Positions 1 through 54,878 of a stretch of 54,878 nt of DNA are shown one piece after another. The stretch is taken from assembly GCA_016281775.1 (NCBI GenBank), contig JAEEJH010000091.1, positions 1 through 54,878 on the forward strand. The letters run 5' to 3'. Under the pieces are notes generated by a model. The model saw only the letters and a list, made by a program, of their open reading frames with translations. It did not search any database and had not been told where the DNA came from. Each line of letters starts with the position of its first letter. The stretch's first letter is position 1. Origin of the DNA: Clostridiales bacterium (GTDB lineage: Bacteria; Bacillota; Clostridia; Oscillospirales; CAG-272). Made by a program: the position numbers and the translations under genes.

Positions 1-312
1 GAAAGTCCCGTCGCGTACATATACAACACGAGAGAAGAGCTTGAAAAGCTGAATATAGACCCCTTTTCCGTTTCGCGCGGAATGGTTGGCCTTATGGCTG
101 ATATAAAGGGCATAGATATCTGGGTCAATTTCACCGAGGTGGAGGACAAGGTATGGTGCGAGCTTCGCTCAAGCAAATACAACATAAATCCCATAGCGGT
201 AAAGTACGGCGGCGGCGGTCATCAGAAAGCGAGCGGAGCTGACGTAGCCGACTTTGCCGAAGCCATGCTTATGCTCGAAGACCTCAAAAAACTTGCGGAG
301 AGTGCATCATGA
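1..312 (+). CDS. DHH/DHHA1 family phosphoesterase (NrnA-like), 5'-truncated by window edge
   Basis: Open frame from base 1 (ESPVAYIYNTREELEKLNIDPFSVSRGMVGLMADIKG...) ending in the DHHA1 motif YGGGGHQKASGADV; overlaps the next paralogue by ATGA. Confidence 0.8.
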   Translation, partial: ESPVAYIYNTREELEKLNIDPFSVSRGMVGLMADIKGIDIWVNFTEVEDKVWCELRSSKYNINPIAVKYGGGGHQKASGADVADFAEAMLMLEDLKKLAESAS

Positions 313-1292
313 ACGAAGAAGTAAAAGAACTTATACTAAAAAAGATCAAAGAATACGAAACGGTCATAATATCGCGCCACAAACGCCCCGACGGCGACGC
401 CGTCGGTTCGACAAAGGGTCTGCACCGGATGATAAGCGCGGCTTATCCCGACAAGCGCGTGTTTCTCGACAATTCAGATTACGCGGCTTATCTTGCGTTT
501 CTCGGCGACGAGGGCGAAAAACCGACCGACGAAGACTACGAAAACGCTCTTGTGATAGTTATAGACACCGGCACCGCCGACAGGATATCGAATCCGCGTT
601 ATGACAAAGGCGCGGAGCTTGTAAAGATTGATCACCACATCGTCGACAGTTCTTACGGCGATATCTGCTGGATCGAGGAGGAACGGTCGTCAGCCTGCGA
701 AATGATCGTCGGTCTGTCCGACAAAACGCTCGCCGGCGCTCTGCCGCTCGATAAAACGTCCGCTTCTTTTCTCTACACCGGCATGATCACCGATTCCGGC
801 AGGTTCCGTTACCGCGGCACGTCGCCCGATACTATGCGCGCCGCCGCTTTGCTGATGGAGCAGGATATAGATACGGAGAGCATTTACGCGAATCTCTATA
901 TGGACGGGTTTGACGCGGTGAAATTCCGCGCCTCGGCGGTCAGAATGATCAAAATGACCGAAAACGGCGTAGCGTATATAAAGATCACGAAGAAATTCCG
1001 CGAGAAGCACTCGCTTACGCTTGAAGAGGCGAGCAATATCGTCTCGGTAATGGATTCGATAAAGGGCAGTCTTATATGGCTTGCATTCATCGAAAACGAC
1101 GATAAGAGTATAAGAGTGCGTCTGCGCTCGCGTTTCGTCGAGATACAGCCGGTCGCGGCAAGATATCACGGCGGCGGTCACGCTTGCTCGAGCGGCGCGA
1201 CGGTTTACAGCGTAAAGGAGCAGAAGGCGCTTTTGAAAGAAGCGGACGAACTGCTCGGCAGATACAAAAAAGAAAACACGGGCTGGATCTGA
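309..1292 (+). CDS. nrnA: DHH family phosphoesterase, NrnA-type nanoRNase/pAp phosphatase
   Basis: ISRHKRPDGDAVGS, VIDTG, KIDHHI and C-terminal HGGGHACSSGATV motifs of DHH/DHHA1 proteins. Confidence 0.85.
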   Translation: MNEEVKELILKKIKEYETVIISRHKRPDGDAVGSTKGLHRMISAAYPDKRVFLDNSDYAAYLAFLGDEGEKPTDEDYENALVIVIDTGTADRISNPRYDKGAELVKIDHHIVDSSYGDICWIEEERSSACEMIVGLSDKTLAGALPLDKTSASFLYTGMITDSGRFRYRGTSPDTMRAAALLMEQDIDTESIYANLYMDGFDAVKFRASAVRMIKMTENGVAYIKITKKFREKHSLTLEEASNIVSVMDSIKGSLIWLAFIENDDKSIRVRLRSRFVEIQPVAARYHGGGHACSSGATVYSVKEQKALLKEADELLGRYKKENTGWI

Positions 1293-1294
1293 CG

Positions 1295-2017
1295 ATGAGG
1301 ATACTGATAACAAACGACGACGGGATAGAGAGTCCGGGTATCGCTTATCTTTCGCTTTGGGCGAAAAAACTCGGCGAGGTGACCGTAGTCGCGCCGAAAT
1401 ATGAGCAGAGCGCCTGCTCGCATACGATCGTTTTGCGCAGACCTTTCGAAGTTAAAGAAAGCCGGCTGTTCGAAGACTCCGGCATAAAAGCTTATTCGAT
1501 AGACGCGTCGCCCGCCGACTGCGTGCGTTTCTCCGCCGAGCAGTACGGCGGATTCGATCTGCTTCTCTCCGGCATAAATCACGGGCTGAACATGGGTTAC
1601 GATATATCGTATTCCGGCACGTGCTCGGCGGCGTTCGAAGGCTCGTTTGCGAACATACCGTCCGTCGCGTTTTCAACCGAGCGCGGATGCCTGGAGCAGG
1701 CCGCGGCGGAACTTGACAGAGTTTGGGATTTCATAACCGAAAACAGACTTCTCGAATACGACTGCGTTTTCAACGTCAATATCGTACCGGATATGAAAGG
1801 GATAAGGATAACAAGACAGGGAGCGACGTTTTACCGCGACAGCTTTGAGCCGTGCGGTACGGATACTTACAAAGCCTCCACCTATATAGCTCACCACTTC
1901 GACGAAGGCGGCGACCCGTATCTCGACATAAACGCGGTGCACGACGGCTACTGCTCAATAACTCCGTTACGGACGAACCGGACGGATACCGTAATTTTCA
2001 AAAAGCTGAAAAGATAA
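1295..2017 (+). CDS. surE: 5'/3'-nucleotidase SurE
   Basis: MRILITNDDGIESPGI...VVAPKYEQSACSHTIVLRRP...SGINHGLNMGYDISYSGTCSAAFEG; start reassigned to the ATG at 1295. Confidence 0.93.
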   Translation: MRILITNDDGIESPGIAYLSLWAKKLGEVTVVAPKYEQSACSHTIVLRRPFEVKESRLFEDSGIKAYSIDASPADCVRFSAEQYGGFDLLLSGINHGLNMGYDISYSGTCSAAFEGSFANIPSVAFSTERGCLEQAAAELDRVWDFITENRLLEYDCVFNVNIVPDMKGIRITRQGATFYRDSFEPCGTDTYKASTYIAHHFDEGGDPYLDINAVHDGYCSITPLRTNRTDTVIFKKLKR

Positions 2018-2021
2018 AAAA

Positions 2022-2051
2022 CGTTCCCGGAAATCATTCCGGGAACGCTTT
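2022..2051. terminator. Bidirectional rho-independent terminator between convergent surE and OB-repeat gene
   Basis: cgttcccggaa-atca-ttccgggaacg stem flanked by an A-run on the left and a T-run on the right. Confidence 0.85.
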
Positions 2052-2063
2052 TATTATGCCGTT

Positions 2064-3707
2064 TTATCTCTTCTTGCCGATAACTATCGCGCAGCCGAGA
2101 GCGGCTATCGCGGTGATCGCCGCTACAGCTACGGCGGCGTCGGAAGTATCGGTATTGTCGGGCTTGTGGTTAGGACCGTATTCTATCGCATCAAGCGTGC
2201 AGGGCTGAGCGAATTCGTAAGTGCCTCTGTGATTCTTCATCGGGCCGGTCACGGTGATCGTATCGCCGATCGCTATCTTGTCGGCGCCTTCGCCTGCAAG
2301 ACGGTAGCAGGTCACAGGTTTGTCTTCGAAACCTTCGACCGTCATCACCACGGTGATGTTCTGGTACTCTTCGCTGTACGCGGTCGTTATCTCTGTGACC
2401 TTGCCTGTAAGCGTATATTCGCCTTTGAGGAATTTGCCGTCTTCGAGAGCGTACAGAGCGTTGAGTATTTCTTCAACCGTCTCGGGGAGCTGTTCTTCTT
2501 CTTTTTCAACGATGGTGAAAGCGAGAAGTTCGCAGTCCTTATCGAACTCGACGACCGTTTCGGTGTATCTCTTCAGTTTGCCGGATACGGTGATTATATC
2601 CTTTTCGGCTATCTTGTCTACGCCGTCGACGCCTGCGCCGTTTTTAAGGCGGAAGCACTGGATCGGATAGTCTTCAAGACCTTCGACGACTATCGTTACG
2701 GTGACGTTGCCGAACTGGGAGTTGTAAGGCGTATCGACGCTGATTATCGTACCGGTGAGCTCGTACGTGCCGTCAAGCGCTTTGCCGACTTCAAGATCGT
2801 ACGCGGCTTTGACTATCTTTTCGGGAGTGTCGAGCACGGGCTGTTCGGGCTCGGTGGCTTTGGGCGTTCTCGCCTCAAGCGTGCAGCCTCTGTCAAATTC
2901 AAACGTAGAGGTGTCTTTGTTCGAGTTATAGAAGTGCTTGAGTACGCCTTTGACCGTGATCGTGTCGCCTTCGGCTATGCTCGCGCATTCGGCGCAGGCT
3001 TCGCTGTTGGTCAGATAGTAGCACTGGATCGGTTTGTCGGTCATCTCGCCGACGACTATCGTGACGGTCATATTCTGTTTGGATTCGTTCCAGGAGTAGT
3101 TGATCTCGGTGACGACGCCGGTAAGGCTGTACGGACCGCCGGGAAGGGTCGCGTTCTTTTCAAGAGCGTAAAGCGCATTTACTATCTCTTCGGGAGTCGT
3201 GTAGGTCGGAGTTTCGGGCTGTTCGGGTTCTCCGGGCTGCGAGCCGGTCGAATCGAGCGTGACCTTCATTTCCACTATACGCGTCTGACCGCTGTCGGGG
3301 TTAGTGAATTTGACCGAGTTTGCGCTGCCGGTCCACGTTCCCGCGGCGTCGCTGACCGCGAAGCTGCCGGAGTTGACGCCGTATTCGAGGGCGTAGCTTG
3401 CAGCCGTGAACGTAAATGCGACAGACAAGATCGCGCTGTCGCTCGATACGGTGAACTCGTTGTTCTTATAGATCCTGGCGGCTTTGCCGTTGTCGTAGTA
3501 CATAGGCGAGTTGCTCGTATTGCTGCCTGAGCCGAACGTGATCTTCACGCCGTCTTTGACAAGCTCGGTCAGAGCTGCTTTGTCTTCGATGCCCATATCG
3601 GCAAACGTGAACGTGACGGTCTTCGTCTCACCGTCGGCGTGAGCCGCGACGAAGATCGCCGAAACGGCCATCACCGCGATGAGAATAAATGCAAGTGCTT
3701 TTTTCAT
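2064..3707 (-). CDS. Secreted, probably membrane-anchored protein with three YhcR-like OB-fold-type repeats
   Basis: Signal peptide (MKKALAFILIAVMAVSAIFVAAHAD), three ~100-aa repeats (PEEIVNALYALEK...LTGVVTEI...VTIVV...PIQCYYL...GDTITVKG...CTL), C-terminal TM helix plus GKKR. Confidence 0.75.
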   Translation of the reverse strand: MKKALAFILIAVMAVSAIFVAAHADGETKTVTFTFADMGIEDKAALTELVKDGVKITFGSGSNTSNSPMYYDNGKAARIYKNNEFTVSSDSAILSVAFTFTAASYALEYGVNSGSFAVSDAAGTWTGSANSVKFTNPDSGQTRIVEMKVTLDSTGSQPGEPEQPETPTYTTPEEIVNALYALEKNATLPGGPYSLTGVVTEINYSWNESKQNMTVTIVVGEMTDKPIQCYYLTNSEACAECASIAEGDTITVKGVLKHFYNSNKDTSTFEFDRGCTLEARTPKATEPEQPVLDTPEKIVKAAYDLEVGKALDGTYELTGTIISVDTPYNSQFGNVTVTIVVEGLEDYPIQCFRLKNGAGVDGVDKIAEKDIITVSGKLKRYTETVVEFDKDCELLAFTIVEKEEEQLPETVEEILNALYALEDGKFLKGEYTLTGKVTEITTAYSEEYQNITVVMTVEGFEDKPVTCYRLAGEGADKIAIGDTITVTGPMKNHRGTYEFAQPCTLDAIEYGPNHKPDNTDTSDAAVAVAAITAIAALGCAIVIGKKR

Positions 3708-3745
3708 TTTATGGCTCCTTTATGTAAATTATATTTTAACCATTA

Positions 3746-6172
3746 TCATTTGATCAGCGTCGCGCCGGTCGTGAATTCATATACCGACTCGTTTCTGTTC
3801 GCGTTGTAGTAGTGGATCAGGTTGCCTTCTATCGTGACCGTATCGTCGACCTTGATATTTTCAACGCCTTCGCCTTTGATCCTGTAAACGGTGACCGGAT
3901 AATCCGCAAGGCCTTCGACGACTATAACGAACGATATGTTTTTGTGTTCTTCGGTATACGCTTCGGTGATGCTCGTGACTTTGCCGGTGAGCCTGTACGG
4001 GTTGCCGGGCAGCGAATCGCCTTTATCGAGCGCGTAAAGCGCTTTGACGATCTCTTCGGGCGTGTTGTATTTGATATTCGTGCCTTCGGCTACGAAGTCG
4101 ATGCTCTTGAGAGTGCAGCCCGCGTCGAATTCGACGGTGCCGTCGGTGTATTTCTTTATCTTGCCTTCAACGGTTATTTTGTCGCCGACTTTGACCTTGT
4201 CAGCGCCTTCGCCTTTCATGCGGAAGCACTGGATCGGATACTGGTCAAGACCGTCGCAGACGATCGTAACGGTGACGTTCTGATAACCTGCGTCATACGG
4301 TGTGTTGACTCTCGTTATCGTACCGGAGAGCGTGTGCGTGCCGTCAAGAGCCTTGCCCTTGTCGAGCGCATAAGCGGCTTTGAGGAGTTTTTCAACGGAA
4401 TCGTCCTTCGGGGGTTCGGTCTCGGCCGGCTCTGTTTCGGCGGGCTGAGTTTCCGCTTCGCCCGAACCGTTTTCTATCTTGTCGAGCGTGCAGTTCGCGT
4501 CGAATTCGAACGTATCGTTATATCTCTTCAAAACGCCGGTAACGGTGATGACGTCGCCGACTTTGAGGTCCGGCGCGCCTTCGCCTTTCATGCGGAAGCA
4601 CTGTACGGGCTTGTCAGCCATATCGCCGACCACTATCGTAACGGTTATATTGCCGTACTGTTCGCTGTATGCGGTGTCGATCTTTGTGATCTTGCCTTTG
4701 AGAGTGAACGTGCCGGGCAGAGCCTTGCCCTTTTCGAGTTTGTAAAGCGCGTTGACTATTTCTTCCTGCGTGAGGTTCGCGGGCATCACGACGACCTTGT
4801 ATTCTTTAGTCTCGGAGAGACTGCCGCAGGTCGCGGTGAGCGTGAGCTTCAGTTCTTCGATGCCGGAGCCGAGCGTGATCACGAGCTTGCCGTTTTCGAT
4901 CTTGGCGGAATCCGCGGGATCAAGCTTCCAGTCGAATTTGACGGCGTCGTAAGTCGCGCCCTGCGCGGGCAGATCGACCGTCAGATCGGCGTTGGTGTTT
5001 TCGGGGATGCTGACAGCCGCTATTTCGTTTGCTAATTTTTCTTCATCCGAAATGTCTGTCGAGGTCACGGTTATACCGCCGACGCACGGATAGATCTGCG
5101 GTTCGTTGTTCCATGCCATCGGACCTTCTATATCGACCGTATAGCCTACGCCGAGTTTGGAGTATTCTTCTTTGAGTTCCGCAACCGTAAACGTGCAGGA
5201 CGTGGAGAGGAAGAGGCTGAAATCAACGCCGTTCTTGGAGACGGTCACGGTGACTCTGCCGTCGCCGGCTTCTTCAAACGTTTCAAAAGTATTCTTTACC
5301 CATTCGATCTTCGTTATTTTTGCGCCTGTCAGCGTGCAGATAACGCCCTGATACTGATCGAGCGCGCTTACGAGATTCGTTTCGGGTTTGAACATATCGT
5401 CAAGCGGTATCTTCTTTACTTCGGCTTTTTTGATCTCGCTGCCGTCGTATACGAGCGAATACGTGCATCCGGCGCCCATTTCACGGAAGCCGTTGTATAT
5501 CGACGTCGTACCGCTTATGACTATGACGTTGCCTATCGCGAGTTTGGTATCGTATTCTTCCTGCGAGTCGCATTTGAGACGGTATCCGAAATATCCGTGT
5601 TCTCCGTCAAGATCCTGGATGAATACGCCGGTATTCTTGTAATCGGGAGCGTAAGGATATTTTGCCACGATGACGCCTCTTACGTTCATCGCCGCGTCTT
5701 TGGTATTTTCAGCCCAGTACGCCCAGTTCGCTATTTCGTACTGTTTGATGACGTACTTGAATGTGATCTCTTTTGAGGTGAGTCCGTTGCCGACTACGTT
5801 GCCTTTTACGGTAAATTCCGTATCCTTATCGGCGTACGGGTCGACTTTGATCAGGACTTTGTTTTCTTCACTGCTGTCGGCGATCGAAGCGAGGCCGTTG
5901 CCGCCTTCGACCGTCCAGTTCACGTCAAGATCGAAACCTTCCTGATCGATGAGCTTTGACGGGAGCGTGAAGGACGAAGAAACCTGGTTATTCTCGCCGG
6001 GTTTGTTGAAGGTGTAGACCATGTCCGCCGCGTTGTCTAACAGCTCCTGCGAGATCTCCGCCTGTTTGGTCGTTTCAGGCGTAGTTTCAACGGGTTTGCC
6101 GCCGTTGCAGGACGTCAGCAAAAGCGCGGAAGCCATAAGCAGCACGAGCAGTACCGATAGTGCTTTTCTCAT
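3746..6172 (-). CDS. Lipoprotein with OB-fold-type repeats and a bacterial Ig-like segment
   Basis: Lipobox (LLTSC), then divergent OB-like domains, a Big-like domain (AVSIPENTNADLTVDLP...), then three repeats homologous to those in the neighbouring gene. Confidence 0.75.
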   Translation of the reverse strand: MRKALSVLLVLLMASALLLTSCNGGKPVETTPETTKQAEISQELLDNAADMVYTFNKPGENNQVSSSFTLPSKLIDQEGFDLDVNWTVEGGNGLASIADSSEENKVLIKVDPYADKDTEFTVKGNVVGNGLTSKEITFKYVIKQYEIANWAYWAENTKDAAMNVRGVIVAKYPYAPDYKNTGVFIQDLDGEHGYFGYRLKCDSQEEYDTKLAIGNVIVISGTTSIYNGFREMGAGCTYSLVYDGSEIKKAEVKKIPLDDMFKPETNLVSALDQYQGVICTLTGAKITKIEWVKNTFETFEEAGDGRVTVTVSKNGVDFSLFLSTSCTFTVAELKEEYSKLGVGYTVDIEGPMAWNNEPQIYPCVGGITVTSTDISDEEKLANEIAAVSIPENTNADLTVDLPAQGATYDAVKFDWKLDPADSAKIENGKLVITLGSGIEELKLTLTATCGSLSETKEYKVVVMPANLTQEEIVNALYKLEKGKALPGTFTLKGKITKIDTAYSEQYGNITVTIVVGDMADKPVQCFRMKGEGAPDLKVGDVITVTGVLKRYNDTFEFDANCTLDKIENGSGEAETQPAETEPAETEPPKDDSVEKLLKAAYALDKGKALDGTHTLSGTITRVNTPYDAGYQNVTVTIVCDGLDQYPIQCFRMKGEGADKVKVGDKITVEGKIKKYTDGTVEFDAGCTLKSIDFVAEGTNIKYNTPEEIVKALYALDKGDSLPGNPYRLTGKVTSITEAYTEEHKNISFVIVVEGLADYPVTVYRIKGEGVENIKVDDTVTIEGNLIHYYNANRNESVYEFTTGATLIK

Positions 6173-6197
6173 ATTTTTTCTCCTTTATAATAAATGA

Positions 6198-7541
6198 TCA
6201 ATTAAGAATTTCAGCGTCGGAAAGAGTAAAGAGTTTGAGCTGCGCGCTGCCCTCGTAATACTCGATTATACCTGTGACGTTCATCTTTTTGTTCCGGAAA
6301 TAATCCTCCGTCACGGTTTCGCCGTTGCTCGTGAGCACGGCGGTCCTTACAACGACCGTTTTCTGATTCGCGTCCGAACAGGTGAGAGTCATTGCGCCTT
6401 TGCTCGAAGAGGTCTCGTTGGTCGTCGTATAAACGCTCTTTACCGTGATATTCTCGATCTTTACGAGCGTGTTTTCGAGCGTGGGATCGTTGTTCAGCTG
6501 ATCCGCGCCAATGACGGTCGGCTCGATCTTTACGTCTTTTTCAATTATCTTGACGTCGTCATCGGACGGATTGATAAGCGAGAAAGACAGACCTGATACC
6601 TGAAAACCGAAGTTCTCGTTGTTGTCGGCGGTGCCGGCTATCTGCAGTTTGTACCCGACGACGAGGAATTTCGGAGCGAGCGACGCGTAGCCGCCGTAAA
6701 CGTAAACGCCGTAATACTGCTGAGTGTCTTCGTCGAACGACTGTACGTAGATGCCCTCGCCGCTCTTCTTCGTAACGACGCCTTCAAAACGCACCTTTAT
6801 GCCCGAATAAGACTCTTTGTTGAGCACGAGACTTTTTATAGAGAGATCGACCGATTCGCCGTAATAGAACAGCGGGTCCTTTTTGCCTGAATACAGATTC
6901 AGTCTGTTCGATCTCGCGCTGGTGAGCGCTTCGGTCGCTACGGTGCCGTAACGGTTGGACGAAGTGCTTTTGCCCATTGCGAGCCCTTCGGAGAGTATTT
7001 CTATGTTCAGGTTTCTCCACACGTTACTGCCCTCGTTGCGGTACCATACCCACGCGAGATAGCGATCGCCGGTGGAGTCGAAGTTCGCTTCGCCCTCGGT
7101 ATCGCTTTCGAGAGCGATCTCGGCGGCGTTATTCAGCTTCGTTTTGGTATATACCGACGCGGGTTTGCCCCAGGGCTCGACCTTGCCGGTGGATTCCGGC
7201 GTATCTATCGCCAGAAATCTGATCTTCAATATCTCTGTCTTGCTGTTGTTCCAGAAATGAGCCGTATCGCCGTCGATGCAGAGTTCTACCGTCACCCTGC
7301 CCCGCCCCGTCGCGTTAAAATCGGAATCGAGGTCAGCGGCGTTGAAGTTCACTCTCGTCGCGTAATCGGGCAGCGACGGGTCGCGCTCGTATTCCCAGTT
7401 TCCGTCGACCTGCTCGGTCTGCCGGTCCGTGACCGCCTCCGTCGTTACGTCCGCCGCCGGTTTTTTGACGCAGGACGCAAACACGGCGATAACGGTCAGC
7501 AGAGCGAGGATCAGAGATAATATTTTTAAATAATATTTCAT
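6198..7541 (-). CDS. Secreted thermonuclease (SNase-like) lipoprotein with C-terminal OB-fold-like domains
   Basis: Lipobox (VFASC); VELCIDGDTAHFW, IRFLAIDTPES and TGDRYLAWVWY match staphylococcal nuclease Asp21, Arg35-Asp40-Thr41-Glu43 and Arg87 motifs; downstream segment FEGVVTKKSGEGIYVQSFDE...VVGYKLQIAGT is OB-like. Confidence 0.85.
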   Translation of the reverse strand: MKYYLKILSLILALLTVIAVFASCVKKPAADVTTEAVTDRQTEQVDGNWEYERDPSLPDYATRVNFNAADLDSDFNATGRGRVTVELCIDGDTAHFWNNSKTEILKIRFLAIDTPESTGKVEPWGKPASVYTKTKLNNAAEIALESDTEGEANFDSTGDRYLAWVWYRNEGSNVWRNLNIEILSEGLAMGKSTSSNRYGTVATEALTSARSNRLNLYSGKKDPLFYYGESVDLSIKSLVLNKESYSGIKVRFEGVVTKKSGEGIYVQSFDEDTQQYYGVYVYGGYASLAPKFLVVGYKLQIAGTADNNENFGFQVSGLSFSLINPSDDDVKIIEKDVKIEPTVIGADQLNNDPTLENTLVKIENITVKSVYTTTNETSSSKGAMTLTCSDANQKTVVVRTAVLTSNGETVTEDYFRNKKMNVTGIIEYYEGSAQLKLFTLSDAEILN

Positions 7542-7544
7542 ATT

Positions 7545-8987
7545 TTATTTGTTAAGAGATACGCAGCGGTTATAAGCGTCTTCAAAGAGCTTTTTGAGAT
7601 CCGCGGCGGACGTGCCTTCGGGAGCGGAGATATACGCTACGAGAAGTTCGCCGACCTTGTCACGGGCGTCGGAAGAACCGACGAACGCGGGCGAGGTGAA
7701 ATAATTGCTTTCCTGTTCCATACAGATCTTTGCCGAGAGGGCGGCGATGCCGTCTTTGGTGTAGTTCGCGCCGGCAAGGAATTCCTTATAAGCGTCGAGC
7801 TCGAACGTGGATCTGATTACCGGAACGTAGCCGGAGGTCATCGAGAATTCAGCCTGGAATTCGGGAGAGGTGAGTAAGTACTTGATGAAAAGCCACGCCG
7901 CGTCGTTGACTTTCGAATCCTTCTGAGCGAGCATACAGATCGAAGGTCCCTGAGAAATGACTTTCTTATTCGAGGTGTCAGCCTGAGGTATCTGAGCTAT
8001 GCCGACTTCGAACGGATACGTACCGTCGTCGTTAGCCGAGGGGCACTGATACGTCGCGCCGGCGGACGAACCTATCGAGATATATGAATGGATGACTATG
8101 CCGTCGTCGTTCGGTTTTGTGTTGGTGAACAGACCGGACGTGTACGCGCCGTAGATAGCCTGCGTGGTCATATAACCGTTAAGGAACCATCCGCGGAATT
8201 TGTTTAAGAATTCGGCGTTTTTGTCGTCGTTGAATAAGAAGCGGTCTTCGACCTTTTCAGCAGCCTGAGTATACGGCGTCTTGAGCTGTTCGGTCATGGT
8301 GATGAACCAGTTTGCTTCGGAGTCGTAGCCGAGCGGAATGCTCGTCTTGTCTATTTCTTTTATCTTTTTGATGACGTATTCCATCGAGGTCGCATCGTTT
8401 TCGCCGTTGGCAAACCAGTGATCCGGTACGGAGAGGCCGTTCGCGTCGAAGAACGTCTTGTTATAATACATAACTTCGGTCGATTTGGAGAACGGGAGCG
8501 TATACATCTTGCTCTCGTCGCCGAACGACTTGCCTTCTGCATAGTAACCGCTGATGAAATCGTTCATCTGAGCTTCGGTAAGACCGAACTCGGGGTTCTT
8601 ATCGTTTATGTAAGTATTAAGGTCGACGACCTTTTTGCTGCGCAGATACGTTGCGACGTGGTCGGGATAGCAGTACGCTATAGCCGGCTGTTTGCCCGCC
8701 TGCAGCTCGGTGATGACCTGGTTTCTGACGTCGTCATAACCGCCGACAGACTGTTCGGTGATCGTGATCGTCGGATATTTCTTGTTGAATTCCGCGATAT
8801 ACTTCGTCAGTACCGCGCGGAGGTTCGCGCCCATCGTGTGGTAGAACACCACTTCGACGTTTTCGGGCACTGTTCTCGCCGGATCATCGGTCTTGCCGGG
8901 ATCGTCCGGTTTGGCACCGCATGCGGAGAGCAGCAGACACGACAGTATTGTAGCTGCGAGGATAAGGATTGCTGTGATCTTTCTCAT
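7545..8987 (-). CDS. Extracellular solute-binding lipoprotein of CUT1-type ABC transporter
   Basis: Lipobox (LLLSAC); VVFYHTMGANLRAVLTKYIAEFNKKYPTITIT...YCYPDHVATYL...MYTLPFSKSTEVMYYNKTFFDANGL typical of family 1 (UgpB/MalE-like) binding proteins. Confidence 0.9.
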   Translation of the reverse strand: MRKITAILILAATILSCLLLSACGAKPDDPGKTDDPARTVPENVEVVFYHTMGANLRAVLTKYIAEFNKKYPTITITEQSVGGYDDVRNQVITELQAGKQPAIAYCYPDHVATYLRSKKVVDLNTYINDKNPEFGLTEAQMNDFISGYYAEGKSFGDESKMYTLPFSKSTEVMYYNKTFFDANGLSVPDHWFANGENDATSMEYVIKKIKEIDKTSIPLGYDSEANWFITMTEQLKTPYTQAAEKVEDRFLFNDDKNAEFLNKFRGWFLNGYMTTQAIYGAYTSGLFTNTKPNDDGIVIHSYISIGSSAGATYQCPSANDDGTYPFEVGIAQIPQADTSNKKVISQGPSICMLAQKDSKVNDAAWLFIKYLLTSPEFQAEFSMTSGYVPVIRSTFELDAYKEFLAGANYTKDGIAALSAKICMEQESNYFTSPAFVGSSDARDKVGELLVAYISAPEGTSAADLKKLFEDAYNRCVSLNK

Positions 8988-9021
8988 AATTGACTCCTTT
9001 TATTTTATCTCATAAGATATT

Positions 9022-9963
9022 TTAACCTTTGATACCGCTTCTCGATACGCCGCGCATTATGTACTTGCGCAGGAACACGAAGACGAGGAACAGCGGGATC
9101 GATACTATGAATACCGCCGCCATCTGCGCCGGGAAGTTCGTGTCGCCCGCTTCGGTAACGAAGCTGGCGCCGCGCAGACCGTTCGTAATCAGCTTGTGCG
9201 CGTCGTCGTTTGCAACGAGGCGGGGCCAGATATACGCGTTCCAAGAACCCATCATCTTGAGTATCGTTATGGTGATTATGGTCGAGACTGAAAGCGGAAG
9301 CATTACCTTCCACAGATATTTGAAGTCGCTCGTACCGTCGACCTTCGCGGCGAGGTACAGTTCGTTCGGTATCTGCATAAACGTCTGACGCAAGAGGTAA
9401 ATGTAATAGACCGATACGAGCATCGGCACGATAAGTACCGCGAACGTATTCGTTATATCAAGCCAGCTTATCGACTCTTCAAGAAACGGCAGTCTGCCCG
9501 ATACGGTGAGGTAGTTCGTTATCGTGTAAAGCTCGCCCGGTACCATCATAGTTGCCATGAGAGCGCCGAACACTATGCCCTTGCCTTTGAAATTGAGTCT
9601 GGCGAACGCAAACGCCGAAAGCACCGTTACGACGAGCGAAAGCACCGTTGAAACCGCGCCGACGTAGAGCGTGTGCAAAAACAGATCGAGCAGTTTGGCT
9701 TTTTCAAACGCCATGACGAAATTTTCGAAAACTATCTTTTTAGGCCAGAGCGTAGGTACGTTCAGCCTGTATTCCTCCATCGTTTTAAGCGACGAAATGA
9801 TCATCCAGTAAAACGGGAATATCATCATGACCGCCATGAGCGTGAGGAATATGTATATGACCGTCAGTCTTATGATATTTGCGGTCTTCTGATTGCGCAT
9901 CGAGGCGGCTACGTCGATGTCTTTTATGACAAATTCTTTTCTATCAGCCATGACGCACCTCAA
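9022..9963 (-). CDS. CUT1 ABC transporter permease (UgpE/MalG-like)
   Basis: FPFYWMIISSLKTMEEY..., EAA-type loop ELYLAAKVDGTSDFKYLWKVMLPLSVSTIITI. Confidence 0.92.
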   Translation of the reverse strand: MRCVMADRKEFVIKDIDVAASMRNQKTANIIRLTVIYIFLTLMAVMMIFPFYWMIISSLKTMEEYRLNVPTLWPKKIVFENFVMAFEKAKLLDLFLHTLYVGAVSTVLSLVVTVLSAFAFARLNFKGKGIVFGALMATMMVPGELYTITNYLTVSGRLPFLEESISWLDITNTFAVLIVPMLVSVYYIYLLRQTFMQIPNELYLAAKVDGTSDFKYLWKVMLPLSVSTIITITILKMMGSWNAYIWPRLVANDDAHKLITNGLRGASFVTEAGDTNFPAQMAAVFIVSIPLFLVFVFLRKYIMRGVSRSGIKG

Positions 9964-10889
9964 TAATGCACTTTCTTACTGCTCACGTAACCGTTTATCG
10001 CCGTTACGACGAGGATTATCGCGAACAGTATCAGAGACGCCGCCGAGGCGTTGCCGAGATTGCTCTTCGGCAGCATGTTGTAAACGTAACCGACTATCGT
10101 GTTCATCTGCCCGGAAGAACCGGCGGGGCCCATCGTTTCGCCGAATATACCTACGATACTCGAATACTCTTTGAAGCCGCCGATGAACGAGGTGATTATG
10201 ACGTAGGCGAGCATCGGGGAGACGAGCGGCACGGTTATGCGGAAGAACGTGCGCGCTTTTGAGGTCGCGTCGATCTTCGCGGCTTCGTAATACTGCTTGT
10301 TCACGTTCTGCAGACCGCCCATGAGAACGAGTATCTTGAACGGCAGGGCGTGCCAGATTATGTAGGTACAGACGACGAACATATTAGCGCCCCAGGTCGA
10401 GCCGTTGTTGACGAAGTTCACCGGCGATATGCCGAATATTCCGATTATATTGTTGATTATACCCTGCGTTTCGATCAGGTCGCCGACGCCGACGCGCGTG
10501 AACATCGCGTTGAAGACCATGCCTATCGCTATGGAGTTGGTGACGTACGGCAGGAAGAACACCGTCTGATATACTTTCTGCAAAGGTTTTATCGAATTGA
10601 GCGCGACGGCTATAAGCAGCGCGAGCGCCGTGGATATCGGGACCGTTATCACGCAAAGGAGCACAGTATTTTTGAGGTACTGTTTGAAGTCGACGTTGCC
10701 AATGACCGTTTTGAAGTTCTCTATACCGAACTCGAACGTCTCGCCGCCGACTATCGCCAGACCGTTGTAACCGTTGAGAAACGCCATGCGGAACGTGTTT
10801 ATGAGCGGATAAAACGAGAATATCAGCAGAAGCACGAGCGCCGGCGAGAGGTACAGCCAGGCTTTATAGTTGTTCTTTTTGTCCGTCAT
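9960..10889 (-). CDS. CUT1 ABC transporter permease (UgpA/MalF-like)
   Basis: YLSPALVLLLIFSFYPLINTFRMAFLN; EAA loop QYYEAAKIDATSKARTFFRITVPLVSPMLAY. Confidence 0.92.
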   Translation of the reverse strand: MTDKKNNYKAWLYLSPALVLLLIFSFYPLINTFRMAFLNGYNGLAIVGGETFEFGIENFKTVIGNVDFKQYLKNTVLLCVITVPISTALALLIAVALNSIKPLQKVYQTVFFLPYVTNSIAIGMVFNAMFTRVGVGDLIETQGIINNIIGIFGISPVNFVNNGSTWGANMFVVCTYIIWHALPFKILVLMGGLQNVNKQYYEAAKIDATSKARTFFRITVPLVSPMLAYVIITSFIGGFKEYSSIVGIFGETMGPAGSSGQMNTIVGYVYNMLPKSNLGNASAASLILFAIILVVTAINGYVSSKKVHY

Positions 10890-10893
10890 AACG

Positions 10894-11997
10894 TTACCCC
10901 TCTACGTTTATGCGCAGCTCGGTCTCGGCTTCGAAGACGAACACCTTGTTTTTCTTAATATTGAAGCGTACTCTGCCGGTCGCGTCGTGCTTGATGTCGA
11001 TACCGGAATCGACTATCGCGCGTACTGTCTCTTTCTGACATTTTTCATTCTCGAGTATGACCGAGCAGTCGCGGCCCATGACTTCTATGTTGCGCAGGAT
11101 GCCGGAGAACGCTCCGTCCTCGCACGGTATGAAGCCTTCTGGTCTGATAGCGACGTGAACGGGCCTGTCCTGCTGCCCGGGCAACGCCATTATCTCCTCG
11201 TCGCCGATCTTGAGCATGCCGTCTTCGATCTTGCCGTCGAAGACGTTTATAGGCGGCGTGCCGAGGAATTTTGCGACGAAGAGGTTGCACGGATCGTCGT
11301 AAACGTTCTGCGGCTTGCCGATCTGCTGAACGACGCCTTCCTTCATAACGACGATGATGTCGGAGATGCTCATCGCCTCTTCCTGGTCGTGGGTGACGAA
11401 TACGGTGGTTACGCCGGTCTCGCGCTGGATGCGGCGTATCTCTTCACGCGTCTGCAGGCGCAGACGTGCGTCGAGGTTCGAAAGCGGTTCGTCGAGCAGA
11501 AGCACTCTCGGCTCTTTCACGAGCGCGCGCGCTATCGCGACGCGCTGCTGCTGACCGCCGGAGAGTTCGCTCGGTTTTCTGTCCATCAGCTCGTCGATCT
11601 GTACGAGCTTAGCCGCGGCGACCGCTTTTTCAAGCATCTCCTGTTTAGACATTTTCTGCTCGCCCTTCAGGTTCTGCAGCGGGAACAGGATGTTCTGTTT
11701 GACCGTCAGATGAGGGTACAGAGCGTAGTTCTGGAAAACAAGTCCGACGCCGCGATGCTCCGGCTCAAGATGCGTGACTTCTTTTTCCCCGAAAAAGATC
11801 TTGCCTTTTGTAGGCTTCTGCAGACCGCAGATCATATAAAGGGTCGTGCTTTTGCCGCAGCCCGAAGGCCCGAGCAGACCGACGAGCTTGCCGTCGGGTA
11901 TCTCGAAATTGAGTCCGTCGACCGCTATGACCTCTTCTTTGATCTTCTTGTTTCTGTTCGGGAACGCCTTCGTCACGTTTTGAAGTACAATTTTCAT
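10894..11997 (-). CDS. CUT1 ABC transporter ATP-binding protein (UgpC/MsmK-like)
   Basis: Walker A GPSGCGKST, signature LSGGQQQRVAIARAL, Walker B VLLLDEPLSNLD, C-terminal TOBE-like regulatory region. Confidence 0.95.
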   Translation of the reverse strand: MKIVLQNVTKAFPNRNKKIKEEVIAVDGLNFEIPDGKLVGLLGPSGCGKSTTLYMICGLQKPTKGKIFFGEKEVTHLEPEHRGVGLVFQNYALYPHLTVKQNILFPLQNLKGEQKMSKQEMLEKAVAAAKLVQIDELMDRKPSELSGGQQQRVAIARALVKEPRVLLLDEPLSNLDARLRLQTREEIRRIQRETGVTTVFVTHDQEEAMSISDIIVVMKEGVVQQIGKPQNVYDDPCNLFVAKFLGTPPINVFDGKIEDGMLKIGDEEIMALPGQQDRPVHVAIRPEGFIPCEDGAFSGILRNIEVMGRDCSVILENEKCQKETVRAIVDSGIDIKHDATGRVRFNIKKNKVFVFEAETELRINVEG

Positions 11998-12020
11998 AAC
12001 GTCTCCTGTATATTTGAAAT

Positions 12021-12779
12021 TTAATAGGTTTCTTCTTCTCTTTTCAGCTGCTTCTGCTTTTCGATATACGCGTCACGCTCTTCGGCCGTATCGAATATCA
12101 TCTGGCTGCCCCAGTCGACGGCGACCGTATCGGCTATAACGTCGTGCAGGAATCTGCCCGGACCGAGTTTCACGAGGGAGAACACCTCGCCCGCGGCGAA
12201 AACCGCTATCAGCACCCAGCCGAACAGCCCGGTAGCGCCCGTTATGACGGAGAGAAACGTCAGTATCGGCAGAATGAATTCCATAACTCCTTTGCCGATG
12301 ACGTTGCGCACGAAGATTATCGGGGCCGACGCCCGCGTGAAGCCGGTGCGCATCACGCCGAGACCGAACAGCCGCTTGCCGAGCGATCTGCCGTCTTTCA
12401 ATATCACCGGTATGATAAACTCAAGAAGCAGAGTCGATCCGAAAACGCCGCCGGAGAGTATGACGAACGTCAGTATCAGATACGTTCTCATCGCCTCGTT
12501 CGCTTCTTCGTCGGCGTTCATGGCGTCGACGGCTTCTTTATAATGAGTTTTTTCTTCGTCGGTCATTTTGGAATACGCTTCTTCGTCGGTCGAGTAATCG
12601 ACGCCGTACCGCTCTTCGTATTCGGCACGGACAGCGTTATATCTGTTCAGATATCCGTCGGTATCCAGAACGCTTGCAAACAAAAGATACAGACCGACCG
12701 TCAGCATTGCGGCGACGACGAAATCGGCAAGGAAAGCGAACATCCTTTTCGCGTACGGGGCTTTCTGCAGATCGATCAT
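12021..12779 (-). CDS. RDD family membrane protein
   Basis: MIDLQKAPYAKRMFAFLADFVVAAMLTVGLYLLFASV...DGRSLGKRLFGLGVMR; a strong RBS (GGAGG) precedes the ATG at 12779, so the longer ORF start at 12863 is less likely. Confidence 0.75.
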   Translation of the reverse strand: MIDLQKAPYAKRMFAFLADFVVAAMLTVGLYLLFASVLDTDGYLNRYNAVRAEYEERYGVDYSTDEEAYSKMTDEEKTHYKEAVDAMNADEEANEAMRTYLILTFVILSGGVFGSTLLLEFIIPVILKDGRSLGKRLFGLGVMRTGFTRASAPIIFVRNVIGKGVMEFILPILTFLSVITGATGLFGWVLIAVFAAGEVFSLVKLGPGRFLHDVIADTVAVDWGSQMIFDTAEERDAYIEKQKQLKREEETY

Positions 12780-12895
12780 TTCAGCCCTCCGCGCGGTCTT
12801 CGGCAAAAAGATAAAAAGACGGTCTTTCAATATTGAGCCTTTATCCGTCATACCGAAGATCACCGCCTTTTCGCACGTGTATTATATTTACTGTA

Positions 12896-12924
12896 ATGAT
12901 AACATACTCTCAAAATCATGTCAA
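12896..12924 (-). promoter_or_regulatory. Sigma-A-type promoter of the leftward RDD-ABC-nuclease-OB operon
   Basis: On minus strand: TTGACA - 17 bp - TATCAT. Confidence 0.65.
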
Positions 12925-13006
12925 TACTTTTTTTGTGAATTCGTCAAAATTCTCGAAACTTCGTCAATATTATTTTCCGTATTTCCCGTTTTTTTTCGCC
13001 GCGCTA

Positions 13007-13035
13007 TTGCATACGGCGAAAAAATATGATAGAAT
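13007..13035 (+). promoter_or_regulatory. Sigma-A-type promoter of the deo operon
   Basis: TTGCAT - 17 bp - TAGAAT, 24 bp upstream of the deoC ATG. Confidence 0.65.
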
Positions 13036-13059
13036 AAGAAAAAAACAGGAGATTTGAAT

Positions 13060-13728
13060 ATGCAGATCAAGGATATTTTATCAAAAGTCGATCATACCCT
13101 TCTCGCGCAGAACGCGACGTGGGAGCAGATCAGGCAGATATGCGACGACGGAATGAAATACGGTACGGCCTCGGTTTGTATCCCGGCTTCTTACGTCAAA
13201 GCCGCTAAGGATTACGTCGGCGATAAACTCGCCGTATGCACTGTCATAGGATTTCCGAACGGCTATTCGACCACGGCGGTCAAGGTCTTTGAGACCGCCG
13301 ACGCGCTTCAGAACGGCGCCGACGAGATCGATATGGTCATCAACGTCGGCTGGCTGAAAGACAAAAAATACGACGCGCTGCTCGGTGAGATAAGAGCGAT
13401 AAAAGCCGTATGCGGCGATAAGATCCTCAAAGTCATAATAGAGACGTGCCTGCTCACAGACGAAGAAAAAATTAAAATGTGCGAGATCGTCTCCGAATCG
13501 GGCGCGGATTACATCAAGACCTCGACCGGCTTTTCAAAAGGCGGAGCGACTAAAGAAGACGTCGCGCTCTTCGCCGCTCACGTTGCTCCTCATCTGAAGA
13601 TCAAAGCCGCCGGCGGAATCTCGTCGCTGCAGGACGCGGAAGATTTCATTAATCTCGGCGCTATGCGTCTCGGCACGAGCAGAATAGTCAAAATAGTCAA
13701 AAATATGCCCGAAGACTCGGGTTATTGA
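13060..13728 (+). CDS. deoC: Deoxyribose-phosphate aldolase
   Basis: [24 protein letters not shown]...[17 protein letters not shown]...[13 protein letters not shown]...[14 protein letters not shown]...KAAGGI; aggag RBS upstream of the ATG at 13060. Confidence 0.95.
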
Positions 13729-13740
13729 TAGGAGAAAAAT

Positions 13741-14472
13741 ATGAATTATCCGACTCCTCACATAAACGCGGCCCCTGAGGATTTCGCCGATACCGTGCTT
13801 ATGCCGGGCGATCCTCTGCGCTCGAAATTCATAGCGGAAAATTTCCTGACCGGCGCGAAGCTCGTCAACAACGTAAGAGGCATACAGGGTTATACAGGTA
13901 AATATAACGGCGTGCCGGTATCGGTCATGGCGAGCGGTATGGGTATGCCTTCGATAGGTATTTATTCTTACGAGCTGTTCAATTTCTTCGGCGTGTCGAA
14001 CGTCATAAGAGTCGGCTCCGCCGGAGCGATGACGGCCGACGTGAAGGTGCGCGAGATAGTAATGGCCGAAGGCGCCTGCACCGATTCGAATTACGCGGCG
14101 CAGTTCCGTCTGCCGGGCGCGTACGCTCCGATCGCCGATTTCGGTCTGCTCTCCAAAGCGGTAAAATTCGCCGACGAAATGAAGCTTTCTTACCACGTCG
14201 GCAACGTTCTGTCGTCCGACCGCTTTTACGGCGACGACGGCGATCTGCCGGAAAATATGAGATCGGCGGCGCTGTGGAGAAAAATGGGCGTTTTAGCGGT
14301 CGAGATGGAGAGCGCGGCGCTTTATATGAACGCGGCGCGCGCCGGCAAGCACGCTCTCGGCGTTTTCACGATATCCGACAGCCTCGTCACGGGCGAATCG
14401 ACGAGCGCCGAAGAACGCCAGAACACCTTCACCGATATGATGGAGCTCGCGCTCCGCGTTGCAACGACGTGA
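13741..14472 (+). CDS. deoD: Purine-nucleoside phosphorylase (DeoD type)
   Basis: VLMPGDPLRSKFIAENFL...VNNVRGIQGYTGKYNGVPVSVMASGMGMPSIGIYSYEL...VIRVGSAGAM. Confidence 0.95.
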   Translation: MNYPTPHINAAPEDFADTVLMPGDPLRSKFIAENFLTGAKLVNNVRGIQGYTGKYNGVPVSVMASGMGMPSIGIYSYELFNFFGVSNVIRVGSAGAMTADVKVREIVMAEGACTDSNYAAQFRLPGAYAPIADFGLLSKAVKFADEMKLSYHVGNVLSSDRFYGDDGDLPENMRSAALWRKMGVLAVEMESAALYMNAARAGKHALGVFTISDSLVTGESTSAEERQNTFTDMMELALRVATT

Positions 14473-16040
14473 TGAAGCGCGTATTTCTGATAGTTCTCGA
14501 CAGTTTCGGCATAGGCGCGGAGCCGGATGCCGACAGATTCGGCGACGTCGGGACAAATACCCTCCGCTCGATATCACGTTCGGATCATTTCAGGATCGAT
14601 AACTTAAAAAAAGCGGGGCTATGCGATATTGAAGGCGTCGATTTTCTGTCCGGCTTTGCCGGTCATTACGGCGCGGTCGGCAGACTGCGCGAAGCGTCGG
14701 CGGGCAAAGACACGACGATCGGGCACTGGGAAATAGCGGGACTTATCTCGCCTTCACCGATGCCGACGTATCCGCACGGTTTTCCCGACGACGTGATCGC
14801 GGCGTTTTCGGCATCCGTCGGCCGCGGAGTGCTCTGCAACCTGCCGTATTCGGGCACAAAGGTCATTGAAGAATACGGCGAAGAGCACATGAAGACGGGC
14901 AAGCTGATCGTCTACACGAGCGCGGACAGCGTATTTCAGATCGCGGCGCATGAAGATATCGTCCCCGTTGAAGAGCTTTATGATATTTGCCGCAAAGCGA
15001 GAAGCATACTTAAAGGCAGACACGCCGTCGGCAGAGTTATCGCGAGACCTTTCAAAGGCGGACCGGGCGGGTTTTACCGTACGGAGAACCGCCGCGATTT
15101 TTCGCTCGAACCGACCGGTACGACGCTTCTCGACGAGTTGAAAAAAGCCGGGCGCGACGTGATCTCGGTCGGCAAGATACGCGATATCTTCGCCTCGCGC
15201 GGCGTGACCGAAGCGGTCGTCACTCACAACAATACAGAGGGAATGGCGGCGGCGCTCGAATTGCAGAAACGCGATTTCAACGGTCTGTGCTTTGTGAACC
15301 TCGTGGATTTCGATATGCTATACGGACACCGCAACGACGCAGACGGCTATGCGAAAGCCATAGCCGCATTCGATGAATGGCTGCCCGGTTTCGTATCCGG
15401 CATGAGAGAAGGCGACGCGCTCATAATCACCGCCGATCACGGCTGCGATCCCGGCGATATAAGCACCGATCACACGAGAGAGTACGTTCCCATGATAGCC
15501 GTCGGCAAGAGTATAAAACCCGTTAATTTGGGCACGAGAAGCACTTTTGCAGACGTTGGAGCGACCGTCGGCGAAATGCTCGGAGTTAAATGCGATATAA
15601 GCGGAAAGAGCTTTTATATGGAAATAACAAGCGAAAATAAAGTATACGCCGATCTTATGAACAGAGCCGAAGCGGCGAGAAACAATTCCTATTCTCCCTA
15701 TTCCGGCTTCTCGGTCGGGGCGGCTCTGCTCTGCTCCGACGGCAAGATTTACGAAGGCTGCAACATCGAAAACGCGTCGTTTTCGCCCACGATCTGCGCC
15801 GAGCGGACCGCGATATTCAAGGCGGTCTCGGAAGGCGAACGTGAATTCGAGGCGATAGCGATATCCGGCGGCAGACACGGCGAGATATCCGACACGTGTT
15901 CGCCGTGCGGAGTATGCAGACAGGTGATGACCGAATTCTGCGGCGCCGGTTTCAAGATCGTTTTAAGAACGGAAAACGGGATAAAAATACTCACGCTCAA
16001 AGAACTTATGCCGCTCTCGTTTACGAAAGGAGAACTCTGA
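14472..16040 (+). CDS. Phosphopentomutase-cytidine deaminase fusion (DeoB-Cdd)
   Basis: Single uninterrupted frame: N-term MKRVFLIVLDSFGIGAEPDA...TTIGHWEIAGL...ITADHGCDP (DeoB), C-term SYSPYSGFSVGAALL...GCNIENASFSPTICAERTAIFKAV...PCGVCRQVMTEF (Cdd). Junction near 15620-15640. Confidence 0.9.
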   Translation: MKRVFLIVLDSFGIGAEPDADRFGDVGTNTLRSISRSDHFRIDNLKKAGLCDIEGVDFLSGFAGHYGAVGRLREASAGKDTTIGHWEIAGLISPSPMPTYPHGFPDDVIAAFSASVGRGVLCNLPYSGTKVIEEYGEEHMKTGKLIVYTSADSVFQIAAHEDIVPVEELYDICRKARSILKGRHAVGRVIARPFKGGPGGFYRTENRRDFSLEPTGTTLLDELKKAGRDVISVGKIRDIFASRGVTEAVVTHNNTEGMAAALELQKRDFNGLCFVNLVDFDMLYGHRNDADGYAKAIAAFDEWLPGFVSGMREGDALIITADHGCDPGDISTDHTREYVPMIAVGKSIKPVNLGTRSTFADVGATVGEMLGVKCDISGKSFYMEITSENKVYADLMNRAEAARNNSYSPYSGFSVGAALLCSDGKIYEGCNIENASFSPTICAERTAIFKAVSEGEREFEAIAISGGRHGEISDTCSPCGVCRQVMTEFCGAGFKIVLRTENGIKILTLKELMPLSFTKGEL

Positions 16041-16041
16041 A

Positions 16042-17343
16042 ATGCGGATGTACGATATCATACAGAAAAAACGCGAAGGACTTGAGCTTTCGGTCGACGA
16101 GATAAAGTTTTTCGTTTCGGGATATACGAAAGGCGAGATACCCGACTATCAGGCGTCCGCTCTCTGTATGGCGATATGCTTCAACGGCATGACCGACGCC
16201 GAGACCGCCGCGCTCACCGAGGCGATGATGAGATCGGGCGACGTTATCGATCTTTCGCGTTTCGGAAATCTGTCGGCAGACAAGCACAGCACCGGCGGAG
16301 TGGGAGACAAAACTTCTCTGATCGTCGCGCCGACGGCGGCGGCGCTCGGAGTGAAAATGGCTAAAATGTCGGGCAGAGGTCTCGGGCACACCGGCGGCAC
16401 CGTCGACAAGCTCGAATCGATACCGGGGTTCAAAACGACGTTGTCGGGCGAAGAATTCATGGATACTGCCGATAAAGTCGGCATATGTCTTGTCGGGCAG
16501 AGCGCGCATCTTGCGCCCGCCGACAAAAAACTTTACGCGCTGCGCGACGTTACCGCGACGGTTGACAGCATACCGCTGATCGCCTCGTCCATAATGAGCA
16601 AAAAGCTCGCCGCGGGCGCGCATTCGATAGTGCTTGACGTCAAATGCGGCAGCGGCGCGTTCATGAAGACGGAAAAGGACGCGAAAAAGCTCGCCGAGAC
16701 GATGATCGCGGCCGGCAAGGCGCACGGCAGAAACGTACGCGCTCTGATAACGAATATGGATATACCGCTCGGTACGGCGGTCGGCAACGCGCTCGAGGTC
16801 GCCGAGGCGGTAAGCGTGCTCAAAGGCGAAAAACGCGGCGATATTTACGATATCTGCGTCGAGCTCGCTTCAAACATAGTTTCGATGGTAAAAGAGATAA
16901 CGACCGGCGAAGCCCGCGCGCTCGTCAAAGACTGCGTCGGCTCTGGCAGAGCTTTTGAAAAAATGAAAGAGTGGATAGGCGCGCAGGGCGGCGACGTATC
17001 GTATATCGAAGACACGTCGAAGCTGTTCGGCAGGTATTGCAAACGCGAGATCAAAGCCGCGCAAAGCGGATATATCAGCGCGATGAATACGGAACAGATC
17101 GGCATCACCGCTTCTCTGCTCGGCGCCGGACGCATCAGGAAAGAAGATACGATAGATATGTCCGCCGGGCTTGAAGTGTTCAAAAAGACCGGCGACAGAG
17201 TCGGCGCCGGCGACGTGATAGCCGTTATGTACTCTTCGGACGCGTCAAGATTCGATAACGCGGAAAAAACTTATTTATCCGCGCTCACATTTTCCGATCT
17301 GCCCGTCGAAAAACCCGGGCTGATATTCGGTGTGATCTCGTAA
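16042..17343 (+). CDS. pdp: Pyrimidine-nucleoside (thymidine) phosphorylase
   Basis: MYDIIQKKREGLELSVDEI...DKHSTGGVGDKTSLIVAP...KMSGRGLGHTGGTVDKLESIPGF. Confidence 0.95.
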   Translation: MRMYDIIQKKREGLELSVDEIKFFVSGYTKGEIPDYQASALCMAICFNGMTDAETAALTEAMMRSGDVIDLSRFGNLSADKHSTGGVGDKTSLIVAPTAAALGVKMAKMSGRGLGHTGGTVDKLESIPGFKTTLSGEEFMDTADKVGICLVGQSAHLAPADKKLYALRDVTATVDSIPLIASSIMSKKLAAGAHSIVLDVKCGSGAFMKTEKDAKKLAETMIAAGKAHGRNVRALITNMDIPLGTAVGNALEVAEAVSVLKGEKRGDIYDICVELASNIVSMVKEITTGEARALVKDCVGSGRAFEKMKEWIGAQGGDVSYIEDTSKLFGRYCKREIKAAQSGYISAMNTEQIGITASLLGAGRIRKEDTIDMSAGLEVFKKTGDRVGAGDVIAVMYSSDASRFDNAEKTYLSALTFSDLPVEKPGLIFGVIS

Positions 17344-17355
17344 AAGGAGGCTGAT

Positions 17356-18381
17356 ATGATATCATTTGAAAGCGATTATATAACCGGCGCGCATCCTTAC
17401 GTGCTGAGAAAAATGATCGAAACGAACGAGTCGGCGCAGCCGGGTTACGGCGCCGACGAATACTGCGAGAGCGCAAAACGAAAGATAAGAGAAGCCGTCG
17501 GTATCGACAGCGCGGACGTCGAATTCATAGCCGGCGGCACGCAGACGAACGCGATCGTGATCTCCACGATGCTTTCCGATCACGAGGGGGTTATCGCCGC
17601 CGTGACCGGCCACATCAACGCGCACGAAGCTGGAGCGATAGAATATACGGGTCACAAGGTCATACCTCTGCCGCATCGCAACGGCAAGATCGACCCGGTG
17701 CAGCTGCGGAAATATCTTGAAGACTATTACGCCGACGAGAGTTACGAGCACATGGTCTTTCCCGGTATGGTATATATCTCCCACCCGACCGAATACGGCA
17801 CGCTGTATACTAAAAAGGAACTTACGGAGCTTTCGGAAGTCTGCCGCAGGTACGGTATGCCGCTGTACCTTGACGGAGCGCGGCTCGCTTATGCGCTTAT
17901 GAGCAACAACACCGACGTGACGATTAACGATATCGCAAAACTCTGCGACGTATTTTACATCGGCGGTACGAAAGCCGGCGCTCTTTGCGGCGAGGCGGTC
18001 GTATTTACGAGAAACAACAAGCCGAAGCACTTTTTGACGAGCGTCAAAAAACGCGGCGCGCTGCTTGCAAAGGGCAGACTTCTCGGCGTTCAGTTCGACG
18101 CGCTGTTCACCGACGGACTGTTTTTCCGCATAGGCCGCCACGCGATAGAGAAAGCCGAAAGGCTGAAAAAGATCTTTTCGGATCACGGTATAAAAACGTT
18201 TATCGATTCAGACACGAATCAGCAGTTTCCGATACTCGATAACGAAAAGATGAGCGAACTGCGCAAAAAGATCGATTTCTGCTTCTGGGAAAAATACGAC
18301 GAAAATCACACCGTCGTCAGATTTGCAACGTGCTGGTCGACGACCGACGCCGACCTTGACGAGCTTGATAAAGCCCTTTGA
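17356..18381 (+). CDS. Low-specificity threonine aldolase / beta-eliminating lyase family (PLP)
   Basis: FESDYITGAHPYVLRKMIETNE...PGYGADEYCESAKRKIRE...TQTNAIVI...LDGARLAYAL...YIGGTKAGALCGEAVVF. Confidence 0.85.
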   Translation: MISFESDYITGAHPYVLRKMIETNESAQPGYGADEYCESAKRKIREAVGIDSADVEFIAGGTQTNAIVISTMLSDHEGVIAAVTGHINAHEAGAIEYTGHKVIPLPHRNGKIDPVQLRKYLEDYYADESYEHMVFPGMVYISHPTEYGTLYTKKELTELSEVCRRYGMPLYLDGARLAYALMSNNTDVTINDIAKLCDVFYIGGTKAGALCGEAVVFTRNNKPKHFLTSVKKRGALLAKGRLLGVQFDALFTDGLFFRIGRHAIEKAERLKKIFSDHGIKTFIDSDTNQQFPILDNEKMSELRKKIDFCFWEKYDENHTVVRFATCWSTTDADLDELDKAL

Positions 18382-18395
18382 CAAAGCATACGATC

Positions 18396-18438
18396 AAAGC
18401 CGTTTGATCCTTTGATTTGCGGATCAAACGGCTTTTTC
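18396..18438 (+). terminator. Rho-independent terminator of the deo operon
   Basis: aaagccgtttgatcc - 10 nt loop - ggatcaaacggctttttc. Confidence 0.85.
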
Positions 18439-18502
18439 TATTCACTCGGTTCGCCCGCGGACCGTACGTCATATGCGAAGCATACGTCACGTTCGCAGGT
18501 CG

Positions 18503-18770
18503 CATCATTTGACGCAAAGCGTCAAACATCATTCCTCCTCGCGCGCCCCCTCGATGAAATCGAGGAAACGGGGGAGGCAGAGGGGTTTGGGGAGATAGGA
18601 GGGCGGGGCTCCCCAAGCGGCGGTTTACCGCCGCACGGAAGTCGCATGGCGACACCTTATTCATTCGTCCCGAACGGGACGATCATCATGCGCGCAGCGC
18701 TCATCATGACGCAGTCTCATCATTTGACGCAAAGCGTCAAACATCATTCCTCCTCGCGCGCCCCCTCGAT
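18503..18770. repeat. Duplicated intergenic repeat (exact 53-bp direct repeat at 18503-18555 and 18718-18770)
   Basis: catcatttgacgcaaagcgtcaaacatcattcctcctcgcgcgccccctcgat present twice, followed by related hairpin-rich GC segments to ~18920. Confidence 0.85.
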
Positions 18771-18960
18771 CACAGATCGAGGATTAGGGGGGAGGCAGAG
18801 GGTTCCCGGGGTTCCCCGAAAAAGCGATTTAGCTTTTTTGGGGGTTCACGGTTCACGGGTTTGGGGAGATAGGAGGGCGGGGGCTCTCCAAGGGCGGCGA
18901 AGCCGCGCCTATGTCGCGCGGCGAACCTCCGATACCGTTTTTCGCCGCCGGCGATTATAA

Positions 18961-18992
18961 TAAAAACGCTTCATTCTGTATCGAATGAAGCG
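18961..18992 (-). terminator. Terminator of the leftward glycosyltransferase operon
   Basis: cgcttcattc-tgtatc-gaatgaagcg hairpin; minus-strand T-run from taaaaa. Confidence 0.75.
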
Positions 18993-18999
18993 CTTACGG

Positions 19000-20334
19000 T
19001 CATTTACTCTGTTTGCCGGTATCGTTGACGTGGTCGAACGTCGTCTGGTCGCTGTGGGGTATCGGTTTCCAACCGAGGTTGCGTAAGAAGAACGCCTGTA
19101 CGTCCATTATGCACTGGACGCCGAGGAACAGCGGCCAGGTCAGTGTGATCAGTATTTTATGCAGCAGACTTACGTTTTTGATCCTTTTACGTTCGGCTAT
19201 GAATATGATGATCGCGCCGAGCGCGGTGAAAACGTAGGAAGCTATAAGATACCGCAGCCATACGAACAGCAGTCCGTTCGAACGGATCAGATCCGTCGAT
19301 TCTATGAATATCTGATACAGACTCGACGACCGGTCGATCAGCGGCGCGGTCAGCAGCAGTATGATCTGAAGGACCTGCAGAATCACGTACATCAGAGGCG
19401 AGGGCAGTATGTAAGCCGTTATATCGTATACCGATACTCTGTGTTTCGTATCTTTGGCAAACAGCTTTTTGACCATATCCTTGAATCGGGAATAGAATAC
19501 GAGCAGATGCCCTCTCGCCCAGCGGACACGCTGACGCCACATTATGTGAAGCGAAGTCGGCTGTTCGTCGTAGAATACCGCGGCGTCGCAGTAGCGGATG
19601 CTGTGGTCGCGTATCAGCTGATCCGCGGTGAATTCCCAGTCTTCGGCAAGCGAAACGTAATGCCAGCCGTCTTTTACTATATTCGAATTTATCAGATATC
19701 CCGTTCCCTGCACTCTCGTGGAACAGCCGGTGACGGTCCTGCCGCGGCTCTCGAACCGGCAGCCTACGGTGAAATACATACCGTACAGACCGGATATCAG
19801 GTTCGCGCCGAAGTTCTTGGAATTTCTGTAAGAGGTGATGACGCATTCTCTGCCGTAATACTCAAAAGCGTCGTTCATCTTTGAAAAATAGTCTTTATCG
19901 AGTATATTGTCGGCGTTGAAGAGGAAGAAACCGTCGAAATTCTGTGTGCCGTAATCTTCTTCGATACGTGAAAACAGGTACCGGAACGCATAACCCATCG
20001 TATTTTCTTCGGGGTTATTGTATTCGTAAACGTGCACGCCGTATTTTCTCGCCGCGTCGGCGGTTTTGTCGGAACAGTTGTGAGCTATAACGAAGATCTC
20101 GAGCTTATCCTGCGGATAATTGTTTTTCTGTATGCTTTCGATCAGGCCGGTGACGACCGATTCTTCGTTCCTTGCCGGGATTATCAGCCCGAATCTGTTT
20201 TTCTTTTCCGCTTCGGGGTACGTTTTTTTACTGAAAAGGCCTATGATCGCGTAAACGATAAAATGTATAAGTAAGGCGCCAAGCACGGTAGTGATTATAC
20301 TGAAAACCAACCGAACAACGTCTGGATAATTCAT
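19000..20334 (-). CDS. Family 2 glycosyltransferase, membrane-associated
   Basis: GLIIPARNEESVVTGLIESIQKNNYPQDKLEIFVIAHNCSDKTADAA..., FNADNILDKDY, RVRWARGH (QxxRW-like), several TM helices. Confidence 0.85.
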   Translation of the reverse strand: MNYPDVVRLVFSIITTVLGALLIHFIVYAIIGLFSKKTYPEAEKKNRFGLIIPARNEESVVTGLIESIQKNNYPQDKLEIFVIAHNCSDKTADAARKYGVHVYEYNNPEENTMGYAFRYLFSRIEEDYGTQNFDGFFLFNADNILDKDYFSKMNDAFEYYGRECVITSYRNSKNFGANLISGLYGMYFTVGCRFESRGRTVTGCSTRVQGTGYLINSNIVKDGWHYVSLAEDWEFTADQLIRDHSIRYCDAAVFYDEQPTSLHIMWRQRVRWARGHLLVFYSRFKDMVKKLFAKDTKHRVSVYDITAYILPSPLMYVILQVLQIILLLTAPLIDRSSSLYQIFIESTDLIRSNGLLFVWLRYLIASYVFTALGAIIIFIAERKRIKNVSLLHKILITLTWPLFLGVQCIMDVQAFFLRNLGWKPIPHSDQTTFDHVNDTGKQSK

Positions 20335-20354
20335 CTCTTTTTTCCTTTATAAAT

Positions 20355-21512
20355 TTATTCCCGGAGTTCCGGATATACCTCGGTGATTTTTTCCCACAGC
20401 ACGTCCGCCGCTTTTTCAGAACCGAAATGGGCGTGATATTCTCTCGCCGCCTTGCGGTACGGTTCAAGCAACGCGGGATCTTCTGCGAATTTCACGATCA
20501 TCTCTACGGTTTTTTCGGGGTCGAGCTGTTTCATCGCCGAGCCGACCGTGTTTATATAATGATCCGCTATATTCCATTCAATGACCGTCGAACAGTTCGT
20601 GACTATCGCGGGATTGCCGAAGAACGTCGATTCGGCTATGATATTGCCGCTTTTGCCGCAGAACAGATCGGACGCCGCCTCGAGCTCGAGTATTTTTTCC
20701 GTAAACATATACGGCACGAATGTGATCTCGTCGGTTGGATGCAGCGTTTTGAAATAATTGAAGAGCTTTTCGTTCTTGCCGCATACCGGTATGACCGTGA
20801 CGGGTATGTGCAGTTTTACGATCTTTTTGCAGATCGCCGCCATTTTGCCGATACCGTAGCCGCCTTCCGCCAAAACGACGGTGAACTTGTCTTCGGGCAG
20901 CCCGAGTTTTCTGCGAAGCTCTTTTTTATCGCGGCTGATGCCGAACGCCTCGTTTCTTATGAGGAACGGAACGTATTTCAGGTTGTTTACGTTGAGTTTT
21001 TTATCTCGCAGACCTTTCTGATAACCGTAAGGCATGCTTATCATACTGAGGTCGCAGTGATATCTGAAAAGCTGGTTGAGCGTCGCGTCGGGGCAGTACA
21101 TTACGGTGAGCGGCTTTTTCTCAAGCCTTTCGGCGTAGTAGTTCGACGCCCAGTGCGTGCTGAACACGACGTCGGGTTCAAGCTCGCGCATATGCCTGAT
21201 CCCCTCTTTGCAGGCTATCGGCGAAAACAGGCGCATGGTTATAAACGTGGAAAGATGCGAACCTATCATATCGGATCCGCCGGAGAGAAACCAGCCGATC
21301 GCGGGATTGCGGTTATATATCCTAACCTGCTTCGATATCATCTGCTCGTATTTTTTCAAATGAGGTTCGCCGGTCTCGGTAAAGAATTTCGACGATACGA
21401 CTTCGACTTTGTCGCCGTACTTTTCTCTGAAAGTCTGGTCTATGGATTTCATAGGCATGATATGACCGAATCCGGCTTCGACGTACGGAAATAGTACTCT
21501 TATTTTTTTCAA
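20355..21512 (-). CDS. MurG/MGDG-synthase-like glycosyltransferase (GT28 type)
   Basis: VLFPYVEAGFGHIMPMKSIDQTF...DVVFSTHWASNYYAERL...VVLAEGGYGIGKM...LFCGKSGNIIAESTFFGNPAIVT. Confidence 0.75.
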   Translation of the reverse strand: MKKIRVLFPYVEAGFGHIMPMKSIDQTFREKYGDKVEVVSSKFFTETGEPHLKKYEQMISKQVRIYNRNPAIGWFLSGGSDMIGSHLSTFITMRLFSPIACKEGIRHMRELEPDVVFSTHWASNYYAERLEKKPLTVMYCPDATLNQLFRYHCDLSMISMPYGYQKGLRDKKLNVNNLKYVPFLIRNEAFGISRDKKELRRKLGLPEDKFTVVLAEGGYGIGKMAAICKKIVKLHIPVTVIPVCGKNEKLFNYFKTLHPTDEITFVPYMFTEKILELEAASDLFCGKSGNIIAESTFFGNPAIVTNCSTVIEWNIADHYINTVGSAMKQLDPEKTVEMIVKFAEDPALLEPYRKAAREYHAHFGSEKAADVLWEKITEVYPELRE

Positions 21513-21759
21513 CCGTTTCCCTCGCTTTCAACATTTTTGCCGCAGAAAACCCTTACCGCGCAAAATGCGGCAACCGGTTTTCACGTTAAAATCCGAAAAC
21601 AACGAATTTTGAACTATTTTGTTTTTTTTATTGTACCACATAAAAATCTTTTTGTCAATCGGTTTTTGTTTTTCTCTGAAAATCTTTTCGTTTTTTCTCA
21701 AAAAAGCGTTTTTGCCGTTTATATTTTATTTTTTGAAATTTATTTTTCTATTTTCTGAC

Positions 21760-21788
21760 TTGAAAATTCATAAAAGCCGTGATATAAT
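21760..21788 (+). promoter_or_regulatory. Sigma-A-type promoter upstream of the acyltransferase gene
   Basis: TTGAAA - 17 bp - TATAAT. Confidence 0.6.
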
Positions 21789-21833
21789 TTATATAATATC
21801 TTACGAAAATCAATTCTATATCAATGTAAACGT

Positions 21834-23042
21834 ATGGGTAAGAAAACATGGATCAAGCCGCATCACAAAACGGTGCGCAACACGGCTAACGTTCTGTTCG
21901 GGCCGTTCGTAAAACTGAAATATAACGTCAGACCGGAAAAATTCGACGTCTCGGACAAACAGCCGTACCTGATACTGTATAACCATCAGACGCCGTTCGA
22001 TCAGTTTTTTGTCGGCATATCGTTCGACACGCCGATCTACTACGTAGCCTCGGAGGATATTTTTTCAAACGGCTTCGTTTCGGAACTGATACGCAAGCTC
22101 GTCGCGCCGATACCGATAGCGAAAGGGACTAACGACGCCGGATCAATACTTAAGTGCATCCGTGTGGCGAGAGAGGGCGGCACGATCGCAATGGCTCCCG
22201 AAGGCAACCGGACTTACAGCGGCAGGACCGGGCACATGGCGGAAGCCGTCGTACCTCTCGCGCGGAAACTCGGTCTGCCGATAGCGCTCTACCGTATCGA
22301 AGGCGGATACGGCAAAAACCCGAGATGGAGCGACAAAGTGCGGCGCGGTAAAATGAGGGCGTACGTTTACGGCGTGATCAAGCCGGAAGAATACGGCGCT
22401 ATGACCGACGCCGAGATGTTCGGGCGGATCAAAGAAGGGCTTTACGTCGACGAAAACCGCGACACGGGCGTTTACGGATCGAACAGACGCGCCGAATATA
22501 TCGAAAGAGCCATATACGTCTGCCCGTTCTGCGGTCTGTCGGAATTCAGAAGCAAGGGCAATTTCGTCACCTGCGAAAAATGCGGCAGAAAGATCGAATA
22601 CCGCGCGGACAAAAAGTTAAAGGGAGTCGGTTTCGACTTTCCGTTCGAATACTTCGGCCAGTGGTACGACTACCAGAACGGATTCATACTGGGTCTCGAT
22701 CCTTCCGATTACACAACCGAGCCGTTATATACGGACAAAGTCGATATATACGAGGTAGAACTCTATAAAAGAAAAAAGCCGTTTATGAAAGGCGCGGAGC
22801 TTTCTCTGTACGGCGACCGTGCGGTCATGAGCGGCAAAGGAGCGGAACCCGTTGTGATACCGTTTTCGGCAATGACGTCGGCCGCCGTGCTCGGCAGGAA
22901 CAAGCTCAATATTTACCGTAGCGGTACCGTGTACCAGATCAAAGGCGGCAAACGGTTCAACGCGCTGAAATATATGAATTTCTATTATCTCTATATAAAT
23001 AAAGAGAAGGACAGCGAAAATGGAGAATTTCTGGGACTTTAA
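21834..23042 (+). CDS. PlsC-like 1-acylglycerol-3-phosphate acyltransferase with C-terminal zinc-ribbon region
   Basis: LILYNHQTPFDQF (HX4D-like), GGTIAMAPEGNRTYSGR; CPFCGLSEFRSKGNFVTCEKCG zinc ribbon. Confidence 0.8.
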   Translation: MGKKTWIKPHHKTVRNTANVLFGPFVKLKYNVRPEKFDVSDKQPYLILYNHQTPFDQFFVGISFDTPIYYVASEDIFSNGFVSELIRKLVAPIPIAKGTNDAGSILKCIRVAREGGTIAMAPEGNRTYSGRTGHMAEAVVPLARKLGLPIALYRIEGGYGKNPRWSDKVRRGKMRAYVYGVIKPEEYGAMTDAEMFGRIKEGLYVDENRDTGVYGSNRRAEYIERAIYVCPFCGLSEFRSKGNFVTCEKCGRKIEYRADKKLKGVGFDFPFEYFGQWYDYQNGFILGLDPSDYTTEPLYTDKVDIYEVELYKRKKPFMKGAELSLYGDRAVMSGKGAEPVVIPFSAMTSAAVLGRNKLNIYRSGTVYQIKGGKRFNALKYMNFYYLYINKEKDSENGEFLGL

Positions 23043-24426
23043 CGTATGGAGCAGTTTCAACATAGTGGGCGTTTTACTGCTCAGCCTGCTCATTGCGAAT
23101 ATACTGCGGCGTTCGATTCCGTTTCTGCGGAAATCGCTCATACCCGCCTCGGTCCTCGGCGGCGCTCTTCTGATGATAACGGAGGGGATATACAAAGCGG
23201 TAACCGGCGACGTAATATTCGACACGGCTTTCTTCGGCGGAAACGGCACCGCGGCTCTTGAAATAATAACGTACCACTGCCTCGCGCTCGGTTTCATCGC
23301 TTCGGCGTTCAAAACGACGAAGAGCAAACTTACGAAAAAGAGAGTTTCGGAGATCTTCAATACCGGCGTGACTACGGTTTCCACGTACATACTGCAGGGC
23401 ATTTTCGGTCTTGCGATATCGGTCGTCGCGGCTCTTCTCGTTTCCGGCTTCTTTTCGGGCGCGGGAGTGCTTTTGCCGTTCGGCTACGGTCAGGGCACCG
23501 GTCAGGCGCTCAACTACGGCGGCATTTTCGAAGCCGATTACGGTTTTGAAGGCGGCAAGAGCTTCGGCCTTACGATAGCCGCGCTCGGTTTTCTCTGCGC
23601 GAGCATCGGCGGCGTCATCCACCTCAACATAATGAAAAAGCTCGGCAGGATAAAGACACGCGACGGCGACCACAAAGCGATGTATTCGGAAGAAATAGAT
23701 TCCGAAAACGAGATACCCATGCAGGAAAGCATAGACAAACTCACGATACAGATCGCTCTGATCGCGGCCGCGTATACGCTGACTTACCTGATCATGTCCG
23801 GTCTCGGCGCGCTTCTGCCCGGTATGAAATCGGTGATCTTCGGCTTCAACTTCCTGCTCGGCGTGCTCTCGGCGACTCTCATAAAGCTGCTTTTGAATTT
23901 CCTGCGCAAAAAGAATATCATCAAAAAAGAATACACGAATAACTTTCTTATGACGCGTACGAGCAACTTTTTCTTCGACCTTATGGTCGTCGCCGGCATA
24001 GCGGCGATAAGGCTCGGCGCTTTGCAAAACTACTGGGGCATCATTCTGATAATGGGCTTCGTCGGAATGGTGATAACGTATCTATATAACCATTTTGTTG
24101 CAAAAAAACTGTTCCCCGAATATCAGGAAGAGCAGTTTCTCATGATGTACGGCATGCTCACGGGTACGGCGAGCACCGGTATAATACTTCTGCGTGAGGC
24201 TGACGGCGAATTCGAAACGCCGGCGGCTGACAATATGGTATATCAGAACTTCCCGGCGATCGTATTCGGTTTTCCGATGATGCTGCTCGCAACGCTCGCG
24301 GGCACCAGACCGGTTTTGACGCTCATAATACTGATCGTGTTTTTCGCCGTTATGAACGTCATTCTTTTCAGAAGCAGGATATTTAAATTCAAGAAAAAAG
24401 AGGAACAGAAAGATGAGCAGCTTTGA
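23020..24426 (+). CDS. Sodium/glutamate symporter-like (GltS family) membrane protein
   Basis: LLLSLLIANILRRSIPFLRKSLIPASVLGGALLM...FGYGQGTGQALNYGG...LMMYGMLTGTASTGIILLREAD. Confidence 0.75.
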   Translation: MENFWDFNVWSSFNIVGVLLLSLLIANILRRSIPFLRKSLIPASVLGGALLMITEGIYKAVTGDVIFDTAFFGGNGTAALEIITYHCLALGFIASAFKTTKSKLTKKRVSEIFNTGVTTVSTYILQGIFGLAISVVAALLVSGFFSGAGVLLPFGYGQGTGQALNYGGIFEADYGFEGGKSFGLTIAALGFLCASIGGVIHLNIMKKLGRIKTRDGDHKAMYSEEIDSENEIPMQESIDKLTIQIALIAAAYTLTYLIMSGLGALLPGMKSVIFGFNFLLGVLSATLIKLLLNFLRKKNIIKKEYTNNFLMTRTSNFFFDLMVVAGIAAIRLGALQNYWGIILIMGFVGMVITYLYNHFVAKKLFPEYQEEQFLMMYGMLTGTASTGIILLREADGEFETPAADNMVYQNFPAIVFGFPMMLLATLAGTRPVLTLIILIVFFAVMNVILFRSRIFKFKKKEEQKDEQL

Positions 24427-25345
24427 GAATTTGAGGATCGTTGACAACTTCTACCAGACGTCGTTGTTTTTCCCGATGCCTACGGTCATAATAAGCACGC
24501 TGTGCGACGACGGGATGACATCGCTCGGTCCGTATTCGCTCGTTCAGCCGTACTACGTCGCCGGCAAGGATTATTACGCCATGCTCCTTTGCTGCCGCAA
24601 TTCGTCGAACACGGCGCAGAATATTCTTAAAAACGGCAAATGCGCGCTCAACTTCATAAGCGACGATCCGAAGATGTTCAAAGAGGCGGTGAAACTCTCG
24701 TGGCCGGGCGACAAACCCGAAGAAAAAATGCCGAAATGCAATTTCCGCCGCGAAAAGAGTCTCATCGAAGAAGAAACCGGCGAAAAGCGCCCCGAGGTGC
24801 TTACAGACGCGATCGAGGTCATAGAATGCACGTGGATGAGAGAACTTGACGGAGCCGGCAAAGACCTGCCGGGAGAGCTGAACGGCTATGAGGGACCTTA
24901 TCACGACTTCAACGGCATAACGAGCAAATTCGGCGCGCACTTCATTCTTCGCGTTGACAAAATACTCATGAAAAAGAAATACAGAGACGCGATAATCAAC
25001 GGCGTCAGAGCTCAGGACTTCCCCGCTCTGCCGGTCGATTACGGCTACCGCGATTCGAAAAACTTCTGGTTTCACAGAAAGGCGCGTATGAGAGCGGAAC
25101 TTCTGCAGATGCGTCAGGCGACTCTCGAGTCGGTCAGATACGCCGCCGACAGAGCCGACGACAAGGTCAAATTCACAGACGGCGCTCTCAAGACCGTTCT
25201 CGGCGTGCCGCGCGTATTTCTGCCGCTCGTTCTGAAAGGCTGCGTGAGCTGGGCGAAAGAAAACAACGTCGAGCTCATAACCGAAGAACACATGAAGATC
25301 ATTAACGACAAAAGAGCAAAAGAAAAAGAGAAGGGTAAAAAATAA
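24413..25345 (+). CDS. Flavin reductase-like (FMN-binding split-barrel) protein
   Basis: PMPTVIISTLCDDGMTSLGPYSLVQPYYVAGKDYYAMLLCCRNSSNTAQNILKNGKCALNFISDD resembles flavoprotein split-barrel N-terminus. Confidence 0.55.
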   Translation: MSSFENLRIVDNFYQTSLFFPMPTVIISTLCDDGMTSLGPYSLVQPYYVAGKDYYAMLLCCRNSSNTAQNILKNGKCALNFISDDPKMFKEAVKLSWPGDKPEEKMPKCNFRREKSLIEEETGEKRPEVLTDAIEVIECTWMRELDGAGKDLPGELNGYEGPYHDFNGITSKFGAHFILRVDKILMKKKYRDAIINGVRAQDFPALPVDYGYRDSKNFWFHRKARMRAELLQMRQATLESVRYAADRADDKVKFTDGALKTVLGVPRVFLPLVLKGCVSWAKENNVELITEEHMKIINDKRAKEKEKGKK

Positions 25346-25375
25346 CAGCGGCGCCGATAACGCCGATGAAATGAC

Positions 25376-25401
25376 AAAGGACTGCCGGCAGGCAGTCCTT
25401 T
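25376..25401. terminator. Bidirectional terminator between convergent genes
   Basis: aaaggactgcc-ggca-ggcagtccttt. Confidence 0.8.
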
Positions 25402-25418
25402 ATTCTGCGTCTCGTTTT

Positions 25419-27917
25419 TTATCTGATCTTTTCGACCACGACTCTGACTGACGCGGTGAAGCCCATATAATCGACCGTAACGACCGTTTCGCCGACGGCT
25501 TTCGCGGTGATCTGACCGTTCGCGCTGACGTTGATCAGGTCGTGATCGTAATCGTCGCGTATCGTGAGCTGCTGATCCCACGCCTGAAGATCCGACGGGA
25601 TATCCTTTGTTTTGGCGTCTGTAAAACTCGATTTATTGCCCCAGAGCATCAGATATTCGTTTGTGGCGCTCTTGGCTATGAACGCCGGCTGTTTCGTCTC
25701 GTTTCTGTAATAGAACGTGACCGTATCTATCTCGGGATAGAACGCCACGGGCTTGGACTGATCGAGATAGTCGGGAGCCACGGCGAATTCGCACATGAGA
25801 TCGTTGAATTTCGCATACACCCTTACGACCTCGTCGCACAGCAGTTTAACGGTGCACTTTTCTTTATTGACCGTCACTTTCGTCTCGTCGTAGAAATATT
25901 CGATCTGCGAAAGTATCCCGGCTTTCTTCGTCGTCTCTTCTCTTCCGTTTTTGTTCATAAGCGATACGGCAAAATTCTTGGATCCGCCTTTTTTGGTTAT
26001 ATTGAGCGTTCTGCCGCTTTGATTCGAATTGGTTATACGAAACTGGATATAATCCGGAGTATTCGTTCTGTCGCTCTTGGACGCCTTTCCGCCGTTGTCG
26101 TCGAGCTGATCTTCATGCCCATAAAGATCCGTGCCTACCCACGTTATCGGCGCCATACGCGTAGGCCAGTTGCCCCAGTCGAATCCGGTCGGCTGATACG
26201 CGTAAGCTATATACTGCTGAACGTTGAAGATGTCTATGTGCCCGAGCGGGTCGCCGGTTATGCCCATATTATGTATGCACTCGCGGATATTGGAACCGTT
26301 CGTCTGATGTTTGAGCATCGCTTCCTGACGGAAGTAAATTCCGTCGAACGACGTCATCACATGCACATAGCAGTTGTTTGAAAAACGTGACGCCGTGGCG
26401 ACCGATACAAAGCATTCATACGCGTCCACGTATTTGACGTCCGCGCTGTCTTCAGAGTCGTTATGCTTATAAGCGGTGCCTCTGAACGTAAGCTTGCCCG
26501 GCCAGTCGGGATCGTTTGCCGGCGCCGTATATACTCTTGTGAAATCTCCGAGAGTGTCGTTCCATGAAGCGTACAGATACAGCGTATCGCCGACGACCAC
26601 CATCGCGCCTTCGCCGCAGCCCCATTTATCTTTTTTGCCGTCGAACGTGACTATCGCTTTGGGATCGCCGTAGCCCCAGCCTTCGCCGGTCCATTTCTCT
26701 ACGAACGCGCCCTGCGGAGTCTTGCTTCTCGATACGAAAAGGTTGTTGTCAAGGCCGTCGTGCCAGAGTATCGTCGTATACGCCGCGTAATAATACTCGC
26801 CTATTTTGATCACGCCGGGGTCGCACGACCAGTTCCAGTCCTCAGACGACGAGGTCGGACGTACCGCGCCCGTGTCCGTGGTCCACGTCTTGCCTTTATC
26901 GTAAGATCTTCTGTATTTGCCCCAGTCTACCTCTCCGCCAACTCCGGAGTTGGAAGCGAGCCACGCGTCGATCGTGCCGTCTTCGTTGATTATCATACTC
27001 GGACCGTATCTGTAACCGCCGCCGGTGTAGATCTCCCAGCCGTAGTTCGCTACGCGGAAAAGTGAGTCGGCTTCGGACGCGTTTTTGGATATGTACGCCG
27101 ATTTGAGGTTGTAGCTGTCGCCTCTCGAGACGGTATAGATCTGCCCGTCCTTCACGACGCTCTGTACGAGCACCATGCGGAGAGCGTTGGAAACGATCTG
27201 AGCGTAATCAGCGTACGTGACCGTCGACGAGTTCGGTTTCGAAAGATCTATATAATCGGAGAGTCCGGTCTCGGAAGCGAGCTTCGCAACGCCGTAAACG
27301 TCAGCGTATTTTCTGTAACCGACTGCGTATAAAAAGCCTCTCAGCACTTCGCCGTAGGTGATCGGATCGTTCGGCTTGAATTCCGTGCCCTCGACCTGCG
27401 TCATAAAGCCCTGGTTGACGGCGATCTCCGCGCGTCTCATTTCGGCGGAGTGTTTCTCCATATCTGTATAGACGTTCTCGCAGATGTATACGGACTGCTG
27501 CTGCATGAAACCCGTGCAGTTCGCGATATCGTACGCGAAATCTATGCGCGGTACGAGTCCGTCGGCTTTGGCGTCGGCGTTTTTGATGATCGATTCTTTT
27601 ATAAGTCTCTGCAGTATCGCGGCTCCGTCGCCGTCGTCCGCGGCAGGATCGTTCTTAACGTTTTTGCCCGAGAGTTCTTCATCGGGTATCACGTAACCCG
27701 GTCCGCCCGGCACGGGATCGGTATCGACCGGTTCCGTCGCGGGTTCGGTCTGCGCGTCGGTCGAGGCGGGTTCCGTGTCGATCGGCAGCGGTTCAGTCAC
27801 TATATCGCCGGCTCCGGTCGCCGTTGTGATATCCGGCGTGCCTTCGACGCAGCCTGCAAATATCCCGACGCACGTTGCGATAATAAGCAAAAGCGCGGTA
27901 AGTCTGTACTTGTTCAT
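25419..27917 (-). CDS. Secreted lipoprotein with SLH-like segment and beta-propeller (GH43/sialidase-like) domain, C-terminal Big-like domain
   Basis: MNKYRLTALLLIIATCVGIFAGC lipobox; Thr/Glu/Pro linker; EFKPNDPITYGEVLRGFLYAVG (SLH-like); repeated sugar-hydrolase-like blades (RRSYDKGKTWTTDTG, DPGVIKIGEYYYAAYTT, DPKAIVTFDGKKDKWG); C-term DLINVSANGQITAKAVGETVVTVDY. Confidence 0.65.
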   Translation of the reverse strand: MNKYRLTALLLIIATCVGIFAGCVEGTPDITTATGAGDIVTEPLPIDTEPASTDAQTEPATEPVDTDPVPGGPGYVIPDEELSGKNVKNDPAADDGDGAAILQRLIKESIIKNADAKADGLVPRIDFAYDIANCTGFMQQQSVYICENVYTDMEKHSAEMRRAEIAVNQGFMTQVEGTEFKPNDPITYGEVLRGFLYAVGYRKYADVYGVAKLASETGLSDYIDLSKPNSSTVTYADYAQIVSNALRMVLVQSVVKDGQIYTVSRGDSYNLKSAYISKNASEADSLFRVANYGWEIYTGGGYRYGPSMIINEDGTIDAWLASNSGVGGEVDWGKYRRSYDKGKTWTTDTGAVRPTSSSEDWNWSCDPGVIKIGEYYYAAYTTILWHDGLDNNLFVSRSKTPQGAFVEKWTGEGWGYGDPKAIVTFDGKKDKWGCGEGAMVVVGDTLYLYASWNDTLGDFTRVYTAPANDPDWPGKLTFRGTAYKHNDSEDSADVKYVDAYECFVSVATASRFSNNCYVHVMTSFDGIYFRQEAMLKHQTNGSNIRECIHNMGITGDPLGHIDIFNVQQYIAYAYQPTGFDWGNWPTRMAPITWVGTDLYGHEDQLDDNGGKASKSDRTNTPDYIQFRITNSNQSGRTLNITKKGGSKNFAVSLMNKNGREETTKKAGILSQIEYFYDETKVTVNKEKCTVKLLCDEVVRVYAKFNDLMCEFAVAPDYLDQSKPVAFYPEIDTVTFYYRNETKQPAFIAKSATNEYLMLWGNKSSFTDAKTKDIPSDLQAWDQQLTIRDDYDHDLINVSANGQITAKAVGETVVTVDYMGFTASVRVVVEKIR

Positions 27918-27942
27918 AGTATCACCTTTCGATTTTTTTCTT

Positions 27943-27971
27943 ATTATACAATATTTCAATATGCAAGTCAA
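27943..27971 (-). promoter_or_regulatory. Sigma-A-type promoter for the beta-propeller lipoprotein
   Basis: Minus strand TTGACT - 17 bp - TATAAT. Confidence 0.65.
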
Positions 27972-28100
27972 GAGCATTATCGGAAAATTTTTATGTAAAA
28001 ATCTATACCGATTTTTCACGATTATGATTTGAAGCCAGCAGAAATATTGCGTTTTTTATGAAATTTTATCATTTTTGTCGTATTATTTGCAAGAAAAGAC

Positions 28101-28129
28101 TTGATATTATGCAAAACTTGTGATATAAT
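28101..28129 (+). promoter_or_regulatory. Sigma-A-type promoter
   Basis: TTGATA - 17 bp - TATAAT, upstream of 28162. Confidence 0.65.
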
Positions 28130-28161
28130 CGGCGATAACAACGCTGAGTGCGGAGGTCATT

Positions 28162-29601
28162 ATGGAAGAATACAAAATTTCAAGATCGGACAGTATATCG
28201 CTTCAGTTCTCCGAATCGTCCAATCTGCTCGAACAGTCGGGCTACAGATACGAGCTTCAGGAGAGGGAGACGCCGAACCTTTACAGGTATCTTTTCGACT
28301 ACGATTCGATACCGAAGGTATCGTTCAACCACCGTCACGTACCGATCAATATGCCCGAAAAAATATGGATAACCGACACGACTTTCCGTGACGGTCAGCA
28401 ATCCACCTCGCCTTTTACGGTCGATCAGATCGTCGACATATTCAAAATGCTCCACCGTCTCGGCGGCAAAAACGGGATAATCAGGCAGTCGGAATTTTTC
28501 GTCTATTCGGAAAAAGACAGACGAGCCGTTCAGGAATGTATGGCGCTCGGATACGAATTTCCCGAGGTGACGAGCTGGATAAGAGCGAACAAGAACGATC
28601 TGCAGCTCGTAAAGGATCTCGGGATCAAAGAGACGGGCATACTCGTTTCATGTTCCGACTATCATATTTATAAGAAAATGGGGCTCACGAGGAAGAGCGC
28701 GCTTGAAAAGTATCTGAATTCCGTTGAAGAAGTCATAAACTTCGGCATCAAGCCGCGCTGTCACTTCGAAGACATAACGAGAGCCGATTTTTACGGGTTC
28801 GTCGTGCCGTTCGCCTCGGCTCTGATGGAGCTCGGCGAGAAATACAACGTGCCGATCAAGATCAGGGCGTGCGATACGATGGGCTACGGCGTAAGCTACC
28901 CCGGCGTGGCTCTGCCGCGAAGCGTTCAGGGAATTATATACGGTCTGCTCCACTATTCGAGAGTGCCGTCGGAGATGCTCGAATGGCACGGACATAACGA
29001 TTTTTACAAGGTCGTCACGAACGCTTCGACCGCGTGGCTCTACGGCTGCTCGTCGGTCAACTGTTCTCTGCTCGGCATAGGCGAGCGCACGGGCAACTGC
29101 CCGCTTGAAGCGATGGTGATAGAATACTGTTCGCTGCGCGGCACCGAAGACGGAATGGATCTTTCGGTGATAACCGAGATAGCGAAGTATTTCGAAGAGC
29201 ACGTCGGTTACGAGATCCCTGTCAGAACGCCTTTCGTCGGACGTAATTTCAATACGACGAGAGCCGGCATACACGCAGACGGCATTCTGAAAGACGAAGA
29301 AATATATAACATATTCAATACCGAAAAGATTCTGAACCGTCCGGTGTCCGTCGCGGTCGACTCTCACAGCGGCGCCGCGGGCATCGCTCACTGGCTCAAT
29401 TCGTTCTATTCGCTTACCGGCGACAACAGGATCGACAAGCATCATCCTATCGTCGCAAAGATCAAAGAGCGCGTGGCGGAGCTTTACGAAGACGGCAGGA
29501 CCACTGTAATGGGCGACGCGGAGCTTGAGGATATTTTACGCCAGATCGACTTTTCACTGTACGAAAAACTGTCGCATATCAACGTAAAAATCGTACCGTA
29601 A
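28162..29601 (+). CDS. LeuA/homocitrate synthase-like (HMGL-like) enzyme; possible Re-citrate synthase
   Basis: EKIWITDTTFRDGQQSTSPFTVDQIVDIFKMLHRLGG...MLEWHGHNDFYKVVTNASTAWLYGC...LGIGERTGNCPLEAMVIEY; no recognisable LeuA regulatory domain. Confidence 0.75.
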   Translation: MEEYKISRSDSISLQFSESSNLLEQSGYRYELQERETPNLYRYLFDYDSIPKVSFNHRHVPINMPEKIWITDTTFRDGQQSTSPFTVDQIVDIFKMLHRLGGKNGIIRQSEFFVYSEKDRRAVQECMALGYEFPEVTSWIRANKNDLQLVKDLGIKETGILVSCSDYHIYKKMGLTRKSALEKYLNSVEEVINFGIKPRCHFEDITRADFYGFVVPFASALMELGEKYNVPIKIRACDTMGYGVSYPGVALPRSVQGIIYGLLHYSRVPSEMLEWHGHNDFYKVVTNASTAWLYGCSSVNCSLLGIGERTGNCPLEAMVIEYCSLRGTEDGMDLSVITEIAKYFEEHVGYEIPVRTPFVGRNFNTTRAGIHADGILKDEEIYNIFNTEKILNRPVSVAVDSHSGAAGIAHWLNSFYSLTGDNRIDKHHPIVAKIKERVAELYEDGRTTVMGDAELEDILRQIDFSLYEKLSHINVKIVP

Positions 29602-29730
29602 ATTGTGAAAACGTCAAAAAAACTTTGTAAAATCATCGGCAGAGATTGTAAACAATCGACAAAGAATCTTGACTTTGGTTTTGATTATGATAAAATGTGA
29701 TCATTAAAATCCAAATTTCAAGAGGACGTT

Positions 29731-30432
29731 ATGAAAAAAATAATCACACTTTTACTTATTGCGATAATGATCGTTACGGCGGTTTCGTGCGCCGACAGCG
29801 GTAAGCCTTCGGATACGGTCAAGCAGACCGAGCAGCAGACAAAAGCGGCTCAGCCGACCGAGGCCGCCGATACCGGAGCGGCGACGGAACCCGCTCCCGA
29901 ACAGCTCCCCGACGTGACCGTTCCCGACGCCGTGCTTACCTACGTTCCCGCCGACGTCTACACGACCAAAGAGGCCGCGGCTGAAAACGGATATAAAGAA
30001 GTTTCAAAAGTGAACCTCGCCGACTGGTTCATGGATAAAAAAGAACTTGACTCGAATTTCGAATTCATAATCCCGGCTGAATTCGAACAGATCGAGGGCT
30101 ACGTTTTCCGTATTCCCCAGGGCAAACACGTAATGGAGATAGACGTTTTCAAGGTTAAGGACAAAGCGGCTCTTCAGAGCGTCATCGCGCTCGCCGAAAA
30201 ACGCTATGAAAAACTGAAATCGTCAGACTGGAAACTCTACGACGACGAACAGGGCTCCAACGCGAAAATCATAGAGACCGGCAAGATTGAAGCATACGGC
30301 GATTTCGTCATATTCACGCTCACAAACGATTCCGAGATCAGCATGCTCCGCGCGAAAAAGCAGATCCACGATAATCCGACCTGCTCCGCCGTTGAAGTCT
30401 ACAAAGCGATCACGAGCGATCTTACCGAATAA
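29731..30432 (+). CDS. DUF4358-like lipoprotein
   Basis: MKKIITLLLIAIMIVTAVSC lipobox; GYVFRIPQGKHVMEIDVFKVKDKAALQSVIALAEKR. Confidence 0.6.
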   Translation: MKKIITLLLIAIMIVTAVSCADSGKPSDTVKQTEQQTKAAQPTEAADTGAATEPAPEQLPDVTVPDAVLTYVPADVYTTKEAAAENGYKEVSKVNLADWFMDKKELDSNFEFIIPAEFEQIEGYVFRIPQGKHVMEIDVFKVKDKAALQSVIALAEKRYEKLKSSDWKLYDDEQGSNAKIIETGKIEAYGDFVIFTLTNDSEISMLRAKKQIHDNPTCSAVEVYKAITSDLTE

Positions 30433-30450
30433 TTGAATAAAATCAAAAAA

Positions 30451-30480
30451 ATGCTGTCGCAATGCGGCGGCATTTTTTCG
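30451..30480 (+). terminator. Rho-independent terminator
   Basis: atgctgtcgc-aat-gcggcggcat hairpin (with G-U pairs) then tttttt. Confidence 0.7.
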
Positions 30481-30562
30481 TTTATTATGTTACTGTCGGG
30501 TTTGTTTTAAAGATTTCAATATCTTTTTATTTGTAAGTAAAGAATGAAGCATAACGTTTAAA

Positions 30563-30683
30563 CCTCGAGCGCCCCGTGATCTGTTGATCACGGGAGGGGT
30601 CAAGAGGGGGTTGGGGAGTTGAAGGGGTGGGGACTCCCCAAGGCGCCGGAGGCGCACAGACTGTCGCCTGCGGCGACACCTTA
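30563..30683. repeat. Dispersed GC-rich hairpin repeat related to that at 18.5-18.9 kb
   Basis: cctcgagcgccccgtgatctgttgatcacgggaggggtc...ttggggag...ctccccaa...gcgccggaggcgc...gtcgcctgcggcgacaccttat; shares the GTCGC..GCGACACCTTAT end and GGGGAG/CTCCCC core. Confidence 0.7.
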
Positions 30684-31145
30684 TCAGATTATCTCTCTTA
30701 TAGCTTTCGGTACGTACTGCGAAAAGTCGACGCCGTACCTTATCAGTTCCCTGACCATGGTCGAGCTGATGAACGCTACTTCCGGGCTTGCGGGAAGGAT
30801 CACCGTCTCGACCTCGGGCGCGAGTTCTCTGTTGATGAGAGCCTGTGCGTATTCGTCGTCGAAATCAGACGCCGAGCGGCTGCCTTTTACGATCGCGGCG
30901 CAGCCGTGCTCTCTCGCGTAATCCGCGACGAGCTTATGCGAGATATCCGCCGTTACGTTTTCATAGTTGTCGGCGACGGCTTTTAAGAAAGCGTACCTCT
31001 CTTCTTCGGAAAACATATAATTCTTGCTTGAATTCTCAAAAGCGCAGACGATGACCTCGTCGAACATCGATGCGGCTCTCGCTATAAGATCCTCGTGACC
31101 GACGGTCACCGGGTCGAAACTGCCGGGAATAAGCGCGCGCGTCAT
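30684..31145 (-). CDS. coaD: Phosphopantetheine adenylyltransferase
   Basis: MTRALIPGSFDPVTVGHEDLIARAASMFDEVIVC...EVAFISSTMVREL. Confidence 0.95.
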   Translation of the reverse strand: MTRALIPGSFDPVTVGHEDLIARAASMFDEVIVCAFENSSKNYMFSEEERYAFLKAVADNYENVTADISHKLVADYAREHGCAAIVKGSRSASDFDDEYAQALINRELAPEVETVILPASPEVAFISSTMVRELIRYGVDFSQYVPKAIREII

Positions 31146-31714
31146 ACCGTTTTCTCCTTTGGTTGTAATTTATAAAAGTATATCCTGCCGGATTTATATA
31201 TCTTCAGCACTTCGTAATCGCCGCATAGACCGGGTTTTTCGTCGAAAAGCGTGTCCTTATCCCATTCGGCAATAACGAGAGCGTTAGCCGACAGGACGTC
31301 ATAGACGCGCAGTTTTGCAAGCGCCTCGGGTAAAAGCCCCGAGCCGTACGGCGGATCGAGGAAAACGATATCGAATTTTTCGCCCGATTTTTTAGCCGAA
31401 CGCAGATATTCCGCGTGATCCATCGTAAGTATCACACACTTTTTATACAGATGCGTCTTGTTGGCGTTTGCGTAGATAACGTCGAACGCCTCGCGCGAGC
31501 TGTCGATGAAAACCGCTTTCTCGGCTCCGCGTGACAGCGCTTCGAGACCGAGCTGACCGCTGCCGGCGAACAGGTCAAGGACCTTTCTGCCCTCTATATC
31601 GAACTGTATCGCCGAAAAAATGACCTCCTTGGCGCGCTGGAGCGTCGGGCGCGTCGCTTCGCCTTCGAGCGTTATGAGTTTCGTACCTCTTGCCGATCCG
31701 GTTATGATGTTCAT
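31142..31714 (-). CDS. rsmD: 16S rRNA (guanine966-N2)-methyltransferase RsmD
   Basis: MNIITGSARGTKL...RPTLQRAKEVIFSAI...VLDLFAGSGQLGLEALSRGAEKAVFID...DIVFLDPPYGSG. Confidence 0.93.
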   Translation of the reverse strand: MNIITGSARGTKLITLEGEATRPTLQRAKEVIFSAIQFDIEGRKVLDLFAGSGQLGLEALSRGAEKAVFIDSSREAFDVIYANANKTHLYKKCVILTMDHAEYLRSAKKSGEKFDIVFLDPPYGSGLLPEALAKLRVYDVLSANALVIAEWDKDTLFDEKPGLCGDYEVLKIYKSGRIYFYKLQPKEKTV

Positions 31715-33540
31715 TTCTTTTCTCCGTTAAAGTATTCGAATATATTCTCCGCCGTTTCCGCGTTTATACCCTTTACAGCCGACAGCTCTTCCGCCGTCGC
31801 CTTCTTTATCGCGGATAGCGAACCGAACGACGACAGCAGCAGTTTCGCTTTCGAAGGGCCGACGCCTTTTATTTTTTCAAGAGACGAGGTTTTCAGCGTT
31901 TTGCGCTTCGCCTGACTCATGCGCGATACAGCGAAGCGGTGGACTTCTTCCTGAATTCTGTAGATGAACGTAAACAACGTTTTGTCGTTGATGATATCGA
32001 CCTCGTTTTCATCGTCGCAGAGGGCTCTCGTCTTATGTTTGTCGTCCTTCACCATACCGAAAACGGGGACGTCGACGCCGAGCTGATCAAGCGTCTCGCG
32101 CACGGTCGAAACGTGTGTTCTGCCGCCGTCGAGCAGTATCAGATCGGGCAGTACCGGGTATGCTTTCGACTGTTTTTCCGTAGTATTCTTTATACGTCTC
32201 GTTATGACCTCGCGCATCGACGCGTAATCGTCTTCGTGCTCCGTCTCTTTTATTTTAAAGATTCTGTAATCCTGCTTTGAAAACGCGGCGTTGTTCAATA
32301 CGATCATGCCGGCGGTTATGTTCTCGTCGCCGAAGTTCGATATATCGTACGCTTCTATCCGCTCAGGCACTACTTCGAGCGCAAGAGTTGATGCGAGTTT
32401 GGCGAGTATCTTCGTCGATTTTTCGTCAGTCTCTTTGAACAGCTTCGCTTTATATGCGGCGTTTTCCGCAGCCATTTCGCAAAGCGCCCTGTTTTTACCG
32501 CGTTTCACCGTTCTGACTTCAACGCGTTTGCCGTAAAGATTTGATAAATGCGCGGTAAGCAGTCCGGCTTCTTCGTCCGGCAAAAGATCCGAGACGAGTA
32601 TCTGTTTCGGCGGCATCCTGCTTTCGTAGACCGACGAGATGAAAGAGGTGATCTCGTCGCCGCCGATATGCCCGCCCGTAAACTCGTAGCTGTCGGTATC
32701 AAAGATCATACCCGATCTGATAAAGAAGAACGAGAACACCGTGACTGCGTCGTCCGAATACACGCCGACCGCGTCAACGTTCGTATCCGGCGAAGAAACG
32801 ACCTTCTGTTTCGCGTACAGAGCGGTCAGCGCGCTGATCCTGTCTCTGTATTTGGCGGCGAGCTCGTAATTGAGTTCCTCTGCCGCGCTGTCCATAAGCT
32901 CCGTGAGGCGCTTTTTTTCTTCCGAGATATCGCCGCGCAGTATAACGCACGCGCTTTTGACGAGTTCTGCGTACGCTTCTTTAGACAGCCTGCCCGTGCA
33001 GGGCGCGGCGCATCTGCCTATCTGCGAGTAAATGCACGGTCTTTCTTTGCCTATATCGCGCGGGAATACTTTTTTGCAGACCGGCAGACCGACGGTTCTC
33101 GAAACGGTCCTGATTATCGACCGCACCGTGGCGGAGTTGGAATACGGTCCGAAATAAACGCCGCCGTCGGCGTCTCTTTTTCTCGTCATTACGAGGCGCG
33201 GATAATCCTCTTTCGTGACCTTGATATAGGGGTAACTCTTGTCGTCTTTGAGTTTGATATTGTATTTCGGGGAAAACTGCTTTATCTTGCTGTTTTCGAG
33301 CGCGAGGGCTTCCATTTCGGTATCGCAGAGGATATAGTCGAAATCGTATACCATCGACACCATTCTGCGGGTCTTCGCGTTTTTCGCGCCCGCGCCGAAG
33401 TACTGCGACACGCGGTTTTTGAGCGCCGCCGATTTGCCGACGTATATCACCTCGCCGCCTTTGTCCTTCATTATATAAACTCCGGGGCAAAGCGGCAGCC
33501 GCATCGCTTTTTTTCTTAAATACTCGGTTCTATCGTTCAT
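31711..33540 (-). CDS. uvrC: Excinuclease ABC subunit C
   Basis: LPLCPGVYIMKDKGGEVIYVGKSAALKNRVSQYF...DLILLDGGRTHVSTVRETL...C-terminal HhH. Confidence 0.97.
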   Translation of the reverse strand: MNDRTEYLRKKAMRLPLCPGVYIMKDKGGEVIYVGKSAALKNRVSQYFGAGAKNAKTRRMVSMVYDFDYILCDTEMEALALENSKIKQFSPKYNIKLKDDKSYPYIKVTKEDYPRLVMTRKRDADGGVYFGPYSNSATVRSIIRTVSRTVGLPVCKKVFPRDIGKERPCIYSQIGRCAAPCTGRLSKEAYAELVKSACVILRGDISEEKKRLTELMDSAAEELNYELAAKYRDRISALTALYAKQKVVSSPDTNVDAVGVYSDDAVTVFSFFFIRSGMIFDTDSYEFTGGHIGGDEITSFISSVYESRMPPKQILVSDLLPDEEAGLLTAHLSNLYGKRVEVRTVKRGKNRALCEMAAENAAYKAKLFKETDEKSTKILAKLASTLALEVVPERIEAYDISNFGDENITAGMIVLNNAAFSKQDYRIFKIKETEHEDDYASMREVITRRIKNTTEKQSKAYPVLPDLILLDGGRTHVSTVRETLDQLGVDVPVFGMVKDDKHKTRALCDDENEVDIINDKTLFTFIYRIQEEVHRFAVSRMSQAKRKTLKTSSLEKIKGVGPSKAKLLLSSFGSLSAIKKATAEELSAVKGINAETAENIFEYFNGEKK

Positions 33541-33608
33541 GACATTAAAAAAGCGGATAAGAAGACCTGTCGGTCACGGCAGGTATGCTTTTCCGCTGTT
33601 GTGTGATC

Positions 33609-33872
33609 TTATTCTGAAAGTCCTGATTCGCTCAGTTCCTCAAGGCCGTTGAGCGCTTCTATCTCGTCTTCGCCGTCGGCGATGAGGGTGATCTGCGTAT
33701 CCTGCGTGATGTTGAGAGACAGCACGCCGAGAAGGCTCTTCGCGTTTACGCGGCGCTCGTCTTTCTCTACCCAGATGGAACTCTTATAGGAATTTGCTTT
33801 CTGAATGAAAAACGTTGCGGGACGTGCGTGAAGACCGATAGGTATTCTGACGGTTACGTTACGTGTTATCAT
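33609..33872 (-). CDS. HPr family phosphocarrier protein
   Basis: VRIPIGLHARPATFFIQKAN (His15 site) and NAKSLLGVLSLNI (Ser46-like site); AGGAG RBS before the internal ATG. Confidence 0.88.
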   Translation of the reverse strand: MITRNVTVRIPIGLHARPATFFIQKANSYKSSIWVEKDERRVNAKSLLGVLSLNITQDTQITLIADGEDEIEALNGLEELSESGLSE

Positions 33873-34010
33873 ATCTTTACTCCTGCTTGCCATAGTATTC
33901 GAAATTAAATAGCTTTTATGACATTATATCAAAAAGTTTTAATAAAATCAACGGTGATTTTGCATAAATCTTTGTTGAATTCGAGAATTTTTAATGTATA
34001 TTTTATATCA

Positions 34011-34433
34011 TTATTCTGCTTTTTCAAACGAAACGACCGTTATTTCGAGTTTCAGATCGCCGCTCGTGACGGTCAGCTTATCGCCGATGCGGCGTATTTC
34101 GCCGTAGGTGAACAGTCCCGATTCGGTAACGGTACCTCTGCATATGACCGCGGCGGTCACGTCGGCTTTGCCGTCGCCTTTATCATCTATACGGTACCCT
34201 TCGGTCAGAGCGCCGAACGTCACGCCGTTTTCCGTTCTGAATTTATCTCCGACCTTCAGTTTTTCGGTCTCTTCTTCTGCGACGGCTGACGCGGTGAACG
34301 TGATCTTATAGTCTTCTTCTTTGAGATAATTTCCGCTGCCGGTATGAGTGATCCGCATTACGAGGCACAGGATCGATATGAAAGCGACGACGACTATGAT
34401 CGCGTCGGCTGCATTGAAAGTTCTTTTACTCAT
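34011..34433 (-). CDS. DUF4330-like small membrane-anchored protein
   Basis: MSKRTFNAADAIIVVVAFISILCLVMRI N-terminal TM; KVGDKFRTENGVTFGALTEGYRI. Confidence 0.55.
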   Translation of the reverse strand: MSKRTFNAADAIIVVVAFISILCLVMRITHTGSGNYLKEEDYKITFTASAVAEEETEKLKVGDKFRTENGVTFGALTEGYRIDDKGDGKADVTAAVICRGTVTESGLFTYGEIRRIGDKLTVTSGDLKLEITVVSFEKAE

Positions 34434-36255
34434 TCAGCGCCTCCGTATACATCATCGTGATATTTTCGTATTCGGTCTTCTCGGATATTATTTCAGCCGA
34501 TGCCGCGCCGAGACCTATCACAAAGAACAGCATCGTGCAGATACGGTTGTCGGTAAGTACGCTGTCGGTCACGCCGAAGAACAAAAGCGATATAACGGCG
34601 GTAAGCGCGGCGAATACGACGCAGCGAAGTTTTTTGTCGGCCGCTTTCGTAAGGTTCGATACGCAGTAGCTTATGAATATCGCCGCCGCGGCGAAGAACA
34701 GCAGCAAAAGCAGGACTCCGCCCTCTGACATTATCTGCAGATACATACTCTGCGCGTCGGGCGCGTCGCCGTAACCCGGAAGAGCGTATACCGGATAAAC
34801 GAAGCGGAACGAACCGACGCCGGCGCCGGAAAACCATTCTCTGCCGATCAGGCGCCATACGCCGCTCCATACCGAGCCTATATACGCGCTCTGCGTTTTC
34901 AGCGCGTTCACCGCCGTGTTATAAACGACCGGCGGTATCAGAACTGCCGCGGCGACCGCCGCCGTGACCGACGGGATAACGACCACAGCCGCCTTTTTGC
35001 TGTAAAGCAGTATGACGATGAAGTTGCCGAGAAGCGCCGCGAAGACGGCGAACACCTCCTGAGTGAATACGAGCGAAACAAGAGAGAACGAGTACGCAAT
35101 AAAATATGCGAGCCGCTTTTTTCCGCCCGAAAGCGTCAGATAAAGAAGCAGCGGCGAAGACAGTAAAAGATACGCCGCAAGCACCGAAGACGAGCCGAAG
35201 AACATCGACATGCCTACCGTAAGATCGGAGAACAGACTGCGTGAAGAAAATATCGTCTCGGGCGAGCCGAACAGATAAAAGAACAGTCCGACGCTCGAAA
35301 CCACGACGCACGAGAAAGCCGCGGCGGAAAACGCGCGGTAAAGCCATTCCTTACGGCAAAGCAGGTTGCGGCATAAAAAGTAAGCGAAGATACATACGGC
35401 GTAAAGCGAGCCGTCGTAAGACGAACCTCCGGGCGAGGCGACGCGCCCGAGCAGGGTCACCGCACCGAGAAGCATCACCGAAACGTCGATGAGCGAAAAA
35501 CGGAGCGCTCTTTTTCTTCTCACGGTCTTTAACATATAGGACGCGAACGTGAAGCCGCAGAGCAAAAGCGTTACCCTCTCGCGGACGAACGGCAAAACCG
35601 CCGCGATCATCACCGCGCCGGATTCGGGCAGGTAAAGCACCGCGATGAGCAATATCACGGACAGTACCGTCAGAGGCACCGCCGCCGGATTGAGCAAAAA
35701 CGAGCAGAGACCCGTGGCCATGCCGAGCAGCAGGGCTATGCTCGAGTTCCGTATCTTAACGGGTCCTTCGGTTATTTTGCTCTTGTCCGCTCCGATAAGA
35801 TCGAAAACGGCGAATGAGAGCAGCCTGCTTTTATGGACAGTATCGGCAAGCGACCTGCCTGAGAAGAAGAACAGCGACAAAACCGTCATCGCGGCGGCGG
35901 CGTAAACGACGTTCATACCGATATCGCGCGAAAAAGCGAACCGCATGACGAAATATTCGAGCGCGGCGTAGATGCCGGTCGAAAGAAGGTATATGCCGAT
36001 ATCGCGGGTCCTGATATAAAGAAGCTTGTATAAAAACGCGTGGACGGCGTTTTTGACCTTGTTTTCGGTAAACACGCGGCTTACCGCATCGCGGGCGCGG
36101 GATATGAAGCTTTTTTTGGAATTGAGCTTTTCGCAGAGTTTTGCGGTCCCGCTTTCTTTCAGCACTTTGTCGGCTTTGCCGTAACTGCCGAAAATACGCG
36201 GCAGCACGCCTTTTTTCTCCGGCTTGTCCGCACTGTTTTTCGCCACGCGTATCAC
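34426..36255 (-). CDS. O-antigen ligase/polymerase-like (Wzy) polytopic membrane protein
   Basis: Many TM segments; SGAGVGSFRFVYPVYALPGYGDAPDAQSMYLQIMSEGGVLLLLLF loop typical of Wzy/WaaL. Confidence 0.7.
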   Translation of the reverse strand: MIRVAKNSADKPEKKGVLPRIFGSYGKADKVLKESGTAKLCEKLNSKKSFISRARDAVSRVFTENKVKNAVHAFLYKLLYIRTRDIGIYLLSTGIYAALEYFVMRFAFSRDIGMNVVYAAAAMTVLSLFFFSGRSLADTVHKSRLLSFAVFDLIGADKSKITEGPVKIRNSSIALLLGMATGLCSFLLNPAAVPLTVLSVILLIAVLYLPESGAVMIAAVLPFVRERVTLLLCGFTFASYMLKTVRRKRALRFSLIDVSVMLLGAVTLLGRVASPGGSSYDGSLYAVCIFAYFLCRNLLCRKEWLYRAFSAAAFSCVVVSSVGLFFYLFGSPETIFSSRSLFSDLTVGMSMFFGSSSVLAAYLLLSSPLLLYLTLSGGKKRLAYFIAYSFSLVSLVFTQEVFAVFAALLGNFIVILLYSKKAAVVVIPSVTAAVAAAVLIPPVVYNTAVNALKTQSAYIGSVWSGVWRLIGREWFSGAGVGSFRFVYPVYALPGYGDAPDAQSMYLQIMSEGGVLLLLLFFAAAAIFISYCVSNLTKAADKKLRCVVFAALTAVISLLFFGVTDSVLTDNRICTMLFFVIGLGAASAEIISEKTEYENITMMYTEALNE

Positions 36256-36259
36256 CTCC

Positions 36260-36964
36260 TTAATCTTTTTTGTCTTTGAGTTTTTCGAGCAGGTCGGGGC
36301 GGTATTTCGCCGTCTGTTCGACCGCCTTTTCCCTGCGCCATTTCGCTATGTTTTCGTGATGTCCCGACAAGAGTATATCGGGTACTTTTCTGCCTCTGAA
36401 TTCGTACGGTCTCGTATACTGCGGATATTCGAGAAGGCCCGACGCGATGCTCTCGTCGAGATAGCAGCTTTCATCCGCGAGAACACCCGGTATCAGCCGC
36501 GCCACGCAGTCGGTAAGTATGCACGCGGGCAGCTCGCCGCCGGTGAGAACGTAGTCTCCGATCGATATACGCTCGTCGACGACCTCTTCGAGCGCCCTCT
36601 CGTCGATACCCTCGTAATGACCGCAGAGGATGATCAGATCGTCATAAGCGGATAAGCGCGCCGCAGTTTCGTGATCGAGTATTTTGCCTTTAGGATCCAT
36701 GTAGACCGTGCGTTTTTTCGACGTATCGGGTATTTTTGCAGAGATCGCGTCGTGGCAGGCGCATACGGGCGGAGCCGCCATGAGCATGCCCATACCGCCG
36801 CCGTAAGGCGTATCGTCGACCTTGTTGTGCTTATTGTTCGCATAGTCTCTTATGTTATAAACGTTCACCGTTATCGCGCCCGATTGCCGCGCCCTGCCGA
36901 TTATGCTCTCGGAAAGGACCGTATCGACGAGCGCGGGAAAAAGCGTCATTATATGAAAATTCAT
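36260..36964 (-). CDS. trmD: tRNA (guanine37-N1)-methyltransferase TrmD
   Basis: [25 protein letters not shown]...[13 protein letters not shown]...[11 protein letters not shown]...[15 protein letters not shown]. Confidence 0.97.
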
Positions 36965-37461
36965 TCGAACATTCCCTCGATAGGTTTTATAAATACCGCT
37001 TCGTCGGTCAGCTTTTTTATGAACTGCGGCACGTCCGGGACCTGTACCGTTCCCTTTTCCGTTTTGATGAAATAGATATCCGAAGCGGGATATTCCTCGA
37101 TGCTTTCGACGGTGCCGTAAACTCTGCCGTCGTCGGCGTCGAGCACCGGCAGACCGATGAGATCGCAGATCAGTATCTTGTTTTTCGGCAGATGCAGATC
37201 TTCGCGGTCAACGTAGACCGTTTTGCCTTTGAGCGCCGCGGCATCTTCTACGGTGTCGACACCTTCGAATTTGACGACCGCCGAATTTTTCGAGCCGTGC
37301 GAAGACGTTACGGAAAGATACCTCTCCCCGTTTTCGTCGAGATACAGCTTTTTGATCTTATAAAACGACGAAGGTTCGCCGCACCATAATTCTATTTTCA
37401 CTTCTCCGCGCACGCCGTGCGTCATACGGATGAAGCCCTGTTCGATATATTTTTTCTTCAA
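36961..37461 (-). CDS. rimM: Ribosome maturation factor RimM
   Basis: [16 protein letters not shown]...[22 protein letters not shown]...[14 protein letters not shown]. Confidence 0.92.
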
Positions 37462-37515
37462 CTTTTATTCCTGTTCTCCGTATAACGGTTTTCTCATTTC
37501 TTTAAACTGCGATTC

Positions 37516-37700
37516 ATATCGCGTCAGCGATATCTCGAGCCGCGTAAGCGGCATATCGAGCGCAAAGCGCATATCGAACCGCGTCAGCGGTATATCGATT
37601 TTTATCGATATATCTCCTGACGGAGATTCGATATTTTGCACGGTGTGCAAATCGATATAGGCTCATTTCATTCGCCTTCGATATATCGCCTTACGGCGAT
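37516..37700. repeat. Array of ~8 short GC-stem hairpins separated by atatcga-type spacers
   Basis: atatcgc-gtca-gcgatat; gccgc-gtaa-gcggc; gcgc-aaa-gcgc; accgc-gtca-gcggt; tatatcgat-tttt-atcgatata; atctcc-tgac-ggagat; tttgcac-ggt-gtgcaaa; atcgcc-ttac-ggcgat. Confidence 0.9.
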
Positions 37701-37863
37701 GTGTTTTATTTTTTTGATTCAGAAAGCCTTTTTATATACGCGACCGTCATCTCCCGGTACATAACAAAAAACATTTTTACTACTGCATCATACCATATTT
37801 TTTTGATTATTGCAAGGGTTTTTTAAAAAAATAATCAAACGGTCCCAAATTTCAAATTATTTA

Positions 37864-37892
37864 TTGACATTGAACTATATTTGTATTATAAT
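37864..37892 (+). promoter_or_regulatory. Sigma-A-type promoter
   Basis: TTGACA - 17 bp - TATAAT upstream of 37923. Confidence 0.7.
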
Positions 37893-37922
37893 AAATTTAA
37901 TAGAATCAGGGAGGAGCCTTTT

Positions 37923-38552
37923 ATGGAAGAACGGACGCCGTTATTTAAAACTTATGAAACGGAAGACAGTTTCGATCAAAGATACAAAAGAGTGACGTAC
38001 AGGATCAACAAAGCCGAAACGGCGTACGACGCGGCGTTCGTTTTACTGTGCATCGTACTTCCGATATGCAGCATCACCCTCATAACGCTTGCCGTACTGA
38101 AAGGCGCTTATACGTCGACAGCTGCCGGCGCGTTTCTTCTGCTGCTCTCGGTATTTTATATATGGCGTCTGCCGTATTTCGTCGTTAAAAGAAGATGGAA
38201 GGAATATGAGAAAAACGGAAATCCTCCGTGCACGACGCTTTACTATGAAGACTGCCTCACCATCGAAAACGGTCAGGATACGAGAAAATTTGAGTATAAG
38301 GATATAACGTATATTGAAAAAAACGATGACGGGATATATATGCGTTATAAAGACAAGATCGCCGTATCCGCGCCTTATTCCGCTTTTGTTATCGGCGATC
38401 CGGACGGTCTGTTCGATCTCATTTCATCAAAAGCGAACACGGAAAAAAAGGCTTCCCCCTCATTTATAATCAATACGGCGTTTATGTTTATTCTGATCGC
38501 CGCCGTGATCGCCGTTACGGTGATACTGAGTCTGAATTATCTGAAAATTTAA
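37923..38552 (+). CDS. Small membrane protein, YcxB-like
   Basis: gggaggag RBS; two TM helices followed by TTLYYEDCLTIENGQDTRKFEYKDITYIEKNDDGIYMRYKDK. Confidence 0.5.
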   Translation: MEERTPLFKTYETEDSFDQRYKRVTYRINKAETAYDAAFVLLCIVLPICSITLITLAVLKGAYTSTAAGAFLLLLSVFYIWRLPYFVVKRRWKEYEKNGNPPCTTLYYEDCLTIENGQDTRKFEYKDITYIEKNDDGIYMRYKDKIAVSAPYSAFVIGDPDGLFDLISSKANTEKKASPSFIINTAFMFILIAAVIAVTVILSLNYLKI

Positions 38553-38570
38553 AATAAAGGAGATTTTGTC

Positions 38571-39371
38571 ATGAAATTATTTATTTCCGCCGATATTGAA
38601 GGCACCTGCGGGATAACCTGCTGGGAGGAGACCGAATACGGCCACCCGAGATACGGCTATTTTGCCGAACAGATGACCGCCGAAGTCAGCGCGGCGTGCG
38701 CCGCCGCCGACAGACTCGGCTGGGAGATACTCGTCAAAGACGCGCACGACAGCGCGAAGAACATACTGCCGGACAAGCTTCATCCGTCGGCGCTCCTGCT
38801 TCGCGGCTGGGCGGGCGATCTCAACTGCATGATGAGCGGTATAGACACCGGCAAATTCGATGCGGCGGCGTTCACCGGCTACCATTCGGCTGCCATGAGC
38901 GAGGGCAACTCGCTGTCGCATACGATGACGACTGCGGCTCACTATGTGAAAATAAACGATAAATACGCGTCGGAATTCGTTATAAACGCATATACCGCCG
39001 CGATGTACGGCGTGCCGGTGATATTCATATCCGGCGACGAGGCTTTATGCGAGGCGGCGAAGGAGATGATACCCGGTATCACCGCCGTTCCGACGAAACG
39101 CGGCTTCGGCGGAGCGTGCATATCCGAGCATCCGGAACGCGCCTGCGAAAACATACGCCGCGGCATGGAAGACGCTTTGTCTTCCGATTTCAGAAAAACC
39201 TGCAAAGTCAAGCTGCCCAAGCATTTCGCGGTCGAGATAGCTTACAGAGACATAAACGAGGCGAACAGAAACAGTCTCTACCCCGGCGTGGTGCGCCTCG
39301 ACGGCAAAACGCTTTTATTCGAATCGGATTCTTATACCGAAGTGCTTCGCATGATACACTTCATACTGTGA
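38571..39371 (+). CDS. M55 family D-aminopeptidase (DppA-like)
   Basis: MKLFISADIEGTCGITCWEE...ILVKDAHDSAKNI...GYHSAAMSEGNSLSHT. Confidence 0.88.
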   Translation: MKLFISADIEGTCGITCWEETEYGHPRYGYFAEQMTAEVSAACAAADRLGWEILVKDAHDSAKNILPDKLHPSALLLRGWAGDLNCMMSGIDTGKFDAAAFTGYHSAAMSEGNSLSHTMTTAAHYVKINDKYASEFVINAYTAAMYGVPVIFISGDEALCEAAKEMIPGITAVPTKRGFGGACISEHPERACENIRRGMEDALSSDFRKTCKVKLPKHFAVEIAYRDINEANRNSLYPGVVRLDGKTLLFESDSYTEVLRMIHFIL

Positions 39372-39384
39372 TACGGAGGGAATT

Positions 39385-40929
39385 ATGTATTTATTCTGCA
39401 GATCTTCTTCACACAGCGTTTTTTCGAACACGCGCGAAAGCCGTACCGACCCGCACCGCCTGACGCTGTACGGATGCAGGGGCGCCGTCTGCGCGGGTCA
39501 GATAGTTTTGCGCGAGCACGGGGATTTTACGATCAATGAAGTAAAATTCACCGATTTCTCCGCTCCGTTCATCTGCGGCGAGGGAAACGTGCGTTACTTA
39601 TATCAGGATACGATAACGTATAACGACGGCGTGCCGTATCCCGATAAGCTGTCGGACGCGAAAAGCCGCTTCGTCAAAGCCGAATACACGCAGAGCGTAT
39701 GGGTGATCGCCGACATAGACGAAGACGCGGTCGGCGGTCTTTGCCGCTTCAACGCGGTCGTCGATACGACGGCGGGCGTTTTCACCGTGCCCTGTTCTGT
39801 AAGGGTATACGGAGTGACAGTGCCGCCGGCTGACAGAAGCGAATTCTGCCTCGAATACTTTTTAAACCCGTTTTATAAAGACGCCGGCGAGATCGGATCC
39901 GAAAAATGGTATCAGTTCCTTGAATCGTACGCGCAGTCGCTTTCGTATCTGCGCAACAACAGCTTCGACGTCTGCTTTATGCCGCTTCTGACTCACGCGA
40001 ATTCGAAACGCATATCGGAGACCGAATGGGAGCTTGATTTCTCGTTTGTCGACGAATATCTCGATTTCATGCTCGCGCGCGTGCCGGTAAAGCATATTTC
40101 GGCAAGGTCGATAATTGCCTCTGTCATGGGCGACGTTCTGCCGGTCATAGATTACGACGGCTCGGTCAAAGACGTCAAATATACCGAAAAAGACGCGGAA
40201 TTATGGTTATACGCCTATTTCGGCGGACTGTACCGTCATTTTGAAGAACGCGGTCAGCTCGGACTTCTGCAGTTCAGATTACAGGACGAGCCGCATTATA
40301 CGGAGTGCTGGAAATGGGCGCGGCAGATTTGCGGAAAAGCCGCGCCGGGCGTCGTCTGCGGCGAGCCGATAGACGAGCATACGTCGGGCGTCGGACTTGA
40401 AGGGTACTGCGATCAGTTCATACCGAGGATCAACGTCTACGACGAAGGCGCCGATTATTACGACAGAAGAAAGAAAGCCGGCGATCAGCTCTGGGTCTAT
40501 TCGTGCTGTTTCCCGGAGGAATCGTGGTTTTTGAACAAATTCATAGATCAGCCGCACAGATACAGCCGTTTAATGAGCTGGGCGTGCTACGCGCGCGGTA
40601 TCGACGGCTTTCTGCACTGGGGCTATAACTACTGGTCGGAATCAAGTCTGTACGGAACGGGCTCTCACGCGAGATTCAAGGGCGACGGATTCATCGTCTA
40701 CTACGATAAAGAAAACAACCGCGTGACGCCGTCGAACAGATATTTCGCAACGCTCGAAGGCATAACGGAATACGAACTGCTCAAGATCGTTGAAAAGAAA
40801 GACCCGGCGCTCGCGAGATCGATATGTCTTTCGGTCGTGCGGAGCTTCACGGACTTTGAAAACGACCCCGAAAAACTCGATCTCGCGCGGATAAGGCTGC
40901 TCGAAGCGGCGGAGGCGTGTTCGTTATGA
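39385..40929 (+). CDS. DUF4091/GH123-like glycoside hydrolase, no signal peptide
   Basis: LQFRLQDEPHYTECWKWARQI (Asp-Glu pair), RLMSWACYARGIDGFLHWGYNYWS, GDGFIVYYDKENNRVTPSNRYFATLEGITEYELL. Confidence 0.7.
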   Translation: MYLFCRSSSHSVFSNTRESRTDPHRLTLYGCRGAVCAGQIVLREHGDFTINEVKFTDFSAPFICGEGNVRYLYQDTITYNDGVPYPDKLSDAKSRFVKAEYTQSVWVIADIDEDAVGGLCRFNAVVDTTAGVFTVPCSVRVYGVTVPPADRSEFCLEYFLNPFYKDAGEIGSEKWYQFLESYAQSLSYLRNNSFDVCFMPLLTHANSKRISETEWELDFSFVDEYLDFMLARVPVKHISARSIIASVMGDVLPVIDYDGSVKDVKYTEKDAELWLYAYFGGLYRHFEERGQLGLLQFRLQDEPHYTECWKWARQICGKAAPGVVCGEPIDEHTSGVGLEGYCDQFIPRINVYDEGADYYDRRKKAGDQLWVYSCCFPEESWFLNKFIDQPHRYSRLMSWACYARGIDGFLHWGYNYWSESSLYGTGSHARFKGDGFIVYYDKENNRVTPSNRYFATLEGITEYELLKIVEKKDPALARSICLSVVRSFTDFENDPEKLDLARIRLLEAAEACSL

Positions 40930-41450
40930 AAATAAAGGTCAAATCGCTTATCGAATACGCCGTGACGTTTACCGTGTTCTGCGCCGGTCAACTGTTTTTA
41001 CTGCTCGCGGGCACGCCGTTCTGCGTCGGTTTCGCGGTCGCTGTAATCGCCGCGACGACGCTGACAATGTTCATAACGAAAAGATACATACCCGGCGCGG
41101 TGTTCGCCGTTATGTGTCTGTCGTTCGATTTCATTTTCGCCGCGCCGGGGATGCACGTCATGTTTTATTTGATATCGGCCGCGCCGGTACTTCTGATTTT
41201 CGGCATGGTGTTTATGGCGAACAAATTCGAACTCGGTCTGCTCTTCTCCGACCTGCTCGGCGTTTTTGCCGGTTATTTTCCGTTTTATCTGGCCGTAAAA
41301 TACGCAATGCCGTATTTTGCCGAAGGGGAAGCGCTTACAAGGCTTGTTTCCGCTTCCGGTATGCCGGTGCTTGCCGGTTTTCTTTCCGCCGCGGTGATCA
41401 CGTTTTTCGCCGTGCCCGCCGCGAACGTGATAACGAGAGACGGTTTTTAA
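40926..41450 (+). CDS. Polytopic membrane protein, possibly ECF-transporter S component-like
   Basis: ~5-6 TM helices; ATGA overlap with the upstream gene. Confidence 0.4.
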   Translation: MKIKVKSLIEYAVTFTVFCAGQLFLLLAGTPFCVGFAVAVIAATTLTMFITKRYIPGAVFAVMCLSFDFIFAAPGMHVMFYLISAAPVLLIFGMVFMANKFELGLLFSDLLGVFAGYFPFYLAVKYAMPYFAEGEALTRLVSASGMPVLAGFLSAAVITFFAVPAANVITRDGF

Positions 41451-41534
41451 AATTTACAAATAACGTGTATATAAATTTATAAAATTTTGATATCATAGTT
41501 TGTATCACTATTTTCCCGAGGTTTTTTCATTACT

Positions 41535-43937
41535 ATGGCGATTTCAAAAAGATTCATCCAACCCATACCGGAGACGGTGCTGCCGTGCATACCCGTAAGG
41601 GGCTCGGTCGCGTTTCCGAACATAACGATAAATTTCGAGCTGACGCGCGATATCTGCAAAAAAGCGTACGAGGCGGCGAACAACGCCGACGGTTACGTTT
41701 TTATCGTCACGCAGGAAAACGTGTCGGCCGAACGTCCGAAAGCCGCGGATCTCTACCGCATAGGCACTGTCGCCAAGATAAAGCAGTGCGCCAAGAGCGC
41801 CGACGGTACGATGCGCGTACTGTTCGAAGGCAAATACAGAGCGCTCTGCAATCACTATATCGAAGCGCGGCAGATGATACGCGCGGAACTTATCGCGCGC
41901 GAAGTCATCCCCGACGGTATGATATCCCATTCCGACCCGGCGCTCTGCCGTTCGCTCTGCGACGCCGTGCAGGAGATATCGAAATATACGGCAAAACTCT
42001 CGCCGCAGATACTTCTCGTGATCTCTTCGACAGAGTCTTTACCGCTTCTGACGGACTTTGTCGCCGCGAATATTCTCGTCAAAAACGAGGATAAACAGCT
42101 CGTGCTGAGCGAATTCGATCCGACCGACCGGGCAAAACTGCTTCTGCGTCTGCTCGAAACGGAGATCGATATCCTCAGAACCGAACAGAAGATCAGAAAA
42201 AAAGTCAAAGAGTCGATGGATAAGAATCAGCGCGACTACTATCTGCGCGAGCAGCTCAAGGCGATAGAAGACGAGCTCGACGAGGAAGACGAGGAGATAG
42301 AAGAGTATTCGGCGAAACTCGAAGCGTCTGCTATGCCGGAAGAATGCAAAGAGAAGATCGGCAAAGACATAAGAAAGCTCGCAAAGTCGCCTTACACGTC
42401 GGCGGAAAGCTCCGTTTTGCGCAACTATCTCGACGCGGTGTTCGACATACCGTGGGGCAAATATACGAAAGACCGGACCGATATAGATCTTGCAAGGAAG
42501 ATACTCGACCGCGACCACAGCGGACTGGAGCGAGTCAAAAAGAGGATACTTGAATTCCTCGCCGTAAAACAGCTCAATCCCGACGCGAAAAGCCCGATAA
42601 TCTGCCTTGTCGGACCTCCCGGCGTAGGCAAAACGTCCATCGCCTCTTCGGTAGCCGAGGCTACGGGGAGAAAGTTCGTACGCGCCTCGCTCGGCGGCAT
42701 ACGCGACGAAGCCGATATCAGAGGCCACAGAAAGACGTATATCGGCGCGATGCCGGGCAGGATAATCAACGCGATAACGAACGCCGGCTCGATGAACCCG
42801 CTGATACTGCTCGACGAGATAGACAAGATGTCGAGCGATCTGCACGGCGACCCGGCTTCGGCTATGCTCGAAGTTCTCGACGGCGAGCAGAACGTGTCGT
42901 TCCGCGACCACTTCATCGAGATGCCGGTCGACCTTTCGCGCTGTATGTTCATCTGTACGGCCAACACGCTCGATACGGTGCCGAGACCTCTGCTCGACCG
43001 TATGGACGTGATCGAGCTCGACACGTATACGAAAAACGAAAAATTCGACATTGCGCGCCGTCATCTGATACCGAAACAGAGAAAACGCCACGGGCTGAAA
43101 GCCGCGCAGTTTGCGATAGACGACGAGGCGTTATATGAAATAATCGACAGCTACACGCGCGAAGCGGGGGTCAGAAACCTCGAACGCACGATCGGTTCGC
43201 TTATGAGGAAAGCGGCGGTCGAGCTCGCTTCGGGCAAGGTGAAAAAAGTCGTTATAAAGAAAAAAGATCTTGAGACGTATTTAAGCGGTCACAAACTGCC
43301 GCCCGAGAAGATCGACGACGAAGATCAGGTCGGCTGCGTGAACGGTTTGGCTTACACGTCCGTCGGCGGCGATCTGCTGAAGGTCGAAGCCGCCGTGACG
43401 GAAGGCACGGGCAAGCTCGATCTTACCGGTTCTCTCGGCGACGTGATGAAAGAATCGGCGCACGCGGCGATAACGTACATAAGAACGGTCGCCGACAGAC
43501 TCAACATAGACCCGCTGTTTTACAAAAACAGAGACATACATATCCACGTACCCGAAGGCGCCACACCTAAGGACGGTCCGTCAGCCGGCGTGACCATGAT
43601 GACGGCGGTCGCCTCCGCTCTGACCGGTACTCCGGTAAGGCGCGATACGGCTATGACCGGCGAGATAACGCTTCGCGGCAAGGTTTTGCCGATAGGCGGG
43701 CTAAAAGAAAAGACGATGGCGGCGTATACCGCCGGCGTCAAACGCGTGCTGATACCGTTCGACAACGTTTCAGACCTTAAAGAGATCGACGAGACCGTGC
43801 ATAACGCGCTCGAATTCATACCCTGCAAGACCGCCGACGAGGTTCTCGAAGCGGCGTTCGTAAAAGGCGGCAAGCCGGAGAGCGGCGCTTATACGGTCAT
43901 CGGGCAGAACAGCGACAGACCGGGTATCAGGGCATGA
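41535..43937 (+). CDS. lon: ATP-dependent protease Lon
   Basis: [53 protein letters not shown]...[18 protein letters not shown]. Confidence 0.98.
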
Positions 43938-44521
43938 ACCTGAACCTAAACAAAACCGAGCTTGCGATATCGGCAGGCCGCTCCGACCAGTTTCCGAAAG
44001 ACGGGCTGCCTCAGATCGTGTTTTCAGGCAGATCAAACGTCGGAAAAAGTTCGCTTATAAATACGCTTTTGAACCGGAAATCGCTTGCAAGAGTGAGCTC
44101 CGCTCCCGGCAAGACCGTGACGGTCAACTTTTACAGAATCGACGGTAAACTGTTTTTCGTCGATCTGCCGGGTTACGGCTACGCGAAACGCCCGGACGAT
44201 AAAAGAAGCGGTTTTTCAGCCGTTACCGACGCGTATCTGACTAAGAGCGAAAATATCGTGCTCGTGCTTCAGCTTGTCGATCTGAAGGTCGGGCTGACCG
44301 ACGACGACAGGATGATGCTTTCATGGCTTTCCGCGAACGGGATACCTTTCTGTATCGTCGGCACAAAAGCGGACAAGCTGAATAAAACCGACCTCCGCGC
44401 TTCGGTATCGGCACTCTGCTCCGATCCGTCAGCGGGAGCCTCTCCGGTGATACCGTTCTCTTCTCTGAACGGAACGGGTAAAGACGACGTATGGAAGAAG
44501 ATCCTTCAGCATCTGGATTAA
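43934..44521 (+). CDS. ysxC: Ribosome biogenesis GTP-binding protein YsxC/EngB
   Basis: VFSGRSNVGKSSLINTLLNRKSLARVSSAPGKTVTVNFYRID...FVDLPGYGYAKR. Confidence 0.95.
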   Translation: MNLNLNKTELAISAGRSDQFPKDGLPQIVFSGRSNVGKSSLINTLLNRKSLARVSSAPGKTVTVNFYRIDGKLFFVDLPGYGYAKRPDDKRSGFSAVTDAYLTKSENIVLVLQLVDLKVGLTDDDRMMLSWLSANGIPFCIVGTKADKLNKTDLRASVSALCSDPSAGASPVIPFSSLNGTGKDDVWKKILQHLD

Positions 44522-44530
44522 GGTGATTTT

Positions 44531-45826
44531 ATGATCCACGAAAATTATACCGTAAACGAAAAAGGTCATCTCTGCGTCGGCGGCGCGGACTGCGTTGCGC
44601 TTGCCGAAAAATACGGCACGCCGTTATACGTGCTTGACGAAGATATGATACGGCAGAGATGCCGCATATACAAAGCCGCGCTCAAAGAAGCGTTCGGCGA
44701 TACCGCTTTGCCGTTTTTCGCAAGCAAGGCGCTCTCTTTTCTCGGGATTTACAGAATAATAGCCGAAGAAGGACTCGGCACGGATATAGTTTCGCCCGGC
44801 GAACTCTACACGGCGAAAAAAGCGGGCTTCGATATGTCGAAGTCATGTTTTCACGGCAATAATAAAACCGACGCTGATATAGAATACGGCGTAAACGAAG
44901 GCGTGGGCTGGTTCGTCGTCGACAGCGAAGAAGAGCTTTTTGCGCTCGACCGCATCTGCGGCAGACTCGGCAAAAAACAGAAAATACTGCTCCGTCTTAC
45001 GCCGGGCATAGATCCGCATACTTTCGCCGCGGTGCAGACCGGCAAGGTCGACAGCAAATTCGGCTCGCCGATAGCGACCGGCGCGGCTGAAAAGATAGTC
45101 AAAAAGGCGCTTACGCTTGACAATATCACGCTCTGCGGCTACCATTGCCATATCGGTTCGCAGATATTCGAATGCGAACCTTTCTGCCGCGCGGCGCGCA
45201 TCATGGCTTCGTTCTCGCTCGATATGAAGAATAAATACGGTTACGAGGCGGAGATAATCAATCTCGGCGGCGGCTTCGGCGTAAGATATACCGAAAGAGA
45301 CAAAGAGATAGACGTGTTCTCTTACACGAAACAGATCGGCGACGAACTGAAGGAATTCTGCAGACTTAACGGCATGAAAACACCGAGGGTGTTCATGGAG
45401 CCGGGGCGCGGCATAGTCGGCGCGGCGGGCGTGACGCTCTATACGGTCGGAACAAAAAAGAACATACCGAAATTCCGCACTTATATATCTGTCGACGGCG
45501 GTATGCCCGACAACCCGAGATACGCGCTTTACAGATCCGTCTACACCGCTCTTATAGCGAACAAAGCGGACAAGCCGAGAAGATGCAGATATACCGTGGG
45601 CGGCAGATGCTGCGAATCGGGCGATCTTATCGGAGAAGATATGAAAATACAGTCCGCCGAACGCGGAGATATTCTCGCCGTACTCGTCACCGGCGCGTAC
45701 AACTACTCCATGGCGTCGAATTACAACAGGATCCCCCGTCCGCCGATAGTACTGATATCGGGCGGCAAAGACGCTCTCGCGGTAAAACGCGAAAGCTACG
45801 AGGATCTTATCAAAAACGAGGTCTGA
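44531..45826 (+). CDS. lysA: Diaminopimelate decarboxylase
   Basis: YGTPLYVLDEDMIRQRCRIY...ALSFLGIYRI...GYHCHIGSQIFE...NLGGGFGVRYTE...GAYNYSMASNYN. Confidence 0.95.
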   Translation: MIHENYTVNEKGHLCVGGADCVALAEKYGTPLYVLDEDMIRQRCRIYKAALKEAFGDTALPFFASKALSFLGIYRIIAEEGLGTDIVSPGELYTAKKAGFDMSKSCFHGNNKTDADIEYGVNEGVGWFVVDSEEELFALDRICGRLGKKQKILLRLTPGIDPHTFAAVQTGKVDSKFGSPIATGAAEKIVKKALTLDNITLCGYHCHIGSQIFECEPFCRAARIMASFSLDMKNKYGYEAEIINLGGGFGVRYTERDKEIDVFSYTKQIGDELKEFCRLNGMKTPRVFMEPGRGIVGAAGVTLYTVGTKKNIPKFRTYISVDGGMPDNPRYALYRSVYTALIANKADKPRRCRYTVGGRCCESGDLIGEDMKIQSAERGDILAVLVTGAYNYSMASNYNRIPRPPIVLISGGKDALAVKRESYEDLIKNEV

Positions 45827-45827
45827 A

Positions 45828-46517
45828 ATGTTAAGCCACATAACGCAGATTTTTTCAAGCGGAACAAACATCGCGCTGTTTCTGATCCGTCTGCCGATCG
45901 TTGCGATCGCGCTTTCGTTTCACGAGATGAGCCACGCGTACGTCGCGCATAAAATGGGCGACGACACGGCGCGCAATCTCGGCAGGCTGACGATGAACCC
46001 GCTGAAGCATCTCGACCTGATCGGCTCGATCTCGCTCGTGCTGTTCGGTATAGGCTGGGCTAAACCGGTACCCGTCAACGCGCGGAATTTCGATAATCCG
46101 AAAAAGGGCATGGCGCTGACAGCGTTCGCCGGACCCGTATCGAATCTGATACTTTCGATACTCGGTCTTATACCGTTTGTGATATCGTTCTATCTGCTCG
46201 ACACGTCTTCGACGGTGCTGTGGCTCATATATCAGTTCTTTTATATGTTCCACTACCTGAACCTCGTTTACGCCATGTTCAATATGCTGCCCGTGCCGCC
46301 GCTCGACGGCTCGAGACTCGCTTTGATATTTCTGCCCGATAAGGTCTATTTCGGGATCATGAAATACGAACGGATAATAATGCTCGTGTTCTTCGTATTT
46401 CTGTATTTCATCGGATTCGAGTTCATCGGCACGATCTGCTCTTATATTTCAAACGGAATGATATATCTCGTATCGCTGATACCGGGGCTCGGTGAGCTGC
46501 GGCTGATCATCAGTTAA
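45828..46517 (+). CDS. M50 family site-2 metalloprotease (Rip2-like)
   Basis: ALSFHEMSHAYVAHKMGD (HEXXH-type), AGPVSNLILSILGL, NMLPVPPLDGSRL. Confidence 0.88.
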   Translation: MLSHITQIFSSGTNIALFLIRLPIVAIALSFHEMSHAYVAHKMGDDTARNLGRLTMNPLKHLDLIGSISLVLFGIGWAKPVPVNARNFDNPKKGMALTAFAGPVSNLILSILGLIPFVISFYLLDTSSTVLWLIYQFFYMFHYLNLVYAMFNMLPVPPLDGSRLALIFLPDKVYFGIMKYERIIMLVFFVFLYFIGFEFIGTICSYISNGMIYLVSLIPGLGELRLIIS

Positions 46518-46527
46518 CGGTAAGCTT

Positions 46528-47280
46528 ATGGAACCTACTTATAAAATAGAGATATTCGAAGGTCCTCTCGACCTGCTTCTCTCCCTAATTTACAAAAATA
46601 AAATAGACATTACCGACATTCCGATCTCGCTTTTGTGCGATCAGTATCTCGCTTACCTTGACGAGATGCGCGAGATGGATATGGACATCGCCGGCGAATT
46701 TCTCGTCATGGCGTCTGAGCTGATGCTTATAAAGAGCCGTATGCTTCTGCCTCAGCCGGAAGGCGAGGAGAAAGAAGACCCGAGAACACAGCTCGCAAAC
46801 GCCCTGATCGAATACAAGCACGCTAAAGAGGTCGCGGCGGACCTTGACGAGATGATAAAGATCTACGGCGGCAGGATGGCGAAGGATACCGAGGAGATAC
46901 CCGCCGACGATTCTTTCATAGCCGAGCACAACGTCATGCTTTTAAAACGCGCGATGACGAGAATGCTCCTTAACGCCGAAAAACGCGAACTGCTTGAAAA
47001 AGAGGCTCTCGCCGCGCGGCCGGTCGTAAAGGTGCGACCTTCGGTAACGGGCAGGATACTCGGCGTGCTGAAACGCATCAAGCGTAAAGGCAGGCAGAAA
47101 TTCGAAGACCTGTTCGATCAGTGCACGAACAGATCGGAACTCGTCGCCGTATTCATGGCGATACTGGAGCTTTTGAAAGTGAGCCGCATAACCGTGAGCG
47201 AGCCGGACGAAAAAGAAGATATTTATATCGATATAAATCCAGATTATAAAAAACCGGAAGGACAGACGGATCCTATATGA
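46528..47280 (+). CDS. scpA: Segregation and condensation protein A
   Basis: IEIFEGPLDLLLSLIYKNKIDITDIPISLLCDQYL...EFLVMASELMLIKSRMLLP. Confidence 0.95.
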   Translation: MEPTYKIEIFEGPLDLLLSLIYKNKIDITDIPISLLCDQYLAYLDEMREMDMDIAGEFLVMASELMLIKSRMLLPQPEGEEKEDPRTQLANALIEYKHAKEVAADLDEMIKIYGGRMAKDTEEIPADDSFIAEHNVMLLKRAMTRMLLNAEKRELLEKEALAARPVVKVRPSVTGRILGVLKRIKRKGRQKFEDLFDQCTNRSELVAVFMAILELLKVSRITVSEPDEKEDIYIDINPDYKKPEGQTDPI

Positions 47281-47837
47281 CAGAAGAAGAAAAGATAGAA
47301 GAAAGACAGGTTTCGGCGGTAGTCGAGGCGATACTGTTCGCCGCGGGATACCCGGTCGAACGTGAAAAGCTCATCGCCGCCGCCGGCTGCGATGAAGACG
47401 CGTTTGAAAACGCGATAGGCATACTGAACGTAAAGTACGGAGACGAGAGCGGCGTAAAACTGCTCTATCTCGACGGCAAATATCAGCTCTGCACGTCGGA
47501 GACCTGCATCGACGCGGTAAGAGAAGCTCTCGGCATACGCCGCGGCGGCAATCTCTCGCGCTCGTCTCTCGAAGTGCTTGCGGTCATTGCGTACAATCAG
47601 CCGACGACGCGCATTTTCGTCGAACAGGTGCGCGGCGTAGACTGTACTTATACGATATCTTCACTTTTGGAGAAGGGACTCATCGAGGTATGCGGAAAGG
47701 TCGACGCACCCGGACGTCCGTCGCTTTACAAGACAACGGACGATTTTCTGCGCGTGTTCGGTCTTTCGTCGATACACGATCTGCCGCCTTTCGAGGTATT
47801 TGACGAAAACGGGCAGGTCACTCTGAAACCGGTATAA
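47277..47837 (+). CDS. scpB: Segregation and condensation protein B
   Basis: VEAILFAAGYPVEREKL...SLEVLAVIAYNQPTTRIFVEQVRGVD...RPSLYKTTDDFLRVFGL. Confidence 0.94.
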   Translation: MTEEEKIEERQVSAVVEAILFAAGYPVEREKLIAAAGCDEDAFENAIGILNVKYGDESGVKLLYLDGKYQLCTSETCIDAVREALGIRRGGNLSRSSLEVLAVIAYNQPTTRIFVEQVRGVDCTYTISSLLEKGLIEVCGKVDAPGRPSLYKTTDDFLRVFGLSSIHDLPPFEVFDENGQVTLKPV

Positions 47838-47843
47838 AACGTC

Positions 47844-48524
47844 ATGTTGTTTTTATACATCCTCGGCGGCGTTTTGCTTCTTTTCATTCTGCTCTGCCTT
47901 ATTCCCGTGGGGATACGGATCAGATATAACGAAGATTTTTACATGTACGCGGTCGCCGGTTTTATAAAGATCAAACTGATACCGAAGAAAAAAAAGATCA
48001 GAATTTCGGATTATTCCGAAAAAAAGATGAAAAAAGCGGCGGAAAAACAGCGCAAAAAGCTCGATAAGAGCAAAAAAAAGAGCAAAACGGCGAAAAAAGA
48101 AAGCAAAGACAACGTGCTTACGGCTTCGCTGAAAGATCCCGACCGCAGATTCGATATGATAAGCAGGCTGTACGATATATTGACCGTCGTACTGAGCGAA
48201 TTTGCGGCGATACTGAAGATAAAATTCTTCAGACTGCACGCCGTTATCGGTTCGCCCGAGGCTTCGACCACGGCGATACTCTACGGCGGCGCGTGCGCCG
48301 CGGCGGGAAATATCGTGAATCTGCTCGGGCAGTATACCGATATCGAAAAAAACAAAAAGAATTCCATATACGTGGCGCCCGATTTTACGGCGGATAAAAC
48401 GACCGCGAGCGCGGACGTGTCGATAACGCTTTGCATCGGCGGCGTATTCGTGTTTTTGATCAAAATAAGAAAGATAATAAAAGAAATACTCGGACTTTTG
48501 CAGGAGGACAGTAAAAATGGCTGA
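47844..48524 (+). CDS. DUF2953-like membrane protein
   Basis: N-terminal TM, Lys-rich middle, GGACAAAGNIVNLLGQYTDIEKN; sits between scpB and ytfJ as in many Clostridia. Confidence 0.6.
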   Translation: MLFLYILGGVLLLFILLCLIPVGIRIRYNEDFYMYAVAGFIKIKLIPKKKKIRISDYSEKKMKKAAEKQRKKLDKSKKKSKTAKKESKDNVLTASLKDPDRRFDMISRLYDILTVVLSEFAAILKIKFFRLHAVIGSPEASTTAILYGGACAAAGNIVNLLGQYTDIEKNKKNSIYVAPDFTADKTTASADVSITLCIGGVFVFLIKIRKIIKEILGLLQEDSKNG

Positions 48525-49008
48525 AGACAGAAAATTCAACGACGCGTTAAAGACAGCGTTTGACAACCTCAAAGAGATCACCGGTTCGGATACGGTCATC
48601 GGCGAACCGATGCAGACGCCGAACGGCACGGTGATCATACCCGTGACCAAGGTCAGCGTCGGTTTTGCGACCGGCGGTTCCGACTTCATCGGCAAACATT
48701 CGAAAGAGACCGACGTAGCCAACAGCTTTTCGGGCGCGGGCGGCGGCGGTATATCGGTAACGCCCGTGGCGTTTCTCGTGATCTCTCCCGAAGGCGACGC
48801 AAAGATACTTAACGTCAACAATCCCGCCGACAGCAACGCCGATCTCGGCACGAGCATCGTTTCTCTGCTCAACAAAACTCCGGTGATCGTCGATAAAGTC
48901 AAGGCGATATTCAAAAAAGACAAAAACAAAGAGACCGAAGAACCGGAACCGGAAGAAGTCGACCTCTCCGAAATAATCGAAACAAAAGAAGAATCCGCCG
49001 AAGAATAA
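48517..49008 (+). CDS. ytfJ: GerW/YtfJ family sporulation protein
   Basis: TVIGEPMQTPNGTVIIPVTKVSVGFATGGSDF...FSGAGGGGISVTPVAFLVI. Confidence 0.92.
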   Translation: MAEDRKFNDALKTAFDNLKEITGSDTVIGEPMQTPNGTVIIPVTKVSVGFATGGSDFIGKHSKETDVANSFSGAGGGGISVTPVAFLVISPEGDAKILNVNNPADSNADLGTSIVSLLNKTPVIVDKVKAIFKKDKNKETEEPEPEEVDLSEIIETKEESAEE

Positions 49009-49057
49009 GCAATTTATACGGATCTATCGCATAAAATTGACCGGGTGAGGTGATTTT

Positions 49058-50140
49058 ATGTTCAGATCCGTATTATCCGTATTGCTTACGGCTTCTCTTC
49101 TCTTTACGCTGCTTATAATGCCTGAAGCGTCGTACGGGCCCGGCGTATCCGCAGGAGCGGCGGCGCTGATCGACGCGGCAAACGGAGAGATACTGTATAT
49201 CAAAAACGGCACCGAACGCAAAGCTCCCGCGAGCCTGACGAAAATCATGACGGCGATCATCGTGATCGAATCGTGCGATCTGTCGGACACGGTGACGGTA
49301 CCGCGGGAAGCCGTCGGGACGGAAGGATCGAGCGCGTATCTGTCAGAGGGCGAAAAGTTCAGCATAGAAGAACTTTTGTACGCTCTGATGCTTCAGAGCG
49401 CAAACGACGCCGCGGTCGCTCTGGCGCTTCACTGCGCCGGTTCGATCGAAGCGTTTGCCGGTAAAATGAACGAAAAAGCGACGTGGCTCGGTTTATTTGA
49501 TACGCATTTCGTAAATCCGCACGGTCTGCCCGATAAAGACCATTATTCCACCGCGCTCGACGTGGCAAAGCTCCTCTCGTACTGCATGGAAAACGAAAAG
49601 TTCGCATTGATAAGCGGTTCGCGGTCGTACGTGATAAAGGCCGGGGCGGAGCGCAAAGCAAGACAGTTCACAAACCATAACAGACTGCTTTTTGAAAACG
49701 GCGGCGTGACCGGCGGAAAGACCGGCTACACTAAGTCCGGCGGCAGATGTCTCTGCACGTATTACGAAAAAGACGGGGTAAAGCTCTGCGCCGCGACGCT
49801 CAACGCGCCGGACGACTGGGCCGATCACCGCGCGCTTTACGAATACGGCAGGGATCTTTATGCGCGGATCACGCTCGGCGCCGCCGGTATATATGAGCTT
49901 CATATAGTCGGCGGAGTTGTCGATACGGTCACGGCGACCGTATACGAAGACAAAACGGCGTTTGTGAAAAAAGGCGCCGAGGTCAAAAAAGCCGTTTACA
50001 TGAGACGTTTCGAATACGCGCCGGTCCGCGAAGGCGAGCTGATCGGCTATGCGGTATTCTTTGCCGGTGAAAAAGAAATATGCCGTATACCGCTTTACGC
50101 GGATATAACGGCAGCAAAGAAACAAACGGGGTTTTTCTGA
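49058..50140 (+). CDS. D-alanyl-D-alanine carboxypeptidase (DacF/DacB-like)
   Basis: RKAPASLTKIMTAIIVIE (SxxK), LMLQSANDAAVALA (SxN), GGKTGYTKSGG (KTG). Confidence 0.92.
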   Translation: MFRSVLSVLLTASLLFTLLIMPEASYGPGVSAGAAALIDAANGEILYIKNGTERKAPASLTKIMTAIIVIESCDLSDTVTVPREAVGTEGSSAYLSEGEKFSIEELLYALMLQSANDAAVALALHCAGSIEAFAGKMNEKATWLGLFDTHFVNPHGLPDKDHYSTALDVAKLLSYCMENEKFALISGSRSYVIKAGAERKARQFTNHNRLLFENGGVTGGKTGYTKSGGRCLCTYYEKDGVKLCAATLNAPDDWADHRALYEYGRDLYARITLGAAGIYELHIVGGVVDTVTATVYEDKTAFVKKGAEVKKAVYMRRFEYAPVREGELIGYAVFFAGEKEICRIPLYADITAAKKQTGFF

Positions 50141-50865
50141 TGGAGAAAATTAGAATACAGAAATATTTGTCCGAAGCGGGCGTCACGTCGCGCCGCGACG
50201 CCGAGGCGGCCATAGCCGCGGGCGAAGTCACGGTCAACGGCAGACCGTGCGAACCGGGGCAGAAGGTCGGCGACGGCGATCTGATAGTATTCAGAGGTAA
50301 AAAAGTCAAGAGAATAAATAAAGATAAAGTATACGTTATGCTGAACAAGCCGCGCGGTTTCGTCGCGACGAACGCCGACGAGAGCGGCAGAAAATGCACC
50401 GCCGATCTTGTCGCGGATCTCGGGCGGCGCGTGTACCCGGTCGGGCGGCTCGACCGCGACTCGGAAGGCCTTTTGCTTCTGACCGACGACGGAGAGTTCG
50501 CAAACATGATGATGCACCCGCGCCACAACATACCGAAGATCTACCACGTGCGCGTTACCGGCTCGGTCACGGAAGAGGCGCTCGGCGTGCTCCGTTCGGA
50601 GCTCGTGATAGACGGGTATAAGATCATGCCCGTGCAGGTGGATATAATCGGCGAGACCGAAGAGAGCACTCTTCTCCGCTTCCGTCTGTTCGAAGGGCGC
50701 AACCGCCAGATAAGAAAAATGTGCGAACAGGCGGGGCTTCGCGTATCGAGGCTGACGCGCGTTGCGATCGGCGACATCTCCATCGGTAATCTGAAACCGG
50801 GCAAATGGCAGCATCTTACCGCCGCGCAGGTGGATTATCTCAAATCAAAAGCGAGTATAAAATAA
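50140..50865 (+). CDS. Pseudouridine synthase (RluB/RsuA family)
   Basis: IRIQKYLSEAGVTSRRDAEAAIAAGEVTVNGRP...YPVGRLDRDSEGLLLLTDDGEF...GRNRQIRKM; ATGA overlap with the upstream gene. Confidence 0.93.
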   Translation: MEKIRIQKYLSEAGVTSRRDAEAAIAAGEVTVNGRPCEPGQKVGDGDLIVFRGKKVKRINKDKVYVMLNKPRGFVATNADESGRKCTADLVADLGRRVYPVGRLDRDSEGLLLLTDDGEFANMMMHPRHNIPKIYHVRVTGSVTEEALGVLRSELVIDGYKIMPVQVDIIGETEESTLLRFRLFEGRNRQIRKMCEQAGLRVSRLTRVAIGDISIGNLKPGKWQHLTAAQVDYLKSKASIK

Positions 50866-50871
50866 AAAAAC

Positions 50872-50920
50872 GGAGTTGTTGACCTTCCGGAAAAAAACCG
50901 TGGCGAACAACTCCTTTATT
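50872..50920 (+). terminator. Terminator downstream of pseudouridine synthase
   Basis: ggagttgtt ... aacaactcctttatt. Confidence 0.6.
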
Positions 50921-50954
50921 ATTTTTGAACGATACCGTCTGATATCCGTAACGT

Positions 50955-51044
50955 TTTCTTCACCGATATATCGCGCGCAGCGCCGCGGGCGGCGGGGGGC
51001 GGGGTGCCCGCCCGCGGGATATTGTAAATACTTCGGTGAAGAAA
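50955..51044. repeat. Nested inverted repeat
   Basis: Outer 11-bp arms tttcttcaccg / cggtgaagaaa; inner 10-bp stem ccgcgggcgg / ccgcccgcgg around a G-rich loop. Confidence 0.7.
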
Positions 51045-51065
51045 TCCGGTGCGGCCTTTCGGTCA

Positions 51066-52028
51066 TCACGTTTTGATAAACAACGCGGCGATCTGATCGG
51101 GCGCTGCGCCGGAGATATATTCGCCGATGCCGCAAAGCCGCTCTGACAGCTCTTCTTTTATCAGACGGCAGCCGGCGAGCGATCGCTCAAGTTCGTCGAC
51201 GGAGCGGGCGCTGAAATAGTCACCGCTGATCCGCACGTCGGAAAGTCTGCCGTTTTCTGCTGTGTAACAGACCTCTACCGAGCCGAACGGGAAACGCGCT
51301 CTCGCCGTATGACCGTATTCTTTCGATCTGCCGTAATTCCATTCCCACGTCGAATACTTTTCGGCCGAGAGTTTCTCTATGCCCGCGGTCTGCTCCGCGG
51401 TAAACGCGGTCTTATCGGCCTCCACGCTGTTTTCAAGGTAGTTTTTGAGTTTTTCCGCAGTAAAACCGGGAAGATATTCTATAAGGTTGCAGACGCGGCT
51501 GCGAACGCTCTTGATGCCTTTGCTCTTCATTTTTTCGGGGTCGGCGTTCAACGCGCCCGACAGATACGACATATCAGCCGAAAAAAGTATCGTGCCGTGG
51601 TGCAGCACTCTTTGATTGAATACGCACTGCGCGTTGCCTGAAAATTTGCGCCCGTCGGCGGTCATATCGTTTCTGCCGGATAATTCCGCCGGCACGCCGA
51701 GAGCGGAGAGCGCGGAGATGACGGGCGCGCAGAAACGCGCGAAATCAAGCGCGCCGGCGTCGCCTTTTGACGTAATGAAAGTATAATTGATATTGCCGAG
51801 ATCGTGGAACACCGCTCCGCCGCCGGTAAGCCTTCGCACGACGGCGATGCCGTTATTATCTACGAAATCGCGGTTTATCTCGGCGTAGGCGTTCTGATTG
51901 CGGCCAATGATGACCGACCTGTCGTTACGCCAGAGCATGAATACCGGTTCGGCTTCGTTTAAAAGCAGATATTCTTCGCTCGCGAGGTTGAAATACGGAT
52001 CGGTATTATTGTTTATATAAAGTTTCAT
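51066..52028 (-). CDS. lplA: Lipoate-protein ligase A
   Basis: NLASEEYLLLNEAEPVFMLWRNDRSVIIGRNQNAYAEIN...VVRRLTGGGAVFHDLGNINYTFI. Confidence 0.93.
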   Translation of the reverse strand: MKLYINNNTDPYFNLASEEYLLLNEAEPVFMLWRNDRSVIIGRNQNAYAEINRDFVDNNGIAVVRRLTGGGAVFHDLGNINYTFITSKGDAGALDFARFCAPVISALSALGVPAELSGRNDMTADGRKFSGNAQCVFNQRVLHHGTILFSADMSYLSGALNADPEKMKSKGIKSVRSRVCNLIEYLPGFTAEKLKNYLENSVEADKTAFTAEQTAGIEKLSAEKYSTWEWNYGRSKEYGHTARARFPFGSVEVCYTAENGRLSDVRISGDYFSARSVDELERSLAGCRLIKEELSERLCGIGEYISGAAPDQIAALFIKT

Positions 52029-52141
52029 TTCAGACTCCGAAATAACGTGATGTTTTCATTATACTCCGAATTTATGAATTTTTAAAGAGCGGTAAAAGAG
52101 TAAAGGAATTTTTAATTTAAAGTAAACAATTCGGTTAGGTA

Positions 52142-52184
52142 TTGACAAACGCGTTTTCGTGTGTTAAAATTAGTTTGCTAACAA
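52142..52184 (+). promoter_or_regulatory. Sigma-A-type promoter plus putative MarR/OhrR operator upstream of gpx
   Basis: TTGACA (52142-52147) - 17 bp - TAAAAT (52165-52170), immediately followed by TTAG-TTTG-CTAA inverted repeat. Confidence 0.6.
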
Positions 52185-52206
52185 AGTAATTGAAAGGAGT
52201 TACATC

Positions 52207-52746
52207 ATGAGTATCTATGATTTTAAGGTACAGAAAAGAAAAGACGGCGAGCTGGATCTTGCCGAGTTAAAGGGCAAAGTTCTGCTGATAGTCAACACGG
52301 CGACGGGCTGCGGCTTCACCCCGCAGTACGAGGGTCTGCAGAAGCTGTACGAAAAGTATCACGAGCAGGGCTTTGAGGTGCTCGACTTTCCGTGCAACCA
52401 GTTCGCAAATCAGGCGCCCGGCGACGACGAGCAAATACACGAATTCTGCACGCTGCACTACAAGACCTCTTTCGATCAGCTGAAAAAGATCGACGTCAAC
52501 GGCGACGCCGAATCTCCGCTTTACACCTATCTGAAGGAACAGGCTCCGGATGAAGAGGTAAGCGGCCTCAAAAACAAAGCGACTATGAAAATGATTTCCA
52601 CGATAAGCAAAACGACGACAAAGCCCGGCGACATAAAGTGGAATTTCACGAAATTCTTAGTCGACCGCGAAGGCAACGTAGTTAAGAGATACGCGCCGGT
52701 CTACGACGCGGACGTAATAGAAGCCGATCTGATAAAACTGTTATGA
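52207..52746 (+). CDS. Glutathione peroxidase family (Cys-type, likely thioredoxin-dependent)
   Basis: VLLIVNTATGCGFTPQYEGLQKLYEKYHEQGFEVLDFPCNQFANQAPG...IKWNFTKFLVDREGNVVKRYAP. Confidence 0.94.
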   Translation: MSIYDFKVQKRKDGELDLAELKGKVLLIVNTATGCGFTPQYEGLQKLYEKYHEQGFEVLDFPCNQFANQAPGDDEQIHEFCTLHYKTSFDQLKKIDVNGDAESPLYTYLKEQAPDEEVSGLKNKATMKMISTISKTTTKPGDIKWNFTKFLVDREGNVVKRYAPVYDADVIEADLIKLL

Positions 52747-53186
52747 GCGGCAGATACGATCCCCTTCTGCTTAAAAATCAGCTCTGCTTTCCGATCTATC
52801 TCTGCGCGAAAGAGATCGTGAACAAATATGCCGAGCCGCTTGCCGAGATCGATCTGACCTACACGCAATACCTTATAATGATGTATATGTGGGAGGAAGA
52901 GAGCGCGACCGCCAAGCAGATATCAGACGTACTGCTGCTCGATCAGAGCACTCTTACGCCGCTTTTGAAAAAGCTCGAGGCGAAAGAGTATATCACGCGG
53001 CGCAAGTCCGACGAAGACGGCAGAGCCTCCGTAATAACGCTCACCGAAAAGGGATATAATCTCAAAGACTCCGCGCTCTCTGTGCCGGAGAGGATGAGAT
53101 GCTGCATCGACGTGAACGAAGAAGAAGCGGTACAACTTTATAAGATCATGCGGAAAATAATTTACAACATAAGAAAGGAAAAATGA
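52743..53186 (+). CDS. MarR family regulator, OhrR-like
   Basis: LLLKNQLCFPIYLCAKEIVNKY...LTYTQYLIMMYMWE...LLLDQSTLTPLLKKLEAKEYITRRKSDEDGR; conserved N-terminal NQLCF cysteine. Confidence 0.88.
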   Translation: MSGRYDPLLLKNQLCFPIYLCAKEIVNKYAEPLAEIDLTYTQYLIMMYMWEEESATAKQISDVLLLDQSTLTPLLKKLEAKEYITRRKSDEDGRASVITLTEKGYNLKDSALSVPERMRCCIDVNEEEAVQLYKIMRKIIYNIRKEK

Positions 53187-53189
53187 ATC

Positions 53190-53495
53190 ATGGTAGTAAA
53201 AGTAACAACTGAAAATTTTGATGAAGAAGTTTTGAAATCCGACAAGAGAGTCGTAGTCGATTTCAACGCAGACTGGTGCGGTCCGTGCAGAATGCTCGGC
53301 CCGGTAATTGAACAGTTATCTAATGAACATCCCGAAGTCAAATTCGTATCGGTCAATATCGACCACGAAGACGAGCTCGCCGAAGAATATATGATAAGTT
53401 CTATTCCCTGCCTTGTCGTATTCAAGGACGGAGCTGAGATAAGAAGAAGCGTCGGCTTCAAGCCGAAAGACGCGCTTTTGCAGCTGCTCGGCTGA
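53190..53495 (+). CDS. trxA: Thioredoxin
   Basis: VVVDFNADWCGPCRMLGPVIEQL...SSIPCLVVFKDG. Confidence 0.95.
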   Translation: MVVKVTTENFDEEVLKSDKRVVVDFNADWCGPCRMLGPVIEQLSNEHPEVKFVSVNIDHEDELAEEYMISSIPCLVVFKDGAEIRRSVGFKPKDALLQLLG

Positions 53496-53496
53496 T

Positions 53497-54402
53497 ATGT
53501 ACGATATAATCATAATCGGCGCCGGGACCGCCGGCATGACGGCGGCGATTTACGCGCGGCGCGCGTCGAAATCCGTGCTCGTGCTCGAAGCGGGCGCGTA
53601 CGGCGGTCAGATAATAAACACGCCGGATATCGAGAATTACCCCGTTGAAGCTCATATCTCTGGCTACGATTTTGCGACTAAGCTGTATGAGCAGACAGCC
53701 GCGCTCGGCGCGGAATTCGCGTTTGAGAGAGCCGAAAAGATCGAGCTCAACGGAGATGTAAAGACCGTAGTCACGCCGTACAACAGATATGAGGCGAAGG
53801 CGGTCATAATAGCGACCGGCTCGTCGAACAGAAAACTCGGTCTGCCGCGGGAAGACGAACTTACGGGCCGCGGCGTATCTTACTGCGCGACCTGCGACGG
53901 ATCGTTTTTCAAAGGCAAAAAAGTAGCCGTCGTAGGCGGCGGCAATACCGCGCTTGAGGACGCTCTGTATCTTTCCGACATAGCCGAGACCGTTTATCTG
54001 ATACACAGAAGAGGCGATTTTCGCGGCGATGAAGCGACCGCAAAAAGGCTTGCCGACAAACAAAACGTAAAATTCGTGCTTTTCAGCCGCGTGACCGCGC
54101 TTATCGCCGAAAAGCGGCTCACGGGTATAGAGGTAACTAAAAACGACGGAACGGTCAGCACGATCGATCTGAACGGTCTGTTCGTCGCGGTAGGCAGGAT
54201 CCCGGAAAACCGCAAGTTCGGCAACGTGCTGGAGCTTGACGGCGCGGGTTACGCCGTATCCGGCGAGAGCTGCCGCACGATAACGCCGGGCGTATTCGTC
54301 GCCGGTGACAACCGCGCGAAAGAAGTGCGCCAGCTCGTCACAGCGGCAGCTGACGGCGCGACCGCCGCGACCGAAGCGGTAAAGTATCTGAATACGCTAT
54401 AA
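53497..54402 (+). CDS. trxB: Thioredoxin reductase
   Basis: MYDIIIIGAGTAGMTAAIYARRASKSVLVLE...YCATCDGSFFKGKKVAVVGGGNTALEDALYLS. Confidence 0.95.
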   Translation: MYDIIIIGAGTAGMTAAIYARRASKSVLVLEAGAYGGQIINTPDIENYPVEAHISGYDFATKLYEQTAALGAEFAFERAEKIELNGDVKTVVTPYNRYEAKAVIIATGSSNRKLGLPREDELTGRGVSYCATCDGSFFKGKKVAVVGGGNTALEDALYLSDIAETVYLIHRRGDFRGDEATAKRLADKQNVKFVLFSRVTALIAEKRLTGIEVTKNDGTVSTIDLNGLFVAVGRIPENRKFGNVLELDGAGYAVSGESCRTITPGVFVAGDNRAKEVRQLVTAAADGATAATEAVKYLNTL

Positions 54403-54405
54403 AAC

Positions 54406-54657
54406 AAAAGGCTGTTTGATCTTCCTGATTTTCGGGGATCGGACAGTCTTTTTTTATTCCCTTGTATTGCGGCTTTAGCCGCGCCGGCGGCGCCCCCCCC
54501 ACCGCCCGCCGGCTGATTTTATTTCATTGACAAGTAAATATTTACAGGATAAAAAGGCTGTCCGATCTTCCTGTTTTTCGAAGACCTGACAGTCTTTTTT
54601 ATTCCTTTGTGTTGCGGCTTTAGCCGCGCCGGCGGCGCCCCCCACCGCCCGCCGGCT
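54406..54657. repeat. Direct duplication of a terminator plus GC-rich hairpin unit (54406-54514 and 54552-54657)
   Basis: Both copies: aaaaggctgt..gatcttcctg..ttttcg..gacagtcttttttattcc..tt..gt.ttgcggctttagccgcgccggcggcgccccc..accgcccgccggct. Confidence 0.85.
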
Positions 54658-54694
54658 TGTTTATATTGATTTTTAACGACTATTCAGGCTGTGG

Positions 54695-54878
54695 CTACTT
54701 TATTTCAGAACCACCCCATTCGACGACGGTGAAGCCGGTTCTTTGCGGCGTATCAAACGTTTGCGGTTCGATATCAACGTAAGCGTTAAGAGGTTTATAC
54801 GCCATAAACACGCGGATAAGCGCGTCGGGCGCGGGTTCAACCGTCAGTTTTGCGCTTTCGGTATAAGCGGACGACTGA
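54695..54878 (-). CDS. Unknown protein, C-terminal fragment (N-terminus beyond window)
   Basis: Minus-strand open frame from the window edge: QSSAYTESAKLTVEPAPDALIRVFMAYKPLNAYVDIEPQTFDTPQRTGFTVVEWGGSEIK*; not in the ORF track because it is truncated. Confidence 0.6.
   Translation of the reverse strand, partial: QSSAYTESAKLTVEPAPDALIRVFMAYKPLNAYVDIEPQTFDTPQRTGFTVVEWGGSEIK

Follow-up and report, generated by a model that had tools for sequence, protein, structure and literature searches.

Two neighbouring exported proteins of a Clostridiales bacterium, OB_A and OB_B, probably serve for surface capture in a nucleic-acid scavenging operon, whose binding and transport steps we infer. They are encoded in a window of 54,878 nt (the whole stretch of DNA analysed; GCA_016281775.1, contig JAEEJH010000091.1). 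Six OB-fold modules lie on two surface proteins at the end of an eight-gene operon, which also encodes an ABC importer and a nuclease of the cell surface; environmental DNA or RNA is therefore probably captured, cleaved and used as food by this rumen-type bacterium. The operon context is likely what gives the OB repeats their meaning.

The eight genes of the predicted operon share one strand and are spaced by -4 to 38 bp; a promoter-like site precedes them and a strong hairpin follows, and OB_B and OB_A are the last two (Table 1). No structured RNAs over the Rfam threshold were found in the window. The preliminary description covered positions 2064-6172; the operon extends beyond this segment, and the repeats had not been connected with it.

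Table 1. Features of the predicted operon and its flanks (positions in the window)
Feature	Position	Strand	Remark
NrnA-type DHH/DHHA1 oligoribonuclease/pAp phosphatase	309..1292	+	
SurE 5'/3'-nucleotidase	1298..2017	+	
Terminator-like hairpin, 16-bp stem	2017..2052	.	between convergent surE and OB_A
OB_A, 547 aa, exported	2064..3707	-	three OB repeats after an N-terminal domain of unknown type; hydrophobic anchor and sorting-like motif at the C-terminus
OB_A, OB repeat 3	2178..2480	-	
OB_A, OB repeat 2	2514..2828	-	
OB_A, OB repeat 1	2868..3197	-	
OB_B, 808-aa lipoprotein	3746..6172	-	Ig-like parts and two mixed beta domains besides the three OB repeats
OB_B, OB repeat 3	3749..4063	-	without both Cys
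OB_B, OB repeat 2	4094..4399	-	
OB_B, OB repeat 1	4472..4771	-	
Surface thermonuclease (SNase) lipoprotein	6198..7541	-	DUF5689-type C-terminal domain; catalytic residues conserved
ABC solute-binding lipoprotein (SBP), UgpB-like	7545..8987	-	
ABC permease, UgpE/MalG type	9022..9963	-	
ABC permease, MalF/UgpA type	9960..10889	-	
ABC ATPase, UgpC/MalK type	10894..11997	-	
RDD-family membrane protein	12021..12863	-	first gene of predicted operon
Sigma-70-like promoter TTGACA-17-TATCAT with TG extension	12896..12924	-	upstream of operon; consensus match only
DeoC deoxyribose-phosphate aldolase	13054..13728	+	
DeoD purine-nucleoside phosphorylase	13741..14472	+	
Phosphopentomutase (DeoB) fused to cytidine deaminase (Cdd), 524 aa	14466..16040	+	
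Pyrimidine-nucleoside phosphorylase (pdp)	16042..17343	+	

The preliminary description had reported six homologous repeats of ~100 aa, three in each protein, and this was borne out by BLASTP, in which all 15 repeat pairs matched with 36-58% identity over ~100 aa (E 5e-21 to 7e-41, far beyond chance). The repeats occupied residues 171-280, 294-398 and 410-510 of OB_A and residues 468-567, 592-693 and 704-808 of OB_B. The OB fold proposed for them was supported by the agreement of the PF01336 match, the AlphaFold2 model of a single repeat and the Foldseek matches. In the profile search, OB_B matched PF01336 with an E-value of 7.8e-12 (45.4 bits; gathering cut-off, 27) and OB_A with 25.7 bits, just below the cut-off, while 15 of 30 single repeats matched at E<=0.01. 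The AlphaFold2 model (pLDDT 94.3) was a five-stranded OB barrel with strands at 24-38, 43-49, 58-64, 76-85 and 98-103 and a helical turn between strands 3 and 4. All of its 50 best Foldseek matches were LysRS (query TM 0.55-0.62), the nearest solved domains being the tRNA-binding OB folds of these enzymes, and the top structural match of the full model was the p204 HIN tandem OB-dsDNA complex. When the repeat profile was compared with the sequences of solved structures, only sub-threshold matches to RPA/STN1 were obtained (best E 0.21). Conserved aromatic and R/K/N residues were located in the strand 1-2 loop, strand 3 and the strand 4-5 loop, which would place them where OB folds usually bind ligands.

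Export of both proteins, as described earlier, was supported by a lipobox in OB_B (LLTSC, Cys22) and a Sec signal peptide in OB_A. The C-terminus of OB_A carries a hydrophobic segment and a sorting-like motif (DTSD here, PxTGD in several relatives), and one sortase was found in the genome. The mixed beta domains of OB_B span residues 150-260, with a weak match to ExeM/NucH, and 267-371; for OB_B, the weak match to the N-terminal part of ExeM had an E-value of 3e-4. Copy-number evolution, which the tandem arrangement had suggested, was supported by the 1 to 6 repeats per protein among the relatives, with 3, 4 or 5 in same-locus orthologues.

Both cysteines of the repeat (QCY/QCF/TCY and the terminal CTL/CEL) were present in five of the six repeats, as previously noted, and the last OB_B repeat has TVY and GAT at these places. 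From this joint loss, a single case, a structural disulfide had been proposed. In its favour, one position is in strand 3 and the other immediately precedes strand 5, its neighbour in the OB barrel, and the two cysteines were associated over the 214 scorable repeats among 225 from relatives (181 with both, 26 with one and 7 with neither; Fisher p 6e-4, an optimistic value because the repeats are related to one another). On the other hand, repeats with a single cysteine outnumber those with none (26 against 7), and in the MI-APC coevolution analysis the pair ranked 563 of 4189. A disulfide between the repeat cysteines may be regarded as plausible but weak; given the single-cysteine repeats and the low coevolution rank, it was not retained as the central story. 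Extra cysteines were also observed, two in the first OB_A repeat (238 and 241) and one in the second OB_B repeat (639).

It is possible, though we consider it somewhat doubtful, that the operon scavenges nucleic acid while the OB repeats bind no strand and instead act as spacers or as protein-protein modules, holding the nuclease or docking to the cell wall. With a median pI of 4.4 and a charge of about -6, the repeats are acidic, so that non-specific polyanion binding is not favoured and nucleic-acid binding has to be proposed with caution; the SNase (pI 4.7) and the SBP (pI 4.8) of the same operon are likewise acidic. The same repeats also occur outside the operon, in dockerin or F5/8C proteins without a recognised nuclease, which rules them out as operon-specific modules and suggests that they may be general surface modules. 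Their varying copy number and their absence from many loci would also fit such a role. However, their fold is closest to nucleic-acid-binding OB domains, the conserved aromatic and R/K/N residues appear to coincide with the usual ligand sites, and the nuclease activity of ExeM needs its OB-containing region (PMC6085458).

The locus was compared across 80 named species-level genomes, mostly of gut Clostridia but also of Spirochaetes and including one Mollicutes MAG, Phil14 (L092), which carries the same operon order. The order RDD-ATPase-permease-permease-SBP-SNase was kept near-perfectly across the 80 loci. Where enough sequence was available, each gene was found at its expected place (SBP in 66/66 loci, permeases in 61/61 and 60/61, ATPase in 61/61 and RDD in 54/54). 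The order of the genes, the operon structure and its conservation are direct observations. The gene after SNase encoded an OB_B/OB_A homologue in 60 of 70 loci and carried OB repeats in 40 of 70; recognisable repeats were missing from ~40% of these next-gene proteins, which counts against a capture role. Within the genus, OB repeats and SNase were found in the same 7 of 12 genomes, and when 297 genomes were sampled evenly from the order, both were present in 7, one alone in 2 and 1, and neither in 287 (Fisher p 8e-12 for OB repeats versus SNase). Relatives have additional secreted nucleases at the same operon position, namely a DNA/RNA non-specific endonuclease (L081, E 5e-20) and, in matches that stayed under the cut-off, barnase-like RNases (L082, L089, L090, L093 and L130), and in L143 OB repeats and Endonuclease I were joined in one chain (E 4e-21).

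The flanks of the operon consist of NrnA and SurE genes on one side and deoC-deoD-deoB::cdd-pdp on the other. NrnA and/or SurE lay within 8 kb downstream of the operon end in 36 of 53 loci; both are widespread housekeeping enzymes, which weakens their weight for a scavenging function. The deo genes adjoined the operon in only 9 of 40 long loci, which excludes this adjacency as a general feature, and in those members of the genus with contigs examined, deoB-cdd was on another contig or contig region.

The SNase was recognised by its PF00565 match in the profile search (E 4.1e-10), and D90, D92, R108, E116 and R160 were invariant in 14 relatives, with D or N at position 113. The SBP belongs to the UgpB-like SBP_bac_8/SBP_bac_1 families and was not a Bmp/PnrA-type binding protein of BMP-type nucleoside ABC importers. 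Together with the permeases, it was closest to glycerol-phosphate/sugar importers rather than to known nucleoside (BMP-type) importers, which argues against scavenging. The transporter could be an ordinary sugar or glycerophosphodiester importer, with the nuclease and OB proteins as unrelated surface proteins sharing its operon, and the best matches of the SBP, permeases and ATPase to Ugp/Mal families would agree with this. Such an arrangement is improbable, given that the SBP adjoins the nuclease in 66/66 genomes of several classes and phyla, that additional nucleases take the same position in relatives and that nucleotide and nucleoside catabolism genes lie on both flanks. Biofilm-DNA remodelling, evasion of host DNA traps or natural transformation, rather than nutrition, is a still less probable function than this, even though streptococcal and mycoplasma surface nucleases act on traps (PMC4118848, PMC12115388) and Riemerella transformation requires a DUF5689 protein (PMC8459023), since the operon has a dedicated ABC importer with salvage genes alongside, most of the hosts live in gut or rumen and competence genes are absent from the locus.

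In the scavenging function that we favour, membrane-anchored OB_B and wall- or membrane-anchored OB_A would hold DNA or RNA at the surface by their OB arrays. The SNase lipoprotein, predicted to be active from its catalytic residues, would then cut the held strands into short pieces with 3'-phosphates, the known product type of the SNase family, and may itself make contact with the strand through its DUF5689-type C-terminal region. Nucleosides, mononucleotides or very short oligonucleotides, the putative substrates, would then enter through the ABC importer with its UgpB-like binding protein. Inside the cell, NrnA would trim nano-oligonucleotides and SurE would strip phosphates, and DeoD, pyrimidine-nucleoside phosphorylase, DeoB, Cdd and DeoC would convert nucleosides to bases, acetaldehyde and glyceraldehyde-3-phosphate. 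A bolder version is offered tentatively, with less than even confidence: a PUL-like locus for nucleic-acid utilisation would be widespread, with tandem OB folds outside the cell as strand-capture arrays, and its UgpB-type importer would carry in mono- or oligonucleotides that are still phosphorylated and are finished intracellularly by NrnA and SurE, rather than nucleosides dephosphorylated outside. No description of a nucleic-acid utilisation locus with such a layout from rumen or gut was found in the open-licence literature.

Among the closest known systems is the mycoplasma SNase-ABC 'nucleotide transporter' operon (MAG_5030-5070 and MBOVPG45_0307-0311, with Mhp379 and MslA/P80). Both systems combine a surface SNase lipoprotein, a carbohydrate-type ABC importer and a binding lipoprotein in one transcription unit, which is predicted here. 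In M. agalactiae, the genes for the P80 binding protein, SNase and ABC components are co-transcribed (PMC3585158); co-transcription and nuclease activity have been demonstrated for the mycoplasma operon, and MslA, the M. gallisepticum homologue, binds ss and dsDNA, as cited in PMC4045577. Unlike the mycoplasma operon, the present one has a DUF5689-type SNase tail, OB-repeat lipoproteins downstream, RDD upstream and adjoining NrnA/SurE and deo genes, and its hosts are gut bacteria with larger genomes. The OB proteins occupy a place comparable to that of the DNA-binding P80/MslA lipoprotein, and the SBP matched the NCBIfam mycoplasma P68 lipoprotein (E 2e-13, below the family cut-off) and gave no match to a P80/MslA family. 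The Izemoplasmatales DNA-degradation loci, compared by their published gene content, also bring together extracellular nucleases, a 3'-5' nuclease or NrnA, phosphohydrolases and ABC transporters, and strains zrk13 and zrk29 show their induction by DNA or DNA/RNA (PMC8289736, PMC8397711, PMC10470597); in zrk29, DNA/RNA induces a nucleic-acid locus that includes NrnA and ABC transporters (PMC10470597). These loci differ in the LTD/EddB-type proteins and phosphate transporters described for them, and OB repeats are unmentioned in those papers. OB folds are also coupled to secreted nucleases in YhcR, ExeM and NucH, whereas here they form tandem arrays in separate lipoproteins beside the nuclease gene. 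RPA, POT1 and HIN domains likewise line up tandem OB barrels along one chain, but the present proteins are extracellular and bacterial and share no significant sequence similarity with them.

Rumen and gut contents are rich in DNA and RNA, and to our knowledge little is known of which anaerobes feed on them there, and how. The conserved operon, in ~80 named genomes of Clostridia, Spirochaetes and Mollicutes, would mark a nucleic-acid diet and offers testable parts, namely a defined nuclease, capture proteins, an importer and an intracellular route. It also links two literatures, those on the mycoplasma nucleotide operon and on the loci of sediment DNA degraders, and the OB proteins are a candidate for how bacteria may hold long strands at the cell surface.

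The operon that holds the two OB genes, rather than their cysteine pair or a disulfide, is the main result, and it is probably a nucleic-acid scavenging system. Upstream of the OB genes and on the same strand, genes for an SNase+DUF5689 protein, a UgpB-like binding protein (SBP), two permeases (PermF and PermG), a UgpC-type ATPase and an RDD protein were identified, with spacings of -4 to 38 bp within the operon and a clear GGAG-type ribosome-binding site at several genes. A promoter-like TTGACA-17-TATCAT sequence precedes the RDD gene, and a 16-bp hairpin follows OB_A. NrnA and SurE are convergent to the operon; DeoC, DeoD, a DeoB-Cdd fusion and pyrimidine-nucleoside phosphorylase are divergent from it. 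Most members of the genus have the phosphopentomutase–cytidine deaminase fusion, as do scattered genera within the family and the order (identity mostly 56-63% in full-length matches); other relatives have two separate genes. The single NrnA copy of the window lies close to the contig edge; most relatives' loci with NrnA carry two tandem paralogues beside SurE.

Features in the window and in loci of relatives (L numbers)
Feature	Source	Position	Strand	Remark
OB_A, exported protein (repeats A1-A3)	window	2064-3707	-	547 aa
OB_B, lipoprotein (repeats B1-B3)	window	3746-6172	-	808 aa
Both OB genes, six repeats	window	2064-6172	-	
SNase+DUF5689	window	6198-7541	-	
Phosphopentomutase–cytidine deaminase fusion	window	14466-16040		single ORF, 524 aa
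Tandem NrnA paralogues	L037	14455-16379		beside SurE
Secreted DNA/RNA non-specific endonuclease	L081	13753-16236		dockerin, Ada-type metal-binding match

Within the genus, SNase was present in 7 of 12 genomes, and the OB repeats in exactly those seven. In an evenly drawn order-level sample (297 genomes), nine carried SNase, eight the repeats and seven both, which then lay close together on one contig. When 85,462 GTDB genomes were scanned for SNase relatives, 488 stretches were obtained; the best 80 of these 488 loci came mostly from ruminant or gut Clostridia, with some Spirochaetales, Sphaerochaetaceae and Bacilli and one Mollicutes MAG, and among them the order RDD-ATPase-PermF-PermG-SBP-SNase was near-invariant, usually with an OB-type lipoprotein next. 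At metal-ligand position 113, SNases from beyond the genus often have Asn in place of Asp (NTPE for DTPE), a change that may affect their metal dependence.

Both ORFs and the six homologous repeats reported in the preliminary description were confirmed, all 15 repeat pairs aligning with 36-58% identity and E values of 5e-21 to 7e-41. Some best matches lie between the genes (A2 with B2 and A3 with B1, both 58%), so that some of the duplication is older than the gene pair, or repeats crossed from one gene to the other; relatives have 1 to 6 repeats per protein. OB_B carries a lipobox, OB_A a Sec signal and, at its C-terminus, a hydrophobic segment. There, several relatives show a PxTGD sorting-like motif and the window DTSD; the genome encodes one sortase.

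The OB reading also proved right: PF01336 (Pfam) matched OB_B over the cut-off and OB_A just under it, and the AlphaFold2 model of a single repeat with 30 relatives (pLDDT 94.3) had its strands in OB order. The top 50 Foldseek matches of this model were all LysRS (query TM 0.55-0.62, E from 6.6e-5), an enzyme that binds the tRNA anticodon through its N-terminal OB domain. Besides the three repeats, the whole OB_B model (pLDDT 85) has another two beta domains and also Ig-like parts, which account for its many Ig-domain matches; the best match was the p204 HIN tandem OB-dsDNA complex (E 1e-8).

In relatives, secreted nucleases directly follow the OB gene (the L081 endonuclease; barnase-like proteins, under the Pfam cut-off, in L082, L089, L090, L093 and L130), and in L143 Endonuclease I and OB repeats share one chain, which ties the repeats to nucleic-acid breakdown by more than adjacency. 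The domains of the L081 enzyme suggest a cellulosome-like scaffold as its putative carrier. The same repeats are also present outside the operon, in large secreted proteins that carry dockerin or F5/8 type C domains (L054, L055, L056, L145, L144, L148, L151) and in which no recognised catalytic domain was found. This occurrence and the acidity of the repeats count against simple nucleic-acid binding, and strand binding by the repeats themselves is only somewhat favoured.

All four ABC parts were nearest to the Ugp and Mal groups, the former serving glycerol-3-phosphate and glycerophosphodiesters. This affinity, with NrnA/SurE beside the operon, would fit an importer that takes up nucleotides in phosphorylated form, or oligonucleotides of very short length, but is no proof of it; import of phosphorylated products is a tentative proposal, and import of nucleosides is just as possible.

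The cysteine pair had been described as covarying and as suggestive of a disulfide. Of 225 distinct repeats, taken from the window and from related loci, 214 were scorable: both cysteines were present in 181, the first alone in 16, the second alone in 10 and neither in 7 (Fisher p 6e-4, optimistic because the sequences are related). A single cysteine is thus kept in 26 repeats, and the pair ranked 563 of 4189 by MI-APC; the disulfide claim is weak. One cysteine lies in strand 3 and the other immediately before strand 5, strands that adjoin in an OB barrel; a disulfide is possible, not established.

Mycoplasmas co-transcribe the gene of an SNase lipoprotein with ABC genes and that of the P80 binding protein (PMC3585158); the P81 homologue MslA is reported to bind ss and dsDNA, and a passing of oligonucleotides from it to the nuclease is proposed (PMC4045577). 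Izemoplasmatales DNA-degradation loci, induced by DNA or RNA, combine nucleases, phosphohydrolases and ABC transporters (PMC8289736, PMC8397711, PMC10470597). The present operon would work alike, with SNase and ABC parts in common; its OB arrays, fixed RDD and DUF5689 parts and spread through gut Clostridia are new. With NrnA/SurE, the Deo genes and pyrimidine-nucleoside phosphorylase, all within 17 kb, it may cover every step between the polymer and central metabolism.

Follow-up and report, generated by a model that had tools for sequence, protein, structure and literature searches.

Based upon its layout and its relatives in other genomes, we propose that the hairpin array at positions 37515–37703 of the window (the whole 54,878-nucleotide stretch of Clostridiales bacterium DNA analysed here) is likely to be an ORF-less, dispersed copy of a family of elements, each built from two inverted arms in which heptamers space the hairpins. 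In full-length members of this family a gene for a 23S rRNA intervening-sequence protein (IVP/S23/TIGR02436) lies between the arms or right behind them. The window array itself has two inverted heptamer-spaced arms, with the spacer and layout found in the IVP-carrying elements, and is probably non-autonomous.

Structure of the array

The array contains nine hairpins, namely HP0 to HP7 and one central hairpin. The initial annotation had counted about eight mini-hairpins; the array is real, but HP6 (37659–37677), the stem of which is interrupted by tandem G-A, had been missed. The description of a hairpin repeat with conserved spacers was borne out by the occurrence of ATATCGA in the left half (37553, 37571 and 37592) and of TCGATAT in the right half (37605, 37628, 37652 and 37678). 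Since the right-half spacers are the reverse complement of those on the left, the array is inverted and not a direct repeat, a point absent from the initial annotation. Its parts, with the basis for each, are:

37515–37703, plus strand: whole hairpin-array element, ORF-less copy, with left arm HP0–HP3, centre, and right arm HP4–HP7 (sequence, repeats; same-order copies in its own genome)
37516–37533, plus strand: HP0, ATATCGC-gtca-GCGATAT (repeat analysis)
37539–37552, plus strand: HP1, GCCGC-gtaa-GCGGC (sequence, slot alignment)
37553–37559, plus strand: spacer heptamer ATATCGA (motif count)
37560–37570, plus strand: HP2, GCGC-aaa-GCGC (sequence, slot alignment)
37571–37577, plus strand: spacer heptamer ATATCGA (motif count)
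37578–37591, plus strand: HP3, ACCGC-gtca-GCGGT (sequence, slot alignment)
37592–37611, no strand: centre, ATATCGAT-tttt-ATCGATAT, the position of the IVP ORF in full-length relatives of the same layout (repeat analysis; comparison with locus L389, G014:C40)
37612–37627, minus strand: HP4, ATCTCC-tgac-GGAGAT, with a GNNA loop on the minus strand (sequence, slot alignment)
37628–37634, minus strand: spacer heptamer, ATATCGA on the minus strand (motif count)
37635–37651, minus strand: HP5, TTTGCAC-ggt-GTGCAAA (repeat analysis)
37652–37658, minus strand: spacer heptamer (motif count)
37659–37677, minus strand: HP6, reading AGGC-GA-AT-gaa-AT-GA-GCCT on the minus strand, with a tandem G-A internal loop (internal-loop analysis)
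37678–37684, minus strand: spacer heptamer (motif count)
37685–37700, minus strand: HP7, ATCGCC-ttac-GGCGAT, then GTG and a T-run, terminator-like on the plus strand (sequence)

Across the whole window ATATCGA occurs 38 times, against a mean of 15.8 and a maximum of 25 in shuffles, and the occurrences outside the array are scattered singles. The array folds strongly as a single strand, both as RNA of the minus strand (z = -7.4 against shuffles) and as DNA of the plus strand (z = -9.25; 0 of 200 shuffles as good). In both predicted folds the spacers of one arm pair with those of the other, which would leave the hairpins as side arms on a long stem. An Rfam scan gave a best score of 15.5 bits against a gathering cutoff of 73, and thus no match to a known family above cutoff. 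No IVP ORF was found within or near the array, the centre of which is ATATCGATttttATCGATAT; hence the window copy is an ORF-less derivative.

The array had been judged neither a CRISPR nor a terminator; we agree as to CRISPR and, less firmly, as to an ordinary terminator. With CRISPR it shares the regular alternation of constant and variable segments, but its constant part measures only 7 nt, hairpins make up the variable part, and the halves are inverted; it lacks identical repeats longer than 20 nt separated by unique, non-palindromic spacers, and cas genes were absent from the neighbourhood read. An intrinsic terminator would be a single GC stem with a U-tract downstream of a gene; HP7 and its T-run resemble one on the plus strand, but no plus-strand gene ends there.

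Copies in the same genome and distribution

A search of the same genome revealed at least six further copies (C136:8162, C136:4966, C88:2042, C175:21399, C24:9349 and C178:58507, these being among 47 matches of all strengths). Pattern searches, which the initial annotation had proposed, agree with these copies, and controls gave zero hits. The array is thus not a unique and decaying one: hairpin order is the same across the aligned copies, while the stems vary by compensatory changes and the heptamer is conserved. The copies are dispersed elements with a fixed order of hairpins and not the product of local tandem expansion, which disposes of the suggestion of an expanding hairpin satellite. 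A sister set of arrays with the spacer ATATCGC is found in the same genome.

When the copies were aligned slot by slot, 148 of the 155 stem cells paired and 28 carried changes in both partners; after shuffling of the 3' letters there were 118 paired cells (maximum 131) and a mean of 7.7 double changes (maximum 15). As the alignment was made by hand and the copies are related, the covariation is strong but carries no probability.

A scan of GTDB contigs located at least 120 stretches, which among the matches listed come mostly from gut Clostridia and Oscillospiraceae assemblies. In Clostridia loci fetched from these matches, 86% of 172 distinct units form hairpins whose stems reach 3 bp or more, compared to 0 of 64 in chance matches from other taxa. 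The strict ATATCGA pattern was present in 22 of the 146 genomes of the window's family (at least one of which, G076, looks like a chance match) and in none of the controls. When any base was allowed at the last spacer position, 10 of 12 genomes within the genus matched, in very different numbers. Such a patchy spread fits a mobile or readily lost element. Among viral contigs, only 6 of 66 pattern matches were real arrays and three loci encoded IVP, so that phages are not a main carrier.

The IVP gene and its coupling to the arrays

The ORF of about 116 codons next to the arrays encodes a member of the 23S rRNA intervening-sequence family (PF05635/TIGR02436), a four-helix-bundle protein. The L087 product gives E=1.6e-25 against TIGR02436 (four helix bundle protein) and E=2.5e-22 against PF05635 (23S_rRNA_IVP). 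The nearest solved chain is an uncharacterised protein (2rld_A, E=2e-30). TBLASTN analysis found the ORF in 13 of the array loci fetched, where a stricter motif search for the IVP signature had found one, and in 12 of these 13 it lies beside or inside an ATATCGA/ATATCGC array; at L140 the ORF has no directly adjacent ATATCG array. Nine of the proteins, when aligned, show a mean identity of 79%. The usual order is an array ending in ATATCGACAAAA or similar, a ribosome-binding site, and ATG. At L389 (G014:C40) four left hairpins, an intact IVP ORF and four right hairpins follow one another, a layout which is the full-length form of the convergent layout in the window.

The association extends beyond ATATCGA. 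A profile of the protein gave seven matches with E<=1e-61 among the 146 family genomes (the A1 clade), all in genomes with ATATCGA arrays, and many lower matches. Other IVP ORFs have arrays of the same design upstream with spacers of the ATTTCAC, ATATCAC, ATTTAGC, ACTTCAC, CATCAT, CTTCATT and TCATAA types. Family-wide, a script counted an array upstream of 36 of 40 IVP ORFs (30 of 34 when the six ATATCGA loci found through their arrays are left out), compared to 2 of 40 downstream and 2 of 542 control windows. Hairpins with stems of at least 5 bp averaged 6.25 per 360 nt upstream of these ORFs versus 1.5 in control windows. On a protein tree of 48 tips the nine spacer types require 10 changes, while shuffled types required a mean of 30.5 and a minimum of 25. 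Since spacer and ORF are inherited together, this clade coupling shows that the two make up one element but does not, by itself, prove binding. As the full-length relatives carry the gene, the IVP family gains a likely and testable partner.

The genome of the window contains an IVP gene fragment at a contig end (C138) and a second IVP gene with ATGATG spacers (C143); no IVP of the ATATCGA clade was seen in this assembly, which is 90.7% complete. The window copy may therefore be an immobile relic that lacks an active partner, unless that partner is missing from the assembly.

IVP homologs were rarer in a sample of 300 genomes of the phylum (12 genomes). Seven of 13 phylum loci, versus 0 of 13 controls, were flanked on both sides by at least three inverted copies of a simple heptamer without hairpins, in a sample which is small and AT-rich. 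Individual examples of distant IVP genes in other families with inverted tandem heptamers lacking hairpins are L480, L482, L483, L484, L485 and L488.

Strand preference and the nucleic acid probably recognised

With all units turned to the ATATCG orientation, G(N)NA loops are found in 167 of 305 perfect units and T(N)NC loops in none. A C-G pair closes 84% of the loops, and among tandem internal loops GA/GA outnumbers TC/TC by 33 to 0. Each module is thus strand-specific and turns with the spacer, such that the strand favoured by the left arm is opposite to that favoured by the right. GNRA tetraloops (47) are no more common than GNYA (51), GNA triloops are abundant, and stems show only a slight excess of G-T (24) over A-C (13) pairs. 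GNA loops are very stable in DNA, while RNA would prefer GNRA. Given the lack of a GNRA preference together with strand-specific loops, hairpins of single-stranded DNA are the more likely target, and we lean towards recognition of single-stranded DNA at each end. At either end of the element the IVP would then recognise modules of hairpin plus heptamer on one of the DNA strands, might copy, move or maintain the element, and could act in trans on ORF-less copies such as the window array. Against a mobilising role counts the fact that no enzymatic activity of IVP is known.

These strand-specific features also bear upon the proposal that the array is a neutral cluster of palindromes, with template switching keeping the arms complementary and no protein partner involved. 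The stems are perfect yet free in sequence, and other palindromic repeats of the same genomes nest into hairpin loops, both of which speak for it; the constraint on structure could be partly mutational, through template switching at palindromes. As a full account we regard it as highly improbable, since it leaves unexplained the invariant heptamer and its switch with the protein clade, the strand-specific loops, the tandem GA motifs and the conserved hairpin order.

The rimM site and other array sites

The location between divergent rimM and membrane-protein genes, as initially annotated, was confirmed. The features surrounding the array are:

36961–37461, minus strand: rimM, 16S rRNA processing protein (Pfam RimM, E=1.3e-18)
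37465–37509, minus strand: C-terminal remnant, about 14 codons (..QFKEMRKPLYGEQE*), of a GH99-like gene (comparison with congeners)
37815–37787, minus strand: promoter-like TTGCAA-17-TATGAT with an extended -10, which would put the array in the rimM leader (consensus match only, 9 of 12, not above chance for the region)
37881–38552, plus strand: gene for a small YcxB-like membrane protein, start at about 37924 (reading frame, domain search)

In four congeners (G004, G005, G006 and G007) there is no array at rimM, and the gene directly upstream specifies a GH99-like protein of about 375 amino acids, whose Pfam match to GH99 is weak and below cutoff. In the window, the remnant QFKEMRKPLYGEQE* directly abuts HP0, and no other part of the genome yielded the remainder of the GH99-like gene. 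The M55 and GH123 genes nearby stand in synteny with those of G005. The loss of the GH99-like gene amid these syntenic neighbours indicates that the array marks a recent replacement and not an ancient rimM leader; the copy would lie at the breakpoint of the lost gene. In G005 the interval from the M55 peptidase gene to rimM lacks the YcxB-like gene (37881–38552), which may have come with the rearrangement.

Arrays also occur at unrelated genes. One lies between the promoter (read by eye) and the start of an ABC-F gene in the window's genome and in G005; the ABC-F leader has no array in G002 and G003 and is different again in G008. Another lies upstream of mutL as a shared copy, shortened in G005 and longer in the window's genome, and one is situated between leuA and leuC (gene names from reading the flanks). 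The proposal of an RNA-structured leader for the rimM operon stands only in so far as the array is possibly transcribed within the 5' leader of rimM, with a candidate promoter beyond it; a rimM-specific leader is not supported, given the four array-less congeners and the copies at other genes.

In a broader form, the array would be a cis-acting structured RNA leader kept for regulating the expression of rimM, mutL, leuC, ABC-F and IVP genes. Several copies do occupy likely 5' leaders or operon interiors, folding as RNA is strong, and IVP ORFs have an array as their leader. We nevertheless consider this unlikely because of the congeners without an array at rimM or ABC-F, the varying orientation of arrays relative to genes, the favoured loop lying on the other strand in half of the hairpins, the even counts of GNRA and GNYA loops, the small excess of G-T over A-C pairs and the absence of an Rfam match. 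Explaining the rimM copy as a dispersed ORF-less element needs no regulatory role.

A MITE of a classical DNA transposon would have terminal inverted repeats with a target-site duplication. The arms of the array are inverted; at near-identical copies, inspected by eye, the ends look discrete and no consistent target-site duplication was seen; L122 has one 7-nt candidate which was not repeated elsewhere. Neither a clean target-site duplication nor a precise empty site was obtained at the copies and sites compared.

Two recurrent settings were seen among IVP elements. At L393, L395, L397, L400, L402, L403 and L405 the element, as read by eye, directly follows a tRNA gene and a terminator-like hairpin, which suggests a preferred insertion site. 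In L087, L236, L091, L388, L390 and L391 the site is the 3' terminus of a gene resembling a 23S rRNA uracil methyltransferase, and the element there starts with the reverse complement of the host's own gene tail, giving a host-specific junction hairpin which may reflect snap-back copying.

Comparison with known elements

We file the array among the dispersed palindromic elements with a protein partner, and on analogy it would appear to work most like REPINs with RAYTs. REPIN/REP-RAYT systems likewise comprise dispersed extragenic palindromes with inverted pairs, compensatory changes and sequence types each beside its own protein lineage (PMC3116915). The array differs in having many hairpins with unrelated stems, a constant heptamer spacer, and IVP rather than a Y1 HUH transposase as partner; the conserved REP palindrome is absent, as stems vary and the heptamer is kept.

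These likenesses, including a conserved linker beside a variable hairpin (PMC3116915), would also suit a REPIN/BIME relative moved non-autonomously by an IS200/IS605- or RAYT-type HUH transposase, with the IVP gene as a passenger. We think this very unlikely. The Y1 transposase (PF01797) shows no association with arrays, being present in about 9 of 22 array genomes and, among the rest of the 146 family genomes, in a comparable proportion (lists compared by hand). G048, near-complete in 10 contigs, has arrays but no Y1 match; the window's genome (a MAG, 90.7% complete) has one at E=9.8e-4 only, below the Pfam cutoff. The gene which actually adjoins the arrays encodes IVP.

The 23S rRNA intervening sequence with its S23p ORF in Coxiella (PMC4990558) is also a structured element with an IVP/S23 ORF between complementary arms, and such sequences have been suspected of mobility since 1993 (PMC4990558). 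Unlike these, the array elements lie outside rRNA genes (the window copy between rimM and a membrane-protein gene), their arms are heptamer-spaced hairpin arrays, and many copies are ORF-less.

Modular stem-loop repeats are known elsewhere. Pneumococcal BOX elements are of this type, often intergenic and transcribed. Other bacterial small interspersed repeats are described similarly, as modular stem-loops, often intergenic and transcribed (PMC3049150). Both have different modules and no IVP gene, a distinction drawn from their descriptions.

Knowledge of the IVP/S23 proteins goes back to the description of 23S rRNA intervening sequences; the literature read gives them no function, and one old hypothesis is that the ORF aids mobility (PMC4990558). 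PF05635 is said to resemble Avd of diversity-generating retroelements and to belong to the same four-helix-bundle superfamily (PMC10053308), though neither a reverse transcriptase nor a template/variable repeat was noticed at the loci read. We tentatively suggest that IVP/S23 four-helix-bundle proteins, as Avd relatives, and clade-specific heptamer-hairpin arrays serving as recognition ends could quite possibly constitute an unnamed class of mobile elements, with ORF-less satellites across gut Clostridia. If true, this would also give a role to the protein that 23S rRNA intervening sequences encode, and would account for a dispersed hairpin repeat of many gut Clostridia assemblies, the contigs of which sometimes end inside it. 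A clade-specific nucleic-acid partner beside most IVP genes of one bacterial family permits a direct test of binding or mobility. In the open-access literature searched we found nothing on ATATCGA arrays, on Clostridia hairpin arrays or on such arrays next to IVP genes; this argues only weakly for novelty.

Other repeats at the arrays

A second palindromic repeat, of the GGGGTTCCC...GGGAACCCC type, was found within the loops or stems of array hairpins at L008, L333, L336, L338, L344 and L346, as if inserting at hairpin tips. A further family of hairpin repeats, the variable-core palindromes GTAGGGGCGACCATTGGTCGTCCG, abuts arrays in G008 (L332, L334 and L337). In "divergent" arrays (L113, L122, L111 and L117) the first hairpin arm can pair either with its neighbour or with a second, distant copy. 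Alternative pairings, for example of AGATCCGC with two copies of GCGGATCT, could represent a structural switch.
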